Part shown: positions 1-64,000 of the stretch, piece after piece | How the letters are laid out: every line of letters begins with the position of its first letter | Numbering within the stretch: the first letter of the stretch is position 1 | Assembly (NCBI RefSeq): GCF_000739655.1 | Contig: NZ_BATR01000010.1 | Location: forward strand, 1-64,000 | Direction: 5' to 3' | Origin: Verrucomicrobium sp. BvORR106 | GTDB lineage: Bacteria > Verrucomicrobiota > Verrucomicrobiia > Verrucomicrobiales > Verrucomicrobiaceae | DNA: 64,000 nucleotides | Program-made: the position numbers and the translations under genes | The notes under the pieces: model-generated | Databases searched by the model: none | Told to the model about the DNA's origin: nothing | What the model saw: only the letters and a program-made list of their open reading frames with translations

Positions 1-20
1 CGGACAAGGACGTGGTGTAA
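1..20 (+). CDS. C-terminal end of an upstream gene (partial)
   Basis: An open frame entering from the left edge reads Asp-Lys-Asp-Val-Val and stops at TAA (18-20), 24 bp before a strong rho-independent terminator. The terminator implies that a plus-strand transcript ends here, so these bases are probably the tail of a gene lying outside the window. Five residues cannot identify the product. Confidence 0.35.
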
Positions 21-43
21 TTAAACCTCTTGCACCCCATACA

Positions 44-77
44 AGCGGCTCTTGGCACCCCCAGGAGCCGCTTTTTT
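44..77 (+). terminator. Rho-independent terminator
   Basis: An 8-bp perfect stem (AGCGGCTC / GAGCCGCT) closes a short loop and is followed by six T. It ends the transcript of the gene that enters from the left edge and isolates it from the gene starting at 153. Confidence 0.8.
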
Positions 78-152
78 GCATCCGACGAGATTTCAGCGCA
101 TGTTAGGCCTGCCAGCCGTATCTGATCCCAACCCTCAAATCCCCGTCCCACC

Positions 153-608
153 GTGAGATCCGCCCTTTCCCGCCTGATGGCCGGCACCGCCGCCGCCGTG
201 ATACTTTCCTCGATCCCGGCCCCGGCGGCAGACCCCGGCAAGACGCCCGCCCTCCCCTCGACCAACACCCTCGCGACCAAGGCCCGCCAGGAGCTGGAGG
301 TCATGATGGACAAGCTGAATCTCAGCGACGTGCAGAAGACCCAGGTCCGGCCCGTTTTCGAGGACGCCCTGGTCCGCAGCAACGCCCTGCTCCAGTCTGC
401 GCTCAAGAACCTGAGCGGCAACAAGAGCAGTGAACAGAAAGCCGCCGCCCTGGAGCAATCCAAGCAGGAGCTCAAGAGCATCAAGGAAGACACCGACACC
501 CGCCTCGCCCAGATCCTCACCCCGGAGCAGATGGCGCAGATGAAGAAACTCCGCAACGAGCGCGGTAGTGAGCTGAAGAAGGAGTACCCGGTGAAGAAGC
601 CGTCCTGA
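153..608 (+). CDS. Small secreted helical protein, Spy/CpxP-like in layout
   Basis: This is a 151-residue exported protein of unknown function with a GTG start. A signal peptide covers about residues 1-26 (hydrophobic stretch AAAVILSS, cleavage after APAA). The mature part is almost entirely charged amphipathic helix. It contains an LNLSDVQKTQVRPVFEDAL segment and, near the C-terminus, ILTPEQMAQMKKLRNER. These resemble the LTxxQ-type repeats of periplasmic Spy/CpxP chaperones and related metal-stress proteins, where 'L(T/S)xxQ' starts a helix. The resemblance is by motif only. It stands alone between a terminator and a convergent gene, so context adds nothing to function. Confidence 0.7.
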   Translation: MRSALSRLMAGTAAAVILSSIPAPAADPGKTPALPSTNTLATKARQELEVMMDKLNLSDVQKTQVRPVFEDALVRSNALLQSALKNLSGNKSSEQKAAALEQSKQELKSIKEDTDTRLAQILTPEQMAQMKKLRNERGSELKKEYPVKKPS

Positions 609-655
609 CCAGGCCTATGTGAAACAACCATCGGAGAAGCTCTGCCGCAGCTCCG

Positions 656-2812
656 TCATCGTTTGCGGCTCCGCTCACGATACTTCCGCAAACTCTGCGT
701 AAAGGCCTTCTGAAATTCCGGGGGCTGTTGGGTCAGCAGTTTTTCCACGTCCGCCTTGCTGGGCTGGTCATTCAGCGCCGCCAGACACAACGCGGCAACC
801 AGGGCATCCGGCGCGCCCTCAGGAAGATCAATGGCATGGGGACCGACGGTCAGTTCGCCTCGAGGTTCATCCACACCATTGTAGGGGAGGGATCGCAGAA
901 TGTAGCCCCCCTCCAACATAAACCGCAGCAGATCCAGCGACGGCGCATCTCCCATATCGCGCAGGGTGGCCATCGTACGCCACCTATTGGCCTGACGCGG
1001 ATGGGACAATGAAAATCTGGCAAGGGGCTCCAGCAGCGGCCATTCGCCAAGCCACGGTTTGAAGTTTCCGAGCCCAAAGATCCAGCGCGCCGCCCCTTCC
1101 CCTTCGGCTGTAGAAGGCCGCGCCTTTCGAATCGCCGCAGCCACCGCCTCCTGCGGCAGGGCCACGATCCATTCTGTCAGGATCAGCTGCTCAAACCGCG
1201 GCACCATTGACCAGTTGTTGTGGTCACCACCGAGGAGTTTCAGGAATAACGTCGCCTGATCCTCTGCGGACGGAAGCTCCCTCTTCAACATCTTGAGAAA
1301 CGCCTCCGGCCCCTCTCCAGCGAGGGTGGCATCCGTCACGGTCCACGGCAGGCACCTGCGGTAGCTCTCCCGTCTGCGTTCCTCCGCGCTGGCCCGGCGC
1401 TCCAGCATGTCCATTTCCTCCTTGGCCCGGACGTGGCCATGGCGGGCCAGCCAGTCTTGGAGATACGCAGCGGCCCGATCTGTCAGCACCCCGTCTGACG
1501 GCCACTCTCCCCCACGCCACCGGATGGATTTTCCGTGATGATGGCTAATGGCTGCCACAAGCACATCCCCATCATAGAACTCGAACGTCGGCTCACCGCG
1601 ACACATGCAGAAAAATCCATCCCGGCTGTCCGACACTTCCAGATGCGTGGCCAGCTCTGCGATGATACGGGGATCCCGCGTGTCATGAAACGTCACCGCC
1701 ACTTCCCTCTCATAAAGAGGGGCTCCACCCGTGCGGACCTTCAGACGGTCTGCGGACTTCAAGACTGGTGCCAGCACCGCATTCATGCTGCGGCGCACCT
1801 CACATTGAGGATTCATTTCCGCGAACCGGTCCACCTTGCCTTCATTCACTATTGCGAGCAGCAGGTTGGCTGATTTCAGGGCAGGCAGAGTAATTTGCGG
1901 CAGGTTCCCCACCGGAGAGACGGCGACATCGAGGGTTCTCAGCTTCGGGAGAGTTTCCAGCGACTTGAGATTCAACGGCACAAGCAGCCTCTTATCGAAC
2001 GTGCGGATGTGCCCCACCCGGAGCTGACGGAGCTCTACCAACCCGCTAAGCCAGTCTGCCCTCCCAAGATAGTCACAGGCGTCGGCGACGAGCGTTTTCA
2101 GGAAGGTGAGACTGCCCAGTGCCTGCACCTGCTGCGCCTCACGGCATCTGGGGAGGCTGAGGTACTCCAATGGCAGCCCTTCCACAGTGGCAAAGTCAAA
2201 GCGTTCCGGACTGATCGACCGCAACGCAAGAAACCTCAGCTCTCGGAGACGTCGCAACTGGCTCACGTTTTCAAACCCTCCGCTGGAGGAGGAGGCCAGC
2301 TCCAGGTGACGCAGAGTGGCAGGCAGCGTCGGGAGCCGGTTTCCACCATCAAGCATCGACCCCTTCTCCAGGACCACCATCACCCGAGCCAGATCCAGTT
2401 TGTGAAGCAGGGCTTCCAGAGCAGGAGACCATTTCTCCAGAGTCACCCCCCTGAGCTGCCGCAGGTCTGCCTCGCTCATGTTCACAAGACGATGCTCCAG
2501 CTCCGCGTCAGCCCCCGCATCGACTCGACACGCCGCCAGCACTTTCCCACCTCCTGGCATCAGGCGATAGAGCAAATGGTCCTGCTGCTGCCCCTCAAAG
2601 TCGTAGCTCCCCGGCTCATCCAGGGTCAGTGCGAGACGGTTCACCATCACTTTGTCGCCTGGCTCAGGCCCGTCGCCGCCCTCCACATGCCAAATTGGTG
2701 GCTCGATAGGTTCGCCATTCAGGGTGAAGCGAAACTTCTCCGGTGCCCCTGCCGCAAGTGAGGTTTGCAGGAGGCTAAAGCTCCAGAGAAACAGAAACAC
2801 TATTTTTACCAC
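656..2812 (-). CDS. Secreted leucine-rich-repeat-like protein
   Basis: The product has 718 residues and starts at GTG; a nearby ATG at 2820 runs into a stop after a few codons. An N-terminal signal peptide (VKIVFLFLWSFSLLQTSLAAG) predicts export. Residues about 150-330 hold irregular leucine-rich repeats such as LPATLRHLELASSSS, LRRLRELRFLALRSI and LPKLRTLDVAVSPV, a pattern that normally forms a protein-binding solenoid. The C-terminal half has no motif I recognise; it is rich in Trp and Leu and ends in a very basic KYRERSRKR tail. Similar secreted LRR proteins of unknown role are common in Planctomycetes and Verrucomicrobia. It is convergent with the upstream secreted helical gene and appears monocistronic. 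Confidence 0.7.
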   Translation of the reverse strand: MVKIVFLFLWSFSLLQTSLAAGAPEKFRFTLNGEPIEPPIWHVEGGDGPEPGDKVMVNRLALTLDEPGSYDFEGQQQDHLLYRLMPGGGKVLAACRVDAGADAELEHRLVNMSEADLRQLRGVTLEKWSPALEALLHKLDLARVMVVLEKGSMLDGGNRLPTLPATLRHLELASSSSGGFENVSQLRRLRELRFLALRSISPERFDFATVEGLPLEYLSLPRCREAQQVQALGSLTFLKTLVADACDYLGRADWLSGLVELRQLRVGHIRTFDKRLLVPLNLKSLETLPKLRTLDVAVSPVGNLPQITLPALKSANLLLAIVNEGKVDRFAEMNPQCEVRRSMNAVLAPVLKSADRLKVRTGGAPLYEREVAVTFHDTRDPRIIAELATHLEVSDSRDGFFCMCRGEPTFEFYDGDVLVAAISHHHGKSIRWRGGEWPSDGVLTDRAAAYLQDWLARHGHVRAKEEMDMLERRASAEERRRESYRRCLPWTVTDATLAGEGPEAFLKMLKRELPSAEDQATLFLKLLGGDHNNWSMVPRFEQLILTEWIVALPQEAVAAAIRKARPSTAEGEGAARWIFGLGNFKPWLGEWPLLEPLARFSLSHPRQANRWRTMATLRDMGDAPSLDLLRFMLEGGYILRSLPYNGVDEPRGELTVGPHAIDLPEGAPDALVAALCLAALNDQPSKADVEKLLTQQPPEFQKAFTQSLRKYRERSRKR

Positions 2813-2887
2813 GCCGCCATGGTGGCATGACGAGATTGCGTCAGTCGATGCAAAAACCTCGTTATCTGGCCGGCCCCTCAGTGCTGC

Positions 2888-4207
2888 TCACCCCTCCATC
2901 GTCTCCACCCGCATCCACACCGGCGTTTCCCGCACACACTCCAGCGCCGCGATGCTGCCGATCGCTTCCTTCACGGTCGCCAGTGTCGCGTCATCGAGCA
3001 TCAGGATCAGGGAGGTGAACTCCGAGCCCAGCTCCTCTGGCTGCATGACGCTGGAGATGCCGATCCCCCGGTCGCCCAGCAGGGCCGCCACCTGGGCCAG
3101 CACTCCCGGCTTGTCGTCCACCTTCAGCCGCACGTAGTAGTGCGAGATGGTCTCGGCCGCCGGCTTGCTCTTCCCATAGAGACCGTGAGGCACGAACCCG
3201 CTGTGGCGCTGGCCATACACCAGGGTGGCCGCCGCCTCGGCCAAATCGGAAATCACGCTGGAGGAAGTCGGGTCCTGCCCGGCCCCTTTGCCGTAGAAGA
3301 GGGTCTCCCCCACGATGTCGCCATTCACGAGCACCGCATTGTAGGCACCGCTCACGCTCGCCAGGATGTGGCTGCTGGGCAGCAGGCTCGGACGGGTGCT
3401 CACCTCCACACGCCCCTCGGCATCGGCGCGGATCACGCTCAACAGTTTGATGGTGTAGCCCAGCTTTTCAGCAAAGGCCATCTCCGTGGGCGTAACACGC
3501 TCGATCCCCTCCACATGCACGTCCTGGGGCTTGATCCAGAAGCCGTAGCTCAGGGAGGCAAGGATGATCGCCTTGTGCGCCGCATCCCAGCCGCTCACGT
3601 CCAGCGTGGGATCCGCTTCGGCAAAGCCGTGCGCCTGGGCCTCGTCCAGCGCCTGCTCGTAGCTGATCCCCGCCTCCTTCATGCGGGAGAGGATGTAGTT
3701 GCAGGTGCCGTTGATGATGCCGTGGATGCTCTTGATGTGGTTGCCCACGAAGCCTTCCTGCACCGTCTGGATGATAGGGATGCCACCCGCCACGGCTGCC
3801 TCAAAGTAAATCGGTACGTGGCACTGCTCCGCCAGGGCAAAGAGTTCCTGCCCACGCTCAGCGAGGAGCGCCTTGTTGCCCGTCACCACCGGCTTCTTCG
3901 CCCGCAGCGAGGCGCACACCAGATCAAAAGCCTCTGTCGTGCCACCCACCAGCTCCACCATCACATCCAGGTTCGGATCCGCGACGAGCTCCCGCCAGTC
4001 GCCCGTGATCATGTTGGCCGGGATCTCAGCACCGCGCGGCTTGGTGACATCGCGTACCGCGATTCTGTCCACTCGCAGCACACAACCGGTGCGCTCTTTG
4101 AGCAGCCCCCCGTTCTGCCGGAGATTTTTGAAAACTCCCATCCCCACGTTTCCCAAACCTGCGAGACCGATACGAACGAGACGGGGGCTGGGCACGTTGC
4201 TGGACAT
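2888..4207 (-). CDS. hom: Homoserine dehydrogenase with ACT domain
   Basis: It catalyses NAD(P)H-dependent reduction of aspartate semialdehyde to homoserine, the branch point to threonine and methionine, in the cytosol. In its 439 residues an N-terminal Rossmann fold carries GLAGLGNVGMGV (about 13-24). The catalytic domain contains GIINGTCNYILSRM and the substrate-binding FAEADPTLDVSGWDAAHK stretch. A C-terminal ACT domain starts near VDDKPGVLAQVAALL (about 350-430) and is the usual site of threonine feedback. Length and domain order match single-function Hom enzymes; there is no aspartokinase fusion. The gene appears monocistronic on the minus strand. Confidence 0.96.
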   Translation of the reverse strand: MSSNVPSPRLVRIGLAGLGNVGMGVFKNLRQNGGLLKERTGCVLRVDRIAVRDVTKPRGAEIPANMITGDWRELVADPNLDVMVELVGGTTEAFDLVCASLRAKKPVVTGNKALLAERGQELFALAEQCHVPIYFEAAVAGGIPIIQTVQEGFVGNHIKSIHGIINGTCNYILSRMKEAGISYEQALDEAQAHGFAEADPTLDVSGWDAAHKAIILASLSYGFWIKPQDVHVEGIERVTPTEMAFAEKLGYTIKLLSVIRADAEGRVEVSTRPSLLPSSHILASVSGAYNAVLVNGDIVGETLFYGKGAGQDPTSSSVISDLAEAAATLVYGQRHSGFVPHGLYGKSKPAAETISHYYVRLKVDDKPGVLAQVAALLGDRGIGISSVMQPEELGSEFTSLILMLDDATLATVKEAIGSIAALECVRETPVWMRVETMEG

Positions 4208-4241
4208 GATTTTAGCGGGAAAATGAGGCGCGCATCATGCA

Positions 4242-4366
4242 TGGGATACCTCCCTCACGCAACCCAGTCTTCATCTTGAAAGATTTCTATAAATCTGAGA
4301 AACAAACTATCGATTTGAAAAAAATTCAACCTTGTCACCGCCTTTGCGGTCTGTTGGGATACCTCC
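4242..4366. repeat. 12-bp direct repeat flanking the hom / small-protein intergenic region
   Basis: TGGGATACCTCC occurs at 4242-4253 and again at 4355-4366, the second copy abutting the ATG at 4367. Between them is AT-rich DNA likely to hold the divergent promoters of hom (minus) and the small gene (plus). The repeat contains CCTCC, the complement of a Shine-Dalgarno core, directly before a start codon, so no ordinary ribosome binding site is visible there. It may be an operator or chance. Confidence 0.35.
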
Positions 4367-4612
4367 ATGCGCATTTTCAGTACCCTGGTAGCCATGCTCT
4401 TCTTGAGCGGTTCCGTCGTCCACGCTGACGATGCGGGCGGGGTACCTGTGGTGACCAGCGCAGCGGCCGTAGGAGCCAGTGGCACCGCCAGTGCCGTGCT
4501 GCCCTCCTCCGCGTTGCCGCACAACTCGCGGGCCATTGTGCTCGTCATTGGGGTGGCCGCCGTCCTGGTAACCTTCCAGCGGGCTCTAACTGCCCCCAGG
4601 AAAAGCGCCTGA
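4367..4612 (+). CDS. Small exported single-span membrane protein, unknown function
   Basis: The 81-residue protein has a clear N-terminal signal (MRIFSTLVAMLFLSGSVVHA, probable cleavage after HADD or VHA). The Ala/Ser/Val-rich middle leads to a C-terminal hydrophobic segment (AIVLVIGVAAVLVTF), followed by a short basic tail QRALTAPRKSA. Signal, short linker, one helix and basic end resembles sorting-type C-termini, but no PEP-CTERM or LPXTG motif is present. It lies between hom and gpmI with no terminator of its own, so it may be co-transcribed with the mutase gene. No family recognised. Confidence 0.6.
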   Translation: MRIFSTLVAMLFLSGSVVHADDAGGVPVVTSAAAVGASGTASAVLPSSALPHNSRAIVLVIGVAAVLVTFQRALTAPRKSA

Positions 4613-4732
4613 GACACGCTCCGCATTCGTGCGAGAGCCAGCACCTGATTGGGCTTCGACGGGCAAGGGCCATTTCCTTTGCTTGATTCCCGCCCCCTTT
4701 GCGGGCATGGAAGCAGCTCCCAATCTATCACC

Positions 4733-6286
4733 ATGTCCAGGAAACCTGTTGTACTCATCATTCGCGACGGCTGGGGGATCAATCCCGGCGGCAAAGCGGC
4801 GGCGGCCGATAACGGCGACGCCACCCTGCTGGCTCACACCCCTTTTCACGACGAGCTCTATGCCAAGTACCCCTGGAGCACGGTCAGTGGCAGCGGTGAA
4901 GACGTGGGCCTCCCGGAAGGCCAGATGGGCAACAGTGAAGTAGGCCACCTCAATCTCGGTGCCGGCCGCGTGGTCTATCAGGACCTGACCCGCATCAACA
5001 AGTGCATTCGGGAAGGTGGACTCGCCCAGCAGCCCGTGCTGGTGGACGCCTTTGCCAAGGCCAAAGGAAAGCGCCTGCATTTCCTCGGTCTGGTGAGCGA
5101 TGGTGGGGTGCACTCCCATCAGAACCACCTGGCCGCCTTGTGCGACGCCGCCAAGGCCGCCGGAGTGGATGACATCTTCGTCCATGCCATCACGGACGGC
5201 CGCGACACCTCCCCCAAGGGCGGTGCCGCCTACGTGGCCAAGCTGGAGCAGGACCTCATCCCCAGCGGTGCCAAGATCGCCACCGTCATCGGCCGCTACT
5301 ATGCGATGGACCGGGACAAGCGCTGGGAGCGCAACAAGCTCGCCTGGGACGCCATCGTGCTCGGCCGTGGTGAAGTCCACAGCGATGCCCCCAGCGCCGC
5401 CGTCGCCGCCGCCTACGCCACCGAACCTCGGGGCGATGAATTCCTGCTCCCCATGATCTTTGCTGACGCCAATCAGCAGCGCATCCATGAGGGCGACGTG
5501 GTCCTCTGGTTCAACTTCCGCGCGGACCGCGCCCGCCAGCTGAGCGAGGCCTTCCTGCTGCCTGGCTTCGATGGATTCGACCGCGAAGTCACCCCCAAGG
5601 TGGCCTACTACACCCTCACAGAGTACGACCAGACCTACTACGACCTCGGCTGCCAGGTCATCTTCGGGCCCGAGAGCATGAAAAACATCCTCGGTGAGGT
5701 GGTGTCTGCCGCTGGCCTCAAGCAGCTGCGCGCTGCAGAGACAGAGAAGTACCCCCACGTGACGTTCTTCTTCAATGGCGGCCTCGAGACCCCGTTTGAA
5801 GGGGAGGACCGCTACCTCGCCATCAGCCCCAAGGAAGTGGCGACCTATGACCAAAAGCCCCAGATGAGCGCCCCGGACCTCGCCTTCGAGCTCGTACGCC
5901 GCATCGGGAATTACGACTTGGTCATCATCAACTTTGCCAACCCCGACATGGTGGGTCACACCGGAATCGTCGAGGCTGGCGTGCATGCAGTGGAGACCAT
6001 CGACCTTGGCGTGCGCCTGGTGGTGGAAAAGGTGCTCTCCTTGGGGGGCAAGCTCTTCATCACGGCGGACCACGGGAACTGCGAACAGATGCGCAATGCC
6101 GATGGCACCCCACACACCGCCCACACCACCAATCTGGTTCACGGCATCTACGTGGCCGCCGATGCAGCGGAGCACCAGGTGCGCAATGGCCGGCTGGCGG
6201 ACATCGCCCCCACCCTGCTGCACATGCTGGGAGTCACGCAGCCCGCAGATATGACCGGCAAATCGCTCCTTGAGCCCAAGGCCTGA
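4733..6286 (+). CDS. gpmI: 2,3-bisphosphoglycerate-independent phosphoglycerate mutase
   Basis: It interconverts 3- and 2-phosphoglycerate in glycolysis and gluconeogenesis using two Mn ions and a phosphoserine intermediate. The 517 residues begin VVLIIRDGWG with the metal-binding Asp; the catalytic Ser is in GQMGNSEVGH near residue 68. ITDGRDTSP, YYAMDRDKRW and the C-terminal ITADHGNCEQM and HTAHTTN metal-site motifs are all present. The frame is open further upstream to 4649, but conserved sequence begins with SRKPVVLIIRDGWG, so the ATG at 4733 is chosen. A strong terminator follows at 6323. Confidence 0.97.
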   Translation: MSRKPVVLIIRDGWGINPGGKAAAADNGDATLLAHTPFHDELYAKYPWSTVSGSGEDVGLPEGQMGNSEVGHLNLGAGRVVYQDLTRINKCIREGGLAQQPVLVDAFAKAKGKRLHFLGLVSDGGVHSHQNHLAALCDAAKAAGVDDIFVHAITDGRDTSPKGGAAYVAKLEQDLIPSGAKIATVIGRYYAMDRDKRWERNKLAWDAIVLGRGEVHSDAPSAAVAAAYATEPRGDEFLLPMIFADANQQRIHEGDVVLWFNFRADRARQLSEAFLLPGFDGFDREVTPKVAYYTLTEYDQTYYDLGCQVIFGPESMKNILGEVVSAAGLKQLRAAETEKYPHVTFFFNGGLETPFEGEDRYLAISPKEVATYDQKPQMSAPDLAFELVRRIGNYDLVIINFANPDMVGHTGIVEAGVHAVETIDLGVRLVVEKVLSLGGKLFITADHGNCEQMRNADGTPHTAHTTNLVHGIYVAADAAEHQVRNGRLADIAPTLLHMLGVTQPADMTGKSLLEPKA

Positions 6287-6322
6287 TTGGGCCTGACCTG
6301 ACAATCATCACCGATCTGGTTG

Positions 6323-6362
6323 AAAAGCTGCTTCCTCGTCTCAGCGGGGAAGCAGCTTTTTT
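6323..6362 (+). terminator. Rho-independent terminator after gpmI
   Basis: A 13-bp inverted repeat (AAAAGCTGCTTCC / GGAAGCAGCTTTT) encloses a short loop and runs into a T tract. It lies 36 bp after the gpmI stop and ends that transcript before the next gene. Confidence 0.9.
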
Positions 6363-6448
6363 GCAAATCAGTACGCCCTGATAGGGCGTTATGTCCCGGT
6401 TCCGCCAGTCTTGCTTGCCTCCCCCAGCCGAAAGCGTATCCTTTTTAT

Positions 6449-6910
6449 ATGAACAATGATGTGGTGGCGGTGGAGTTGCGCAACGTGCTTCCCATGGACA
6501 ACGGCCATGCGGTGTTCCTGGGCAACGCGGAGAAGACCTTTGTCATCTTCGTGGATGAGCCCGTCGGCACTGCCATCACCATGTCGATGCGCGGCATTGT
6601 CAAAGACCGTCCCCTCACTCATGACCTCATGAGTCACCTCCTGCGGGCCTTCGGAGCGAAGGTCGAGCGCATGATCATCAACGCCCTGGACAACGGCGTC
6701 TTCTACGCCCGTCTCATCATCAGCGCCCAGAACGAAGTGCAACAACGCAAGGTGGTGGAGCTGGACGCCCGCCCCAGTGACAGCATTGCCCTCGCCGTCG
6801 CGCAGAATGCCCCCATCCTCGTGTCCAACGAAGTCTGGCAGTCCGTGGATGACGTCAGCGAGACCCTGGACCAGGTGCAGAAACGCGGCCGCCGCAAGGA
6901 AGATGAATAA
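6449..6910 (+). CDS. Bifunctional nuclease family protein (DUF151)
   Basis: The 153-residue cytosolic protein starts MNNDVVAVELRNVLP and has the conserved core of the bifunctional nuclease (BFN/DUF151) family: HAVFLGNAEKTFVIFVDE, LTHDLMSHLLRAFGAKVERMIINAL, then the signature VVELDARPSDSIALAVAQNAPI (about 108-129). Characterised relatives from plants and Thermotoga bind or cut nucleic acid; the bacterial role is unsettled. The basic tail KRGRRKEDE is probably disordered. The frame is open upstream to 6320 but that segment runs through the gpmI terminator, so the start at 6449 is preferred. The stop codon abuts a large inverted repeat at 6910. Confidence 0.9.
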   Translation: MNNDVVAVELRNVLPMDNGHAVFLGNAEKTFVIFVDEPVGTAITMSMRGIVKDRPLTHDLMSHLLRAFGAKVERMIINALDNGVFYARLIISAQNEVQQRKVVELDARPSDSIALAVAQNAPILVSNEVWQSVDDVSETLDQVQKRGRRKEDE

Positions 6911-7137
6911 CCCCTTCGGGGTGGACACAAGACTCGAAGACTCAAGACAGAAGACCTGAGCTGACGCCCAAGTGGAAACGCTGGCCGCTTAGGTTTGTCA
7001 TGGGAAGTTTGCGACGGGACCGGGACAAGAATGTCCCTCACTCCTTTTACTGACCGCTTCGCTGGGAGCCACCATCCACGCGTCAGCTCAAGTCTTGTGT
7101 CTTGTGTCTTCAAGTCTTGCGTCCACCCCGAAGGGGT
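6910..7137. repeat. 228-bp MITE-like inverted-repeat element
   Basis: Arms of 46 bp (6910-6955 and 7092-7137) are reverse complements at 42 of 46 positions, around a 136-bp centre. Each arm contains the small hairpin CCCCTTCGGGG. The centre contains a 36-bp segment (7019-7054) with a near-identical copy at 46859-46894. No convincing open frame lies inside. The left arm begins at the last base of the DUF151 stop codon and the right arm abuts the PII-gene terminator. The layout is that of a non-autonomous mobile element; a target duplication was not identified. Confidence 0.7.
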
Positions 7138-7179
7138 AAAAAAAGACAGGCCGGACCACCCGGTCCGACCTGCCTTTTT
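7138..7179. terminator. Bidirectional terminator, mainly for the PII gene
   Basis: An 11-bp stem (CAGGCCGGACC / GGTCCGACCTG, one mismatch) is flanked by seven A on the left and five T on the right, so it can terminate in both directions. On the minus strand it lies about 50 bp past the PII stop. Confidence 0.85.
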
Positions 7180-7229
7180 CGCACGCTTCCTCACTCCGAT
7201 GGTTAGTCGGAAATCCTTGTCATGGGAGA

Positions 7230-7649
<420 letters not shown>

Positions 7650-7807
7650 TCAAGACATTAGCGGGCACCGTGCCAACTCACGACGAATTTTGAAAAAGAT
7701 GGTTTAGACCACTTCCGGCACATTGAATTTTTGCAAACCCCCGTCGCGAAGCTTGGCAAGCCTCACACGGCATGTTTCTATCAGCCTATCCAATCAAAAC
7801 CTGCCTC

Positions 7808-8683
7808 ATGCAAACACCAATTAAAGTTCTCTTCCCCGCCCTTCTCGCCGCTTTCACCCTCAACGCCAACGGCGCAGACAAAATCACCCTGCGTCAGCAC
7901 TGGGAGCCCGGAAAGCTGTATAAACAAGAAAACGTCACGGACATGACCATGATCATGCCTGGCTTGGGCGCCGCAGGGGAGCAAAAGACGAACATCATCC
8001 AGAGTCTTACCGTCGGCGTCACCAAAGATCCTGGTTCCGATAACAAGTCCGCTGAAGTCAAGTTTGCCGCCATCAAAGGTTCGATGACCATGATGGGCCA
8101 AGTGATGACGTACGATTCCACCGATCCCGCCAAGTCCCAACCGTTCCTGCAGCAGGCGTTTGGCGCAATGGTCGGCAAGTCTTTCACCATCGTTTACGAC
8201 AAGGACGACAAGTTCGTCTCCGTGAAAGGCATTGAAAACCTGGCCCCCACCCCGCTGGGCAAGACCCAGGCCATGGACGGCAAACAGCTGGCGGAAGCCT
8301 TCCGCAAATCCAGCGAGATGGGCCTGCCCAAGGACCCCGTGGCGGTCGGCGACACCTGGAAGTTGGAAGAGAAAATGGACCTGCCCCCCATCGGAAAACT
8401 CGTCATCAAAGCCACCGGAAAATTTGATTCCCTCGCCACGGTCAAAGGAGCCAATACCGCAAAGCTGCTTATCACAGGCGAGTTTTCCACCGAAGGCGAC
8501 AACCAGATGGTGAAACTCGGTGAAGGTTCCAAGTTCGATGCGGAGGTGCTCTTCGACCTGGATCGCAAGGTGGTCGTCAACAACGTGACCAACACGACTC
8601 TGAAGCTGAATGTTGGCGGAAAAGAAGCCCCCATGACGCAGAAGGTCACCACCACGCTCACCGGCATCGAAAATCTTAAGTAA
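7808..8683 (+). CDS. Secreted protein of unknown function
   Basis: It has 291 residues counted from the ATG at 7808 and a Sec signal peptide (TPIKVLFPALLAAFTLNANGA). The frame is open to 7772, but the signal peptide is best formed from 7808. The mature part is rich in beta strands and Lys/Asp/Gly, with blocks such as FTIVYDKDDKFVSVKGIENL, DPVAVGDTWKLEEKMDLP and KLLITGEFSTEGDN. 'Pro-Val-(x)-Val-Gly-(D)-x-W' recurs in verrucomicrobial and planctomycete exported proteins of the DUF6263 kind, and this may be one. No catalytic motif seen. It is divergent from the PII gene and ends at a strong terminator. Confidence 0.7.
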   Translation: MQTPIKVLFPALLAAFTLNANGADKITLRQHWEPGKLYKQENVTDMTMIMPGLGAAGEQKTNIIQSLTVGVTKDPGSDNKSAEVKFAAIKGSMTMMGQVMTYDSTDPAKSQPFLQQAFGAMVGKSFTIVYDKDDKFVSVKGIENLAPTPLGKTQAMDGKQLAEAFRKSSEMGLPKDPVAVGDTWKLEEKMDLPPIGKLVIKATGKFDSLATVKGANTAKLLITGEFSTEGDNQMVKLGEGSKFDAEVLFDLDRKVVVNNVTNTTLKLNVGGKEAPMTQKVTTTLTGIENLK

Positions 8684-8719
8684 GGGCAGCCTCCCTCCCG
8701 CAAAACTACGGGAGAAATG

Positions 8720-8756
8720 AAAAAGCGGATGATGCGAGGCATCATCCGCTTTTTTG
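8720..8756. terminator. Bidirectional terminator between the secreted gene and tsf
   Basis: A 15-bp perfect stem (AAAAGCGGATGATGC / GCATCATCCGCTTTT) with a 3-nt loop and T tracts on both strands. It ends the plus-strand secreted gene and the minus-strand rpsB-tsf operon. Confidence 0.92.
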
Positions 8757-8802
8757 TTTCGGCCACTCAGGCCGGAAAAAGCTCTCAGTCAGAGCAGATC
8801 AA

Positions 8803-9393
8803 TCAAGCGCCCACCGCGTAGCGGGTGAAGCGACGCACGACGATGTTCTCGCCGAGCTCAGCGATCTTGCTCTTCACAAGGTCACGAATGACGATCTTGT
8901 CGTCCTTGATGAAGGGCTGCTCAAGGAAGCAGTTGTCAGCAAAGTACTTGTTGATTTTGCCTTCAACGATCTTCTCGACCACGTTGGCAGGCTTGCCCTT
9001 GACCATTTCAGCGGCGATTTCGCGCTCTTTCTCAAGGGTGCTCTCGGGCACATCTTCACGCTGGAGGAAGGAAGGGTTCGCGGCGGCGATGTGAAGCGTA
9101 AGATCCTTCACGAAGGCCTGGAAGTTTTCGTTCTTGGCCACGAAGTCGGTTTCGCAATTGACTTCGATCAGCACGCCCACGCGACCAGCCATGTGGATGT
9201 AGCTGGAGATGATGCCTTCCTTGGCTTCGCGGTCAGCCTTGCCTTCAGCCTTGGTGATGCCTTTTTTGCGCAGGATCGTTTCAGCCTCTTCGATGTTGCC
9301 TTTGGCTTCGGTGAGAGCCTTTTTGCAGTCCATCATGCCCGCATTGGTCTTCTTGCGGAGGTTGTTGACGAGTTCAGCGGTGATTTCAGCCAT
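8803..9393 (-). CDS. tsf: Translation elongation factor Ts
   Basis: It is the guanine-nucleotide exchange factor for EF-Tu. The 196 residues start with the UBA-like N-terminal domain (MAEITAELVNNLRKKTNAGM, MDCKKALTEAKGN). The EF-Ts signature follows: GRVGVLIEVNCETDFVAKN, whose TDFVAKN contacts the EF-Tu nucleotide site. At 196 residues it is a short form, lacking the extended second half of the E. coli protein (283), as in Thermus and many other phyla. It is the second gene of an rpsB-tsf operon. Confidence 0.97.
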   Translation of the reverse strand: MAEITAELVNNLRKKTNAGMMDCKKALTEAKGNIEEAETILRKKGITKAEGKADREAKEGIISSYIHMAGRVGVLIEVNCETDFVAKNENFQAFVKDLTLHIAAANPSFLQREDVPESTLEKEREIAAEMVKGKPANVVEKIVEGKINKYFADNCFLEQPFIKDDKIVIRDLVKSKIAELGENIVVRRFTRYAVGA

Positions 9394-9431
9394 GGGTGGT
9401 AACAGAATGAAAGATTGGAGGGAAACTAAAG

Positions 9432-9455
9432 GGCGCGCAGCAAACGCTGCGCGCC
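9432..9455 (-). promoter_or_regulatory. Hairpin in the rpsB-tsf spacer
   Basis: A 10-bp perfect GC-only stem apart from one A-T (GGCGCGCAGC / GCTGCGCGCC) with a 4-nt loop lies in the 93-bp spacer. Read on the minus strand it is followed by CCTTTAG rather than a full T tract, so it may be a partial attenuator or an mRNA-processing or stability structure between the two genes. Function is inferred from position only. Confidence 0.55.
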
Positions 9456-9486
9456 AGGAAACGAAGCAGCAAGCAACGAAACCGAC

Positions 9487-10179
9487 TTACTTCTTCACCT
9501 CGGCCTGGGCCATGAGGATCGGATCAATCAGCTTCTGAAGGATGATGCGGATGGAGCGAATCGCGTCGTCGTTCGCAGCGATCGGATAATCCACAGCGTT
9601 CGGGTCGGCGTTGCTGTCCACGAGAGCCACGATCGGGATGTGCAGGCGGGTAGCCTCATGCACGGCGATGTGCTCACGGGCGCTGTCAACGATCACCATG
9701 GCGTCCGGAAGGCCGTCCATGTAGCGAATGCCCTTGAGGTTGCGCTCAAGCTTGGCCTTCTCACGGTTGAGGGCCGCGATTTCCTTCTTGGACATCGCCT
9801 TGAACTCGGGGAGCTTCGGGAGATCTTCGAGATACTGCCAGCGGGCCACACTCTTGCGGATGGTCGCCTGGTTGGTGAGCGTACCACCGAGCCAGCGGTG
9901 ATTCACATAGAACTGGCCGACGGCGGTAGCCGCTTCCTGCACGGCTTCCTGAGCCTGGCGCTTGCAACCCACGAAAAGGATGCGCTTGCCCTTGCGGGTC
10001 AGGTCAGCAAGGAAGTTGGCAGCAACTTCAGCCTGCTCGAGCGTCTTCTCGATGTTGATGATGTGGATGCCGTTGCGGGCCTCCAGAAGGAACCCCTTCA
10101 TCTTCGGGTTCCAACGGCGGGTTTGGTGACCGAAGTGTACTCCGGCCTCGACGAGTTCTGCGAGTTGTTGGTAGGACAT
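9487..10179 (-). CDS. rpsB: 30S ribosomal protein S2
   Basis: It is a small-subunit ribosomal protein, late-assembling and needed for S1 binding. It has 230 residues from the ATG at 10179 ([20 protein letters not shown]). The frame stays open to 10347, but family homology begins at MSYQQL, so the extension is rejected. Signatures present: [31 protein letters not shown], the [16 protein letters not shown] block and [26 protein letters not shown]. It is first in the rpsB-tsf operon, preceded by a long leader/intergenic region of about 580 bp. Confidence 0.97.
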
Positions 10180-10562
10180 GATGCTAACTGAGCCTGAGAC
10201 CGCACTTTCCCGTCTTTGGAGGACGGGCCAGCTCATTCTTTGGGGAATGATCCGGTCGGCAGGCGGATAAACGTTGAACTGATACTGAAAACCTTCCCGC
10301 CCGGCGGAAAGGGGCAGGCAGATTAAAGGCAAATGCTGAATGCGCAAGGAGAATTGCCGGGGTGGAAAAAGTGAAAAGTAGAGAGTGAAAAGTCAAAAGT
10401 CGGGGACCGGGCAAGGCTCAGCGCCGGCAAAGTAAAGGCGGACTTCAGTTTGCGGCGGATGCACTGAGGCAGGCTGAAGCCTGGACTCCGCACAGCTTCC
10501 AAAAAACCGTGCGTGCAAAGTAGCCTGTCGGAAGCTCTTCCTCGAAGAGGATTCGGCCCCAA

Positions 10563-10597
10563 ACCCAACGTTGGCGAGCTCCCAGCGAACCTACGTT
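10563..10597 (-). repeat. Dispersed 35-bp intergenic repeat, copy 1
   Basis: On the minus strand this segment begins AACGTAG, has CGCTGG in the middle and CAACGTT near the end. It matches 27545-27579 (plus strand) at 28 of 35 positions, and its first half resembles 53161-53178. All sites are intergenic. Confidence 0.6.
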
Positions 10598-10687
10598 AGG
10601 TGGGCAATGAAATAGCGCTTACTCCGAAGGAGTTACGGCGGTCAGACTCCCTGTCCGCCGCCCTCCGCCCCCCTTGTCCCAACGGCA

Positions 10688-10719
10688 AGGGGCAAAGAAC
10701 CTCACAGCTCTTTGCCCCT
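10688..10719 (-). terminator. Possible terminator hairpin after proS
   Basis: An 11-bp perfect stem (AGGGGCAAAGA / TCTTTGCCCCT) lies 42 bp past the proS stop. It is not followed by a T tract on the minus strand, so rho-independent termination is uncertain; it could instead protect the mRNA 3' end. Confidence 0.45.
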
Positions 10720-10760
10720 GCTCTCCCGGGGAAATTCCCGAAATCTTGATTGGGCGCCGA

Positions 10761-12293
10761 TCAATAACTCTTCGCGAACACTACGCGGCGGGAGCTCGGC
10801 TTGCCCGTCAGGAAGCAAGTTCCCTCCTCGGCATACTCGTCGCCGTTCGGGATGCAGCGGATCGTCACCTTGAGCTCCTTCTGAAGCCGGTCTTCGTCTT
10901 CGCTGCTGCCAGCCCAATGCATGAGGGCGAACCCGCCATGGATTTCAGGCTTGTCTTCATTCTTGGGCGTGAAGAAGGCGCGGAACTCCTCTTCGGTGCT
11001 GAGCTTGTGCATGTGCTCGTCGCGCAGCGCCGTGGCGCGCTCGAGGAGTTGCTTCTGGATGTCGGCGAGGATGTCGGCGACGTCTTGAATGAACTGCTCT
11101 TTGGGGATGAATTCCTTCTCTTTGGGGCCGCGGTCGCGACGCACCACCGCCACACTGCGGCTGGTGATGTCGCGAGGACCGATTTCGACACGAATCGGCA
11201 CCCCTTTCTTGATCCACTCCCAGTTGCGGGCACCGCCGGCGATGTCCCGCTTGTCCACGTGGACGCGCAGCGGCTCGCCATGGAAGGCATGGGCGCGCAG
11301 AGTCTTGGCCAGCGCTTCGCAGGCATCGATAACCGCATCCTTGGTATCAGGCTTGGGCGTGACGGGAAGAATCACGATCTGCGTGGGAGCGATGCGAGGC
11401 GGCAACACTGCTCCGTCATCGTCCGCGTGAGCCATCAGCAGGGTGCCGATCAACCGGGTGCTCACACCCCAGCTCGTCGTCCAAGCGTGATGGCGAAGAT
11501 TGTCGCGGCCGAGGAATTCAATGTTGGCAGCCTTGGCAAAGTTCTGACCCAGGAAATGCGACGTGCCCGCCTGGATGGCCTTGCGATCCTGCACCATGGC
11601 CTCAACCGTGAAGGTGTTCAGTGCGCCGGGGAACCGCTCACGCTCGGTCTTCTCCCCTGGAATGGCGGGAATGGCGAGGTAGTTGCGGAGGAACTCTTCA
11701 TAGACGCCGTGCATGAGTTTGGCCTCTTGCATGGCCTCCTCAGAGGTTTCATGGGCGGTGTGCCCCTCCTGCCAGAGGAACTCCGCCGTGCGGAGGAACA
11801 AACGGGGGCGCATCTCCCAGCGCATCACGTTGGCCCACTGGTTGATGAGCAACGGCAGGTCACGATAGCTTTCCACCCAGCGGGCGAAGGCCGCACCGAT
11901 GATTGTCTCAGAGGTGGGGCGAATGACAAAAGGCTCCTCCAGCTTTCCGGTGGGCTCCATCTTCACGGTGCCGTCGGGCTGCTTCACGGCCTCCAGGCGA
12001 TGATGGGTCACCACAGCACATTCGGTGGCGAAGCCTTCGGCATGCTGAGCTTCCTTTTCCAGGTAGCTCAGGGGGATCAGCAGGGGGAAATACGCATTCT
12101 GGTGCCCCGTTTCCTTGAACTTGGCATCCAGGTGTTTCTGGATGAGTTCCCACACCCCGTAGCCCCACGGCTTGATGACCATGCAGCCGCGCACCTCGGA
12201 GTTTTCGGCGAGATCGGCGGCGCGGACGACCTGTTGATACCACTCAGGAAAGTTGTCGGCGCGGGTGGGGGAGATGGCGGAGGCGTTGCTCAT
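10761..12293 (-). CDS. proS: Prolyl-tRNA synthetase, archaeal/eukaryal type
   Basis: It charges tRNA-Pro with proline. It has 510 residues from the ATG at 12293; the open frame extends to 12398 but the 35 extra residues look non-coding. Class II motifs are visible: IRPTSETIIGAAFARW, then VMRWEMRPRLFLRTAEFLWQEGHTAH, and motif 3 in SWGVSTRLIGTLLMAH. An anticodon-binding domain follows from about 290 (APTQIVILPV, RVEIGPRDI). The C-terminal domain ends in Tyr (VVFAKSY), as in archaeal-type ProRS. The editing (INS) domain of the E. coli type is absent. This short form is known from several bacterial phyla. No T-box or other leader seen. Confidence 0.96.
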   Translation of the reverse strand: MSNASAISPTRADNFPEWYQQVVRAADLAENSEVRGCMVIKPWGYGVWELIQKHLDAKFKETGHQNAYFPLLIPLSYLEKEAQHAEGFATECAVVTHHRLEAVKQPDGTVKMEPTGKLEEPFVIRPTSETIIGAAFARWVESYRDLPLLINQWANVMRWEMRPRLFLRTAEFLWQEGHTAHETSEEAMQEAKLMHGVYEEFLRNYLAIPAIPGEKTERERFPGALNTFTVEAMVQDRKAIQAGTSHFLGQNFAKAANIEFLGRDNLRHHAWTTSWGVSTRLIGTLLMAHADDDGAVLPPRIAPTQIVILPVTPKPDTKDAVIDACEALAKTLRAHAFHGEPLRVHVDKRDIAGGARNWEWIKKGVPIRVEIGPRDITSRSVAVVRRDRGPKEKEFIPKEQFIQDVADILADIQKQLLERATALRDEHMHKLSTEEEFRAFFTPKNEDKPEIHGGFALMHWAGSSEDEDRLQKELKVTIRCIPNGDEYAEEGTCFLTGKPSSRRVVFAKSY

Positions 12294-12594
12294 GTCTGGA
12301 AGCCCAAGCAATGCAGGAGCCCACGCCCACTTGCAAGCACCAACTGGGGAGGAAGCACCGAACGGATGCCCCGGAGCCAACCCTGGCGGGATGCACAATC
12401 AAAACCGATGCGGCATTGCCACAGCGACCGGTGTTTGGCGCGACAAAGGCTTGTGATACCGCTGAGGCCCCCTCTTTACTGGCCCCCAGAACCCTCTCAT
12501 TCCGAGGATCTCCAACAAACACCTTCCCCAGGGCGGCCTCGTCAAACGCGAGTGCCTACCCTCTTATCCGCCTCAAATGAACGGACCGCCGCTA

Positions 12595-13122
12595 CTACTG
12601 CGGCATCATCGAGGGCCCCTGCTGGATCGTCCCATCAGGCATCAGCATGTTTGGCCCCTGCGTCTTTTTGTGGAAGCCGCCCCGCTCCAGCACCCAGGGC
12701 TGGTTCCAGCGGAAAGCCGTGTTCGGGGAGTCATCGAATGTCGTGGGCACATAGGAGCTCGTGTAGATCTCATCCCCACTGTCATCATTGGCCTCACCTC
12801 GGTGGGTGTCATCTGCCGGACAGACCCAATTGGTCTTGGCTATGCCGTAATCCTTCAGTTTCTCGTACCACCACTTCCACTCCCTCTCTTCATCATCGTA
12901 GCCTTCCTCAGGAAGCTGGGGCCACACCATTTCATGGTCCTGCATGTAGGTGTTGAACCCCACATGCATGATCCTCATGTTGGAAATACAGGCAGCGTAG
13001 CCTGCCATGTGCCGGAATTTACCGAACACGGGAAACGAGATGGTCGCAAGCAACGCCACAATGGCGATGACGATCAACATCTCAATGAGGGTGTATCCGT
13101 GGGGAGCGGGGCGTTTTCTCAT
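12595..13122 (-). CDS. Type IV pilin-like / pseudopilin protein
   Basis: The 175-residue protein has a class III prepilin signal: a short basic leader MRKRPAPHG, cleavage after Gly, then YTLIEMLIVIAIVALLATISF, with Tyr replacing the usual Phe at +1 and the conserved Glu at +5. The rest has four Cys and a Trp-rich globular head. The C-terminal PNMLMPDGTI resembles the DG end motif of the abundant planctomycete/verrucomicrobial DUF1559 and GspG-like pseudopilins. It would be processed by a prepilin peptidase and inserted in a pilus or type II pseudopilus. No secretion apparatus genes are adjacent. The gene follows the secreted protein at 13205, separated by a terminator. Confidence 0.85.
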   Translation of the reverse strand: MRKRPAPHGYTLIEMLIVIAIVALLATISFPVFGKFRHMAGYAACISNMRIMHVGFNTYMQDHEMVWPQLPEEGYDDEEREWKWWYEKLKDYGIAKTNWVCPADDTHRGEANDDSGDEIYTSSYVPTTFDDSPNTAFRWNQPWVLERGGFHKKTQGPNMLMPDGTIQQGPSMMPQ

Positions 13123-13130
13123 CTCTCACT

Positions 13131-13164
13131 AAAAGGAAAATGCCGCGCGACGAATCGCGCGGCA
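13131..13164 (-). terminator. Rho-independent terminator
   Basis: A 10-bp perfect stem (TGCCGCGCGA / TCGCGCGGCA) with a 4-nt loop, followed on the minus strand by TTTTCCTTTT. It lies about 40 bp past the stop of the secreted-protein gene at 13205 and separates it from the prepilin gene downstream. Confidence 0.88.
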
Positions 13165-13204
13165 CAAAGGGACTTCAGATCAAGCTGGAAACAGGCTGAC
13201 TAGA

Positions 13205-14020
13205 TTAGCGGGAACCCAAGAAGAAGCGGCGGTTGCCGTAAACATTCATCTTGTAGGTCTCAGCGTTTTCCTGCACCTGATCGATGTTCTTCGGCGTGAT
13301 CGCGGCAAGGAAGTCGGGATCGCTAAGGAAATCAAACAGAGCACCGAAATCCACCGTGCCGTCGTCACCCGCCTGGATGTCGGAGAGGCTCTCAGCGATC
13401 TGCTGGGCAAGACCGGAGATGATCGGCTGAGCGTCTGGAGAGATCAGGGTGATCTTGCCAGTGCCGGAGAAGCGGAGCTCAGGATAGGTCTTCGTGATCT
13501 TGGCAACGAAGTTCGTGTTGGCCACGAAACCACGGCCGCCGTTGTTCACCACGCTGGTGGAGGAGTTGACGGTGTTGCTGGAGCCGAAGAGGAAGAAGCT
13601 GCCCTGGGTGTTCGTGGAAGCCTGATCGCTCAGGGTCACTTCGGACTGGGAGTTGGTGACGCAAGTCACTTCACGGCGGTCCATGTCCACCATGCCGGAT
13701 GCGGTGCCGAAGAACGCGATGCCCTTGTAGTAAAGGACGCTGCGATTCAGGTAGCTGCCCACCGTCGAGTTGGAAGTGGTCGTGCTGCCACCGCCGCCCG
13801 TAGCACCTGAGGCAACCGAAGGACCAAGGTCCACGTTGTTCGCCCACTGTGCGTAGCCGGAACCGTTTTTGTACCGCAGGGAGGCCTGGTACACACCTTC
13901 ATTGTCCAGCGTGGCGCTGTAGTCACCACCATCAAATGGACCGCCCACCCAGGCAAATGCCTGTGAGCCCGACAGGAGCGCAAGACCAGCAAGAACTGAA
14001 AATAGCTTTTTCTTAGTCAT
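13205..14020 (-). CDS. Secreted Ser/Thr/Gly-rich protein, unknown function
   Basis: The product has 271 residues from the ATG at 14020. A Sec signal peptide is clear (MTKKKLFSVLAGLALLSGSQAFA, cleavage before WVGG). The mature start FAWVGGPFDGGDYSATLDNEGVYQ recurs in verrucomicrobial exported proteins, as far as I recall, but I know no function. A Gly/Ser/Thr-rich patch (GATGGGGSTTTSNSTVG) probably forms a flexible linker. The C-terminal part has a FGALFDFLSDPDFLAAI helix and ends NVYGNRRFFLGSR. It has its own terminator and is probably an abundant envelope protein, inferred only from its isolated, well-terminated layout. Confidence 0.65.
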   Translation of the reverse strand: MTKKKLFSVLAGLALLSGSQAFAWVGGPFDGGDYSATLDNEGVYQASLRYKNGSGYAQWANNVDLGPSVASGATGGGGSTTTSNSTVGSYLNRSVLYYKGIAFFGTASGMVDMDRREVTCVTNSQSEVTLSDQASTNTQGSFFLFGSSNTVNSSTSVVNNGGRGFVANTNFVAKITKTYPELRFSGTGKITLISPDAQPIISGLAQQIAESLSDIQAGDDGTVDFGALFDFLSDPDFLAAITPKNIDQVQENAETYKMNVYGNRRFFLGSR

Positions 14021-14102
14021 GGCCTCGAAACTAGCGGACTCGTACACATCCCTTCAAGATTTTTTTTGAAATTCATTCGTTTCGCTCCGACTGCATTGCC
14101 CC

Positions 14103-14894
14103 ATGCCGCCGGACTACCATTTGCACACCCCTCTCTGCAAACATGCCGAGGGCCATCCCCGTGAGTATGCCGCTGCCGCTGTGGCACTTGGACTGCCGGA
14201 GATCGGCATGTCGGATCACAGCCCGATGAAGTCACACTTTGATGACTGGCGCATGGAGTGGGAGGAATTTCCCCGCTATCTGGAGATGGTGGACGAAGCC
14301 CGGGCCGAGTACCCCTCCCTGCCTATTCGCCTGGGTCTGGAGGTGGATTATCTGGAAGGAGGGGAGGCCTGGGTCGAAGAACTCGCGACCAAGGCCCCGT
14401 TCGACTACCTGATCGGCAGCGTGCACTACATCGCCCCCGGATGGGATGTGGACAATCCCAAGCACCTCTCGCGCTTCGCGGAGCACGGCGTGGAGGAGAT
14501 CTGGAGCACCTACTGGCGGCTGTTCGAAAAGGCGATTCGTTCCCGGCTTTTCGATTTCATGGGTCACCCGGACCTTCCCAAGAAGTTCGGCCACCGCCCT
14601 TCAGGCGACCTGCGCCCGTACTACGAACCCACGATCCAGGCCCTGGCGGACACTGGCACCGCGATCGAAATCAACACCGCAGGGCTGCGCAAGGACGTGC
14701 GGGAGATGTACCCCAGTCGCGAATTTCTTGAGATGGCGTTTTCCGCAGGGGTCCCCTTGCTGATCAACTCTGACGCTCACGCCCCCGGTGAGGTGGGCGC
14801 GGATTTCGGGAAGGGCGTGGCGCTGGCCCGGGAAGTGGGTTACACGCACACCCTCAAGTTTGTGGGCCGCACTGCCACCCCCATCCCGCTCTGA
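14103..14894 (+). CDS. hisK: PHP-family histidinol-phosphatase
   Basis: It hydrolyses histidinol phosphate to histidinol, the penultimate step of histidine synthesis. The 263 residues hold the four PHP-domain metal-site motifs in order: DYHLHTPLCKHAEG (about 4-17), GMSDHSP, the GLEVDYLEG and GSVHYI blocks, FMGHPDLPKKFG, and INSDAHAPGEVG near 224. Length and motif set match the HisK/HisJ-type rather than the HAD-type HisB phosphatase. The start ATG is 19 bp upstream of nothing conserved, and translation begins directly at the DYHLH motif. folP follows after 18 bp, so the two probably form an operon. Confidence 0.9.
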   Translation: MPPDYHLHTPLCKHAEGHPREYAAAAVALGLPEIGMSDHSPMKSHFDDWRMEWEEFPRYLEMVDEARAEYPSLPIRLGLEVDYLEGGEAWVEELATKAPFDYLIGSVHYIAPGWDVDNPKHLSRFAEHGVEEIWSTYWRLFEKAIRSRLFDFMGHPDLPKKFGHRPSGDLRPYYEPTIQALADTGTAIEINTAGLRKDVREMYPSREFLEMAFSAGVPLLINSDAHAPGEVGADFGKGVALAREVGYTHTLKFVGRTATPIPL

Positions 14895-14912
14895 AATTCA
14901 GCCCGCGCCGCC

Positions 14913-15809
14913 ATGTTGCTCCGAGCCCGAGGCCATCAAGTCCGCTTCCCACGTCGCCCGCTGGTCATGGGCATTGTGAACATCAATGACGACTCTTTTT
15001 CTGGCGACGGATCGCTCGACGCCGGGGTTGCCCTGGCTCAGGCAAGGCAGTTTTTGGAATCTGGGGCCGACATCATCGATATCGGCGCAGAGAGCGCGCG
15101 GACCAACCGGGCCGCCATCACGGAAGAGGAGGAGGTCGCCCGGCTCGTACCGTTTTTGGCCGCCTGGCCTGCGCTGCTCGCAGAATATGCCGGCCCGCCG
15201 TGGGATGCAGACCAACTCTGGCCTCCCCTGCTCTCGATCAACACCTGGCGCAGCGGCGTGATCGAGCGGGTCCTTCCCTTGGGTGGAGATCTGATCAACG
15301 ATATCTCCGGCCTGCCTGACGCCCGCAATGCTGAACTCTGCGCCAAGCACGATGCGGCCCTGCTTATCATGCACAGTGTGGGTGAGCCCAAAGTCCCCCA
15401 CACTCATGTCAGCTATCCGGACGTGATGGCGACGCTGGACCGTTTTTTCGAAGACAAACTGGCTCTAGCCACGAGCTCCGGGCTTTCAGAGGAGTATGTG
15501 ATGCTGGATCCCGGCATCGATTTCGCCAAACAGCGCGACGACAATCTGGCAATCTACCGGGAGCTTGAGCGGTTGCACCGCTTCGGCCGGCCGCTGCTGC
15601 TGCCGGTCTCACGGAAAACCGTGATCGGCCAGATCCTGGACTTGCCCAACCCACAGGACCGGGATGCCGGCACCGTGGCCTGCATCGCCGCCGGGATGCG
15701 CCGCGGTGCGCACATCTTCCGCGTCCACCATGTGGAAGCAGCAGCTCAGGTGGTGAAAGTCCTCTGGCAGGCCACTCACCTGAAACCTGCGGCTACTTCC
15801 GCCGGGTGA
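14913..15809 (+). CDS. folP: Dihydropteroate synthase
   Basis: It condenses p-aminobenzoate with hydroxymethyl-dihydropterin pyrophosphate in folate synthesis. The 298-residue TIM barrel carries the N-terminal signature in a variant form, VMGIVNINDDSFSGDGS (usual NVTPDSFSDGG), followed by GADIIDIGAESAR, then SINTWRSGVIERVL, DLINDISGL, LLIMHSVGEP and LDPGIDFAKQRDDN. The last strand holds SRKTVIGQ and IFRVHHVEAA. All the canonical pterin and pABA contacts have a recognisable equivalent, so the change in the first motif looks lineage-specific. Its 3' end overlaps the convergent membrane gene by 17 bp. It lies 18 bp after hisK. Confidence 0.93.
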   Translation: MLLRARGHQVRFPRRPLVMGIVNINDDSFSGDGSLDAGVALAQARQFLESGADIIDIGAESARTNRAAITEEEEVARLVPFLAAWPALLAEYAGPPWDADQLWPPLLSINTWRSGVIERVLPLGGDLINDISGLPDARNAELCAKHDAALLIMHSVGEPKVPHTHVSYPDVMATLDRFFEDKLALATSSGLSEEYVMLDPGIDFAKQRDDNLAIYRELERLHRFGRPLLLPVSRKTVIGQILDLPNPQDRDAGTVACIAAGMRRGAHIFRVHHVEAAAQVVKVLWQATHLKPAATSAG

Positions 15810-16308
15810 GAAGCAAGCCCACCATCTGGATGACCAGGCCCACGGCCAAAGACACGGCACCAGGCTTGATTTGAGTTTTCGCGATGATGGAGTTGAGGTC
15901 CATCGCAGGGAGGCCTGCGGCCTTCAATTCCTCAAAGCCTGCGGCAAGGAGATCCACCTTGCTCCATAGATCCTTGACCAAAAATCCCAGTGCACTGACG
16001 GCAATGATCCAGGCGATCCAGGCAAACTTGGCGGATCTCAGCCAGGAAAGGGCCATTACGATCACGGCGGAAGAGACGAGGGTCCACGCGGCAGCGCGGT
16101 TCATCTCAAAGAGGCTCACCACCCCGATCATCGGCATGTTCAAGACCTCGCCTTTGGCACCCCAAAGAATGAGGGATGCCCCGACGAGGGATAGAACGAA
16201 ACGGGGAAAGGGCATGGTTTTGGCAGATGGCAACGATTTAGGAGCGAATCGCATTTCAGGCAACCGCTCAATTTCTTCTGACCGCAAGGGGGGGACGGCA
16301 GGATTCAT
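15793..16308 (-). CDS. Integral membrane protein, unknown function
   Basis: The 171-residue protein is read from the ATG at 16308; the frame is open to 16578, but the upstream part is low-complexity and non-homologous looking. Four hydrophobic segments are visible: FVLSLVGASLILWGA, AAWTLVSSAVIVMALSWL, FAWIAWIIAVSALGFLV and AVSLAVGLVIQMVGLLL, with an Arg/Lys tail TRRK. A helical, soluble loop (SKVDLLAAGFEELKAAGLP) separates helices 3 and 4. No family recognised. The stop overlaps the end of folP on the other strand by 17 bp, so the two convergent transcripts overlap. Confidence 0.7.
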   Translation of the reverse strand: MNPAVPPLRSEEIERLPEMRFAPKSLPSAKTMPFPRFVLSLVGASLILWGAKGEVLNMPMIGVVSLFEMNRAAAWTLVSSAVIVMALSWLRSAKFAWIAWIIAVSALGFLVKDLWSKVDLLAAGFEELKAAGLPAMDLNSIIAKTQIKPGAVSLAVGLVIQMVGLLLTRRK

Positions 16309-16589
16309 GATACCGGTGTAAACGGGGTGTCCGGCGCACCCCCGCAAAGGGGCGCGCCGGTGGGGTTTTGTGAAGACCCCGGGCTCGAAGGGGGGCGAAC
16401 CGTGTGGGGCCTTCAAGAGCATGCATTTGCAAATCCGGATCAATGTGACGGGAAAAGTAAAACTATTTCCCTGCCGTCCGTAGAATTCCATACAGGGTAG
16501 TGCTCGCTTCCGGTGCACTTTGTGCTTTGGTAAGCACTTATCGTCCCTGCTACAGCGGCCCAGTTCGACTCGCAACACCGTGAGCCACT
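16309..16589. other. Divergent intergenic region with GC-rich hairpin
   Basis: These 280 bp separate the membrane gene (minus) from the sigma-factor gene (plus) and must hold both promoters. A GC-rich dyad lies at 16331-16360 (CCGGCGC / GCGCCGG outer arms with inner CCCC/GGGG). The remainder contains no motif I can assign. Confidence 0.45.
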
Positions 16590-17348
16590 ATGAACGACAA
16601 GTTCTCCACTGCCCGATTCTCCACCACTTCTCATGACTCCACGTTCGTGACCAAGTGGGACGTGGTTAACCGCGCCAAGGGCGGCGGGATGGACCGCGAC
16701 TCTGCGAACGCGCTGGAGGAACTTTGCCGGATCTACCGGCACCCGATCTACATCGCCCTCCGGTTCAAGCACGGGTACGAGCATCATGACTCTGAGGATC
16801 TGGCCCAGACTTTCATCACCTGGCTGATCCATGGCGACTACCTGAAGCGCGCCGATCCTGAAAAGGGCCGTTTCCGTTCTTTCCTGCTGAGCTATCTGGA
16901 CAACTTCGTGGCCAATCACCGCCGCAAGCAACATGCCCAGAAGCGTGGGGGCCATGCGATTCACGTGCCGGCGGAGTTCCCCAGCGAAACCAACCGCACG
17001 GCGGTGGAGCCGCGGGATGACAACACTCCAGACAAAGAGTTCGACCGCGCCTGGACGCTTGCCACTTTCCGTGAAGCCCTGGACCGGCTGAGGGCGAAGT
17101 TTGTTGCGGAAGGCCGGGGTGAAGAATTTGACACCCTTCAGGATTTCCTCCTCAGAAAGCGGGGAGAAGGCGAAAGCTACGAAGTGGCCGCAGGCCGCCT
17201 GGGGATCACGGAAGTGACCATGCGTCAGCGCGTCTCCCGCTTTGGCCGGAAATTCCGCCAGATGCTGGAAGAGGTGATCAAGCCGATGGTGAGTGAGGCG
17301 GAACTCGATGATGAGCTGAGCTATCTCTGGCGCTGCTTCGAGAAGTAA
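16590..17348 (+). CDS. ECF-like RNA polymerase sigma factor
   Basis: This 252-residue protein would direct RNA polymerase to a specific promoter set. Region 2 is seen at about 45-115: LEELCRIYRHPIYIALR, SEDLAQTFITWLI, and the -10 recognition helix FRSFLLSYLDNFVANHRRK. Region 4 is at about 190-230: YEVAAGRLGITEVTMRQRVSRFGRKFRQML, a typical helix-turn-helix. A charged 45-residue linker holds GHAIHVPAEFPSETN. It is longer than most ECF factors (about 190), like the extended ECF groups of Planctomycetes/Verrucomicrobia. No anti-sigma gene is adjacent; the next gene is convergent, 16 bp away. Regulation and targets cannot be read from this context. Confidence 0.85.
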   Translation: MNDKFSTARFSTTSHDSTFVTKWDVVNRAKGGGMDRDSANALEELCRIYRHPIYIALRFKHGYEHHDSEDLAQTFITWLIHGDYLKRADPEKGRFRSFLLSYLDNFVANHRRKQHAQKRGGHAIHVPAEFPSETNRTAVEPRDDNTPDKEFDRAWTLATFREALDRLRAKFVAEGRGEEFDTLQDFLLRKRGEGESYEVAAGRLGITEVTMRQRVSRFGRKFRQMLEEVIKPMVSEAELDDELSYLWRCFEK

Positions 17349-17364
17349 GCCTGCGGTGCTCCCT

Positions 17365-20241
17365 CTACTTACGGGAGCATAGCCAGGCCACCAGGTCGCA
17401 GAGCTCCTGTTCACTCAGCGTCATGTCCAGCCCCATGGGCATGAGACTCGTGGTGAGGGTGGTCTGCGCCGAGATGCGGTCATGCGCGAGGCTTTTTTCC
17501 TGGCCGGCGAGATCCACCAGCAACAGCCCCTCCGCGGTGTGACTGCGGATCAGCCCCATGTGGCTCTGACCGTCTGTCGTCTCAATCGCATGCGTTTCAT
17601 AATCACGGGCCAGCGTGGCGCTGGGAAACATGATGCTCTCCAGGAGATCACGCTCACGGCGGATGGCTCCGATGTGGCTGAGATCAGGCCCCAGCGCACG
17701 CCCCATCCCCGCCACCTGATGACACGCCACACAGGTTCCCCTCCCAGTCTCAAACAGCTTGGCCCCTTCCTGAGGACGACCCTTCTCTTTGACCTGTATG
17801 GCCAGCGTTTCCAGCCGCCGCTTCTTCACCTCCAGCGCGGCGTGCGCCTTCTCCAAGGATGGGCTCAGACCGGCAAAGACCTCGGGAGGCCAGCCACTGC
17901 AGAGCGTGCGGATGGCGCTTTCCTCAATACTGCCCAATGCGGGAGAGGCCGCCAGGGCAGGCGCGATCTTCCGTCCCTGCTCTGGCTTGCTGTATTTCCG
18001 CAATCCCTTGAGCCATTCCGCCAACTCCAAAGGGCCGCAAGCTGGCAGTTCCGCGAGGACCGTGGTCAGTTGAGCATCGGTGAGCCGTGCGGCAGCCAGC
18101 ATCCGGATGGCTTCGATGCGGGCGGTCACGTTGACCGGGTCCGATGCCGCTTTGGTCAGAAGGTCAAACGTGGCGTCTTTCACAGCCCCGCCCGAGGAAG
18201 AAAGAGCCGCCATGGCCTTCAAGCGGAGCGAGGGCGGCTGGGCGTCATTCGCAGCAAGACGCTCCAGCACCGGGTCAAACCTGGGGGATTTGAGCCGTTG
18301 CACGACTCCGAGAATCACAGGCAACGCCTCCTTCCTCGTCGCATCAGCGGCGGTGAGCCGGGTTAAGTCCGCCAACAGCGGGGCGATGATGCCTTCATCT
18401 GGAGGGATGGTGGAAGCCTGTGCGGCGATCTGCAGGGCCAGACGCCGACACCCCGCGTCGGCATGGGCCAGCATGCGAGCCAATACTTGGGCAGCGGCCG
18501 GATCACCCAGCCGATTCTTCAGCACCCTTTCCAATACGGCGGCTTGTCCGGAGCTGAGCTGGTTCGACGCCAGCCATTCATGAAATTCCGCCGCACTGGC
18601 TTCTGCCGCCTCCGGGATCAGATCGAGCCCAAACAACGCTGCCTCCCTGGTCCGGGGCTGATCACTGCCCAGACCGCTGGCGAAACTGACCAGACGCGAT
18701 GCATGCGCAACGCGAACCTCCACGGGTCCGCTGGCGTCGATTCCGGAAAAGTTGGCCGCTCGAACTTCACGGCTGCGCAGGAGATCGCCCTTCGCTGCCC
18801 CCAGATCCCCAAGCAGATCCTCCGTTTTCGCCAGAGCAGCCAGGGCCCGGATGCCCGCATGCTCCAGAGAGGGATCCACTTCAGATCCGAGCAATTTCTT
18901 CAGCGGTTCCAGCAGGGTGCTGAATCCGGGGTGGTGCGTCAACGCATCGCAAGCCATCCGCTGCCGGGCAGGGATGCCGGACGTCAGCGCCGCGCGGATC
19001 TCCCCCTCCGTGCGCCACAACCACGGACTTGCCGCAGGCACCACGCCCTCGTTTTTCACATGCGGGGACGCCTGCCGCCCTTCCCCAGCCCTCCGGATGC
19101 GGTAAATTGCGCCGGTCACGTCCGGTTTGGCCATGAGGCTGCTCGGACAACCGATGCGGAACCATCCTCCTGTGTCGAGCACCAGCAGCGAACCATCGCG
19201 ATCTTCGATCACGTCCGTCAGGTGAGCTTCGGGATCATGGATCTTCAAAAACTCGCGCTCGACTGCTTTGTAGGTGGATCCGGAAGACTCCAACTCCATC
19301 CGTACCACCCGCTGCGTGTTGAAGTGAGTCACATACAGGGTCCGAACTCCGGGTGATGCAGGAAATAACACTCCGGCCCGGTCAAACGTGCAACCCGAGA
19401 CGGCCACGTGGCCGAAGTTGTGGATCACCGGCATGCGATCCAGCGTCCGGGGCAGGCCGGTGATGGCCTTCATCATGTCCGCACGCTCGTACACCCCACC
19501 TTCCAGCCAGTGCATGAGCGTGTCACCGCGAGGCTGGGAGTGATAGAGATTGCAGGTGCCGATGATATCCCCCTCCGGGGTGAAATCGATCTCGGTGGGA
19601 TTGTCCGCGCACCCCAGTGAATGCCACTTCACGTCAGCGCCATCTGGCAGGCAAGACCAGATGCCGGAAGCCAGTCCTTCGTGGACGAGCCTGCCATCGG
19701 CGCCCTGAACGACGCGGTGTCCTTTGCGGCCGTGGCACCAGTACAATCTGCCGCTGGGATGGAGAAACGGACCGTGGACATCTGCCGCATTGCCCGTGTA
19801 GTCGAAGCCACCCACGATCATCGTCCGCTCTTCCGCCACCCCGTCGCCGTTGGCGTCCCGCAACCGCCAGATGCCGGGAGGTGAGGCCACATAAAGAGCA
19901 CCCTCGTACCAGCAGGCCCCTTGGGGAAAAGTCATCTTGTCTGCAAAGACGGTCACGCGATCATAGACCCCGTCGGCATTGTCATCCACCAGCTTGAGCA
20001 CCCGGTTGGGCAGCTGGGCTTCCAGTTCCGCTTTGTTCAGATTGAGCCCCGCGGCATCCCCCACGTAGAGCGCCCCATGAGGATCCACGCACCCCATGAT
20101 CGGGTGGCGAACCAACGCTGGCGCTGCCGCAGAAACCAGCTCGAGACCATCCGGCAAGGTGTATTGAGGAGGCGCTGCGGATCCTGGTTGTGACCCGAAG
20201 TGATACAAAAGTGCCGTCAATGCGAGGATTTTCCGACTCAT
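17365..20241 (-). CDS. PVC-type heme-binding CxxCH protein with beta-propeller dehydrogenase-like domain
   Basis: The exported multidomain protein has 958 residues. After a signal peptide (ILALTALLYHFGSQPGSAA) comes a beta-propeller of the 'putative membrane-bound dehydrogenase' type (about 25-400) with DNADGVYDRVTVFAD, ANGDGVAEERTMIVGGF, DVHGPFLHPSGRLYW and DVIEDRDGSLLVLDTGGWFR. A HEAT-like helical region fills about 400-810. The C-terminal cytochrome c domain binds heme through CVACHQVAGMG, with axial Met candidates near SLMPMGLDM. The architecture is characteristic of Planctomycetes and Verrucomicrobia and is presumed to oxidise sugars or alcohols in the periplasm. It is monocistronic, convergent with the sigma-factor gene. 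Confidence 0.92.
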   Translation of the reverse strand: MSRKILALTALLYHFGSQPGSAAPPQYTLPDGLELVSAAAPALVRHPIMGCVDPHGALYVGDAAGLNLNKAELEAQLPNRVLKLVDDNADGVYDRVTVFADKMTFPQGACWYEGALYVASPPGIWRLRDANGDGVAEERTMIVGGFDYTGNAADVHGPFLHPSGRLYWCHGRKGHRVVQGADGRLVHEGLASGIWSCLPDGADVKWHSLGCADNPTEIDFTPEGDIIGTCNLYHSQPRGDTLMHWLEGGVYERADMMKAITGLPRTLDRMPVIHNFGHVAVSGCTFDRAGVLFPASPGVRTLYVTHFNTQRVVRMELESSGSTYKAVEREFLKIHDPEAHLTDVIEDRDGSLLVLDTGGWFRIGCPSSLMAKPDVTGAIYRIRRAGEGRQASPHVKNEGVVPAASPWLWRTEGEIRAALTSGIPARQRMACDALTHHPGFSTLLEPLKKLLGSEVDPSLEHAGIRALAALAKTEDLLGDLGAAKGDLLRSREVRAANFSGIDASGPVEVRVAHASRLVSFASGLGSDQPRTREAALFGLDLIPEAAEASAAEFHEWLASNQLSSGQAAVLERVLKNRLGDPAAAQVLARMLAHADAGCRRLALQIAAQASTIPPDEGIIAPLLADLTRLTAADATRKEALPVILGVVQRLKSPRFDPVLERLAANDAQPPSLRLKAMAALSSSGGAVKDATFDLLTKAASDPVNVTARIEAIRMLAAARLTDAQLTTVLAELPACGPLELAEWLKGLRKYSKPEQGRKIAPALAASPALGSIEESAIRTLCSGWPPEVFAGLSPSLEKAHAALEVKKRRLETLAIQVKEKGRPQEGAKLFETGRGTCVACHQVAGMGRALGPDLSHIGAIRRERDLLESIMFPSATLARDYETHAIETTDGQSHMGLIRSHTAEGLLLVDLAGQEKSLAHDRISAQTTLTTSLMPMGLDMTLSEQELCDLVAWLCSRK

Positions 20242-20285
20242 GGCCGGACAACTACGTCATAAAAGCGCACCTTTTGTCAGCCGAT

Positions 20286-21806
20286 TCAACGCTCTGCCAA
20301 GGGACGCGGCTCCCTGGAGACATTGAGCGCTTTACGCACCCGCTCCTCCAGCAGCCCATCGTACTCCGCATGACGACGCTCCAAGAAAGCGCGAGTGCTC
20401 TGCATCACGGCCATGAGCCTGGGACTGGAAGAAGGATGGCGGCGGGCGAGGCTCTCGTAGCGATCCATGAGCTTCAACACTGTCTCCCGGCTCAACTGGG
20501 TACTCAGCCGTTCTCGTGCGAACTGCTGGTAAGCTTCCCGGTACTCTGCATTGTGGTCGAAAAGCCGGTTAAAGAGCCGGGCCCGATCCCCGAGCAGAAC
20601 ATCGAAAGAATCCTTGGAGGGCCGCAAGGGGCCGTGAGCGGTTTGATGCACACCTTCATCAAAGGACCAATCCATGTCCCAGACGAGGGATTGCCAGACG
20701 GCTTGTGGATTTCGCCGATCGCGGAAATAAGCGCCCTGGTTGTTGTCGCCCGTGGCGGTGAAGCTCATCGTCAGCACCCAGGCATTCAGATCCTGCAGGT
20801 TGAACTTGGCTGCCTCTTCCTCCATCAGGATCGGATTGCGGGGACGGCGGATCCAGCGACGCCATTCGACATAAGCCTCGTTCTCGATGGCTTCACGCGA
20901 CTTCAGACGCACCCAGTCAACGTCCGCCAGCCCAAAACGACCTTCCACGAAGTCCGCGGACTGGTGCTCATAGATGAAGAAGGGAGAGCGAATCTCCGTC
21001 CCATTGAGGAACACGATGGCAGGCACACTCCGGGAAACTTTGCACCCCGCCAGGGCGGCGATTTCTGTGGCCAGAGCCGCGTTGAAGCGGCTGGGGTGAT
21101 CCGCATTGGTCAAGACCAGCTCCCGCACGGGAGGCGCATCCGCCCCGAAGAACAACCCCGCCGGGCCCGTCCCTCTCCCACCGTATTCTTCACGGAAACG
21201 CAGGGCGAAGCTTTTGGCTGGAAGGGTGCGGCTGTGGCCACCGTGAACCCGGAGCCCGACAGGCGACTCGATCAGCAGCCGCGAGTTCTGCCAGGCAGAA
21301 AACCAGGCGGGCCGCTCTGCGTCCCGGTTGTGCTCCTGGGGATGGGTGACAATCCCGTGGTCAGGATCAAAAAGCTCACTGCTGCGACACACCAGAGAAA
21401 CGATGACCGTGTCTGCGGGCAGTGTGGCCAGGCGGGACCCGAGCAGCGCTGTGGAAGGCGGGCTTTTCTGGTCGAATACTTCCTTCGGCGGAGCCGGACA
21501 AGGTTGCTTGAAGAGTGCCACGGCCTCTTTGGAATCAGCCGCCAGTTCCCAGGGTTCGCAGTACTTGTGGCTCATCTGCAACAGGCCCATGCGGATGAGC
21601 GCTGCGTTGCGACTGGTCACAGCATCCCGGCCAAGCACGAGCGCAGGGGCCGATCGGTCCTCGTAAGCCTCCAGACCTTCCAGCGGAAAGAACTCCACGA
21701 GAATCGCCATCCCGACGAGCAGCATGGCACATGGCACCACCAGCAGGGAGCGCCTGCGAGGAAAGGCCATGGGCTGGGGCAGTGGCTCGGAGGGGTGCTC
21801 AAGCAT
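20286..21806 (-). CDS. CotH-family protein kinase-like protein
   Basis: The product has 506 residues from the ATG at 21806, which overlaps the upstream DUF4956 stop by 8 bp, indicating translational coupling. An N-terminal transmembrane segment (RSLLVVPCAMLLVGMAILVEFF) anchors it outside the membrane. The CotH fold is recognisable by SPVGLRVHGGHSRTLPAKSFALRFR, then VRELVLTNADHPSRF, ATGDNNQGAYFRDRRN and the metal-binding WDMDWSFD. CotH proteins are secreted atypical kinases, first known from Bacillus spore coats, where CotH phosphorylates CotB and CotG. It is the last gene of a VTC-DUF4956-CotH operon, a combination seen in many non-sporulating bacteria. Its substrate here is unknown. Confidence 0.9.
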   Translation of the reverse strand: MLEHPSEPLPQPMAFPRRRSLLVVPCAMLLVGMAILVEFFPLEGLEAYEDRSAPALVLGRDAVTSRNAALIRMGLLQMSHKYCEPWELAADSKEAVALFKQPCPAPPKEVFDQKSPPSTALLGSRLATLPADTVIVSLVCRSSELFDPDHGIVTHPQEHNRDAERPAWFSAWQNSRLLIESPVGLRVHGGHSRTLPAKSFALRFREEYGGRGTGPAGLFFGADAPPVRELVLTNADHPSRFNAALATEIAALAGCKVSRSVPAIVFLNGTEIRSPFFIYEHQSADFVEGRFGLADVDWVRLKSREAIENEAYVEWRRWIRRPRNPILMEEEAAKFNLQDLNAWVLTMSFTATGDNNQGAYFRDRRNPQAVWQSLVWDMDWSFDEGVHQTAHGPLRPSKDSFDVLLGDRARLFNRLFDHNAEYREAYQQFARERLSTQLSRETVLKLMDRYESLARRHPSSSPRLMAVMQSTRAFLERRHAEYDGLLEERVRKALNVSREPRPLAER

Positions 21807-22515
21807 TGGCGTGGCCGTGGTAGTAGAGCCCCAGCTTGGCATCTGGAAGTTGCTCCTGAAGTTTCTGCTCCAGCTCCGCAGAGCGGATCAGCGAAACTTT
21901 CTGGAATGACCAGGTGAGCACACACTCGCTGTCCGCCGTGGACAGACTGTCAAAAGACGGCCGGCTCAGGTGAGACTCGATAATCGGCACCAGAGCGGGC
22001 AGGACCTTGCGATACTGCTCCACCGTACAGCGGATGACCAAGGTGCCTGAACCGGATCGCCGGCTCAAGAAGGCGGGACTCCAGCGCAGAATCGCCATCG
22101 CCACCCCTGCGGCCGCCAGGATGGCGACCAGGAAGGCCACGTTAAACGAGGCGCAGCACAGAGCCGAGGCGATGACCAGCATGATGAAGCCAATCTCCTC
22201 CGGCTCCTTGATAGGCGTGCGGAAGCGGACAATGGACAGTGACCCCAGCAACCCCAACGACAGAGGAAGCGAGAACTGCACACAGATGAAAATGGCCGTG
22301 ACGGCGAGACTGATCAGCGGGAAGGCGCGATGCACGTTGCTGCCCGTGGCACGGGAGCCGAAGAAGGCACTGTAGGCCCAGGAAAGCAGAATGGAGGAGG
22401 CCAGCGAGGCCGCCAGGCTCAGGGAAAGCGTGGCCAGCCCCAGATCAGCCACCTCCCGCACGTCTCCGCCAAACATCACCACGCCAGCCGCGCGTTTAAG
22501 TTCTTCAATGGTCAT
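21799..22515 (-). CDS. DUF4956 family membrane protein
   Basis: The 238-residue protein has four hydrophobic helices in its first 150 residues: LSLSLAASLASSILLSWAYSAFF, FPLISLAVTAIFICVQFSLPLSL, IGFIMLVIASALCCASF and VAFLVAILAAAGVAMAIL. The family hallmark lies between helices 2 and 3: SIVRFRTPIKEPEEIGF, probably cytoplasmic. The C-terminal about 90 residues form a soluble alpha/beta domain. Function is unknown, but DUF4956 genes nearly always sit beside VTC-type polyphosphate polymerases and CotH genes, as here. It overlaps VTC by 4 bp (ATGA) and CotH by 8 bp, so the three are one translationally coupled unit. Confidence 0.92.
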   Translation of the reverse strand: MTIEELKRAAGVVMFGGDVREVADLGLATLSLSLAASLASSILLSWAYSAFFGSRATGSNVHRAFPLISLAVTAIFICVQFSLPLSLGLLGSLSIVRFRTPIKEPEEIGFIMLVIASALCCASFNVAFLVAILAAAGVAMAILRWSPAFLSRRSGSGTLVIRCTVEQYRKVLPALVPIIESHLSRPSFDSLSTADSECVLTWSFQKVSLIRSAELEQKLQEQLPDAKLGLYYHGHANA

Positions 22516-23243
22516 GCCAGCTCGCCGTGGGGTTGGAGGTTGCGCACCGTCAGGAAGTACTTGGAGACCGCTGCGCGGCGGGCACCGAAGCGCGGAAGGG
22601 CCCGCAGAGCAGGCAGCGGATGGACGCTGCGCCCCTTTTGCTCAAACACATCAAAGGGCAACGCCCCACCATGCGCCGGAGGCATCACCCCACTGCGGGT
22701 GCGCACGGCACGGATGTCAGAGTCCAGACAGAAGGTTTCAGGGAAGATGGCATGCTGCCAGCGCTGCCTGAGGTAGCGGATCTCGACGACCGGCCTCAGT
22801 CCGCCAGCAGGAAGCTCTAACCCCGCGGGAAGATGCTGCCGATACAGATCGGCAAGGCGCGGATCATCCAGAGACCACCCCGCCAGGGTTTCGGCCGGGA
22901 CGGGCAGCGCCACGCGATGCTTCGTACGCGCCACCCCTTCCTTGAGCTTGACCTCGAGATGGGCCGGGACCGGTAGGATCTCTCCCGATGGGGCGGCGTA
23001 CCACCGGATGCGAAACTTGGATTTGAAGTAGTCGCTAGCCTCCTTCTCACGGAAGGAAGCCTGATCCGGGGTGTCGAAATAGATAGAACACACCGTGCAC
23101 ACACCGTGCGTTGGGTGGGGCACAAACTGGGACTGCATCCAGGAGCGGAATGCAGGGGACTGATGTCTGGGGATGAGAAACTTGATCTCCTGTTCCCCCG
23201 CAGGCGGAAGTGGGGAAAGGAAACGCGGGGTGGAAAACTTCAT
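22512..23243 (-). CDS. VTC domain protein, polyphosphate-polymerase-like
   Basis: The VTC domain makes polyphosphate from ATP inside a tunnel-shaped beta barrel in yeast Vtc4. Here about 243 residues contain its elements: EIKFLIPRHQSPAFRSWM, the substrate-tunnel strand VCSIYFDTPDQASFREKE, FRIRWYAAPSG, LEVKLKEGVARTKHRVALP, and later VVEIRYLRQRW and the aspartate strand FCLDSDIRAV. Basic residues (Lys, Arg) alternate on strands as expected for phosphate binding. The frame is open to 23288 through a TTG; the ATG at 23243 is preferred though no clear ribosome site is seen. It is first gene of the VTC-DUF4956-CotH operon and has no SPX domain. Confidence 0.88.
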   Translation of the reverse strand: MKFSTPRFLSPLPPAGEQEIKFLIPRHQSPAFRSWMQSQFVPHPTHGVCTVCSIYFDTPDQASFREKEASDYFKSKFRIRWYAAPSGEILPVPAHLEVKLKEGVARTKHRVALPVPAETLAGWSLDDPRLADLYRQHLPAGLELPAGGLRPVVEIRYLRQRWQHAIFPETFCLDSDIRAVRTRSGVMPPAHGGALPFDVFEQKGRSVHPLPALRALPRFGARRAAVSKYFLTVRNLQPHGELA

Positions 23244-23320
23244 TCTGGGGGCAACGTCAGCGCTAAAGGGCGCCTTCCCCGACCTCAAATGAAGATTTGT
23301 TTAACCCCCAATTTCGATGC

Positions 23321-23869
23321 TCACACCAGCACCTCTTTCACCAGCCATTCCTGCACGACCGCATAGAATTCATAACGCATGTAGGCAGTAAAACGCTCAG
23401 AGAAATCCAGCCCGTTGACCGTGTCAGGGTCTGGGTGGGGCTCGAACTCCTGACCCTGCGGATGCAGGATGAATCGCTGGTCCAGCATCAACCGGGCCTG
23501 ATTGAGCGTGCTGAACCAGGCCATTCCGTGGTCGAGCGGGATGGACACCCGGTACCGCTCCTCGTCCGGCTCATCCTCGACGGTGTAGGACTCCAGTCCG
23601 TCCAAATCCGCGAGCAAGGTGCCCACATCTTCTGCAAACTGGTTCTCCAGGTCCTCGGTGACGAACTCGGACCAGTCCTCCAGGAACTCCCCCTCCCGCA
23701 ATTGGTCCTTGGCGGACACTGGGCTGGGCACGAGCCGAGCCCGCCCTTCGGGACAATCGGTCATGCTTGCATCTTCCGCCGCCTGACGCAGCAATGAGAC
23801 GTGGATATCCTCCATGTCCCCCAACTGCCAGGTTTCCGTGATCTTTTGAACGCTCAATCGCATGGGCAC
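23321..23869 (-). CDS. DUF2017 family protein, ClpS-linked
   Basis: The 182-residue acidic protein matches DUF2017 in layout. An N-terminal LSVQKITETWQLGDMEDIHVSLLRQAAEDA is followed by acidic helices (FVTEDLENQFAEDVGTLL), a strand-rich centre (RYRVSIPLDHGMAWFSTLNQARLML) and a C-terminal helix FTAYMRYEFYAVVQEWLVKEVLV. In Actinobacteria DUF2017 genes commonly lie just after clpS; the same order is found here with a 9-bp gap, which supports the assignment. A role in N-end-rule proteolysis, perhaps regulating ClpS or ClpP delivery, is inference from context only. The ATG at 23863 is an alternative start. Confidence 0.75.
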   Translation of the reverse strand: MPMRLSVQKITETWQLGDMEDIHVSLLRQAAEDASMTDCPEGRARLVPSPVSAKDQLREGEFLEDWSEFVTEDLENQFAEDVGTLLADLDGLESYTVEDEPDEERYRVSIPLDHGMAWFSTLNQARLMLDQRFILHPQGQEFEPHPDPDTVNGLDFSERFTAYMRYEFYAVVQEWLVKEVLV

Positions 23870-23878
23870 AACACTCCT

Positions 23879-24175
23879 CTAGTCTGACTTCTCCAAGGTG
23901 GCGAGCAACTGATGCCCGTGAAGCTCCCGGACATAATGCTCCGCCTTCTCCCTGCGCCCCGTCCACACCTGGCTGCGTCCTTGTTGGTGAACCTGGAGCA
24001 TGAGACGCTGCGCTTCCTTGTCGGAGTAGCCAAAGAGCTTTCGAATCACATGGGCGACATAGCTCATCAAATTCACCGGGTCATTGTGAATGATCACGTT
24101 CCAGGGTGAATCCAGAGCCACGCTCGGGTCGGTCTCGACCAAGGTCTGTTTATCGGGGGTGGCGATGGAGGGCAT
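23879..24175 (-). CDS. clpS: ATP-dependent Clp protease adaptor ClpS
   Basis: ClpS delivers N-degron substrates (Leu, Phe, Trp, Tyr at the N-terminus) to ClpAP or ClpCP. The 98 residues match the family length. The core begins DSPWNVIIHNDPVNLMSYVAHVI, where the NDPVN loop and following Met gate the substrate pocket. KEAQRLMLQVHQQGRSQVW provides the second conserved helix and the basic, Val/Trp-lined pocket edge, and KAEHYVRELHGHQLLATLE closes the fold. It precedes DUF2017 by 9 bp and is clearly in the same operon. Confidence 0.95.
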   Translation of the reverse strand: MPSIATPDKQTLVETDPSVALDSPWNVIIHNDPVNLMSYVAHVIRKLFGYSDKEAQRLMLQVHQQGRSQVWTGRREKAEHYVRELHGHQLLATLEKSD

Positions 24176-24302
24176 GATATGATCTTAAACAAAATACGAT
24201 GCTGGAGCAAATCGAGGGGAAGTCATTTCGCGGCCGGACCACTACTGCATATCCAAGGCCAAAAGGCGGAGAAAGTTGTCCGGAAACGCCGAGGAAGTTT
24301 CT

Positions 24303-24328
24303 ATTTCCTACTTGTCATATCGGGAAAT
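24303..24328. promoter_or_regulatory. Short dyad upstream of cysH, possible operator
   Basis: ATTTCC at 24303-24308 and GGAAAT at 24323-24328 form an inverted repeat with a 14-bp spacer, 22 bp before the cysH start and within the AT-rich promoter region. A dimeric sulfur-responsive regulator could bind there, but no known motif was matched. The dyad is short and may be chance. Confidence 0.25.
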
Positions 24329-24349
24329 GGGAATTAATTTCGCCACCCC

Positions 24350-25012
24350 ATGACTCCTGATCAGGTTGCCGCTCTCAATGACACTGTAAAGGGCTTCTCC
24401 CCCTTGGAACTCACCCGCTGGGCCGTCGAGCAAGCTGGGGGAAAAGCCATTGTGACCACGAATTTCCGTCCGTACGAGGCGGTCATTCTGCACTTGGCCA
24501 CGCAGGCTCAGGCAGATATCCCGGTCCTCTGGGTGGACCACGGCACCAATTTGCCCGAGACCTACCGCTTCGCGGAAAAGAGCCGCGCCCAGCTCTCCCT
24601 GAATCTGCGTCCTTACCTGCCGCTCATGACCGCCTCCCACTGGTTGGCGCTGAACGGCGGAAGCATCCCGATGCCGGATGAGGTGGAACGCGTGGAGAGC
24701 TTCAGCCGCATCATGAAACTGGAGCCTTTCGAGCGCGGGATGAAGGAGCTTGCCCCCTCCGTCTGGATCACCGCCCTCCGCAAGGAGCAGAACCCCCAGC
24801 GCGCCGCGACCCTCAAGCCGATAATGTGGGACGAGAAGTTTCAGACACTGAAGGTGAACCCCATCCTCGACTGGACGCCGGTGGAAATGGAGGCCTACCT
24901 CGCTGAGTTCGAGCTGCCCAACGAGCGCACCTACTACGATCCCGCCAAGGGCGATGAAAAACACGAGTGCGGCCTGCATGCGAAACTCGTGACCGACGCC
25001 TCCAAAGGCTGA
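24350..25012 (+). CDS. cysH: Phosphoadenylyl-sulfate (PAPS/APS) reductase
   Basis: It reduces activated sulfate (PAPS or APS) to sulfite with thioredoxin or glutaredoxin. The 220 residues are of the PP-loop superfamily. The PP-loop position is divergent: AIVTTNFRPYEAVILHL replaces the usual TTSFGxQ form. DIPVLWVDHGTNLPETYRF and ITALRKEQNPQRA follow. The C-terminal catalytic motif ECGLHAKL is present. The two extra CC pairs that mark [4Fe-4S] APS reductases are not visible, so PAPS is the more likely substrate; however, no cysC kinase is present in this cluster. It is first in a cysH-cysD-cysN operon. Confidence 0.92.
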   Translation: MTPDQVAALNDTVKGFSPLELTRWAVEQAGGKAIVTTNFRPYEAVILHLATQAQADIPVLWVDHGTNLPETYRFAEKSRAQLSLNLRPYLPLMTASHWLALNGGSIPMPDEVERVESFSRIMKLEPFERGMKELAPSVWITALRKEQNPQRAATLKPIMWDEKFQTLKVNPILDWTPVEMEAYLAEFELPNERTYYDPAKGDEKHECGLHAKLVTDASKG

Positions 25013-25078
25013 CCCCGCCCAAACGACCTGCCTGCCCGCCTGCCCATGTCATCCCGCCTTCAGTCTCAGACTTCTTCC

Positions 25079-25990
25079 ATGTCATCCTCCATCACGCACC
25101 TCCAGTACCTCGAAAGCGAGGCGATCTACATCTTGCGCGAGACGGCGGCCCAGTTTGGCAAGCCCGCCATGCTGTTCTCCGGCGGCAAAGATTCCATTGT
25201 CATGGCTTGGCTGGCCCGCAAGGCCTTCCACCCTGCGCATCTCCCCTTCCCGCTGCTTCACATCGATACCGGGCACAACTTCCCTGAGGCGATCGAGTAC
25301 CGCGACTGGTTTGTGAAAGAGGTCAAAGCCACGCTGGTGGTGGGTTCCGTGCAGAAGAGCATCGATGAAGGCCGCGCGGTCGAAGAAAAAGGGCACAACG
25401 CCAGCCGCAACAAGCTGCAGACGGTCACCCTTCTCGACACGATCGAGCAGCATGAATTCGACGCCTGCCTTGGCGGCGGTCGCCGCGATGAAGAGAAGGC
25501 CCGCGCCAAGGAGCGCTTCTTCTCCCACCGCGATGAGTTCGGCCAGTGGGATCCCAAGAACCAGCGCCCTGAGCTCTGGAACATCTTCAACGGCCGCAAG
25601 AACTTTGGTGAACACTTCCGCGTATTCCCGCTGAGCAACTGGACGGAGATGGACGTCTGGCAGTACATCCGCCAGGAGAACATCCCGCTCCCCAATCTGT
25701 ATTTCTCCCACCAGCGGCGCGTGATCGAGCGCCATGGCCAGTTCCTGGATGCTGAGACGGGATTCGTCCAGCTCCTCGATGAGGAAAAGTCCCGGATCAA
25801 GGAAATGACAGTACGCTTCCGCACGGTGGGCGATGCCACCTGCACGGGCGCCGTACTCTCCGACGCCAGCACCATCGACGACGTGGTGGCAGAAGTGGCC
25901 GCCGCCCGCCAGACCGAGCGTGGCACCCGCGCCGATGACCGCCGTTCCGAGACGGCCATGGAGGACCGCAAGAAGGAAGGTTACTTCTGA
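25079..25990 (+). CDS. cysD: Sulfate adenylyltransferase subunit 2
   Basis: It forms adenosine 5'-phosphosulfate from ATP and sulfate with CysN. The 303 residues start at the ATG at 25079 (MSSSITHLQYLESEAIYIL). The frame is also open to 25046, but the extra 11 residues are Ser/Gln-rich and unlikely. The PP-loop SGGKDS (about 34-39) follows GKPAMLF. Other family blocks: LLHIDTGHNFPEAIEYRD, ACLGGGRRDEEKARAKER and the WTEMDVWQYI helix, ending with RKKEGYF as in E. coli CysD. cysN follows after 60 bp. Confidence 0.96.
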   Translation: MSSSITHLQYLESEAIYILRETAAQFGKPAMLFSGGKDSIVMAWLARKAFHPAHLPFPLLHIDTGHNFPEAIEYRDWFVKEVKATLVVGSVQKSIDEGRAVEEKGHNASRNKLQTVTLLDTIEQHEFDACLGGGRRDEEKARAKERFFSHRDEFGQWDPKNQRPELWNIFNGRKNFGEHFRVFPLSNWTEMDVWQYIRQENIPLPNLYFSHQRRVIERHGQFLDAETGFVQLLDEEKSRIKEMTVRFRTVGDATCTGAVLSDASTIDDVVAEVAAARQTERGTRADDRRSETAMEDRKKEGYF

Positions 25991-26049
25991 GTTTCGCCCC
26001 GCCCTTTCTCGCATCCCCTTCTTCCTCCAGTTCCCAGGAAATTTTTTGT

Positions 26050-27369
26050 ATGGATCTTCTTGTCAATCCCACCGAGTCCAGCCTTCTCCGCTTCACCACC
26101 GCCGGCAGCGTGGATGACGGCAAAAGCACCTTGATCGGCCGCCTCCTTTACGATTCCAAATCCATCTTCGAAGACCAGCTTCTGGCGGTCGAAGAATCGT
26201 CCAAGCGTCGCGGCGATGAGCACGTGAATCTGGCCCTGCTGACCGACGGGCTTCGTGCAGAGCGCGAACAGGGCATCACCATCGACGTGGCTTACCGCTA
26301 CTTCGCGACGCCAAAACGCAAGTTCATCATCGCGGACACCCCCGGCCACATCCAGTACACCCGCAACATGGTGACGGGGGCCTCCACGGCAGACCTCGCC
26401 ATCATCCTGGTGGATGCCCGTCATGGGGTGGTTGAGCAGACCCGCCGCCACACTTTCCTCGCTTCCCTGCTTCGCATTGAGCAGATCGTGCTCGCCATCA
26501 ACAAGATGGACCTCGTGGAATTTAGCGAAGCGCGTTACAACGAGATCCTCGCAGACTTTGAGCAATTCCGCGGCAGCCTGGAAAACAAGGTCAACGTCAC
26601 GGTCATCCCCATGAGCGCCCTCAACGGCGACAACGTGGTGGACAGGTCCGCCAACATGCCCTGGTTCACCGGTAAACCTCTTCTGGAGCACCTGGAAAGC
26701 GTGCAGGTGCACGTGGGCGAGTCCGAAGGCACCGCCCGGTTCCCCGTGCAATGGGTGATCCGCCCACAGTCAGACGAATACCATGATTTCCGCGGCTTCG
26801 CAGGTCGCGTCGCGAGTGGCACCTTCAAGGTGGGTGACGAAGTGACGGCGTATCCCGCCGGCATGAACACCCGCATCACCGGCATCCACACTCTGGAAGG
26901 TGCGAAAGAAGAGGCGATTCCGTCACTGAGCTACTCCATCACGCTCGCCAATGAGATCGACATCAGCCGCGGCGACCTGATCACCAAGGCCGATGAGCCC
27001 CCGCAGCACAGCCCGCACATTGATGCGATGATCTGCTGGTTCACGGAAAAGCCTCTCAAGCCCCGCGGCAAGTTCTACCTGCGCCACACCACGCGCACCG
27101 TGCGCGCCTCCGTGCCAGACCTGCTCTACAAGGTGAACATCAGCACCATGGAGCGCGTTCCCGGTCCGACAGAATTTGGCCTCAACGACATCGGCTGCAT
27201 CCGCCTCCGCTGCGCCTCCCCGCTCTTCTTCGACCCCTACAACACCAACCGTACGACGGGCAGCTTCATCCTGGTGGATGAACAGACCAACAACACGGTG
27301 GCCGCCGGGATGATCCTCCGCGCCGTCGGCGACGAAAGCATCAAGAGCACTGACGAGTTCGCGATCTAA
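26050..27369 (+). CDS. cysN: Sulfate adenylyltransferase subunit 1 (GTPase)
   Basis: It couples GTP hydrolysis to APS synthesis by CysD. The 439 residues hold the GTPase motifs: P-loop AGSVDDGKST (about 18-27), the G2 region REQGITIDVAYRYF, DTPGHIQY and NKMDLVEF. The EF-Tu-like beta-barrel domains follow. There is no CysC (APS kinase) fusion at the C-terminus, and no separate cysC is visible downstream. A strong terminator 34 bp after the stop ends the operon. Confidence 0.97.
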   Translation: MDLLVNPTESSLLRFTTAGSVDDGKSTLIGRLLYDSKSIFEDQLLAVEESSKRRGDEHVNLALLTDGLRAEREQGITIDVAYRYFATPKRKFIIADTPGHIQYTRNMVTGASTADLAIILVDARHGVVEQTRRHTFLASLLRIEQIVLAINKMDLVEFSEARYNEILADFEQFRGSLENKVNVTVIPMSALNGDNVVDRSANMPWFTGKPLLEHLESVQVHVGESEGTARFPVQWVIRPQSDEYHDFRGFAGRVASGTFKVGDEVTAYPAGMNTRITGIHTLEGAKEEAIPSLSYSITLANEIDISRGDLITKADEPPQHSPHIDAMICWFTEKPLKPRGKFYLRHTTRTVRASVPDLLYKVNISTMERVPGPTEFGLNDIGCIRLRCASPLFFDPYNTNRTTGSFILVDEQTNNTVAAGMILRAVGDESIKSTDEFAI

Positions 27370-27402
27370 AGCCAGGGCGAGAAGCGAGTTGATTCTAAGC
27401 TG

Positions 27403-27436
27403 AACACCCGGTGAACGAGAGTTCACCGGGTTTTTT
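27403..27436 (+). terminator. Rho-independent terminator of the cys operon
   Basis: A stem of about 13 bp (AACACCCGGTGAAC / GTTCACCGGGTT, short GAGA loop) is followed by six T. It lies 34 bp after the cysN stop. Confidence 0.92.
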
Positions 27437-27840
27437 GTTTTGAGAAGAGACGGACCATTGACGAGAGAGGGGGAGCTCGTTCGCGCTGGGCAACGCGAGA
27501 CCGCCACCACTCCTTTGGAGCAGGGAACTTTCGCCAGTGCTCCCAACGTAGCCTCGCTGGAAGGTCGTCAACGTTGAGCTTGGCAGCATCCACTTCCGAG
27601 GAAGGGCTTCTACCGCCGGGCAGAATGGGAGGCTGGTGATTCGCAGGGCGACCATTCCCAATGCGCAGCGGAAGCAAATCTGTGATGTGCTCGCCCGCGA
27701 TGACGCAAGGATTGATGGAGGAGCACACCGAGCGGCCAGCACGCGCGTGACGTCACCATACTCCCCCTTCTCCGCTCACCAACCCGACGGGGACCGTCGG
27801 ACTACCCCGCTGTATCACCGCAGGGGTAGTCATCCCAACA
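27437..27840. other. Gene-free stretch with repeat and hairpins
   Basis: No convincing coding frame is seen in these about 400 bp between the convergent cysN operon and the small lipoprotein gene. The stretch contains a dispersed repeat (27545-27579), the small palindrome GACGGGGACCGTC near 27786-27798 and an 8-bp-arm hairpin ACTACCCC/GGGGTAGT at 27801-27830. Confidence 0.5.
27545..27579 (+). repeat. Dispersed 35-bp intergenic repeat, copy 2
   Basis: It begins AACGTAGCC, continues through CGCTGG and ends with CAACGTTGAGC. It is 28/35 identical to the reverse complement of 10563-10597. The outer AACGT / ACGTT segments make each copy roughly palindromic. Confidence 0.6.
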
Positions 27841-27878
27841 AACAAAAATCCCCGCCGAGATCAGATCTGGCGGGGATT
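27841..27878 (-). terminator. Rho-independent terminator of the small lipoprotein gene
   Basis: A 10-bp perfect stem (AATCCCCGCC / GGCGGGGATT) with a short loop, followed on the minus strand by TTTTGTTTG. It lies about 28 bp past the stop of the lipoprotein gene. Confidence 0.9.
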
Positions 27879-27905
27879 GAAAGGAATCAACTGACGGGCT
27901 TCACA

Positions 27906-28109
27906 TTAACGGCTCTGCGGCATCATGCGGCCCATACCTGCGCTGCTCTCGAAGGAGCGGGGACGGTTCCAAGGAAGGCCACTCAGGTCTTCACTCGGCG
28001 GCACCGCTTTCTTCTTCTTCTTGACGGGCTCCGTAGTTCCGCAGCTCACGGTGGCAGCCAATGCGCCACACAACACAATTTTCGACAAGAGACAAAGAGT
28101 CCGCTTCAT
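27906..28109 (-). CDS. Small lipoprotein, unknown function
   Basis: The 67-residue protein is counted from the ATG at 28109; an upstream ATG at 28151 would spoil the signal. The lipoprotein signal peptide is MKRTLCLLSKIVLCGALAAT followed by VSC, with Cys about residue 22 as lipidation site. The mature peptide starts CGTTEPVKKKKKAVPPSEDL, so a lysine cluster sits close to the membrane, and ends with Ser/Met/Arg-rich sequence. It lies directly after the two coiled-coil genes (90 bp) and may share their transcript. It has its own terminator. No homologous family recognised. Confidence 0.7.
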   Translation of the reverse strand: MKRTLCLLSKIVLCGALAATVSCGTTEPVKKKKKAVPPSEDLSGLPWNRPRSFESSAGMGRMMPQSR

Positions 28110-28198
28110 GGAGAATCTGGTAGCCAGAATTACGATCGCTTCAAGGGGCATTTGATGTCATTGCCCCTGCCGGTCCTTCCACCGTTGGGCCTTGCAGC

Positions 28199-28984
28199 TT
28201 AGCGGTAGAGGGTCTCAAGGATCACCCGATCACCAGGGGTGATCGAGAGACCGGAGCGAAGGGACTTCTGGTCGATGTTCGCCACCGTCTTGGAGCCTGC
28301 AATGGAAACGATCTTGAGTTTGCCAATCGTCTGATTGCCACGGGTGACGAGGAGGGACGTCTCAGCGGTGATGCCCTTGTCCGTGCCACCATCCACCACC
28401 ACAAAGCCCCAGTCGTTGTTCACGGCGATGACCGTGGCGACCAGCGAGTTGCGATCAAAGGACTTCTTGCGGGTCTCGATGCGTTCTTTGATGTCGTTGA
28501 CCGTGTCCTGAACTTTCTTGAGCTCACCTTCCTTGGCGGTCACCTGCTCCTGGATCTTGGCCACCTGGGCTTCGCCATCAGCAATGCTCTGTTTAAGCTT
28601 GTTGATGTCTTCGTTGATGGTCTCCACCGAGAAGCCGGGAGGAATGTTGGTCAACTCCTGCTTGTAGCCATTGATCTTCTCCTGGGCAGTCTTCAACTGG
28701 TCCTGAGTACGATCAGCTTCAGCTTGGACGTTGCGCAGTTTGATTTTGGCTTGGTTGAGACGCTCGGTTTCGTTGGTGATCTCGCCGGTGACTTTGTCCA
28801 CTTCACCCTGAAGTCCCACCACGACGCCGGCCTCGTTCTTCAACTTGACCATCTCAGACTTCGTGGAGGCGTCGGCCGTCTGACGCTCCTGACGGGCTTT
28901 GACAAATGTATCGCGATTCTGGTAGCTGAAGAATCCTGCTACCACCATCACGACGGCACTGAGTAGGAAAAGAACTTTGGTCAT
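28199..28984 (-). CDS. Membrane-anchored coiled-coil protein
   Basis: The 261-residue protein has an N-terminal transmembrane segment (VLFLLSAVVMVVAGFFSY) and then a long coiled coil from about 30 to 175 (for instance VVGLQGEVDKVTGEITNETE and AQVAKIQEQVTAKEGELKKV). A small beta domain follows at about 180-261: LVATVIAVNNDWGFVVVDGG, SLLVTRGNQTIGKLKIVSI and SGLSITPGDRVIL. The SH3-like end contains the phrase 'WGFVVVDGG' that occurs in related form ('FGFVVLNKG') in the upstream gene, so the two are paralogues. This anchored-coil-plus-beta architecture suggests an envelope structural or scaffold role. Function unknown. Confidence 0.75.
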   Translation of the reverse strand: MTKVLFLLSAVVMVVAGFFSYQNRDTFVKARQERQTADASTKSEMVKLKNEAGVVVGLQGEVDKVTGEITNETERLNQAKIKLRNVQAEADRTQDQLKTAQEKINGYKQELTNIPPGFSVETINEDINKLKQSIADGEAQVAKIQEQVTAKEGELKKVQDTVNDIKERIETRKKSFDRNSLVATVIAVNNDWGFVVVDGGTDKGITAETSLLVTRGNQTIGKLKIVSIAGSKTVANIDQKSLRSGLSITPGDRVILETLYR

Positions 28985-29059
28985 GGTGTTGCTGCTGTCA
29001 GGGCTGGAAGATTATCAAGTACAGGGTCGGTAATGGAGTCAGGCCTCGTAGAGATGAGA

Positions 29060-30133
29060 TCAGGGCTTGGGAGCGAACGGGTCCATCGTGGCCGGGGCGG
29101 CAGGCGTCGTGCCAGCAGGCGGGGCGAAGGGATCGGCATTGGCAGGAGCCATCGGAGCCGCAGGAGCAGCCGGGGCCGCGCCAGGAGCGGGAGCAAAAGG
29201 ATCAGCACCACCAGGGGCCATCGGAGCCGGTGCGGGAGCAGCACCAGGAGCGCCACCGAAAGGATCAGCACCAGCAGGAGCCATCGGAGCGGGAGCTGCA
29301 GGCTGCTGGGAAGGATCAGCGGCAGGAGCCGGTGCGGAAGGAGCAGCAACTGGCTTGGGAACTTCACGAGCGGCCACCACGAGGTCGCCGGAACGGATGG
29401 ATTCGCCGGGGGCAAGGGATCCAGGAACGAGATCTGCAACGGACAAACCCTGCTCCACGTCGCGCACCTTAAGCTTGGCAACGACCGTACGGCCGCGCTT
29501 CACGTCGAGCATGGCATCAGCGAACATGCCGCTGGCGTTACCCTTGTTCAGCACCACAAAGCCGAACTCCTGGAAGGCCTGAGCCACACGGGCCGTGAAG
29601 CCGGGCTCCACCACGCCGGAACGCTGGCGCTTCTCAACATCCTGGAAACGGGTGATTTCAGCCTGCACCTTGCCGATTTTTTCATCGGAGAGGGCCAGCT
29701 GTTGCTGCTGATTGGCAATGGAGGCATCAACGGCTTTTTTCTTTTCGGTTTCTTCCTGAACCGAAGCCATCAACTTCTTCACGTCGCCCACCTTCTTGAT
29801 CTGATCTTCAAGCTGCGTGAGCTGCTTGTTCACATCTTCAAGGTTCTGCTTCACCAACTCGCCTTCCTTGGTCTTGAGCTCGGTGTCGCCGTCGACCTTG
29901 GTCTTCTCAAGCTTTACGTCATCCAGAGCCTTTTTCTGCTCTTCAAGCTGCTTGGTCTTGAGCTCTTTCTGAGCGGTCACCTTGGGGAACTCAGCCTTTA
30001 CAGCCTTGTTGTTTTCCACGGCACGCTTGGATTGCTTCAACTCTTCTTCGAGGCTGACTCGATTGTTGTAGCTGGACCATACACCCACGAGGAGGGCGAC
30101 AGCGGCGAGACCAGAGAGAAGTTTCCAGAGCAT
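29060..30133 (-). CDS. Membrane-anchored coiled-coil protein with Pro/Ala-rich repeat tail
   Basis: The 357-residue paralogue of the downstream gene has the same layout. A transmembrane segment (LLSGLAAVALLVGVWSSY) is followed by a coiled coil to about 175 and a beta domain with FQEFGFVVLNKGNASGMF and AKLKVRDVEQGLSV (about 185-255). It then adds a tail of about 95 residues made of imperfect repeats built on PMAPxGADPFxxAPGAAPA, three to four units, ending DPFAPKP. Such low-complexity Pro/Ala tails commonly extend through the cell wall or bind partners. The two genes are 75 bp apart and presumably co-transcribed. No counterpart with known function recognised. Confidence 0.75.
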   Translation of the reverse strand: MLWKLLSGLAAVALLVGVWSSYNNRVSLEEELKQSKRAVENNKAVKAEFPKVTAQKELKTKQLEEQKKALDDVKLEKTKVDGDTELKTKEGELVKQNLEDVNKQLTQLEDQIKKVGDVKKLMASVQEETEKKKAVDASIANQQQQLALSDEKIGKVQAEITRFQDVEKRQRSGVVEPGFTARVAQAFQEFGFVVLNKGNASGMFADAMLDVKRGRTVVAKLKVRDVEQGLSVADLVPGSLAPGESIRSGDLVVAAREVPKPVAAPSAPAPAADPSQQPAAPAPMAPAGADPFGGAPGAAPAPAPMAPGGADPFAPAPGAAPAAPAAPMAPANADPFAPPAGTTPAAPATMDPFAPKP

Positions 30134-30302
30134 GGTGACCTAGAGATTGATAAAAAATTCGTGATGCAGTGGTCTTTCTATCGAAAAGGCCCAATCCACA
30201 CAACATAAAAGTTCGTTGCGTGAAAATGCCTTGAACCTTTTTTTGAAAATCGCAACGCGACTGTCACTTCCCGTTTGTATTCAACCCGTCACGTGCCATG
30301 CT

Positions 30303-30402
30303 GCGGCCGTCAGGGACCGTGGAGGGCGAGCTGGCGAATCCCGCCAGGGCCGGAAGGCAGCAACGGCAGTCAGTCTTACTTTGCCGCGGTTCCCTGGCCT
30401 AT
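30303..30402 (+). ncRNA. ffs: Signal recognition particle RNA, small bacterial (4.5S) type
   Basis: The segment contains the hallmark SRP domain IV sequence: GGCGAATCCCGCCAGG, then GCCGGAAGGCAGCAACGGC with the conserved GGAAG/AGCA asymmetric loops. Outer flanks pair (CAGGGACCGTGG on the left with CCGCGGTTCCCTG on the right) to close a single rod of about 100 nt, the size of E. coli 4.5S RNA. No Alu domain is visible. The RNA binds Ffh and targets membrane proteins. Ends are set from the pairing and are accurate to a few bases. Confidence 0.9.
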
Positions 30403-30711
30403 TTTATCCTGGCCTCAGGAGTGACGTTTAGACGAACCACAGAAGGTCTTTTCGAGTTCGCCCTTTTCCCACGACGCCCCAAAAATGAGGCGAGCACCGC
30501 CTGCAACCCGTGAAGAGGTCTATGGCGGCATGCAGATGGAGCAGATGATCGTCTGAAATAGACAAATTTAGCAGCACCCCGGGCTGGAGGGTAGCCAGAG
30601 GATGCCAGGACAAGAACTGACCCTGCAGGCGCGTATGTGTGCTTTCCGGCCAGTAAACCCCTTCCCCAAGTGGCTGTGCCTGCCATTCCTCGCGCCCGCC
30701 GCTGCCCGACC

Positions 30712-33700
30712 ATGCGTTTCCCCCCTGCCCAGAGTCTGTTGGCCATCCTTTCGATCTCCGGCTCCGCCTTGCCCGCCGCCCCGGTGGATTTCGTCCGCGA
30801 AGTACAGCCCATCCTGGCTGAGCACTGCACCCACTGCCACGGGCAGGACGAAGCGACCCGGAAGGGAGGGCTTCGGCTGGATGTGCGGGAAGACGCGCTA
30901 AAGGGTGGAAAATCGGACGGCCCCGCCCTCGTTCCGGGGCAGCCTGATACCAGTGCGCTGATCTCCCGGGTACTCACGCATGATTCTGACGAAGTCATGC
31001 CCCCGCCAAAAGAGAAAAAGCCGGTCAGTGCTGCGCAGGTGGAGACATTGAAGCGCTGGATCACTGAAGGGGCCAACTACGCGAAGCACTGGGCCTTTGT
31101 CCCACCCGTCCAGGCTCCTGTGGAATCCGGGCGGGATCCGGTGGATGCCTTGGTACAGTCTCATCTGGCAAAGCTCGGGGTCTCTCCTTCTCCCTCCGCT
31201 CCCGCAGCCATCTTGGCCCGACGCCTGTACCTTGATCTGACTGGTCTTCCGCCCTCACCCGCGGAGGTGACAGCGTTTGAAGCCGCTGCGGGGCAAGATC
31301 GGCCATCGGCCGTCAAGGCGCTGGTGGCCAAACTGCTGGCCACTCCCCAATATGGAGAGAAGTGGGCCCGGCACTGGCTGGATGCGGCCCGCTACTCAGA
31401 CAGCAACGGGTATGAAAAAGACCTGCCCCGCGAGCAATGGGCCTGGCGCGACTGGGTGATCAGGGCCTTCAACGCGGACATGCCCTATGACCGATTCCTC
31501 ACCGAGCAACTGGCAGGGGATCTGCTGCCTCAACCCACGCAGGACCAACTCGTCGCCACAGGCTTGCTCCGGAACAGCATGGTCAATGAGGAGGGGGCGA
31601 TCGTGCCTGAGCAGTTCCGGATGGATGAAATGTTCGACCGCATGGACTGCCTGGGGAAAGCCACCCTGGGAATCTCCCTTCAGTGCGCCCAGTGCCACTC
31701 CCACAAGTTCGACCCGATTTCCCACGAAGAGTACTTCGGGATTTTCGCGTATTTTAATAACGCGTACGAAGCCCAGTCGTGGGTGTACACGCCTGAGGAG
31801 CAGAAGCAGGTGGCACAGGTAAAATCCACGGTGCGCGGAGTGGAGGAGAAGCTGAAACGCTCCCGACCGGAATGGCAGAAGGAAATCGCCGCTTGGGAAA
31901 CCGGAATTAAAGTCGGCAAGCCCGCCTGGAACCCACTGAAGGCCACCGAACTGGGTAGCACCTCCGGACTGAATCACCCCACCCAGGAAGTCGATCTTTC
32001 CATCCTCACCCAAGGTCACCCCACCACGAAGGGCGATATCTACGCCATCTTTGAACCTGCTCTGAAAGGAGCAACCGGCCTGCAACTGGAGGCGCTCTGC
32101 CACGGAGACCTGCCCTTTAACGGACCGGGCCGGAGCAAGTACGGCACCTGGGCCATCAGTGAGATGGTGGTGACCACCCAGGCTCCCGGCTCTGAGCAGT
32201 GGACGCCGGTGAAACTGACTCGGGCAACGGCCGACTTCTCCGAACCCGATGGACGCATGGAGGAAGATTGGAAGGCGGACTTCGACAAGGAGCAAAAGCG
32301 GGTGCGCGGCCCGGTGAGCTACCTCATTGATGGCAATGATGACACCGGATGGAGAGCAGATCGCGGCCCCGGCCTGCGCAACCAGGAGGGCGTGGCGGTG
32401 GTACAGTTCGAAAAGCCGCTGGATCTCCCACCCGGCACCAAACTGAAGGTTCTGCTCAAGTTCTACCACAGTGGCAGCGACAATGGTCGGCACAACACCC
32501 AACTGGGTCGCTGCCGGGTGAGTCTGACGGAGGCCACCAACCCGGAGGCCCCACCCGTGGACCACGCCGCGACACTGGCGATCGCAACGCCGGTGGACCA
32601 GCGCACGGCTGCCCAACAAGAGGCTGTGTTCACGGCGTGGCGGAAGACAGTGAAGGAGGCCGCGCCCATGAACGACCAGATCGCCGCCGCATGGAAGAAG
32701 CTGCCGCCAGCAAGCACCTCCATTTTGCACCTCGCCGAGCGTCGCGGGGATAGTCAGCGCCCAACCCATCTGCTGGATCGCGGCTCGTGGGACCGCCCCA
32801 AGCAACTCATCCCCCCGCACATCCCGGCGGCACTCCAGCTCACGCGTGGGACCGCGGCGCCAACTACCTCGAACGACCGGCTGACCTTTGCCAGATGGCT
32901 CACCGATCCGCAGGCGCCCCTGACCGCACGGGTGGCGGTGAACCGGGTGTGGCAGGCCCTCTTTGGCAGCGGCCTCGTGGAGACGTCCGAGGACTTCGGC
33001 ATGCGGGCACCGGTTCCAGAACATCAGGAGTTGCTGGACTGGCTGGCCGTGGATTTCATGAACCACGGCTGGAGTCACAAGCACCTCATCTCCACGATCC
33101 TGTCCAGTGCCACCTACCAGCAGGATTCCCGGGTGACCGCGGAAGCGCGGGAACGCGACCCAAACAATCGCCTGCTGGCCCGGGGGCCACGCTTCCGGAT
33201 GGAGGCGGAGGTCTTGCGCGATTCCGCCCTGACCATGGCGGGGCTACTGCATCAGGAAGTGGGTGGCCCCAGCATCTTCCCACCTGTGCCCCAGAGCGTG
33301 CTGGACTACAATTATGTAAGACCCACCTACTGGCTGCCTCCCGATGGCCCAGAACGCTATCGCCGGGCACTGTATCTCTTCCGCAAGCGCTCCATGCCAG
33401 ACCCAGTGATGAGCAGTTTCGATGCTCCGAACGGCGACCTGGCCTGCGCACGGCGGCCGCGTTCCAACACGCCGTTATCATCGCTCACAGCGCTCAATGA
33501 GACCATCTTTGTCGAGGCGGCACAAGCCATGGCCCAGCGAGTCTTGAGGGAAGGTGGAGACAACGATGCCACGAGGGCGGAGTATGCCATCCGCCTGTGC
33601 ACCTCGCGCGCCATCCAGCCAGCTGAACGCAACCAGATCCTAAGTCTGGCGCAAACCACCCGGGAGCGGCTGATCAAAGGTGAACTCAAGGCAGGCCAGA

Positions 33701-33825
33701 TCGCATTTTCTGCGTTCACCAAGCCCGAGCTCCTGCCTCCCAACGCGACTCCCACCGATATCGCGGTCTGGACGGTGGTCAGCCGTGTCCTCCTGAATCT
33801 GGACGAAACCATGACCAAGTCCTGA
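30712..33825 (+). CDS. PSCyt1 / DUF1549 / DUF1553 (PSD1) secreted cytochrome protein
   Basis: The product has 1037 residues from the ATG at 30712, with a signal peptide (LLAILSISGSALPAAP). A planctomycete-type cytochrome c domain binds heme at CTHCH (about 39-43); its second half has MPPPKEKKP with a Met ligand candidate. DUF1549 follows (about 140-340; RLYLDLTGLPPSPAEVTAFE, WARHWLDAARYSDSNGYE). A carbohydrate-binding-like insert fills the middle, and DUF1553 is C-terminal (about 720-1000; RVWQALFGSGLVETSEDFG, RNTPLSSLTALNE-like SNTPLSSLTALNE). The family is diagnostic of the PVC group and accompanies polysaccharide degradation. The DUF1501 partner follows after 25 bp. Confidence 0.93.
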   Translation: MRFPPAQSLLAILSISGSALPAAPVDFVREVQPILAEHCTHCHGQDEATRKGGLRLDVREDALKGGKSDGPALVPGQPDTSALISRVLTHDSDEVMPPPKEKKPVSAAQVETLKRWITEGANYAKHWAFVPPVQAPVESGRDPVDALVQSHLAKLGVSPSPSAPAAILARRLYLDLTGLPPSPAEVTAFEAAAGQDRPSAVKALVAKLLATPQYGEKWARHWLDAARYSDSNGYEKDLPREQWAWRDWVIRAFNADMPYDRFLTEQLAGDLLPQPTQDQLVATGLLRNSMVNEEGAIVPEQFRMDEMFDRMDCLGKATLGISLQCAQCHSHKFDPISHEEYFGIFAYFNNAYEAQSWVYTPEEQKQVAQVKSTVRGVEEKLKRSRPEWQKEIAAWETGIKVGKPAWNPLKATELGSTSGLNHPTQEVDLSILTQGHPTTKGDIYAIFEPALKGATGLQLEALCHGDLPFNGPGRSKYGTWAISEMVVTTQAPGSEQWTPVKLTRATADFSEPDGRMEEDWKADFDKEQKRVRGPVSYLIDGNDDTGWRADRGPGLRNQEGVAVVQFEKPLDLPPGTKLKVLLKFYHSGSDNGRHNTQLGRCRVSLTEATNPEAPPVDHAATLAIATPVDQRTAAQQEAVFTAWRKTVKEAAPMNDQIAAAWKKLPPASTSILHLAERRGDSQRPTHLLDRGSWDRPKQLIPPHIPAALQLTRGTAAPTTSNDRLTFARWLTDPQAPLTARVAVNRVWQALFGSGLVETSEDFGMRAPVPEHQELLDWLAVDFMNHGWSHKHLISTILSSATYQQDSRVTAEARERDPNNRLLARGPRFRMEAEVLRDSALTMAGLLHQEVGGPSIFPPVPQSVLDYNYVRPTYWLPPDGPERYRRALYLFRKRSMPDPVMSSFDAPNGDLACARRPRSNTPLSSLTALNETIFVEAAQAMAQRVLREGGDNDATRAEYAIRLCTSRAIQPAERNQILSLAQTTRERLIKGELKAGQIAFSAFTKPELLPPNATPTDIAVWTVVSRVLLNLDETMTKS

Positions 33826-33850
33826 CGGACCTCGCCCTCTTCTTTTCCCC

Positions 33851-35257
33851 ATGTTTGCGACCAATTACCTGAAGCGACGCTGGTTCCTGCGCGACTGCGG
33901 CCTGGGCCTGGCCGGGATCGCGGCCAACTCCTTGCTGGCCCGTGAGGTTTCAGCAGCGATGTCTTCCTCGTCCTCAGGAAGCCTCCCGACACCGCACTTC
34001 TCTGGAAAGGCAAAGCGGGTGATCTACATGTTCCAGGCCGGAGCCCCCAGTCACCTGGAGCTCTTTGACCCGAAGCCCGAGCTGACCAAGCGGGATGGCA
34101 AGCTGCCTCCTCCAGAACTGCTCAACGGGTATCGTGCCGCTTTCATCAAACCAAACTCCGCCCTCTTGGGCGCGAAGTACAAGTTTGCCAAACACGGTGC
34201 CAGCGGCATGGACATCAGTGAGCTGTTGCCCCATACGGCCAGCATCGCGGATGACCTTTGCATGATTCGCTCCATGCAGACGGATGCGGTAAACCATGCG
34301 CCGGCCCAGATCCTGATGAACACAGGATCACAGCAGTTTGGCAGACCCAGCTTCGGATCCTGGACGCTCTACGGCCTGGGCAGCGAGTGTGAGGATCTGC
34401 CGGGCTATGTGGTGTTGACCAGTGCCAAAGGCACCAGCGGTGGCGCGAGCAACTATGGCTGCGGTTTCCTGCCCACCTCCTATGGTGGTGTCCCCTTCCG
34501 CAGCGCTGGGGACCCCGTACTCTATCTCTCGAACCCGCGAGGCATTGACGCCCCGGCCCAGCGGGCTTCGTTGGACACGCTCAATGAGCTGAACCGTCTG
34601 GCCCTGGGCGATGCCGGAGACCCTGAGATCTCGGCGCGCATTGATGCCTATGAAATGGCGTATCGCCTGCAGACCAGCGCCCCGGAGTTGATGGATCTCA
34701 GCCAGGAGCCCAAGCACATCCTGGAGATGTACGGGATCAAGGACGTGAAGGAAGCCTCCTATGCCCGGAACTGCCTGCTTGCCCGTCGGCTGATTGAGCG
34801 CGGCGTGCGCTTCGTGCAGCTCTTTCACGAGGCGTGGGACCAGCACGGCAACCTGACCAAGGCCATCAAGGAAAACTGCCAGAACACCGACCAGGCCAGC
34901 GCGGCGCTGGTGAAGGACCTGAAACAACGCGGCCTGCTGGATGACACCCTGGTGGTGTGGGGCGGCGAGTTCGGAAGGACGCCCATGGTTCAAGGAGGCA
35001 ATGACGGCCGCGATCACCACAACCGCTGTTTCACCATGTGGGTCGCAGGCGGTGGATTCAAAAAAGGGCACATCCACGGTGAGACCGACGAACTAGGCTT
35101 CAATGTGGTCAAGGATGCCGTGCATGTGCACGACCTGAACGCGACCCTACTTCATCAGCTGGGCTTTGATCACGAGAAGCTCACCTATCGCTTCCAGGGG
35201 CGCGACTTCCGCCTCACGGATGTGCACGGGCATGTGGTGAAAGGTGTGTTGGCGTGA
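33851..35257 (+). CDS. DUF1501 family Tat-exported protein
   Basis: The 468 residues carry a twin-arginine signal at the N-terminus (KRRWFLRDCGLGLAGIAANSLLA). The DUF1501 fold belongs to the alkaline-phosphatase/sulfatase superfamily. AKRVIYMFQAGAPSHLELFDPKP, DLCMIRSMQTDAVNHAPA and the metal-site-like stretch WGGEFGRTPMVQGGNDGRDHH are visible. These proteins nearly always pair with PSCyt1/PSD1 proteins in Planctomycetes and Verrucomicrobia, as here. The enzymatic reaction is unknown. It is second gene of a two-gene operon, followed by the REP-like pair at 35313. Confidence 0.94.
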   Translation: MFATNYLKRRWFLRDCGLGLAGIAANSLLAREVSAAMSSSSSGSLPTPHFSGKAKRVIYMFQAGAPSHLELFDPKPELTKRDGKLPPPELLNGYRAAFIKPNSALLGAKYKFAKHGASGMDISELLPHTASIADDLCMIRSMQTDAVNHAPAQILMNTGSQQFGRPSFGSWTLYGLGSECEDLPGYVVLTSAKGTSGGASNYGCGFLPTSYGGVPFRSAGDPVLYLSNPRGIDAPAQRASLDTLNELNRLALGDAGDPEISARIDAYEMAYRLQTSAPELMDLSQEPKHILEMYGIKDVKEASYARNCLLARRLIERGVRFVQLFHEAWDQHGNLTKAIKENCQNTDQASAALVKDLKQRGLLDDTLVVWGGEFGRTPMVQGGNDGRDHHNRCFTMWVAGGGFKKGHIHGETDELGFNVVKDAVHVHDLNATLLHQLGFDHEKLTYRFQGRDFRLTDVHGHVVKGVLA

Positions 35258-35312
35258 TGGAGGTGGAGAGGGGAAGAAGGCAAGGGCGTTCCTGAGGTGC
35301 AGAGCCTGCCAT

Positions 35313-35384
35313 TGTAGAAGAACCGTCTCGGTTCTTGCTCCCGAATCACCCAGCCCCCCCAAGAGCCGGGACGGCTCTTCTACA
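35313..35384. repeat. BIME-like pair of REP hairpins
   Basis: Two 24-bp arms (35313-35336 and 35361-35384) are inverted copies at 21 of 24 positions. Each arm is itself a perfect hairpin: AAGAACCG-TCT-CGGTTCTT and AAGAGCCG-GGA-CGGCTCTT, with TGTAG at the outer side of each. Base changes between arms are compensatory, so the hairpins are kept. Weak inverted similarity continues outward for about 30 bp (GGCAAGG on both sides). It sits between the stop of the DUF1501 gene and the convergent ABC permease gene and could terminate both transcripts. Confidence 0.75.
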
Positions 35385-35414
35385 TTCCCTTGCGCCCCAG
35401 CGCTTCCTTGCCCC

Positions 35415-36194
35415 CTACGTCGTCAGAATCTTCTGCACTTTCCGGTAAGCCCAATATCCCAGGCCGGCGGTGAAGGCGAGCAAGAGCCCTAGATGCCAGG
35501 CGATCTCTCCGGGATGCCATTGCCCCCAGGCACTGAGCTGGAGCAGTCGCACCCCGTGGTAGAAGGGGGAGAACTGCACAATCACGCTCAGCACTGGCCG
35601 GTCTCCCAACGGGAAGAACACGCCCGACAGATAGAAGATGGGTGCAATGAGGAAGGAATAAACCGTCTGGAACTGGTTGATGTTCCGCACCATGGCGGAG
35701 GCCAGCAGACCGATGGCTCCACAGGGCACGGCAAGCAGTCCAGAAATCACCGGGAAGGCAAAGACTGCCCACGGATTGCTCAGCAGCCCCATAAACAGGA
35801 GGAAGATCCCGACCGTGCCGCCCATCATCGCCGCGCGGATGTAACCCCAGAGAAACTCCCCGATCACCACCTCCTTCACCCCGATGGGGGTGGTGAGCAT
35901 GGCCTTGAAGACGGATTCGAAGGTCATCTTCACATAGAACCCATAGCTGCTTTCAAAAAAGGCCGTGAAGAGCGCAGTCGTGGCGACCATGCCAGGGGCC
36001 AGATACTGGGCATAAGACAGGCCACCGATCTCGCCAATGAACGGAGAGAGGCCCATGCCCAGAGCGGTGAGCATGAGCGCAGGATCTGCCAGCGTGGGGG
36101 AGATGTTCGCCAGGAAATCCTTGCGATACACCACCCAGTTGCGGACGACCACATGCCAGGCGAGCTGAAAGGAGGTGCGGAATTCGTCAGTCAT
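35415..36194 (-). CDS. ABC-2 type transporter permease
   Basis: The 259-residue integral membrane protein belongs to the ABC-2 permease family (NodJ/DrrB-like). About six hydrophobic segments are visible, for example MVATTALFTAFFESSYGFY, AAMMGGTVGIFLLFMGLL, VFAFPVISGLLAVPCGAIGLL, the segment QTVYSFLIAPIFYLSGVFFP and LGLLLAFTAGLGYWAYRKV. The cytoplasmic N-terminus is followed by a first helix. It forms an exporter with the ATPase encoded upstream, whose stop overlaps this start by 8 bp. The substrate is unknown; relatives export polysaccharides, lipid-linked oligosaccharides or drugs. Confidence 0.9.
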   Translation of the reverse strand: MTDEFRTSFQLAWHVVVRNWVVYRKDFLANISPTLADPALMLTALGMGLSPFIGEIGGLSYAQYLAPGMVATTALFTAFFESSYGFYVKMTFESVFKAMLTTPIGVKEVVIGEFLWGYIRAAMMGGTVGIFLLFMGLLSNPWAVFAFPVISGLLAVPCGAIGLLASAMVRNINQFQTVYSFLIAPIFYLSGVFFPLGDRPVLSVIVQFSPFYHGVRLLQLSAWGQWHPGEIAWHLGLLLAFTAGLGYWAYRKVQKILTT

Positions 36195-37215
36195 TGTCGT
36201 CGAGCTCGCGGCCGGTGAGTTTCAGGTAAACGTCTTCGAGATTGGAAGGGCGCAATTGCAGGGCGGTGGCACCCAGCGTCTGCTGCAGGGCTAGCAGATC
36301 ATCGATCCGCGGAGCACGCACACAGCACTGTCGCCCTTGATGGAACAACTCCCAGCCTGTCTGAAGCTCCGCTTTGATCTGCTCTTCCAGGTCATGGCCG
36401 AAAGTGGCCACAAACCCGGGCGTCTCCTGATCAATGAGCGCACGTGGAGCCCCCGCTCCCACCACGATGCCGCGGTTCAGAATGATGATGCGGTCACAGA
36501 GGATCTCCGCCTCATGCATGTAGTGGGTGGTGACCATGACGGTCTTGCCCGCCTGGCGATAGGAAATCACCTTTTCCCACAGCAAGTGACGCACGGCGGG
36601 GTCCAGCCCGGTGGTGGGCTCATCCAGAATGAGGACCTCAGGATCCGAGAGAAGCGCCCGCACAAATGCGAGACGGCGTTTCATGCCCCCGGAGAGTGTC
36701 TTGATGGGGGCCTCCTTCTTGTGATCCAGAGACATGTGGGCCAGCAGATCCTGAATGCGGGGCAGGGCAGCTTTCTTGTCCACCCCCTCAAAACGCGCGT
36801 AGAGCCGCATGTTCTCCATGACGGTGAGCCCTTCATCCAGAGCATTCTCCTGAGGCACCACGCCGAGCCTTTCCTTGATCTTGCGCGGGTTCTCCGCAGG
36901 ATCGTAGCCGAAGACCCTGAGGTCACCGCCGGTACGCAGCACCGCTCCGTACAAGCAGCCGATGAAGGTGGACTTGCCAGCGCCGTTGGGCCCCAACAGG
37001 CCGACACATTCCCCTCTTTTCACCTCCAGATCCAGCCCCTGCAATGCGGCGAAGTCGCCAAACTTTTTGGCCACAGCCCGGGCCACGATGACAGGTTCAG
37101 CATCAGAGACCGCAGCGGCCGGAGTGTCAGGGGCAATGCTCACGCGCCCGATGGTAGGGACGCTGAGGCAAAGTGCAAGCACAACGGGTGCCTCCGCAGC
37201 ACACCGTCCGACCAT
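36187..37215 (-). CDS. ABC transporter ATP-binding protein
   Basis: The product has 342 residues from an ATG at 37215; a GTG at 37143 is a reasonable alternative, because the 24 residues before it look non-conserved. The nucleotide-binding domain holds Walker A GPNGAGKS, signature LSGGMKRR, Walker B VLILDEP and the H-loop VTTHYMHEAE, with a D-loop at TTGLDP. The C-terminal extension of about 80 residues is typical of exporter ATPases of the NodI/DrrA type. It drives the permease translated from the overlapping downstream gene. The transcript may begin upstream of the ceramidase-like gene, which ends 14 bp before. Confidence 0.92.
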   Translation of the reverse strand: MVGRCAAEAPVVLALCLSVPTIGRVSIAPDTPAAAVSDAEPVIVARAVAKKFGDFAALQGLDLEVKRGECVGLLGPNGAGKSTFIGCLYGAVLRTGGDLRVFGYDPAENPRKIKERLGVVPQENALDEGLTVMENMRLYARFEGVDKKAALPRIQDLLAHMSLDHKKEAPIKTLSGGMKRRLAFVRALLSDPEVLILDEPTTGLDPAVRHLLWEKVISYRQAGKTVMVTTHYMHEAEILCDRIIILNRGIVVGAGAPRALIDQETPGFVATFGHDLEEQIKAELQTGWELFHQGRQCCVRAPRIDDLLALQQTLGATALQLRPSNLEDVYLKLTGRELDDND

Positions 37216-37228
37216 ACGGGCTGCCCGC

Positions 37229-38665
37229 CTACCGCGACATCTCTCCCGTCATCTCCAGCAGGGCGTCCAGCATCTTCACCGCCGCCTGAGGTTCCAATGA
37301 GTTCGTGCCCGGCCAGGTCTCATACCCGCCGAGTTCAAAGTGACGCGGGGTGGGCAGGTACCCAAAGTAACCGTGGTTCAGCTCCACCATGAACGAGTGC
37401 TTGAGCGGGCTGCGCTTTTTGAACTCCAGACCTGTTTCCGCAAAGGTCTCACAGGGAAAGGTTCCGATGCAGATGTCACCAATCCGAAACGCCTGCAACG
37501 GAATGAGCGCGGGGCTCTTCCCCTCGCTGAGCTGCTGCACCCGCCGTGCATAGATGGCAGGCAGATCGGCCTTTACAGAGGGCACGTCGGCATTGGGCAG
37601 CTTTTCTTTCGCCCAAGCCAGCGTCTCCGGGCTCAGGACGCGCCAGGAAAGTTCGAGTTCGCGGAAACGCGCCTGCAGGGCCGCCTGATCCTTCCACTCC
37701 ACACCCGCCAGCGCGGCCTGCACCTTGGCCGCCACATCCTCCGCCACCTTTCTCATCTGGGCATAGGGCGGTGACGAGGGGCGTGGGTTGCGGAAGTTGA
37801 CGTTGTTGATGTCCCCGCTGGTGCCGTTGGCCAGGATGGGCACAAACGGCGGAAATTCATCGTCCTTTGCCCCATTGAGCCGCGCCAGCGCCGAGCAAAA
37901 CATGCCGTAGTAGTCTGCAGAGATCTCCCCATTGCCCACGCCACCCACATAGTGCAGCGAATACGCGGCAAAGACGGAAATCAACCGCCCTTGCGGCTCC
38001 CGCAGGGCGAGGATGGTCACCGTGGGATCGGTGGGACCAGCTGGCTCCACCAAGTTAGGGCTGCCTCCCGGTGGGTTCATCTTCACTTTGTCCACCTTGC
38101 CAAACGGGTTCACGGGAGCGGTCCCGTCCTTCATCACCCAGCGCCGGTTGAAAACATGCTCAGGCGCTTCCGCGGTGACAAAGCCGATCTGCGCTGGCCG
38201 CAGCGTGTTTACCGCACGACGCACGCCGTCGGCGATGCGACGGGCCACGAACTGCTGATAGGCATCGAGAGGCTGTTCCGAGACATAGCGGCTGTCCCCC
38301 AGGGCACTGGCTGCCGAGTGGGTGTGAGTGCCGGAGATCATCACCTGCGCAGGCGGGATGCCGGTTGACTCCTCGATCAAGCGTCGCGCCTCGATGCTCA
38401 CGCTGCGGTGCAGGCCGAGGAGGTCGCACACCACCAGCGCCAGCTTGGTCTTTCCGTCATCCAACACCAGACAGCGGGCGTGCAATTCATCATGCACGCC
38501 GGTGGCCGGGAATGGCACAAAGCCACCGATGATCTTCGCCCCCAGTTCTGGAGTGATGTTGCTCGTGGCCGCCCCAGCACGCAGTGGGGCTGACGAAGGT
38601 GCCGCCGCAGCCACCAGGCCTGCGGAGAGGCACATCACGAGGAAAACAGGCATCCATGATCTCAT
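37229..38665 (-). CDS. Neutral/alkaline ceramidase-like secreted protein
   Basis: The 478 residues carry a signal peptide (MPVFLVMCLSAGLVAAAAPSSA). Family blocks of the neutral/alkaline non-lysosomal ceramidase N-terminal domain are present: LRAGAATSNITPELGAKIIGG, LDDGKTKLALVVCDLLGL, VMISGTHTHSAAS and the Ser-containing ILANGTSGDINN. Metal-ligand His candidates are in GTHTHS. Ceramidases release fatty acid from ceramide; in Planctomycetes and Verrucomicrobia many such proteins occur and may act on other amides or be inactive. The typical C-terminal domain of full-length ceramidases is not evident. It faces the divergent AraC gene at 38815. Confidence 0.85.
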   Translation of the reverse strand: MRSWMPVFLVMCLSAGLVAAAAPSSAPLRAGAATSNITPELGAKIIGGFVPFPATGVHDELHARCLVLDDGKTKLALVVCDLLGLHRSVSIEARRLIEESTGIPPAQVMISGTHTHSAASALGDSRYVSEQPLDAYQQFVARRIADGVRRAVNTLRPAQIGFVTAEAPEHVFNRRWVMKDGTAPVNPFGKVDKVKMNPPGGSPNLVEPAGPTDPTVTILALREPQGRLISVFAAYSLHYVGGVGNGEISADYYGMFCSALARLNGAKDDEFPPFVPILANGTSGDINNVNFRNPRPSSPPYAQMRKVAEDVAAKVQAALAGVEWKDQAALQARFRELELSWRVLSPETLAWAKEKLPNADVPSVKADLPAIYARRVQQLSEGKSPALIPLQAFRIGDICIGTFPCETFAETGLEFKKRSPLKHSFMVELNHGYFGYLPTPRHFELGGYETWPGTNSLEPQAAVKMLDALLEMTGEMSR

Positions 38666-38736
38666 AGGTATCCTGCCTACGGACCGTTTTGGCCAAGCTT
38701 GCCATGCCCGTGCCGGGATGACCAGTCATGGGCACA

Positions 38737-38781
38737 TAAGTATCAGGCAGATGACTCGCATTTCCTTCGGCGCAAATACTT
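38737..38781. promoter_or_regulatory. Candidate AraC-family operator between ceramidase-like and AraC genes
   Basis: TAAGTATCAG at 38737-38746 is followed 25 bp later by an inverted relative (GCAAATACTT, 38772-38781). The same motif (TAAGTATCGG) occurs at 39757-39766, two bases before the ATG of the DUF1080 gene. Two copies upstream of genes next to the same AraC regulator suggest a binding site, but this is inferred from the repeat only. Confidence 0.4.
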
Positions 38782-38814
38782 GTCACAGTCTGATCCAGGC
38801 GGACATTTCCTACC

Positions 38815-39684
38815 GTGCATCTCGTCGTTGAAAAGCCCTCGCCCCTGGCCGCCACGGAACTGGTGGCGTGTGAGGTCGTGCGGGGGGACGACTTCGGCTG
38901 CGTCTGGCACCACCACCCCGAATGCGAGATCACCCTCGTGCTGCGCGGCGGGACCGAACGTATGGTGGGGGACAAGCTGACCCACCTGCGCCCGGGGGAT
39001 CTCACGCTGCTCGGGTCAGATCTGCCGCATGACTATCGCAACGATCACCCCGCCACGGGTCGCCGGTCACGGGTGGAAGCGATCGTGGTGCAGTTCATGC
39101 CGGATCTGTTGGGGGAGGGCTGGCTGCAGCATGCTTCCATGCAACGGGTTCATCAGTTGTTTCATCGTTCTCAACTTGGTCTGGAGGTCCGTGGTGCCAC
39201 CCGGAGGCGGACTGCCTTGAGATTGAAACAACTGTCCCGGGCGGCCGGGCTGCGACGCGTGGTGCTGCTGCTGGAGATCCTGGAAGACCTGGCGAAATCC
39301 AAGGATCTGGTGGAGATCGCCTCACCGGGCTTCCACGCACCGGCCCGCCATGGCTCGACAGACCGCATCGCGCCCATCATCACGCACATTGAGTCCCACC
39401 TGGCCGCGACCATCCACGTGCACGATCTGGCCCTCATGGCGGGGCTGAGTGAGAGCGCCTTCAGTCGTCTGTTCAAGAAATGCACCGGCCGCTCCGTGCC
39501 GCAGTACCTCAATGAACTGCGCATTGGCCGGGCCTGTCGGCTGCTCGCTGAGACGGACGACACCGTGGCCCGCATCGCCACCACTTGCGGCTACCCCTCC
39601 CCGGCAAACTTTCAGCGGCAGTTTCATCGGCATCAACAGCGCTCCCCGCTCGCCTACCGCGCTGCGGTAAGAGCCCGCGGATGA
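38815..39684 (+). CDS. AraC-family transcriptional regulator
   Basis: The 289 residues start with GTG. A cupin-type sensor domain occupies about 1-110 (CVWHHHPECEITLVLRGGTE, HLRPGDLTLLGSDLPHDY), which would bind a small ligand, probably a sugar. The C-terminal AraC double helix-turn-helix (about 190-285) has HVHDLALMAGLSESAFSRLF and IGRACRLLAETDDTVARIAT, then CGYPSPANFQRQFHRHQQRSP. It is divergent from the ceramidase-like gene and followed by DUF1080, so it may control either or both. Confidence 0.9.
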   Translation: MHLVVEKPSPLAATELVACEVVRGDDFGCVWHHHPECEITLVLRGGTERMVGDKLTHLRPGDLTLLGSDLPHDYRNDHPATGRRSRVEAIVVQFMPDLLGEGWLQHASMQRVHQLFHRSQLGLEVRGATRRRTALRLKQLSRAAGLRRVVLLLEILEDLAKSKDLVEIASPGFHAPARHGSTDRIAPIITHIESHLAATIHVHDLALMAGLSESAFSRLFKKCTGRSVPQYLNELRIGRACRLLAETDDTVARIATTCGYPSPANFQRQFHRHQQRSPLAYRAAVRARG

Positions 39685-39768
39685 CAAATGCATCCACGCC
39701 GGAAAAGGAGATTTCTTCGCCGGAAATGACGACACAGCGTCGGCCGTGGCCTTGCGTAAGTATCGGCC

Positions 39769-40638
39769 ATGATTATCCCCTCCAAAAAATCCGCAGCCAC
39801 GGCCCTCAGTGTCCTGCTGCTCCCCATGGCCTCCTTGCTGCCTGTCAGCGCCGCAGAACCGGTCAAAACCAAGATCGACCTGCTGGAGAGCATCAAGACC
39901 GGTGATGTGGACTACCACGTGAACCCCAAGGCGGACTTCCACGATGCTCCAAAGGACATCTGGACCATCCAGCCGGACAAGAACCTCCACGTGAGCGGGC
40001 GCGGCTACGGCTATGTGGCCACGAAGCAGGACTACCGTGACTACCACCTGGTGCTGGAGTTCAAGTGGGGTGCGAAGACCTGGGGCAAACGCGAGACCAA
40101 GGCACGTGACAACGGCTTGCTCCTGCACTCCCACGGACCTCACGGTGCGTACAGCGACACTTGGATGGCCAGCATCGAGGCGCAGATCATTGAAGGCGGA
40201 GTGGGTGACATTCTGGTCCTCTCTCCCAAAATGCCCGACGGCACGACGCTGACGACCTCCCTGAGCGCAGAGTTCGCACTGGACCGGGACAAGGAGAAGA
40301 TCTGGAAACCCGGCGCTCCCCGCCAAACGGTGACAGCGGGCCGCATCAACTGGGAGAAACGCGATGTGGACTGGGCGGACGTGGTGAACTTCCGTGGCAA
40401 GGAAGACGTGGAGTCGCCCTTCGGTGAATGGACACGCCTGGAGGTCATCGCCAAGGGCGACACGCTGCAATACTTCGTCAATGGCGCGAAGGTGAACGAG
40501 GCGTTCGAGTGCAAGCCCAGCCAGGGTAAGATCCTCCTCCAGACGGAAGGGGCAGAAATGATCGTGCGCCAATTTGAGTTGCATCCCCTGGGGGCCCTCA
40601 AGGTGTCCAAGCCCGCCACGGTGGCCGACGCCAAGTAG
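39769..40638 (+). CDS. DUF1080 secreted protein (3-keto-disaccharide hydrolase family)
   Basis: The 289 residues carry a signal peptide (ATALSVLLLPMASLLPVSA). The concanavalin-like jelly-roll of DUF1080 is recognisable by YVATKQDYRDYHLVLEFKWG, RDNGLLLHSHGPHG, MASIEAQIIEGGVGDI and the C-terminal GKILLQTEGAEMIVRQFELHPL. Members of this family hydrolyse 3-keto-disaccharides formed by GMC or Gfo/Idh dehydrogenases; the exact substrate is not readable here. It follows the AraC regulator and carries the putative operator at its start. The next gene follows after 30 bp. Confidence 0.9.
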   Translation: MIIPSKKSAATALSVLLLPMASLLPVSAAEPVKTKIDLLESIKTGDVDYHVNPKADFHDAPKDIWTIQPDKNLHVSGRGYGYVATKQDYRDYHLVLEFKWGAKTWGKRETKARDNGLLLHSHGPHGAYSDTWMASIEAQIIEGGVGDILVLSPKMPDGTTLTTSLSAEFALDRDKEKIWKPGAPRQTVTAGRINWEKRDVDWADVVNFRGKEDVESPFGEWTRLEVIAKGDTLQYFVNGAKVNEAFECKPSQGKILLQTEGAEMIVRQFELHPLGALKVSKPATVADAK

Positions 40639-40668
40639 AGCCCATTCTCAGTTTCCTCGCACCTCACC

Positions 40669-42201
40669 ATGAGCACGCCGCCTCCGCTGAACCGACGTCA
40701 CTTTCTCACTGCCACCGGTGCTGCCGTCATGGCGGGGCCGCTTGGGTCAACGTCGGTTCAAGCCGTTCCCAGCCCGGGGGCGATCCCGCAGGAGAACGCC
40801 CTGCCGGGTTCCCTGAACTGGCAGCTCACTCGCGTCCGGGTGGATGGCAAAAACTTCCGCTCCCCCTGGATCGAAGGCTACTGCTCCCGGCAGAGCGTGC
40901 TGGCCGGCCAGACGCTGGACATCATGGTCTCCGCCAAGCCGGCGCGGAAGTTCCACCTGGAAATCTTCCGGCTCGGCTACTACGGCGGACGGGGTGCGAG
41001 GAAAGTGCATGAGCTGGGTCCCCTGCAGGCCACCACCCAGCCCACGCCGCAGCCCGGGGCAAAAAACCTGCACGAATGCCGCTGGCAGCCCACCGTCACC
41101 CTGACCATTCCACCCGACTGGCGCAGCGGTGTTTACATCGGTCGCATGACGACCCTCCCGGACGCGGCAGACGAGGCGTACTGGCAGAGTTATGTGACCT
41201 TCATCGTGAGGGATGAACGCCCGGCAGACATCCTCTTCCAGTGCAGTGACAACACCTGGCAGGCCTACAACCGCTGGCCCAGTGACTTCTCCCTCTACAC
41301 CCATCCGCAGGGCGGCCAGGGCCCTTGGGCGGATGTCAGCTTTGACCGGCCCTATGGCCGCGAGGCGCAGTACAACGGGGTGGTCAACGATCCTCTCACG
41401 GTCGGCTCCGGGGAGTTTCTGCCCTTTGAGTTTCCCCTCGCCTACTGGCTGGAGCAACACGGCTACGATGTCACCTACTGCTCCAACAGCGATATGGTCA
41501 CCCCAGACCGCGGTTTGCGCTGCAAGGCCTTCCTGAGCGTGGGGCATGACGAGTACTGGGACATCCGCCAGTTCCGCAGTGTGGAGGCCATGAGGGATGC
41601 AGGAGTCAACCTGCTCTTTCTCTCTGGCAACTCGGTGTGCTGGGTCACGCCCATGCGCCCCAGCAGTGACGGCGTGCCACATCGCATCATTTCACGCGAC
41701 GGTCCCTATGGGGCCGAGCAGGAGTACGCCAGGAACCGGGAGGCCAACCACGGACCTTTCCCCGAGCGGGGACCGGACGAAGGGCTCCTCATGGGCGCGC
41801 GCAATGTCCGCCCAGTGAATGGCGGCGGAGACTGGATCTGTGAGAAACCGGACCACTGGATCTTCGAAGGCACCGGGATGAAGAAGGGGGAGGCCATCCC
41901 TGGTCTCATCGGCTGGGAGTACCATGGACAGCCTGCCACTGAGATTCCCGGCCTGGAAGTGGTGGGTGGTGGCACGGCCTGGGTGAGCGGCACGACTGCC
42001 CAGCAATGGACGGCGACGATCTATCCCGGTCCCCGCGGCAACTTTGTTTTCAACGCCTCCACCATCTTCTGGGCCCAGGGTCTCTCCACACCGCCCGGCC
42101 ATGTGCTGCCGTGGTCCCACTGGAGCCGCCCCCACGGCCCGGATGAGCGCGTGCAGCGGATGACGCGCAATCTGCTGACCCGCGCCCTGGCATCCCGCTG
42201 A
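40669..42201 (+). CDS. Tat-exported N,N-dimethylformamidase beta-subunit-like protein
   Basis: The 510-residue exported protein has a twin-arginine motif in RRHFLTATGAAVMAGPLG. The body shows the N,N-dimethylformamidase beta-subunit type fold: VLAGQTLDIMVSAKPARKFH, EIFRLGYYGGRGARKV, then CSDNTWQAYNRWPSDFSLY, with the metal/active-site region KAFLSVGHDEYWDIRQFRS and a Trp-rich C-terminus WAQGLSTPPGHVLPW. The true substrate of these many PVC homologues is unknown; amide hydrolysis is the family reaction. It lies 31 bp after DUF1080 and probably shares its transcript. Confidence 0.8.
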   Translation: MSTPPPLNRRHFLTATGAAVMAGPLGSTSVQAVPSPGAIPQENALPGSLNWQLTRVRVDGKNFRSPWIEGYCSRQSVLAGQTLDIMVSAKPARKFHLEIFRLGYYGGRGARKVHELGPLQATTQPTPQPGAKNLHECRWQPTVTLTIPPDWRSGVYIGRMTTLPDAADEAYWQSYVTFIVRDERPADILFQCSDNTWQAYNRWPSDFSLYTHPQGGQGPWADVSFDRPYGREAQYNGVVNDPLTVGSGEFLPFEFPLAYWLEQHGYDVTYCSNSDMVTPDRGLRCKAFLSVGHDEYWDIRQFRSVEAMRDAGVNLLFLSGNSVCWVTPMRPSSDGVPHRIISRDGPYGAEQEYARNREANHGPFPERGPDEGLLMGARNVRPVNGGGDWICEKPDHWIFEGTGMKKGEAIPGLIGWEYHGQPATEIPGLEVVGGGTAWVSGTTAQQWTATIYPGPRGNFVFNASTIFWAQGLSTPPGHVLPWSHWSRPHGPDERVQRMTRNLLTRALASR

Positions 42202-42250
42202 TCCCCTCAGCTTGTAATTTCATCGACTCACCCAGCTCCGACCCGTTCTC

Positions 42251-43186
42251 ATGACTCCCCCACTCTCCCCTGCCCCGAGCCGCCGACAGTTCCTCACCCA
42301 CGCGGCACTCACCGCCGGCGCCTGCCTGCTGCCAGCCGCCCACCAGGCCACGGCCGCCCAGCCGCCATATGAGCGCACCCTGAGGGACCGCCTCTGGATG
42401 TGGGGGCATGACTCCGGCTCGCTCGTACAGGGCTATGGCATTGGCAGCAAGGGCAGCGACATCGAGCCCGCGGCCGCGCTGGAGTACCTGGGCATCCCGA
42501 ACTGCTGTATGGTGCGCTTCACGGGCACGCCACTTCCCCCTTTCGACGACTACGTCAAGCAGTTCGCCAAGACCCGCCGCCTCACCTGGAGCTTCGTGGA
42601 TGGAGGAAAGAACTTCACCACCGCGCAGAAGCTTGAGCAGGCGCTGGACCTCGCAAAGCAGAACCCGCACCTGACCGGGCTGGACATGGATGATTTCTTC
42701 CTGGGAGATGCCCTGCCCAAGAACGGCGGAACGGATGCTGCCGCGCACCTGACCGTGGCGCAAGTCGCCCAGATCAGGAAGGACCTGAAGGCCCTGAGCC
42801 GGCCGCTGGATCTCTCCATGGTGATTTACACGAACCAGCTTCATCCGGTGATCCAGCCCCACGTGGATGTGGTGGATCAGGTGTACCTCTGGACCTGGAA
42901 GGCCCGGGAGCTGGCGAACCTGGAGGCAAACTTTGCCGCGTATCGCAAGATTGCCCCCACCAAGCCCACGTTACTGGGCATCTACATGTGGGACTTTGGC
43001 GAGAAGAAGACGATCCCCGTCTCCCTGATGGAGCACCAGTGCCGTCTCGGGCTGGACTGGCTGAAGCAGGGCCAGATCGAGGGGCTCATCTTCCACTGCA
43101 CGCCTCTCTGCGGCATGAAGCTGGAGGCCGTGGAATGGTCCAAGGACTGGATCGCCCGTCACGCGAACGACGTGGTGCGGCCATGA
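42251..43186 (+). CDS. Tat-exported protein of unknown function, possible TIM-barrel
   Basis: The 311-residue exported protein has the twin-arginine signal SRRQFLTHAALTAGACLL. The mature protein begins RDRLWMWGHDSGSLVQGYGI and has repeated strand-helix pattern with LEYLGIPNCCMVRFTG, LTGLDMDDFFLGDALP, DLSMVIYTNQLHPVIQP and PTLLGIYMWDFGEKKTIPV. Asp and Glu at strand ends (DMDDFF) suggest a glycosidase-like or metal-binding TIM barrel. I do not recognise a family. It lies 50 bp after the DMFase-like gene and precedes a second AraC regulator. Confidence 0.55.
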   Translation: MTPPLSPAPSRRQFLTHAALTAGACLLPAAHQATAAQPPYERTLRDRLWMWGHDSGSLVQGYGIGSKGSDIEPAAALEYLGIPNCCMVRFTGTPLPPFDDYVKQFAKTRRLTWSFVDGGKNFTTAQKLEQALDLAKQNPHLTGLDMDDFFLGDALPKNGGTDAAAHLTVAQVAQIRKDLKALSRPLDLSMVIYTNQLHPVIQPHVDVVDQVYLWTWKARELANLEANFAAYRKIAPTKPTLLGIYMWDFGEKKTIPVSLMEHQCRLGLDWLKQGQIEGLIFHCTPLCGMKLEAVEWSKDWIARHANDVVRP

Positions 43187-43223
43187 GCGTCTAAAATGCG
43201 TGAATCGTCCTCCAGGCTGATGT

Positions 43224-44156
43224 ATGCATTCCCAGTGCATCATGGCCGAGACGCGCGACATCCCTGACTATCCGCTCACTGACTACGTGCAGCCGGAGAT
43301 CGCCGAGCTGGGCCTGTACGTGGGACGTTTCGAGGTGCTCAACACCCAGATGGACCGCCCGCCCGGCATGCATCGCCACGGGCACTTCGAGCTCTTCTGG
43401 CTGCATGGTCCTGCGGAGCACTTCAATGACTTTGAGCACTTCAAGCTCCCGGCAGAGCGCCCCTCCTTCATTCTGGTGAGCCCAGGCCAGTTGCACCGGT
43501 GGGAGGGAGCCGATGACATTCGCGGCACGCTGATCTCCTTCACCACGGCGTTCTTCGATGGCAGAGAGCCTCCGCCCAGCCGCCTCATGCAACTGGGTTT
43601 CGTGAATCGCATGTGCTACCCACCGGTCCTCACGGCGGACGCCGACCTTGAGGAGGATGTCACCCCGCTCATAGCCCGGTGCGAGCAGGAGTATGCCAGC
43701 CGCGGGGAGGGATGGATGGAAGTCTGCCGGCACAGCATCCGGCTCATCCTGCTGCTCGCCAGTCGCGCCTGGTTGCGACACCAACCGGAGCCCAGGGAGA
43801 CGGGGCGCTCACGGGAGCTACTCCAGCGTTTCCAGGCGGAGGTGGAGAACAGCTTCCGCCAGCCAATGTCCGTGGCCTCCTACGCCAGGCGGCTGGGCGT
43901 GACAGCGGGGCATTTGAACGATGTGGTGAGGCAGTTCACCGCTGGCACGGCGGGGGAGCTGATCCACGCCCGGGAGCTCCTGGAGGCCCGACGGTTGCTC
44001 ATGCACACGGAGCTCAGTGTCTCGGAGATTGCCTATCAACTGGGGTACAAGGACCCCTCCTACTTTGCCCGGGTGTTCCGCAAGAGCACCGGCCAGGCCC
44101 CGGCGGATTTCCGTACCGCCATCCGTGAGACCTGCCGGGCTGGAGCAGGTGCCTGA
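43224..44156 (+). CDS. AraC-family transcriptional regulator
   Basis: The 310 residues have a cupin-like N-terminal sensor (MHRHGHFELFWLHGPAEHF, PSFILVSPGQLHRWEG) and C-terminal AraC DNA-binding domain at about 205-300. The domain has QPMSVASYARRLGVTAGHLN, ELLEARRLLMHTELSVSEIAY and the end motif LGYKDPSYFARVFRKSTGQ. ATG at 43242 is an alternative start. It is probably the regulator of the adjoining secreted genes or of the reductase genes downstream. Confidence 0.9.
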   Translation: MHSQCIMAETRDIPDYPLTDYVQPEIAELGLYVGRFEVLNTQMDRPPGMHRHGHFELFWLHGPAEHFNDFEHFKLPAERPSFILVSPGQLHRWEGADDIRGTLISFTTAFFDGREPPPSRLMQLGFVNRMCYPPVLTADADLEEDVTPLIARCEQEYASRGEGWMEVCRHSIRLILLLASRAWLRHQPEPRETGRSRELLQRFQAEVENSFRQPMSVASYARRLGVTAGHLNDVVRQFTAGTAGELIHARELLEARRLLMHTELSVSEIAYQLGYKDPSYFARVFRKSTGQAPADFRTAIRETCRAGAGA

Positions 44157-44273
44157 AGGGGTCGCCCCACCCCGGATCGGAACGTCATCCTCGAAAAGTA
44201 CTGGTCGGTCCGCGGATAGTGCTGGGATCCAGAATTGTGCGGATGGGCGTAGTGAGAGATGCTCCCACCAGCC

Positions 44274-45293
44274 ATGAAAGCGATTGCCCTCACTCACTAT
44301 CTGCCCATTGCCGACGAGAATTCCCTGTTCGACACCGAGCTGCCCAAGCCCATCCCGAGCGGCCGCGACCTGCTGGTGAAGGTGCAGGCTGTCTCCGTGA
44401 ACCCGGTGGACACCAAGGTGCGCTCCCCGAAACCCGCGGTGGAAACCACGCCCAAGGTGCTCGGGTGGGATGCAGCCGGGATTGTGGAAGCCGTGGGCCC
44501 GGAAGTGATCGGATTCCAACCCGGTGATGCGGTGTACTACGCTGGCGACATCACCCGCCCCGGCTCGAATGCGGAGTATCAACTGGTGGACGAACGGATC
44601 GTGGGCCACAAGCCCGCTTCCCTGGACGACGCCGGCGCTTCCGCCTTCCCGCTGGTGACCCTGACCGCCTGGGAGGCCCTGTTTGACCGTCTCGGCATCG
44701 ATCCAAAAGGGAAGAAGGATACAGGAAAAACGCTGCTCATCATCGGCGGCGCAGGCGGAGTGGGCTCCATCGCCATCCAGCTGGCCAAGCGTGCCGGTCT
44801 GGTGGTGATCGTGACGGCTTCCCGTCCGGAAACGACGGTATGGGTGCAGGCCCTGGGTGCGGATCACATCGTGGACCATCGCGAACCCCTGGGCCCGCAG
44901 CTCAAGGACCTGGGATTCGCCGAGGTGGACTACATCGCCAACTTTTTCAACACCGACATCTACTGGTCGGCCATGGCAGAGCTCATCCGACCCCAGGGCA
45001 AGATCGTGGGCATCGTGGAGAATGACCAGCCGGTGGACATCGATGAACTGAAGGCGAAGAGCGCCACGTTCGTGTGGGAGTTCATGTTCACCCGCTCGAA
45101 GTTCCAGACGCCCGATATGACCGAGCAAGGCCGCATCCTTACCGAAGTGGCGCGCCTGATCGATGCGGGCGAAATCAAACCCATCCATCGCGACATCCTG
45201 ACACCGATCAACGCCACGAATCTGCAACAGGCCCATGCCCTGCTGGAGAGCAAGCGCAGCATCGGTAAAACCGTGCTGACAGGCTGGAGCTGA
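44274..45293 (+). CDS. Zinc-independent MDR-family alcohol dehydrogenase / quinone reductase
   Basis: The 339 residues from ATG 44274 begin MKAIALTHYLPIADENSLF. The MDR fold is shown by LVKVQAVSVNPVDTKVRSPK, GWDAAGIVEAVG and a Rossmann motif LLIIGGAGGVGSIAIQLAKRAG. The Cys and His zinc ligands of classical alcohol dehydrogenases are missing, as in quinone oxidoreductase-type members (TIGR02817 group). Its role is NADPH-linked reduction of an enone or quinone. A short-chain dehydrogenase gene follows after 53 bp, likely the same transcript, and an AraC gene precedes. Confidence 0.88.
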   Translation: MKAIALTHYLPIADENSLFDTELPKPIPSGRDLLVKVQAVSVNPVDTKVRSPKPAVETTPKVLGWDAAGIVEAVGPEVIGFQPGDAVYYAGDITRPGSNAEYQLVDERIVGHKPASLDDAGASAFPLVTLTAWEALFDRLGIDPKGKKDTGKTLLIIGGAGGVGSIAIQLAKRAGLVVIVTASRPETTVWVQALGADHIVDHREPLGPQLKDLGFAEVDYIANFFNTDIYWSAMAELIRPQGKIVGIVENDQPVDIDELKAKSATFVWEFMFTRSKFQTPDMTEQGRILTEVARLIDAGEIKPIHRDILTPINATNLQQAHALLESKRSIGKTVLTGWS

Positions 45294-45346
45294 ACTCTTC
45301 TCAACTCTTAACACCCAATCCCTAACATCTCACCCTAGTTATCACC

Positions 45347-46135
45347 ATGAACCTGCAAATCGAAAATCAACTCGCCCTCGTCTCCGCCTCCACCAAGGGC
45401 ATCGGTCTGGCCATTGCCAGAGCACTCGCCCGTGAGGGTGCCCGCGTCATCATCAACGGTCGCAGCGCTGCCTCCGTGGATGAAGCCGTGACCCGGATCC
45501 TTGAGGCGGTGCCGAACGCCCAGCTTGAGAAGTTCCCCGGGGATCTCTCTGACGCCGCCACGGCGGAGAAGCTCGCGGCAGCCTACCCTGAAGTGGACAT
45601 CCTCGTGAACAATCTGGGGATCTTTGATCCCAAGCCTTTCTCCGAGATCCCTGATGCGGAGTGGCAGCGGTTCTTTGATGTGAATGTGCTCAGCGGTGTG
45701 CGCCTCAGCCGCCTCTACTTCGACGGCATGATCAAGCGCAATCGCGGTCGAATCATCTTCATCTCCAGCGAGAGTGCACTGCACATCCCGTCTGAGATGA
45801 TCCACTACGGCATGACCAAGACCGCCCAGCTCGCCGTGGCCCGCGGCCTGGCAGAACTGAGCGCCGGGACGGCGGTGACCGTGAACAGCGTCCTACCCGG
45901 CCCCACGCGGTCCGAAGGCGTGGAAGAGTTCGTGGACAAACTCAGCGGCGGGCAGCCTTTCGAGGCTTTTGAGCAGGAGTTCTTTGAGAAAGTGCGCCCC
46001 ACCTCCCTGCTCAAGCGGTTCGAGACCGTGGATGAGATTGCGAATGTTGTGGCCTTCGTCTGCAGCCCCCTCGCCTCCGGCATCAACGGCTCCTCCGTCC
46101 GGGTGGAAGGCGGTCTCGTGAAAGCGATCGCGTAA
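45347..46135 (+). CDS. Short-chain dehydrogenase/reductase (SDR)
   Basis: The 262-residue classical SDR has an unusual cofactor loop (ALVSASTKGIGLAIARALA; the first Gly of TGxxxGxG is replaced by Ser-Ala), an LVNNLGIF motif, the catalytic Ser in IIFISSESALH and the Tyr/Lys pair in IHYGMTKTAQLAVARGLAE. It would act on a hydroxyl or keto compound with NAD(P). The end ASGINGSSVRVEGGLVKAI is the conserved SDR C-terminus. It is terminated by a hairpin 38 bp downstream and shares a transcript with the MDR enzyme before it. Confidence 0.9.
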   Translation: MNLQIENQLALVSASTKGIGLAIARALAREGARVIINGRSAASVDEAVTRILEAVPNAQLEKFPGDLSDAATAEKLAAAYPEVDILVNNLGIFDPKPFSEIPDAEWQRFFDVNVLSGVRLSRLYFDGMIKRNRGRIIFISSESALHIPSEMIHYGMTKTAQLAVARGLAELSAGTAVTVNSVLPGPTRSEGVEEFVDKLSGGQPFEAFEQEFFEKVRPTSLLKRFETVDEIANVVAFVCSPLASGINGSSVRVEGGLVKAIA

Positions 46136-46172
46136 GGGAGTTGGGCGATGAGCCCCTGGCCCGAACAACTCG

Positions 46173-46208
46173 ACGCATCTCAACCGCCGTTGAGGTGCGT
46201 TTTTCTTT
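46173..46208 (+). terminator. Rho-independent terminator after the SDR gene
   Basis: A 12-bp stem (ACGCATCTCAAC / GTTGAGGTGCGT, one G-T) with a CGCC loop is followed by TTTTCTTTT. It closes the MDR-SDR transcript. Confidence 0.9.
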
Positions 46209-46240
46209 TGGCTCTTCTTCACCCCGTCTGCCTGCTCCCA

Positions 46241-46837
46241 ATGTCAAAGCTCCCCGACTCCCTCAACAGTCTGCTCTCTGAGCTGGAACGCTTCGGGGAA
46301 GAGAACGACCACGGCGATACGCCGCGGGGATCGAAGATGCTCAACATCACCCGCGACACCGGGGAGTTTCTCGCAGCGCTTATCCGCGCAACCGGGACCC
46401 GCAGCATCCTTGAGGTGGGCGCCTCCAACGGCTACTCCACCCTCTGGCTGGCCTTCGCCACCCAGCCGCTGGGCGGGCACATCACCACGCTGGAGCGCTC
46501 CGCCGCCAAGGTGGCCATGGCGCGGCAGAACTATGAGCGGGCCGGGTTGCAGGGACTGATCACCCTGATGGAAGGAGATGCCGGCGAGTTCCTGAGCAAC
46601 GCCGACAGTGGCAGCGCCGACCTGATTTTCCTCGACTCCAACCGGGCCGACTACCTGGCTTGGTGGCCCCACCTGAAACGAATCCTCCGCCCCGGCGGCA
46701 CCGTGGTAGTGGACAACGCCACCTCCCACCCCGAGGAAGTCGCGGGTTTCGTGGCAGTGGTGAATGCCGATGAAGCGTTCACCACCGCGCTGGTGCCAGT
46801 GGGCAAAGGGGAGTTCGTGGCGGTGAAGGCTCTGTAA
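46241..46837 (+). CDS. SAM-dependent O-methyltransferase
   Basis: The product has 198 residues from ATG 46241; the open frame extends back into the terminator, which cannot be coding. Class I methyltransferase motifs are ordered: motif I SILEVGASNGYSTLWLA, acidic end TTLERSAAKVAMA, DGDAGEF-like EGDAGEFLSN, SADLIFLDSNRADYLAWW with the DxxR metal region, and LRPGGTVVVDNATSH. It looks like a small catechol- or caffeoyl-CoA-type O-methyltransferase that uses a divalent metal. Substrate unknown. It is transcribed separately from the SDR gene. Confidence 0.88.
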   Translation: MSKLPDSLNSLLSELERFGEENDHGDTPRGSKMLNITRDTGEFLAALIRATGTRSILEVGASNGYSTLWLAFATQPLGGHITTLERSAAKVAMARQNYERAGLQGLITLMEGDAGEFLSNADSGSADLIFLDSNRADYLAWWPHLKRILRPGGTVVVDNATSHPEEVAGFVAVVNADEAFTTALVPVGKGEFVAVKAL

Positions 46838-46858
46838 GAGGAAAGACACTTGGCTCAA

Positions 46859-46894
46859 ACCGGGACAGGAATGTCCCTCGCTCCTTCTGCTGAC
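46859..46894 (+). repeat. Dispersed 36-bp repeat, distal copy
   Basis: It matches 7019-7054 at 32 of 36 positions and includes the GGGACAGGAATGTCCC palindrome (GGGACA / TGTCCC). It lies 22 bp after the methyltransferase stop in a 237-bp intergenic region that also has a related hairpin (GGGACTTTCCAGTCCC) downstream at about 46931-46946. Confidence 0.65.
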
Positions 46895-47074
46895 AACGCC
46901 CTCTATAACGCACTCAGTAAAAGGAGGCAGGGACTTTCCAGTCCCGGACCCGTTCGCGCGATCCAGCAGAAGGAAATGCCAACTGACAGGCATCGTACAA
47001 GATCGAACGAAGCTCGCAATGGACAGCCCCGCCGACAGGAGGGAGGCTGTACTTGACCGATTGGAGGGCTCCGA

Positions 47075-49756
47075 TTACCTAAACTCCAGATCCCCGAATA
47101 GGTTCCGGTCATTCATGTTGCCATTCCCAATGGCTGAAGACCAGATGTAGCGATCGATCTGATCGCGGATGAGGGGATGGTTGCGGGCAAAGTTCGCCCT
47201 CCAGATGGTGCCAGCCGTGGGGGCAGTGGTTCCCAACGTTTTGAAAGGAATGGTGACGAGTGCCTGCCAGGTTCGAGTTGCCACGTCGGTGCGGGACTGC
47301 ACCTCCCACTCTCCTTTGAAGACGGGATCATCCTTGCCATGGCGCGGATCCATGACGTCTGTCACCGCTCCATTCAGCGCGTCGTAACGGGCCGTGGGAT
47401 GAATGCCCGTCATGAAGCGATAGGCCAGCTCCTGGCCTGCTTGAGGGGCCAGGTAGATGTCCACGGATTCTTTGTCCCCCAGAGGCTGCTCCCGCCGTGT
47501 GCCGGGCAAGGGCGGCTTCGCATCAGGCTCCAGTTCGCTGGTCAGCAACAAGTACAAGTTCGTCTTGTCATACAGCGCCCGCACGGACGACTTGCGAGGA
47601 AGCTTGTGGAAGGGAGGAACACGCGTGAAGTCCGCTTCCTCGGCCTTCGCCCAGACACTGGGCTCCAGGCTCACGGCCGAAGAGGCTGCGGCCACGGGCA
47701 GCCGTTTCTTGCCCGGCAGCGGCGCATTGCGCATGCTCTTGGTGTCCCAGTTGAAGCACGTGTTCGCGAAGGGCTCTTGGTATCCATCGTGAGCGAGCCT
47801 CAAGTGCTCGGCCGAATGACCGGAGAAGGGAAAGAAGACCTGAGCCCAGTCTCCTGCCGTCTTGGTGCGCGGCCCCTTCTTGTAAAGCGCTTCAATCGCC
47901 TCATTGCGGGCATCGATCGCGTTCAGCAACTGGTCGCGGGAGGGAGCATCCGCCAGCAGGACGAAGGCTTGGTAGAGATGCACCACCTTGGCGAGGTGAC
48001 GGAGGTAGTCGAACTCGGTCCGTACCAGTGCCAGACGCGTCTTCACCTTGGGTGTCGCAGCCAGCGACTCCGCCAGTGCGAGATCGTTCTCCAACGCAGC
48101 GAGGACTTGGGGAGGATAGAGGAAAGCAATCAGCGGGAAGGGATCCGTCACCGTCTTGCGCCGCCGCCCGTCATAGGTTTGGTAGCTCCACGCATCGCCC
48201 CGGGTGCCGATGTGATCTGAGTAGAGATTGATGGCGTGGTAGAGCCGGTCATAGAATGAAAGCATGGCTGGAGCCGAGCTCCCGAAGGCCGCCTCGCAAA
48301 ACTCTGGCACCAGCTTGGCCGCGGAGTTGCCTGTGGGATTGTCAAACATTCGGCCCATGGTGTAGTACACCGGCCCTTCCAGCCCGAAGAGCTGGCCCGG
48401 CCCGTCGCGCAGCAGAGATTGTGTTTTGTTCTCCGCCAGTCTCTTCACCTGGGTCTCCACAAAGCCCGGAGTGCGCATGGGAGTGTAGCGGGTCACCAGA
48501 TTCGGGCACCAGTTGTAAACGTATCCGCTGAATCCACCCGGCACCTCATAGTCCCGCCAGGGAGCGATGTCGGTTTCATTCGTGCCGGTGAGCATGATGT
48601 TCACGTTCGCCGGAAACGCCTTGAAGGTCTTGGGGGGACGTGCCGTGAGGATGTACGACATCATGGTGATCCGCCCCTGCGGATGCGATTTCAGAAGCCT
48701 TTCCGCCACCTGCCGGTTAAAGGTCCAGATCTTCTCACCCCAGTCGTCCCCCGTGCCATAGAGCGCCCCGCACTCCCTGCACTGGCATTCCTGATACCCA
48801 TCCGGCTGACCCAGATCCACCGAGGTGTATCCGTTCTCCAACTGCCGCACCAGATCCTGGTAGATCAACTCCTGCACCTGAGGATTGGAAAGGCAGTACT
48901 GGGCATTGCCCGATGCTGCGGCCTGACGTTCGCCATTGATCAGGGCAAAGTACTCAGGGTGACTCTTGGCGTATTGCTCCGGCGGGATGGCCCGTGCCCA
49001 GGTGTGCCCACCAAAGAGAGAATCCACCCGGGGAAACCGGTTCAAGGAAAGATCATAGAAGCCCGCATTCGCCGGATGGGAGGTGTTGACCTTCAACAAC
49101 GGGGCGTGGTTCACCTTGAGATTCCGCGGCACGATGGCCGCCGGTTTCTTGAGAAACTCAATCCCCGGCGAGTTCATCAGGTCCACCTTGGCAGCATCCG
49201 CCACCTGACTGTAGGAGGGCAGGTCGGGATACAGGAAACGCACCCCCAGATGCTCCCGCGCAAAGTCCGCCGCACCCTTGGCCGTCCCGACAAAGTCCCA
49301 CCCAGGCTGCCGGCGGTCCTTGGTCCCGGCGGGCAGTCGAGAAGGTGCGTCATGCCCGGTAATGATAACATTCTCCCCGACGACTTGCTGCACATAGCCC
49401 CAGCCTTCCAGTCGAAGGGCGTCAGGCACCTGCTGGGCGGCATACTTCGTCTGTCCAAGGTAGATTCCCGGCTTGGACGGCTCGCGTTGCGACTCCTGCA
49501 CTACCGACACCTTTACGCCATTGGCCTCAAACGCCGTCTGCAACATCCGCGCCGTCTGCTGCAAAGAACCCGTGAGGGTCGTGGCCGGCAGTGCACCGGA
49601 ATCCGGCAGCACAATCTGATAGTCCGTCTTGCCAGCGCTCCACAGAGAAAGATCTCCATTGGCAGACTGCGAGTGCAAAGACGCGGGGATCAAACAGGCC
49701 GCGGCCCACGTAAGGAGGCAACGGACATCGACCGGCGGGGAGAAACGAAGGTTCAT
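47075..49756 (-). CDS. Secreted DUF4838 glycosidase-like protein with CBM9-like domain
   Basis: The 893 residues carry a signal peptide (LLTWAAACLIPASLHSQ). A region like the alpha-glucuronidase N-terminal domain covers about 40-170 (QQTARMLQTAFEANGVKVSV). The DUF4838 core at about 220-520 has a TIM-barrel-like pattern: HPEYFALINGERQAA, DLGQPDGYQECQCRECGALY (four Cys), ITMMSYILTARPPKTF, VNIMLTGTNETDIAPW and YNWCPNLVTRY. A C-terminal CBM9-like beta domain (about 700-893) carries VRALYDKTNLYLLLTSE. DUF4838 proteins cleave or bind plant or algal polysaccharides; function is inferred from the family. It is monocistronic and faces the repeat-containing intergenic region. Confidence 0.88.
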   Translation of the reverse strand: MNLRFSPPVDVRCLLTWAAACLIPASLHSQSANGDLSLWSAGKTDYQIVLPDSGALPATTLTGSLQQTARMLQTAFEANGVKVSVVQESQREPSKPGIYLGQTKYAAQQVPDALRLEGWGYVQQVVGENVIITGHDAPSRLPAGTKDRRQPGWDFVGTAKGAADFAREHLGVRFLYPDLPSYSQVADAAKVDLMNSPGIEFLKKPAAIVPRNLKVNHAPLLKVNTSHPANAGFYDLSLNRFPRVDSLFGGHTWARAIPPEQYAKSHPEYFALINGERQAAASGNAQYCLSNPQVQELIYQDLVRQLENGYTSVDLGQPDGYQECQCRECGALYGTGDDWGEKIWTFNRQVAERLLKSHPQGRITMMSYILTARPPKTFKAFPANVNIMLTGTNETDIAPWRDYEVPGGFSGYVYNWCPNLVTRYTPMRTPGFVETQVKRLAENKTQSLLRDGPGQLFGLEGPVYYTMGRMFDNPTGNSAAKLVPEFCEAAFGSSAPAMLSFYDRLYHAINLYSDHIGTRGDAWSYQTYDGRRRKTVTDPFPLIAFLYPPQVLAALENDLALAESLAATPKVKTRLALVRTEFDYLRHLAKVVHLYQAFVLLADAPSRDQLLNAIDARNEAIEALYKKGPRTKTAGDWAQVFFPFSGHSAEHLRLAHDGYQEPFANTCFNWDTKSMRNAPLPGKKRLPVAAASSAVSLEPSVWAKAEEADFTRVPPFHKLPRKSSVRALYDKTNLYLLLTSELEPDAKPPLPGTRREQPLGDKESVDIYLAPQAGQELAYRFMTGIHPTARYDALNGAVTDVMDPRHGKDDPVFKGEWEVQSRTDVATRTWQALVTIPFKTLGTTAPTAGTIWRANFARNHPLIRDQIDRYIWSSAIGNGNMNDRNLFGDLEFR

Positions 49757-49945
49757 GGAAAGGAAGGCGAACGCACAGACTACGCGGGCAGCCCGGCTTT
49801 TTTGTCACGATGAAGAGTCGAAACTGTCCCAGAAGCGATTGTGTGGGATCAAGGTATCTTTCCAATGCCCTGATGACTGCACTCAAGAGATCCGAAAGTC
49901 AGTTCCTGCCGGAACTCTGAAGTCGGAACGCAACGGTTGATATTT

Positions 49946-50269
49946 TCAAGCGTCATGCCGCAGCATTCGCCGCATTTTCAGAAACGACCAACGAAGAAAA
50001 GATACCACCAGAGAAACCATCCCATCATGCATCCACACAAAGAGGAATCCCCCTGCGGCCAAGGCGGAGGTAAAATTTTGATAGACGAGGGCAAGGCGAA
50101 CATCATTGCCTGCGCTATGCGTGCAATCGACAGTATATGCAATAAACCCAAAAGCACTCCAAACTGCCAGGTGGGTCAACATCCGCCACGCCCAGGCCAG
50201 CTTGTGCATGAAAATCGTCGCACAAGTATTGACGAATAAAGCTGCCAGAACCGCGAAGGGGAGTGCCAT
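49946..50269 (-). CDS. Small membrane protein, unknown function
   Basis: The 107 residues have three to four hydrophobic segments: ALPFAVLAALFVNTCATIF, MLTHLAVWSAFGFIAYTV, NFTSALAAGGFLFVW and GMVSLVVSFLRWSFL, with a basic end KMRRMLRHDA. It sits in the AT-richer accessory area starting near 49.9 kb. I recognise no family. Its downstream neighbour is convergent with nothing; the 5' side neighbours (50396, 50828) are also small minus-strand genes and may share an operon. Confidence 0.5.
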   Translation of the reverse strand: MALPFAVLAALFVNTCATIFMHKLAWAWRMLTHLAVWSAFGFIAYTVDCTHSAGNDVRLALVYQNFTSALAAGGFLFVWMHDGMVSLVVSFLRWSFLKMRRMLRHDA

Positions 50270-50395
50270 TCAAATACTTGACTAACAGATTTGTTCCAAA
50301 GGTACAGAGTTGAATTGACCCGGGAACCAGATTTGCTCGGCAATCACCCCTCTTCCCAATTCGACGCCGCAAGCTCTGACCGATGTCTGCATGCA

Positions 50396-50809
50396 CTACG
50401 CTTCTCCGTCCTGAGCGACATTGAGCAAAGTTCGGAATGCACCAGGAGACTGCAACACATCCCAAAAAGCAAATGAATCGAAAATCCAGATCGTTTGCAG
50501 CCTGTCATCGGGCCGAGGCACGGGAGGCCAGATCGGCACGAACATTCCCGGCCATCGCTGGTTCAATCGTTCCACTGCCTTCAAGATGGCATCAACATCC
50601 TCCCCCGTTCGCTGAGCCCCACGCCCTCCATATACGTTTTCGTAGAGATCGCACACGCGAACGTGAAATTGCGGCGGCCCATCGCTCAACGCCCGAAAGA
50701 TATAGCTCAACAATCCGCAAACTGGCCCTTCCCCAATGCTCATGTTCGTCGTTTCTAGAAGGTCGCGAGGTTTCTGTGATTCCCCCTCGGAATGGAGGTC
50801 TTCTCGCAC
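50396..50809 (-). CDS. Hypothetical small soluble protein
   Basis: The 137 residues have no signal or membrane segment. The amino end is highly charged (MREDLHSEGESQKPRDLLE) and a second start at MSIGEGPVC (50743) is possible. The body has GPPQFHVRVCDLYENVYGGRG, a helix with DVDAILKAVERLNQRW and FVPIWPPVPRPDDRLQTIW. I recognise no family. The short gap to neighbours and equal orientation suggest a small operon with the membrane proteins on either side. Small size and accessory location fit a mobile or immunity-type gene, unproven. Confidence 0.5.
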   Translation of the reverse strand: MREDLHSEGESQKPRDLLETTNMSIGEGPVCGLLSYIFRALSDGPPQFHVRVCDLYENVYGGRGAQRTGEDVDAILKAVERLNQRWPGMFVPIWPPVPRPDDRLQTIWIFDSFAFWDVLQSPGAFRTLLNVAQDGEA

Positions 50810-50827
50810 TGCCTAATCGCAATTCAT

Positions 50828-51127
50828 CTATTCAGAATAAAACACACCATACATTGAGAAGAAAGTCAGGCTAACCCATGCGACCTGAGATACGGCCTGA
50901 AATGCCAACGCTCTTCCACCTTCAATCAAGCGCCCGAAAAGAAAACCGCAGCCAAATATGCACAACATCGTATTTATCAACATGGGCCAATAGGCTTCCG
51001 CTTCGGCATTGATTCTCACCCAGTCGCCTGCGTTCTGCAAACTCCCTGCGACAATAAGGTAGTATCCACTGACGAGAAGTCCGCTTAACTGCAGAATAGT
51101 GAAAAAAGTGACGACTGAGTTCTTCAT
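50828..51127 (-). CDS. Small membrane protein, unknown function
   Basis: The product has 99 residues from the ATG at 51127; the frame is open to 51262 but those residues look non-coding. Three hydrophobic segments are seen: VTFFTILQLSGLLVSGYYLIV, MLINTMLCIFGCGFLFGRL and VSQVAWVSLTFFSMYGVFY. No family recognised. It lies 18 bp upstream of the 50396-50809 gene and is probably first in this small minus-strand cluster. Confidence 0.5.
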   Translation of the reverse strand: MKNSVVTFFTILQLSGLLVSGYYLIVAGSLQNAGDWVRINAEAEAYWPMLINTMLCIFGCGFLFGRLIEGGRALAFQAVSQVAWVSLTFFSMYGVFYSE

Positions 51128-51609
51128 TACCCGATTATTTTCATTTCCGATTGGGATCACCAGCTGAGACTGGAGATGTGATGGCGTTTGCCATCGTGCG
51201 GTTCCGCCCATCGAAACACCCTCCCGTCTGGCACTGTTCGGCGAAGACAAGCCTTCGGGCAACGCCGGCCATCGATTTTTATGTATCGCCGCGAGGATTC
51301 TGAGTTGCTCTCCGCGCTCTGTACTGGGGAAGCTGCCGACGCACGCTCACCGGACACATTTCTCCAGCCGAGCACCTTCAATTACGCCCCTGCGCTTGCC
51401 ATGTATCAACTCTTCATCCACCCCCGATTCCACACCTCCGAGGGACAGCGTGACATCTGGCTGCAAAGGAGGCGGTTGCCATTACTGGGCTCAGATGAGG
51501 CTTCTCGCAACAACCTGCCGCATGGCACACTTATCCGGCGCATCCATCAGACCTAGGTCCTACTCGAGTGCGCAGGCAATGTTGTTACTCTGTGTAAATA
51601 CCAAACTGC
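51128..51609. other. Gap with only weak open frames
   Basis: These about 480 bp separate the membrane-protein cluster (minus) from the lipoprotein gene (plus). One plus-strand frame of 122 codons (51188-51556) is open but shows no hydrophobic pattern, motif or plausible start, and another lies antisense; I take both as chance. Promoters for both flanking genes must lie here. Confidence 0.4.
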
Positions 51610-52071
51610 ATGAAGCCTGTGTCACCCCCCATCCCATCACTCACCTTGATGAGGTTAACGCCCTCGGTGAGATTCATCGCCTCGGCAGCTCTCGCCATGC
51701 TGCTCGTAAGCTGCGCCACCAGCAGCCGGCTCGAGGAACACAAGACCATCGCCTACTCCGCTGGATTCAAGGTCATCCATCCAGTGAAGCCGGACCAGGT
51801 GGCCATCCTTTCGTCACTGCCCAAAGACAAAGTCACCCCCATCAACTACCAGGGCAAGACGTACTACATCCTGCCTGACGCCGAGAACAACCAGGCCTTC
51901 GTAGGGGGCAAGATGGAGTTCACGACGTATCAACACCTCTGCATGAAGAAGCTGCGCGAGGAGGAACGGGCGGCAGAACAGATGGACCAGGCGGCGGCGT
52001 TTCATCAGATGAACTGGGGTGCCTGGGGTGGCTGGCCGATGGGCTACGGACGGGTCATTCACTACCGGTAG
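51610..52071 (+). CDS. Small lipoprotein, unknown function
   Basis: The product has 153 residues, possibly starting at ATG 51649 (MRLTPSVRF). The lipoprotein signal RFIASAALAMLLVSC places the lipid-modified Cys at about residue 35 from the first ATG. The mature domain has KVIHPVKPDQVAILSSLPKD and INYQGKTYYILPDAENNQAF, two beta strands, followed by a helix, EERAAEQMDQAAAFHQMNW, and a Gly/Trp-rich end GAWGGWPMGYGRVIHYR. The short 'GKTYYILPD' pattern recalls DUF6515-like envelope proteins. It is followed by the DUF1269 gene. Confidence 0.65.
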   Translation: MKPVSPPIPSLTLMRLTPSVRFIASAALAMLLVSCATSSRLEEHKTIAYSAGFKVIHPVKPDQVAILSSLPKDKVTPINYQGKTYYILPDAENNQAFVGGKMEFTTYQHLCMKKLREEERAAEQMDQAAAFHQMNWGAWGGWPMGYGRVIHYR

Positions 52072-52136
52072 GCTTCGGCACGGCATAGGGCCAAAGTCCG
52101 ATAGCATCGCTCGCACCGCATGAGTAGCGTCTCTCC

Positions 52137-52664
52137 ATGAGCAGTCTCATTGTCATTGGGTTCAACAACGAAGCCGACGCCTTTGCCATGCGTGCGGAAC
52201 TTGCGAAATTGCAAACCCAGTACCTGATCGAAATGGAAGACGCGGTCGTGGTGACGCGCGATGCGGGAGGTAGGCCACAGCTGCATCAGGCCGTGAATCT
52301 CACCGCCAGCGGGGCCGTTGGGGGCATGTTCTGGGGGACCCTGCTGGGCATGCTCTTTCTGAATCCCCTGCTAGGTGCAGCGATCGGCGCCGGTTCCGGT
52401 GCGCTTTCTGGCAAACTTTCGGACATCGGCATCAACGATCTGTTCATGAAGCACCTAGGCGCAACGTTGACCGCCGGGACCTCCGCGCTCTTCCTGCTGG
52501 TGCGCAAGGCGACGCCAGACAAAATACTCGAAGCTCTCAAGCCCTTCGCCGGCAAAGGCACCATCCTTCAGACCTCACTGACAACCGACAAGGAGGAGGA
52601 ACTGCGAGCCTTCATCGAGGGGAAGCAAGAGCCGGCTTCTTCTGCCGGCACCGAGGAACGATAG
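52137..52664 (+). CDS. DUF1269 family membrane-associated protein
   Basis: The 175 residues match the DUF1269 family. SLIVIGFNNEADAFAMRAELAKLQ begins the first alpha/beta unit, with MEDAVVVTRDAGGRP. The two glycine-rich hydrophobic hairpins GAVGGMFWGTLLGMLFLNP and LLGAAIGAGSGALSG could span or touch the membrane. TSALFLLVRKATPDKILEAL and GTILQTSLTTDKEEELRAF end the domain. Family function is unknown; stress or membrane-integrity roles have been suggested. It is 65 bp downstream of the lipoprotein gene, probably one operon. Confidence 0.9.
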   Translation: MSSLIVIGFNNEADAFAMRAELAKLQTQYLIEMEDAVVVTRDAGGRPQLHQAVNLTASGAVGGMFWGTLLGMLFLNPLLGAAIGAGSGALSGKLSDIGINDLFMKHLGATLTAGTSALFLLVRKATPDKILEALKPFAGKGTILQTSLTTDKEEELRAFIEGKQEPASSAGTEER

Positions 52665-52732
52665 GGGGCCTTGGAAGCGCCTAAGGGTTCGATCAGTCCA
52701 CGTTCCCGTATTTATAAAGGCCAATGCATGTC

Positions 52733-52893
52733 AAGGAGCGGCGGTTTGTGCTTGCACAACCGCCGAGGGGAAGCGGAGTGGTTGGCAGCCACCTGCCCAT
52801 CGCCTGGTGCGGCTCCACCGCTGCTTGCAGGCTCGGGGACTACCTTGCTCCGGCCACCTCCGGCGGTTGTGCAAGCACAAACCGCCGCTCCTT
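52733..52893. repeat. 161-bp element with 33-bp perfect terminal inverted repeats
   Basis: Arm 52733-52765 is the exact reverse complement of 52861-52893 (33 of 33; one further pair matches outside). Each arm is also an internal hairpin (CGGCGGTT / AACCGCCG with inner GTGC / GCAC), so the whole element can fold as a nested dumbbell. The 95-bp centre is GC-rich. No coding frame. It lies between the DUF1269 gene and a convergent gene about 400 bp away. Confidence 0.75.
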
Positions 52894-53298
52894 GGATAGC
52901 TGGTCCAAAGGGCAACTTGGACAACCTCAGGTGCACAAACTGACGTGCATGCGCCACTACGAGATCGACTTTTCAGAGCTGCCAATTCTGGGACTTCCGT
53001 ACTGGAGCTCGCAAGAATTGGGGACTGGCGTCGCGCTCTTACTCCACATTCTAACCACTCATGCTGATGGCAAAAATCCTCAACCTCCCTACGTTATGCC
53101 TTCTGCCGCTCCGACACAGTCCGAACGAGCCGCAAGTAGAATTCTCCAACGCCCATACCCAACGTAGCCCGCTGGAACGCCCACCACGAAGACATTCCGC
53201 CCGCCTCCAAATTGTCAACCGCAGGCAATGAATCGGCAATGTAACGTTGGCCCCCGAGCAGCCTTATCGATTTCGATCCTAGAGATCAATCATCGCCT
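52894..53298. other. Intergenic stretch with partial dispersed repeat
   Basis: About 400 bp between the inverted-repeat element and the convergent 246-residue gene. It carries a half-copy of the 35-bp dispersed repeat at 53161-53178 (AACGTAGCCCGCTGGAAC). No gene or strong hairpin otherwise recognised. Confidence 0.4.
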
Positions 53299-54039
53299 TC
53301 AGGATCCGCTGTCGTAGTCAAAGTTGAAAATCATGAACCGAAACACGATGTTTGCCAGGAACAATGCGTCAAGGTCATCTTCTGGCAATCCCGATGTTAA
53401 CGCTTCGGCCGACAGAACGTTTTTGTGGTTGCCGTAGGATTGATCGAGCTTTGACATTTCGTAGTGATTCGAAGAAAGCCTGAAGACAAACTCCATGGCA
53501 GTCTCCGAATGCTTTGCACGCAGAGAATTCGCACCAAGCAGCCAACGGTCTACTGATGTTACCCTCCAGATCTCGTTCCCGTGAGCATCAGTGATTGACC
53601 AGTGCTGACTCGAAACCCGCCAGATCTCCCATTTTGAACGCGCGGTTGAATGGCGTCGCACGGTCAGGACATTTGTGCCCTCACGGTATATGCGCACCAC
53701 CGAAGGGCCCCATCGCACCGAAGAGCCCTCTCCAACCTCTGAGGTGGCGACAACCGCGTCAAATGGACAAACCATGACTAACGATTGGGAGCGTCTGACC
53801 CCGTCCCCGACCACCACTCCCACTGGAATGTCGCTCCAGAAAAGGACATCGCTCATGCGGGGCACCGTACTGGCACGTCGGAACTGTGCCCTGATGATTC
53901 TCCGCTGGAAATCCGGATTGTTTGCCGCCCGGCCCAACTCTCCCACTTCATCCAGCAAACGCTCCACTTCGGAAGACACTGCGCTTTCTCCAGCCACCTT
54001 GCCTCCCGATCGGGCGATTAATTTCGCAACTGATTCCAT
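53299..54039 (-). CDS. Hypothetical protein, beta-rich, possibly tubby-like C-terminal half
   Basis: The 246 residues have no signal or membrane anchor. The first 60 are helical and charged (SEVERLLDEVGELGRAAN). From about 80 to 240 comes an alternating strand pattern with WEIWRVSSQHWSITDAHGNEI, the segment WRVTSVDRWLLGANSLRAKH and YEMSKLDQSYGNHKNVLSAE, ending DALFLANIVFRFMIFNFDYD. WxITDAxGNEIWRV is reminiscent of the strand-turn pattern of LURP/tubby-like barrels, and the C-terminal hydrophobic strand recalls that of the three paralogues just upstream (54335-56147). Homology to those is uncertain. It lies about 300 bp downstream of that array on the same strand. Confidence 0.55.
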   Translation of the reverse strand: MESVAKLIARSGGKVAGESAVSSEVERLLDEVGELGRAANNPDFQRRIIRAQFRRASTVPRMSDVLFWSDIPVGVVVGDGVRRSQSLVMVCPFDAVVATSEVGEGSSVRWGPSVVRIYREGTNVLTVRRHSTARSKWEIWRVSSQHWSITDAHGNEIWRVTSVDRWLLGANSLRAKHSETAMEFVFRLSSNHYEMSKLDQSYGNHKNVLSAEALTSGLPEDDLDALFLANIVFRFMIFNFDYDSGS

Positions 54040-54196
54040 GTCAGCATCCTGCTTATTGAATGAGTATTCCAGCGCAAGAGTTTTCCATGATCCCTCTCCC
54101 TTTCAACTTCTAGACGAGCGAAACGCCGTAAGAACCCCAAGATGTGATCCCCACCACAGATTCGAACAGAGAAGGGGCTTGGGTCAACACCATTTA

Positions 54197-54259
54197 ACTC
54201 TGACGGTTTGCACCATAGCGCCCGCCCGCATCGGGCGTGCTCCACGCTTTCGTCAGAGT
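54197..54259. repeat. Hairpin cluster, REP-like
   Basis: Outer 8-bp arms ACTCTGAC / GTCAGAGT (54197-54204, 54252-54259) enclose two inner hairpins: GCCCG / CGGGC and GCGTG / CACGC. Its right two-thirds resembles the DNA coding the last residues of the RAYT transposase at about 57640-57690 (CCCGCATCGG and CGCTT shared). It lies between two hypothetical genes. Confidence 0.45.
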
Positions 54260-54334
54260 CAAACTGATCGCGCCTATCTGCACTGCACCAGTTCAAAGTC
54301 ATCTACTGGGAGGCGAGGCACCCGATTAACGGCG

Positions 54335-54805
54335 TCAATACCAATAGTGACGCCCTGAGAGCAGACCCATAAAAATTGCGGCTATCAATACTGTTTCAGA
54401 TTCGGCCGAGACCACCACATGCCGCTTGGGCACAATGTAAATTTTCCATTCTAAATCACGATTGGAGAAATTGTACGCTCCGTGGGGCAAGGTAAACCTC
54501 TCCTCAAGATACTGCATCTCCAACGTCCCCTTCCATGTAAAATCAACCCCCCCCACGATACGACCATCGAGGAGGATATCGTAAGCGTCAGCCCAAAAGA
54601 GAGATTCCCAAAATGTCCCCTGCCGCTTCCTATGCACCATCTTTGCGAGGCAAACGGAGTCATCAGTGAAGAGGAAAAGCTCTCCATTCTTAATCTTAGT
54701 CTTCAACGATGAATCCAAAAGCTGCAGGTTATGTGCCACGACGCAGTCAGAATCTGCGGGATTGATGCAACGTACCAGGGGCGTGATTGTAGCCTGCAAT
54801 CTCAT
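54335..54805 (-). CDS. Array paralogue 1, hypothetical beta-rich protein
   Basis: The 156 residues are a divergent homologue of the two genes upstream. Shared features: the start MRLQATITP (MKLRATITP in the others), the VAHNL / VVHNS block, the Arg/Trp-rich FWESLFWADAYDILLDGRIV and the end VVSAESETVLIAAIFMGLLS. Intervening strands (LEMQYLEERFTLPHGAYN) suggest a small beta barrel. The start codon is exactly 671 bp from that of the next copy. Its upstream region has a conserved TTGAC-17-TCATG pattern. No function known; the pattern of decaying, tandemly duplicated small genes near a toxin locus suggests immunity genes. Confidence 0.7.
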   Translation of the reverse strand: MRLQATITPLVRCINPADSDCVVAHNLQLLDSSLKTKIKNGELFLFTDDSVCLAKMVHRKRQGTFWESLFWADAYDILLDGRIVGGVDFTWKGTLEMQYLEERFTLPHGAYNFSNRDLEWKIYIVPKRHVVVSAESETVLIAAIFMGLLSGRHYWY

Positions 54806-54838
54806 AGCTCATCATTACTGGATGGATTCACTTGCCCC

Positions 54839-54867
54839 ACATGAGCGTGAATATTGATGCGGGTCAA
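54839..54867 (-). promoter_or_regulatory. Array promoter-like element, copy 1
   Basis: Reading on the minus strand, TTGACC at 54862-54867 is followed 17 bp later by TCATGT (54839-54844). The same arrangement recurs upstream of both other array copies, where the first hexamer is an exact TTGACA. The second hexamer does not match a classical -10. Confidence 0.4.
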
Positions 54868-54993
54868 CGTGTTCAATTGTACTCTTATAGTTTATCAGAT
54901 CAAGTACCGCCCCTGCGTGGACACCACAACCAAAATAAAAGTGACGCCATTCTAGCCTGCCCATCGGCACTACTCGTCATTCAAACAATCAGA

Positions 54994-55476
54994 CTAAGTG
55001 TTGAACCAGCAATCATCCGCCGAATACAATCCCAAGAACATTGCGATCAGGAGGTTTGAATCGTCATCTGCTGCCACGTACACGTGCTTCACAGGATAGA
55101 AGAACACCTGCCAACTCATATCTTCATTTGCAAAGTAGCGGCATCCAATAGGCGCCTTGAACTCGCGATCTCCGTACTGGACCGAGATGCATCCATCCAG
55201 TGGCAAATTGACTTTCGCCAAGATTCGATCGCCATACTCAATCGACCAATCGGGGGTTCCAAAGAGGCGAATGTATCACGGCCTCCGCACTTTTGACGGA
55301 ACCATCCTCGCAACACAATTCTCCTTATCCCCTTGGAACATATGAAACTCCCTTGCCCCAATTTCCATCTTTAAAGGCACCTCCCCCCAGACGTGACTAT
55401 TGTGCACGACCGTACTGACAATCTCCTTAAAATGGATGAACTTGCGCTCCGGCGTGATAGTTGCACGTAGTTTCAT
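54994..55476 (-). pseudogene. Array paralogue 2, interrupted by a nonsense codon
   Basis: It is a full-length copy (483 bp) of the 160-residue gene at 55665, still in frame from MKLRATITPERKF to its own stop. Codon 67, TGG (Trp) in the intact copy, is TGA here (55276-55278, just after the KVRRP block), and the frame then continues with DGCISVQYGDREFKAPIGC and VFFYPVKHVYVAADDDSN. No indel is present. Protein-level identity to the intact neighbour is high. So this is a recent nonsense mutation in a young duplicate, not an old relic. It would make a 66-residue truncated product unless read through; a second ATG at codon 86 could restart. Confidence 0.85.
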
Positions 55477-55508
55477 AAGTTAAGCTATTGAATGAAATCA
55501 CCCACGCC

Positions 55509-55537
55509 CCATGAGCCAGAAAGTTGGTGCCTGTCAA
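55509..55537 (-). promoter_or_regulatory. Array promoter-like element, copy 2
   Basis: On the minus strand TTGACA (55532-55537) is followed by a 17-bp spacer and TCATGG (55509-55514), upstream of the interrupted paralogue. Exact consensus -35 hexamer; the -10 candidate is poor. Confidence 0.45.
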
Positions 55538-55664
55538 CAGGTTCAAAAGTGCCCGTATACCTTATTAAATCAAGTGCTCACATGGCGTAAACGCCACCAC
55601 CAAAAATCAAAGCGCCGCCATTCCAGCCTGCCTATTCGCACTATTCATGGTTCGAGCAATCAGA

Positions 55665-56147
55665 CTATGCACTATACCAGCTATATTTCGCCGAATACAA
55701 TCCCAAGAACATTGCGATAATGAGACTCGAGTCGTCATCTGCCGCCACGTACACGTGCATCACAGGATAGAAGAACACCTGCCAACTTAGATCTTCATTT
55801 GCAAAATAGTCGCATCCGATAGGCACTTTGAACTCCCGGTCTCCGTACTTGACCACGACGAAACCGTCCAGTGGCAAAATGGCCTTCGCCAAGATTCGAC
55901 CGCCACACTCAATCGACCATTCGGTGGTTCCAAAGAGACGAATGTACCACGGCCTCCGCACCTTGGACTGAACCATCCTCGCAACACAATTATCCTTCTC
56001 CCCTTGGAACATCTGAAACTCCCTCGCCCCAATTACCATCTTTAAAGGCACCTCCCCCCAGACGTGACTATTGTGTACGACCGTACTGACAATCTCCTCA
56101 AAATGGATGAACTTACTCTTCGGAGTGATAGTTGCACGTAGTTTCAC
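55665..56147 (-). CDS. Array paralogue 3, hypothetical beta-rich protein (intact)
   Basis: The 160-residue intact member of the array begins MKLRATITPKSKFIHFEEIV. Strand-rich core: VHNSHVWGEVPLKMVIGARE, ARMVQSKVRRPWYIRLFGTT, EWSIECGGRILAKAILPLDG and KVPIGCDYFANEDLSWQVFF, ending YVAADDDSSLIIAMFLGLYS with a hydrophobic C-terminal helix or strand. The pattern fits a compact barrel such as the tubby-like/LURP folds, but no homologue is identified. It has the best preserved copy of the shared upstream element. No signal peptide, so cytosolic, as expected of an immunity or modulator protein. Confidence 0.75.
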   Translation of the reverse strand: MKLRATITPKSKFIHFEEIVSTVVHNSHVWGEVPLKMVIGAREFQMFQGEKDNCVARMVQSKVRRPWYIRLFGTTEWSIECGGRILAKAILPLDGFVVVKYGDREFKVPIGCDYFANEDLSWQVFFYPVMHVYVAADDDSSLIIAMFLGLYSAKYSWYSA

Positions 56148-56179
56148 AAGATGCGCTATTGAATGAAATCACCCACACC

Positions 56180-56208
56180 CCATGAACCAGAAATTGGGGA
56201 CCTGTCAA
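56180..56208 (-). promoter_or_regulatory. Array promoter-like element, copy 3
   Basis: On the minus strand TTGACA (56203-56208), 17-bp spacer, TCATGG (56180-56185), matching copy 2 base for base in both hexamers. It lies 33 bp upstream of the intact paralogue. Confidence 0.45.
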
Positions 56209-56277
56209 CAGGTTCAAAAGTGCCCGTATACCTTATTAAATCGAGTGCTCACATGGCGTAAACGCCACCACAAAAAA

Positions 56278-56433
56278 TCAAATGCCCGTGATCTTCGCTC
56301 CATAGATCCTGCGTCCGGCATAAATCAACTGATCAGATTCACGCCAACTCAGTCCTGCTACAGAATTCGCATGCTCTGTCATGAGTTTGTCTTTCACTAG
56401 GCGAATGTCGCCGAGGGGGATGAGGGCCATCAT
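56278..56433 (-). CDS. Possible small gene
   Basis: The 51-codon frame starts MMALIPLGDIRLVKDKL and ends LIYAGRRIYGAKITGI. It could also be read from 56496, overlapping the neighbouring gene by 58 bp, which is less likely. It lies 6 bp after the upstream lipoprotein gene stop, as expected for an operon partner. No family, and chance occurrence cannot be excluded. Confidence 0.3.
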   Translation of the reverse strand: MMALIPLGDIRLVKDKLMTEHANSVAGLSWRESDQLIYAGRRIYGAKITGI

Positions 56434-56438
56434 GGACG

Positions 56439-56942
56439 TCACTGCGATGCAGGCTTGCGTCCATGCGTGGATTCGCGCCTGAGGGCGTTCAGCCACTTTT
56501 CAACAGCAAGTCGAGTCCAAGACGCTCTCCTCTCCTCCTCACTGAAATCACTTCGATACCCTTTCCCTTTCGACACCGCCGCAGACAACCTTGCAAGCTC
56601 TTCGGAAAGGCGCTCCTCAAGTTTAAGGCCCTGCTCCCTAGACAGGTTCAACTCAGCCCGGTGCTCTTTGCCAGCACCCCCAGGCGTCACCAGGATGCGA
56701 CGCGGGTTGGTCAAGGCGCTGTAGGTACGCCAGGTACGGCAATGCTGCCCATCCCTCCACTGAGCCACGACGGCCCGCTTTTCAGCAAGCAGCAAGTCTG
56801 CTTCCAGCAATTCCATCTTGGGAACTTCCGTCCTATAAATTGACTCTACCCGGAAAGCCATGCCGGGACCTGGATCGCGCAGGGAACAAGAAAGCCCGGG
56901 CGACAAGAGGATCATGAGGGCGAACTTGCCCAAAGCGTTCAT
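56439..56942 (-). CDS. Hypothetical lipoprotein
   Basis: The 167 residues carry an N-terminal lipoprotein-type signal (FALMILLSPGLSC with the lipid-modified Cys about residue 19). Mature sequence: KMELLEADLLLAEKRAVVAQ, then a strand region RTYSALTNPRRILVTPGGAG, then the helical C-terminus LKLEERLSEELARLSAAVSK and WTRLAVEKWLNALRR. A carrier-type AlaxGly-rich middle is absent. No family recognised. It is transcribed toward the array. Confidence 0.55.
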   Translation of the reverse strand: MNALGKFALMILLSPGLSCSLRDPGPGMAFRVESIYRTEVPKMELLEADLLLAEKRAVVAQWRDGQHCRTWRTYSALTNPRRILVTPGGAGKEHRAELNLSREQGLKLEERLSEELARLSAAVSKGKGYRSDFSEEERRASWTRLAVEKWLNALRRESTHGRKPASQ

Positions 56943-57060
56943 ACAACCTCTGCCAGGAGCCCTCCAAGTTGGTGGTTGAATCGAAACACGAGCGGAGCAT
57001 AACTGCTCTCACGAGATTCACAAATTCCTCTGTGTGAATAAGAATCCGAACTGAAAAAGC

Positions 57061-57363
57061 ATGGGCTGGGCAACACCCCATATCGCAAAGCTCCAGAAAG
57101 GTGAGACCGTTCAGTTTCGTCCTCGGGGCAATTCCATGGTGGGAAAAATCGATTCAGGAGATCTTTGCACCGTCACACCAGTCACTGAGGACGAGCTGGA
57201 AGTCGGGGATATTGTGCTCTGCAAGGTGGGAGGCACCCAATACTTGCACTTGATCAAAGCGAGGCAAGCGGGTCGTTTTCAGATTGGAAACAACCGTGGC
57301 CGCATCAATGGTTGGATAAGCATGAACGGCATCTTCGGCCGCTGCATCCGAGTGGAGAAATGA
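57061..57363 (+). CDS. Stand-alone S24/LexA-UmuD-like peptidase domain
   Basis: The 100-residue protein is the size of the UmuD' or LexA catalytic domain alone, with no DNA-binding part. The nucleophile Ser lies in FRPRGNSMVGKIDSGDLCTV, matching the G-x-S-M pattern. ELEVGDIVLCKVGGTQYLHL and IKARQAGRFQIGNNRGRINGW follow, the first Lys being a general-base candidate. An Ala-Gly cleavage site is not evident. Such small proteins act as phage-type or mutagenesis-related proteases or as inactive relatives; also related to the S26 signal peptidase fold. It lies in the accessory region and faces the RAYT transposase gene convergently. Confidence 0.75.
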   Translation: MGWATPHIAKLQKGETVQFRPRGNSMVGKIDSGDLCTVTPVTEDELEVGDIVLCKVGGTQYLHLIKARQAGRFQIGNNRGRINGWISMNGIFGRCIRVEK

Positions 57364-57574
57364 ACCGGCTTTTGCCCGCCCCTCCTGCTTCCTATCGAGT
57401 TTCATCGCGACAAGAGAACGCCAGGCTCGATCACAAACACCCGCGCTCATAGAGCCATCAGGCATGGATCATCACGAAGCCTAGCCTGGACTCGAACATC
57501 CGAGCCTCGATGCCGACGTCAACTTCAATCCGGTTCCAGGCCGCTGCCGTTCTGACGGCTTTAGGCTTACCACT

Positions 57575-58645
57575 TCACACAACCCTGCCAGCGGAGGGTA
57601 CAAGCCCCTGCCGGGGCGCTCTAAATGTGAACAGGCCTGCAAAACTCCCACCCCGCATCGGTCGAGCCCCTCGCTTGCGTCGCGCATCCAAATGCTGACG
57701 CTGACTCTCGAACAATCCTTCCAAATAACTACGACTTCCCAGTGCGACGCCACGCGTGAAGTAAGTCACTTTACAACGCAGTGTCTCTTGCAGCGTCAGC
57801 ACCCCTTGCCCCCTACGCACCTGTTCGACTGCCTCTCGTTTCATCCCTTTGCGCAACACCTTGCTGTTCGCGCCATCCCCGCTACGTGACTCCTCTCCTT
57901 GGCCGAAGAGCCAGACCCGATAGCCCGCTAGCACCTTGGCTTGCGATGGCATTCGCTGGACAACCTGATTCTTCTCATGCTGTCGTTGATCCCGCGTGAC
58001 GACGAATAGTGCAGACAAGGCTTTGCGACCGCCCGCCACTGCCTCGGCATAGCTGCACCAACGGTAGTCTTTGGGATCGCTCACCATCCCCGCACGCACG
58101 GGATTGAGATCTATGTAGGCACTCATCACAGATAGCGCAGCTTGCTCCCCTTCCAGAAGAACGCTGGTGAAGCGCTGCTCCCACAAAGTGCCTTTGCGGT
58201 TCTCCCGCTTGTTGAACCAGAGGCTGAAACGCTGCTTCAGCTCCTTCATGAACTGGCTCACATCCCACATGCGCGCCAAGTACTTCTCCTTAAACTCCTC
58301 GGCCGCCTGATCGTGCCCCTGTGTGCGGAACGTCTCCAGTGTCTCCTTGATCATCCTCACCGCTGGCTTGGAATAGATGAACGCCACTTGCTTCAACACC
58401 CATTCATCCGAATACGCCGTGCCTTCCGGCCGCTTCTGAACCTCCACCATGATATGGAAGTGGTTGGACATGACACAATAGGAGAGAATTCTCACCTGGC
58501 AAAAGGACTCGTAGGCACGCATGAGCCTCACAAACTGCTCCCGCTCCTCGTCCAAGAACGCAAACCGCCGATCCACCACCCTGGAAATGCAGTGGTAATA
58601 TGCAACCGGAGCCAGTTCATTGGCAAAAAATCGAGGAGACGCCAT
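57575..58645 (-). mobile_element. REP-associated tyrosine (Y1) transposase, RAYT/IS200-like
   Basis: The product has 356 residues from ATG 58645 (MASPRFFANELAPVAYYHCI); 58678 is an alternative start. Y1/HUH catalytic elements: the HUH motif in VMSNHFHIMVEVQ (about 66-78) follows the strand of YCVMSN, and the catalytic Tyr candidates lie in SAYIDLNPVRAGM and DPKDYRWCSYAEA, ending the core at about 195. The C-terminal extension (residues about 200-350) has a helix set VLRKGMKREAVEQVRRGQGV and a basic end ARRKRGARPMRGG. RAYTs are domesticated, single-copy relatives of IS200/IS605 transposases that cut and spread REP palindromes. REP-like hairpins lie in this window. No terminal repeats of an ordinary insertion sequence are seen. 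Confidence 0.85.
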
Positions 58646-58698
58646 GCCCGACTGTCCAGTGCAATTTTGATTCGTCAACCACCTTTCTCACCAATAGC

Positions 58699-59009
58699 CT
58701 GTCTATTTGTATTGCTCCGACCTTGAAAGAGGCGATCAAGTTGGGGAGCCAGTCACCCAGGAGAACGCCCAATTGGCGCAGACAAAGAGCATCGACCTTG
58801 GATTTGGACTGGCTGAGAGATCGGTTGCGTCGGGGTTGCGTCGGGAGGGTGAGCGGCCAAAGAGGATGCGGTGAACGCCGGGGAAGAAAGGGGTTGATGG
58901 GCGCATTCATAGCTATACATCGAACCGGGCAATGCTCAACGTTTGCGTCGCACAAAAGAGTCCCAAACACCCCTTAAATCAGTGCCATTCTGGACTGTCT
59001 ATTTGTATT
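58699..59009. repeat. 15-bp direct repeats flanking a gene-free segment
   Basis: CTGTCTATTTGTATT occurs at 58699-58713 and 58995-59009, 296 bp apart. The copies frame the gene-free region between the RAYT gene and the putative immunity gene and touch the latter's stop. The stretch has one minus-strand frame of doubtful value (58617-58970). Possible meaning: duplication or recombination junctions. Confidence 0.5.
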
Positions 59010-59010
59010 T

Positions 59011-59523
59011 TCATACGGCAAAGTCTTTAAATTTATTAAAACATAGGCTGGAACTCTCAATAGTGGAGTACACTGCTTCGTGAAAAGCAACCACCATAGC
59101 ATCCAACTCTGGATTTACTTCAAAAAATTCGAAGACGTTAAATGTGCCTGAACGTTTATCGACAACAGTGATAAGGCGATTCCGTGAATTGACGTCATAG
59201 ATTCTAATCGCACTTTTTAGACGAGAAATTCCCCATAGTTTTTCGCAAAGTGCCGCCGTCTTGGTCTCATCTAAGATTAATTCCACTGAGAATTGCTCCC
59301 TCGGAAATTGATTTCTCAGGATATAGCAAAATCGACGCTCCACTCCCTTTTTTGAAATTTTTTCTATCCACATATGTTCCGTAGTGGCGGGGCGGCCCGC
59401 CGATTGGCAAAACACCGCGAATTCCACCTTACTCCATTTTGCGGCTTCAAAAAGAAGCGCTTGGGCCAATTCTTCTTTGGGCATTCCGAGAAGAAGTCTT
59501 TTAATTGTTGAAGCTAAGCTCAT
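59011..59523 (-). CDS. Candidate cognate immunity protein of the RHS toxin
   Basis: The product has 170 residues from ATG 59523 (MSLASTIKRLLLGM), 2 bp after the stop of the RHS gene; its ribosome site overlaps the RHS gene end, indicating translational coupling. No signal or membrane segment, as expected for a cytosolic immunity protein. Helical N-terminus KEELAQALLFEAAKWSKVEF; then strands in HMWIEKISKKGVERRFCYIL, FSVELILDETKTAALCEKLW and IRIYDVNSRNRLITVVDKRS, with a final helix AMVVAFHEAVYSTIES. DNA here is markedly AT-richer than the RHS core. Not related to known families by eye. Immunity role is inferred only from position. Confidence 0.7.
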   Translation of the reverse strand: MSLASTIKRLLLGMPKEELAQALLFEAAKWSKVEFAVFCQSAGRPATTEHMWIEKISKKGVERRFCYILRNQFPREQFSVELILDETKTAALCEKLWGISRLKSAIRIYDVNSRNRLITVVDKRSGTFNVFEFFEVNPELDAMVVAFHEAVYSTIESSSLCFNKFKDFAV

Positions 59524-59525
59524 GG

Positions 59526-62500
59526 TCACCTTGCACACCCTCCTACAGGTCTACCCAAAATTTCAGCTATTGTGGCTGCACTCTGGATATTTTTGTTTGC
59601 GTGATAAAGATATCCTGCTGCATGCCGGGTGAACATGTCGTTAAACTCGATCGCATTTACCACCCCCTTGATCGGGTTGCCCGTTCCCCAAGTTTCAGCT
59701 ACAATCTCTTCAAAAAATGCATATTGCGGCGAATTTCCGCTGTGATACAGATCCCAAGATCGGCCCCCGGTTGCCTTGTCAAGAAAGCGATGGACACTTT
59801 CATGCCTCGCAGTGGCGGTCGCTATTTGCGGATTTTGATTAAGCGGATTGGCAGTATTGAGGTAAATCGGCCTACTCTCAATTTCGCGACCATACCTGCC
59901 AAGAACCGTCGGATTGTCCCACATATCGACTTCGACAACGTTGCTCGGTCTGGACAACCATGGTGACGCAGCAAAACGCGATTCGCTATTTGCCATCCCC
60001 AGAACGGTTGAAGTGCGGCTAGCTGCGACCGGCATACTGAAGAAACCCCGTCCAGAATAGATGCCAAGTGTCCCCTCAAGAAAATGAGCTGAGAAATCTG
60101 CTACTTCAGGAGGGACATTCGCAATTTTTAGCCCGCTGCTTATCATGCCATGTGTTTGAGTATTAACAGGTATGCCAGTTCGCATTGTCTGCCAGTTTGC
60201 CTCCCAAGAATCTTTGGCATGTGCGATTATTGCAATACCAATAGCTGCACCAATTCCCGTTTCTCCAGTTCCCAAGGCAATCAGTCCGCCTCCGGTCGCC
60301 TCCGCGACGGAGCCAACGAGACCGATGCCCGCTACTACCCGTGGCGGGAGAGGGGGAATCTTGGCCTCTCGAAAAGCTCTATCAAACTCCGTACCAGGAG
60401 CAAATTGGGGATTGCCGGTAGTCACATATGGATGGACCCACATCTCCCTCCCTGTGGGATCTACCGCATTCACCGGATCGCCACCCACCATATCATACAG
60501 TCCCATACTGGCCCCATGCCCCATTGGGTCAGGAGAAATGAACCTCCCATCCACCGAGTCGTAGTAACGGGCCCCGAGATAATAAAACCCGGTCGCGTCC
60601 ATCCGTTCGCCACGCCAGTTGGTGGATTGCGCCACCGACGCACCATGCGCCAAGGTCACCACGGGGCTACCGGGCTGAGGCCCGTAGGAAGCACAGCGCG
60701 TAACCTGCCAGCTTACGGTGGTGGTGACACCCCCATCCACCGTGGCCACAACGTGGCCGTAGTAGTCATCCACCACCGCAGTCCAAGTGCCTGCAGCTTC
60801 GTCCACCGTAGCCTCGAATCCGCCGATGCCCTGGAGACCGCCATAGCTGCCATTGGCATCGGGACCATGCACCTTCCAGGTGCGCTTGCCATCGGCACCG
60901 CCGATTTTCGTCTCCACTGCGACCTCCAAGAATTCATGGAGCGGGTCATACCAGGAATCTTCCTGAACGGCATCGCCCACAACTCCACCGAAACGGACGA
61001 TCTGAGTGACCGAGCGAAGGCGGCGACCGAGTCCATCGTAGCGGGCCTGCCAGTTGATGCCATGCTGGTCCGCATCGCGATCTGTCACCGCAAGAAGTCG
61101 TCCCAGCCCGTCCCAGGTGAGCACCTGAGTGCGCCCGCTCAGACTCCAGGAGCGCTGGATGACGTTGCCTTCTTCATCATAGGTATTGCTGACTTGCTCC
61201 TCCAGCCGGGCCAGACTGAAGTTGCTGGTGGCACTGGTGCTGAAGGTTCCGCCGGGATGATGGGCGGTGGCTTCCAGGCTGTGATCCCCCGGCCAGAGAC
61301 GCAAGGGCACACTCCAGTTCCCCACCGGGTGCTGCCAGCCTGGGTGACTGACATTGGGCGAAGAGCCCACCTTTTCGATACTGGCCGTCACTGAGGCCGC
61401 GCCAAAGGCGTTGCCCGTGGCGTTGATGTCATGGACCTTCTCGTTGCTCTTCTGCCGCAGGACACGGGCGAATTTGTTGGTCGCGCCCGTGTCTCCCGGA
61501 GCCACGTAAGAGCGGAAGTCCGCCGTGGGGCTGCTGCCTTGCGTGGCGCTGGTACGGATACCGAGACCCGCGAAACCAAAGTCATACTGGAAGCTGAGGT
61601 TCTGCGCGACGCCGGTGACGGGTGTGTAGGACTCTGAAACCAGACGACGGCGCTCCACATCATAGCCGTAGTAGCGGGCATCTGTCTGCGCGGCTGGTCC
61701 ACCCGGCAACGCCGCGCGAGACGCGACGTAGCTGCTCTGGCGGTTGTCATCCAGCCAAGTCAGAGTTTCCTGCAGTAGAGCCCCGGGAAGACCCACCACG
61801 CTGGTGGTGGCCTGAGTGAGGCGACCACGATTGTCCCGCTGATTGACGACATAGCTCCGCCATGGGTTGGAGCGACCGGTGATGAGCCCGTTGTTGGCGT
61901 AGCTGTACTCAAACACCTTGCCATCCGCGGTGACACTCTTCAGAGCGCCATCCGCCTGCCAGGCGAAGGCGAACGACCCACCAGCGCCGGCACCCAGATC
62001 GGCAATGCTCGAGCCTTTCTCCAAAGAAGAGCGTCGGCCCGCGGCGTCGTAGCCATTGGTCAGATGGCGGATGACCGTGCCATCCAGAGAGACCGTCTCC
62101 GAGGTGACACGGGTTTGCGCGTCGTAGTCCCGGTGCACGATGGTGTAGCCATCTCGAGTGTCCTCGCGGAGATCGGTGACCAGGCTGCGCGGGTCATCGT
62201 AGGTGAAGGTGCGCACGACATGGTCGTCCTGACCGGAGGTGCCACAGGTGTAGGTCTGGACGCGACGCCACTCATCATAGACATAAACATGGCTGCGGAA
62301 GCCACTTGTTGTGACCTGCTGCTGATAAGACTGCAGGAGCCCGGCGTCCTTGCCCGCATTCGCCGGGAAGTAGACGTAGTTTGTCTGCTCCCGTGTGGAG
62401 GTGCCGTCACCTGCCTTGATCGATTTGGTGACCAAGCGTCCTGAAGAGTCGAGACGCTGATACTCAATGAAGCCCCCTTGCACCGGAGCCAGTGCACTGC

Positions 62501-64000
62501 TGGCAGCCGGGCTGGGCATGCGTTTCTCCACCACCGTACCGAGAATGACATCCGCAGGCGACGGGGAAACCACCACACCACTCCCCTGAGTGACATAGGC
62601 ATAGTGCATGGTCACCTGAGCCCCATCCGGCAACACGGTGGTGCGGGGCCGATTGGCCCCATCATACGAGGTGGTGGTGGTCGTTGTCTCGAACCCGGCC
62701 ACGCCATTGAGATTGGCCGCAGTGTGTGCAGCCACAGCATTCCCCGCAGCATCGTATTCTGTGCGACTGAATGAGCCACCAGGATTGATGGCCAGTACAC
62801 CCTTGCCCGCGTTGTCGGTATAAGCCGTCGAACTGATGGCCGTGGCGGTATTGGCCACGCCCGAGGTGGTCGTCACCCCATGCTGTCCCGCAAGATAGAC
62901 GATGCTGGACTCCTGCACGACGGTCTGATTGGCCTCACGCACCTGGGTGCGCACGGGGCGACCGAGCGCATCATGCTCCGTCACCGTACGCTGGCCCAGA
63001 GCATTCTCTGCGATCGCCACCACACCCGCGGCGTCATAGATCTGGCGGGAGGCCAGAAGCGCTGGGTTGGGATCACTGGCGGCCTTGGGTTGGAAGGCCT
63101 CCAGCGGACGCCCCACCTGGTCATAGGTGCTGGTCACAATGTTGCCGGCTGCATCCGTGGCGCTCACCACCTGACCGCGGCTGTTGGCGGTAGTCACCTG
63201 GGGCTGCCCCAGAACATTGCCAGCGTAGTTCTTCAAGGTCTTGGTGACCTGACGCGTAGCGTCCTGATACTCATAGAGCACATAGGTGGAGGGACTGACC
63301 GGTTCTTTTTTGGTCCGACCATCCAGATAGTACTCCCATCCCAGCACCGTGCCGTCCGGGTTGTCCTGCTTCCACGGCTTGCCCGCCTGGGTGTGCCAGG
63401 TGGTGGTGACGCCTCCATTCGGTGCCTTAGCGGTGACGGACTTGTCCCGCGGTATGCCCAGGCCATCCAGCTCAGAGTTGTAGCTGGTGGATGACTTGGC
63501 GAGCATCGCGCCACCGTTTTCCCAGTCCCCTTCATAGACACGGCTCTCCGTAGGACGACCGGTGGCATCGTAGAACAGGCGGGTGGTATTGCCCCGCGGG
63601 TCCATGGTCTTGATCAGATCACCAAAGAGATTGTAGGTCTTTTTGACCGTGGCGTAGAGATCCGCACCGGGCACCTCTTCCACACCCGTACCGTCCGCCT
63701 TGGCCCGGCTGCGCCACATGACCTCCTCCACCACGCGGCCCATGCCATCATAGCGGGCATAGGTGAAGTCCTCGGGGGCGTAGCGCGGGCCATCCGTCCA
63801 CTCCACCTCGCCGTTCTGGTTGTAGTACACGTAGTTCCAGCCCTTCTGGACACCAGCGGCGTCGAGCCGCTCCTCCCAGATTCTGCGACCCATGTTGTCG
63901 TAGGCATAGCGGGTCTTGCGGCCCGCGGCATCCTCGGTCTCCTCCAGTTCCTGGCGGAGGTTGTAACGATAGCGGGTGATGACGTTGGGCGCGACCGCTT
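59526..64000 (-). CDS. RHS/YD-repeat polymorphic toxin with HExxH metallopeptidase tip (5' end outside window)
   Basis: The frame is open from the right edge of the window (64000) to the stop at 59526, at least 1490 residues; the N-terminus lies outside. The bulk is RHS/YD repeats (for example FYDATGRPTESRVYEG and TYDQVGRPLEAFQPK), which form a shell around the toxin. The conserved RHS end is present: GARYYDSVDGRFISPDPMGH and DPVNAVDPTG at about 60444. The variable tip is about 305 residues (59529-60443). It has a hydrophobic pre-toxin region (IGLVGSVAEATGGGLIALGT) and near the end the zinc motif HESVH in RHESVHRFLDKATG (59790-59804), with Glu candidates about 30 residues later (FEEIVAETW). 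It is thus a zincin-like metallopeptidase toxin candidate. The tip DNA is AT-richer than the core. Confidence 0.9.
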   Translation of the reverse strand, partial: AVAPNVITRYRYNLRQELEETEDAAGRKTRYAYDNMGRRIWEERLDAAGVQKGWNYVYYNQNGEVEWTDGPRYAPEDFTYARYDGMGRVVEEVMWRSRAKADGTGVEEVPGADLYATVKKTYNLFGDLIKTMDPRGNTTRLFYDATGRPTESRVYEGDWENGGAMLAKSSTSYNSELDGLGIPRDKSVTAKAPNGGVTTTWHTQAGKPWKQDNPDGTVLGWEYYLDGRTKKEPVSPSTYVLYEYQDATRQVTKTLKNYAGNVLGQPQVTTANSRGQVVSATDAAGNIVTSTYDQVGRPLEAFQPKAASDPNPALLASRQIYDAAGVVAIAENALGQRTVTEHDALGRPVRTQVREANQTVVQESSIVYLAGQHGVTTTSGVANTATAISSTAYTDNAGKGVLAINPGGSFSRTEYDAAGNAVAAHTAANLNGVAGFETTTTTTSYDGANRPRTTVLPDGAQVTMHYAYVTQGSGVVVSPSPADVILGTVVEKRMPSPAASSALAPVQGGFIEYQRLDSSGRLVTKSIKAGDGTSTREQTNYVYFPANAGKDAGLLQSYQQQVTTSGFRSHVYVYDEWRRVQTYTCGTSGQDDHVVRTFTYDDPRSLVTDLREDTRDGYTIVHRDYDAQTRVTSETVSLDGTVIRHLTNGYDAAGRRSSLEKGSSIADLGAGAGGSFAFAWQADGALKSVTADGKVFEYSYANNGLITGRSNPWRSYVVNQRDNRGRLTQATTSVVGLPGALLQETLTWLDDNRQSSYVASRAALPGGPAAQTDARYYGYDVERRRLVSESYTPVTGVAQNLSFQYDFGFAGLGIRTSATQGSSPTADFRSYVAPGDTGATNKFARVLRQKSNEKVHDINATGNAFGAASVTASIEKVGSSPNVSHPGWQHPVGNWSVPLRLWPGDHSLEATAHHPGGTFSTSATSNFSLARLEEQVSNTYDEEGNVIQRSWSLSGRTQVLTWDGLGRLLAVTDRDADQHGINWQARYDGLGRRLRSVTQIVRFGGVVGDAVQEDSWYDPLHEFLEVAVETKIGGADGKRTWKVHGPDANGSYGGLQGIGGFEATVDEAAGTWTAVVDDYYGHVVATVDGGVTTTVSWQVTRCASYGPQPGSPVVTLAHGASVAQSTNWRGERMDATGFYYLGARYYDSVDGRFISPDPMGHGASMGLYDMVGGDPVNAVDPTGREMWVHPYVTTGNPQFAPGTEFDRAFREAKIPPLPPRVVAGIGLVGSVAEATGGGLIALGTGETGIGAAIGIAIIAHAKDSWEANWQTMRTGIPVNTQTHGMISSGLKIANVPPEVADFSAHFLEGTLGIYSGRGFFSMPVAASRTSTVLGMANSESRFAASPWLSRPSNVVEVDMWDNPTVLGRYGREIESRPIYLNTANPLNQNPQIATATARHESVHRFLDKATGGRSWDLYHSGNSPQYAFFEEIVAETWGTGNPIKGVVNAIEFNDMFTRHAAGYLYHANKNIQSAATIAEILGRPVGGCAR
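60448..60560 (-). other. RHS core end / toxin tip junction
   Basis: The junction between conserved RHS core and variable tip lies at the DPTG codons near 60444. Sequence on the right (higher coordinates) has high GC and YD-repeat motifs; sequence on the left (lower coordinates) is AT-richer and unrelated. This is where homologous recombination exchanges toxin tips in polymorphic toxin loci. Confidence 0.7.

Follow-up and report, generated by a model that had tools for sequence, protein, structure and literature searches.

An exchangeable RHS tip, predicted to be a zincin toxin, with an adjacent candidate immunity gene, in Verrucomicrobium sp. BvORR106

The window analysed here is the whole stretch of 64,000 nucleotides at positions 1 to 64,000 of contig NZ_BATR01000010.1, and the locus that we describe lies at its end, on the minus strand (Table 1). 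A long frame with its stop at 59526-59528 includes RHS/YD repeats (Pfam RHS_repeat, 4.6e-24) and an RHS-associated core (TIGR03696, 4e-18) that ends in the DPxG form, here DPTG at 60450-60461, as had been read from the letters alone in the original prediction. The frame has 4,945 codons and runs past the window edge to contig position 74363. Outside the window it carries TSP3_bac repeats and DUF6531, with RHS repeats after them, downstream of a start that looks by inspection like a signal peptide, beginning at Met33 and coinciding with a hydrophobic peak. The core is followed by a tip of 308 residues (59529-60452, counted from the G of DPTG) and, 2 bp after it, by the 170-residue gene also reported before, with ATG at 59523 and stop at 59011. 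The core has a GC content of about 0.60-0.64, and the tip and the 170-aa gene are lower, at 0.42-0.49. Promoter, terminator and Rfam scans find nothing notable.

Table 1. Features of the RHS locus, in window coordinates.
Feature	Coordinates	Strand	Basis
RHS/YD-repeat carrier and RHS-associated core	60453..64000	-	RHS_repeat and TIGR03696 matches; candidate signal peptide at Met33
DPTGR, conserved core end and tip exchange point	60447..60461	-	identity to the G218 protein ends at R; DNA similarity ends at 60447
Pre-toxin module, Gly/Ala-rich, one hydrophobic stretch	60051..60371	-	common to the G480 RHS protein; hydrophobic peak
Toxin domain, predicted zincin metallopeptidase, 177 aa	59529..60059	-	effector-family profile match; model with motif helices
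HESVH, predicted zinc-binding and catalytic motif	59790..59804	-	in model helix 77-96; H, E, V, H invariant in relatives
EEIVAE, predicted third zinc ligand	59694..59711	-	in model helix 111-126; E, E, A, E invariant in relatives, as the scan pattern that recovered them already required
AGGAGGG, candidate ribosome-binding site of the 170-aa gene	59538..59544	-	sequence
170-aa gene, candidate immunity protein, predicted cytoplasmic	59011..59523	-	ATG 2 bp after the tip stop

The tip had been described as one AT-richer segment of about 305 residues unrelated to the core. The length and the composition hold, but the tip is composite, with a pre-toxin part of about 130 residues and a toxin domain of about 177 residues. 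The pre-toxin module matches an RHS protein of another genome (L071, G480:C57; 32%, E 1.5e-4), which after the shared module continues into an unrelated end and then into a 70-aa membrane-like gene. Because the module in that protein precedes an unrelated end, positions 60051-60371 are best read as pre-toxin, and the toxin proper as about 59529-60059. The toxin domain includes both the HESVH motif and, at EEIVAE, the downstream glutamates that had been picked out as candidates. In the 64 kb of the window, HExVHxF occurs once, against 0.01 occurrences expected; the longer pattern HExVHxF...EExxAE occurs in just one of 388 genomes of the phylum, the window's own.

We searched a 300-aa piece of the core against the 68 genomes of the family, and we find core homologues in seven of them, the window's genome included. 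A second member of the genus (G218) has a protein with 92.9% identity over 619 residues, an identity that ends exactly at the R of DPTGR, with the DNA similarity ending at 60447. Past that point, the G218 protein continues into an unrelated tip that by eye resembles an ADP-ribosyltransferase (LYHGT), and its next gene, of 142 aa, is also a different one. In the case of G066 (58% in the core), the tip has an LHH, and the next gene encodes an immunity protein of the SUKH type (Pfam SMI1_KNR4, 2.2e-13). Since G218 and G066 carry other cassettes there, the window tip and its next gene occupy a known toxin/immunity cassette site; the two differ within the genus and are exchanged together. This evidence is independent of the HESVH motif. 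Such comparisons of sequence strongly support that the window protein is a polymorphic toxin with an exchangeable end, and they agree with the proposal that the tip is the toxic domain.

Direct searches with the tip find no relative in Pfam, NCBIfam, PADLOC, PHROGs, PDB sequences, plasmids, IMG/VR, GTDB contigs or 289 genomes of the phylum, and there is no Pfam match even at E 10, Tox-MPTase and M78 models included. Relatives come from a motif scan over the GTDB species genomes using HExVHx(F/L)(F/L), a gap of 19-29 residues, and EExxAE. The scan gave 28 stretches, and 16 of them form a clear family with additional R, Y and S positions that are nearly invariant. Its hosts include Verrucomicrobiota, Planctomycetota, Proteobacteria, Myxococcota and others. 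One member, L027 from the Verrucomicrobiaceae, is an RHS tip, and others are shorter proteins that look like effectors. Among the members scanned, none has a Pfam or NCBIfam match above cut-off; L006 has a weak Tox-MPTase2 match (E 0.18), and L027 a weak Pfam M78 match (E 0.003). The other 12 of the 28 pattern matches (L007, L009, L012, L016-L020, L022, L025, L029 and L031) are non-members, most of them in frames that do not look real. L029, which looks like an ordinary zincin peptidase, was used as a control. We also discarded a weak match in G229, antisense to an unrelated gene, and the matches in G062 and G108, of which one is an SprT-like protein and the other falls in no gene that is credible.

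The tip aligns to the zincin effector family by hhalign with E 5.9e-6 and a probability of 85%. Against a profile of its four nearest relatives (L027, L006, L028 and L032), the tip scores 21.5 bits, a value that 5,000 shuffles with the motif residues kept in place never reach; the control L029, an ordinary zincin with the same motif, scores 11.4 bits. With the profile of the whole family, 36 of 5,000 such shuffles reach the score of the tip. The effectors of the family share with the tip the motif pair, the spacing and the helix order, and like the window tip they form the end of an RHS protein or another effector and have a small gene directly downstream. The differences are that identity to the family is only 21-29%, that the stretch between the motifs is about 5-6 residues shorter in the tip, that the tip lacks the nearly invariant R and Y, and that its next gene is unrelated to those of the relatives. 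We also reach a related tip by the RHS core, independently of the motif scan, in G556, which appears to be the L027 locus. That tip (L064) matches the window tip by blastp at 33% over 72 columns and has its own small gene at -4. From these alignments, the window tip appears to be a distant member of an uncurated zincin effector family, with weak similarity outside the motif. The relationship points to an enzymatic domain, and no curated family matches either the tip or the small protein convincingly, in keeping with the original prediction that both look unlike any family that can be named.

An AlphaFold model of the tip, built with 11 relatives, has a mean pLDDT of 59, rising to 79-89 around the motifs. 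It places HESVH inside a predicted helix and EEIVAE in the next long one, following two short strands. A PDB fold search with the tip model gives no informative match. The model of L027 is better (pLDDT 72 overall, about 90 over residues 20-60), and its structural neighbours, in the main zincins, are IrrE/PprI (Z 5.5), ArdC (4.3), Wss1 (3.8) and abylysin (3.1), followed by selecase (3.0), VgrG2b (2.8) and deuterolysin (2.4). Each of these matches is weak alone, but most of the neighbours are HExxH enzymes, which supports a zincin fold. The best of them, IrrE/PprI, belongs to peptidase M78, and the window tip itself, unlike L027, has no M78 match. IrrE/PprI proteins are intracellular regulators and not secreted effectors. 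The family relationship and the motif helices support the reading of the tip as a zinc peptidase, in which zinc binding and proteolytic activity are predicted properties.

The genes beside the related tips fall into more than one kind. The small genes at -4 of L027 and L028, whose phyla differ, are related to each other (32% identity, local shuffle Z 21.7), and within the order this type is present in the L027 genome only; because this pairing is conserved, it supports cognate immunity in the effector family. Most other relatives have a protein of 62-114 aa that starts from -56 to +7 after the zincin gene, and the 152-aa protein downstream of L024 looks like a doubled unit. A PepSY-like gene lies directly downstream of L005, L006, L008, L010, L011, L013, L014, L023, L024, L026, L030 and L032. 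Pfam PepSY matches two of 11 of these small proteins, with a best E of 0.002, and among PDB entries the small-protein profile best matches the PepSY propeptide belonging to an M4 peptidase (E 0.084). Metallopeptidases are accompanied by PepSY propeptides that inhibit them, and it is plausible because of this that the PepSY-like proteins may be propeptide inhibitors used as immunity proteins. We found no paper proposing this immunity type in the literature searched. The tips of L006 and L027/L028 are about 53% identical, and their small genes are unrelated (68-aa PepSY-like versus 153-158 aa), which suggests that the immunity type changed within this close group of toxins.

The 170-aa protein of the window is neither PepSY-like nor of the L027/L028 type. 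It has no Pfam match and no convincing family, and the gene is not one that is widespread without the RHS tip, as 289 genomes of the order, plasmids and IMG/VR yield no credible relative. Several candidates were rejected: apparent relatives in G578, G434 and G443 are unrelated frames, partly with stops; the L027/L028 small proteins can be aligned by eye, but have profile E 0.37 and shuffle Z 0.3 and 1.0; and a weak Cas2 match (E 0.008) covers about 55 residues and finds no support elsewhere. Judged from its position only, the protein is probably the immunity protein, as in the original prediction. We find in the protein no signal peptide, no lipobox, and no hydrophobic or membrane segment, which points to the cytoplasm as the place of the toxin target.

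The comparison with VgrG2b bears on that target. The VgrG2b C-terminal domain and PA0261 (Tpe-Tpi) form, like the predicted pair of the window, a gluzincin effector with a small immunity gene. That toxin rides on a T6SS spike, its site of action is the periplasm, and its immunity protein is exported, whereas the window has an RHS carrier and a 170-aa protein predicted to be cytoplasmic; we found no sequence similarity of the window tip to VgrG2b. A zincin toxin acting in the periplasm or on the envelope would follow the best-tested antibacterial zincin effector, whose immunity protein shares its place of action, the periplasm (PMC6899460), and would fit the resemblance of the L027 model to the VgrG2b effector domain. 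We regard it as unlikely for the window, given that VgrG2b-type immunity proteins are exported and the 170-aa protein has none of the corresponding signals.

The 170-aa gene could also be an unrelated passenger or accessory, with self-protection elsewhere or absent. Its lack of relatives and its unlikeness to the small genes beside related tips lean that way, as does the polymorphic toxin survey, in which the Tox-MPTase families appear with no immunity protein listed (PMC3482391). Against it are the gene's place 2 bp after the tip, its low GC shared with the tip, its exchange together with the tip, and the small gene conserved at -4 next to related tips in two phyla, and we find this explanation distinctly unlikely. 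Those families, Tox-MPTase1-5 (PMC3482391, Zhang et al. 2012), are HExxH zincin domains ending RHS proteins, as is the predicted domain of the window, with the difference that the window tip matches no Pfam model. That the zincin cleaves its own RHS protein, as a release peptidase and not a toxin, is very unlikely in our judgement: PVC-type metallopeptidases and other peptidases do serve as releasing peptidases in polymorphic toxins, but they sit N-terminal to the toxin (PMC3482391), and the window domain has nothing after it, is replaced as a unit by other ends at DPTGR, and brings its own next gene. Most improbable is that HESVH is a chance motif in some other, non-peptidase toxin: masking the motif residues leaves the tip with no profile signal, the tip model is weak, and the family scan required the motif, but both motifs lie in predicted helices in zincin order, no motif-keeping shuffle reaches the similarity that the tip shows around them to its nearest relatives, and the L064 tip was reached through core homology.

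A polymorphic RHS toxin with a zincin tip and a 170-aa immunity protein is then likely to be the best explanation of the whole. The RHS toxin would be exported by Sec from this Verrucomicrobiota bacterium, with the RHS repeats as carrier and the part after DPTGR as an exchangeable cassette, in which a pre-toxin stretch leads into a compact zincin domain. There, zinc would be held by both HESVH histidines and one glutamate of EEIVAE. Released into a neighbouring cell, the zincin domain would cleave a cytoplasmic protein, while the 170-aa protein would remain in the cytoplasm of the producer and block the enzyme. Most likely, then, the tip serves as a weapon against rival bacteria and works as a zinc-dependent peptidase.

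Among polymorphic toxins, those of zincin type have received comparatively little study. The locus adds a new and very divergent case of a familiar class of weapon, in which neither the predicted toxin nor the candidate immunity protein has close relatives in sequence, and it leads to what we find most interesting, a broad and uncurated zincin effector family with candidate immunity genes. We propose tentatively that the tip belongs to a widespread family of this kind countered by several unrelated kinds of immunity protein, mostly PepSY-like, and that the 170-aa gene may be a third, orphan type of inhibitor. If the PepSY-like genes neutralise the peptidases, immunity would have its origin in the propeptide inhibitors that silence secreted metallopeptidases.

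Other RHS proteins in the genus have tips of their own. A near-identical RHS tip with a Hint-like segment (CFAPGTPV...VHN) is present in three genomes of the genus (L038/L067 at G000:C19, L066 and L063), and no small gene is detected directly after it. The window's genome encodes another RHS protein (L068, G000:C88) whose tip differs and contains HEAGH; this tip may be a second zincin, and the gene after it, of about 200 aa, has a signal-peptide-like start. Downstream of the 170-aa gene, window positions 57575-58678 hold a gene that resembles a transposase, judged by eye to be of the REP-associated Y1 type, and this DNA is 80% identical over 550 bases to DNA on the other side of the G218 RHS gene.
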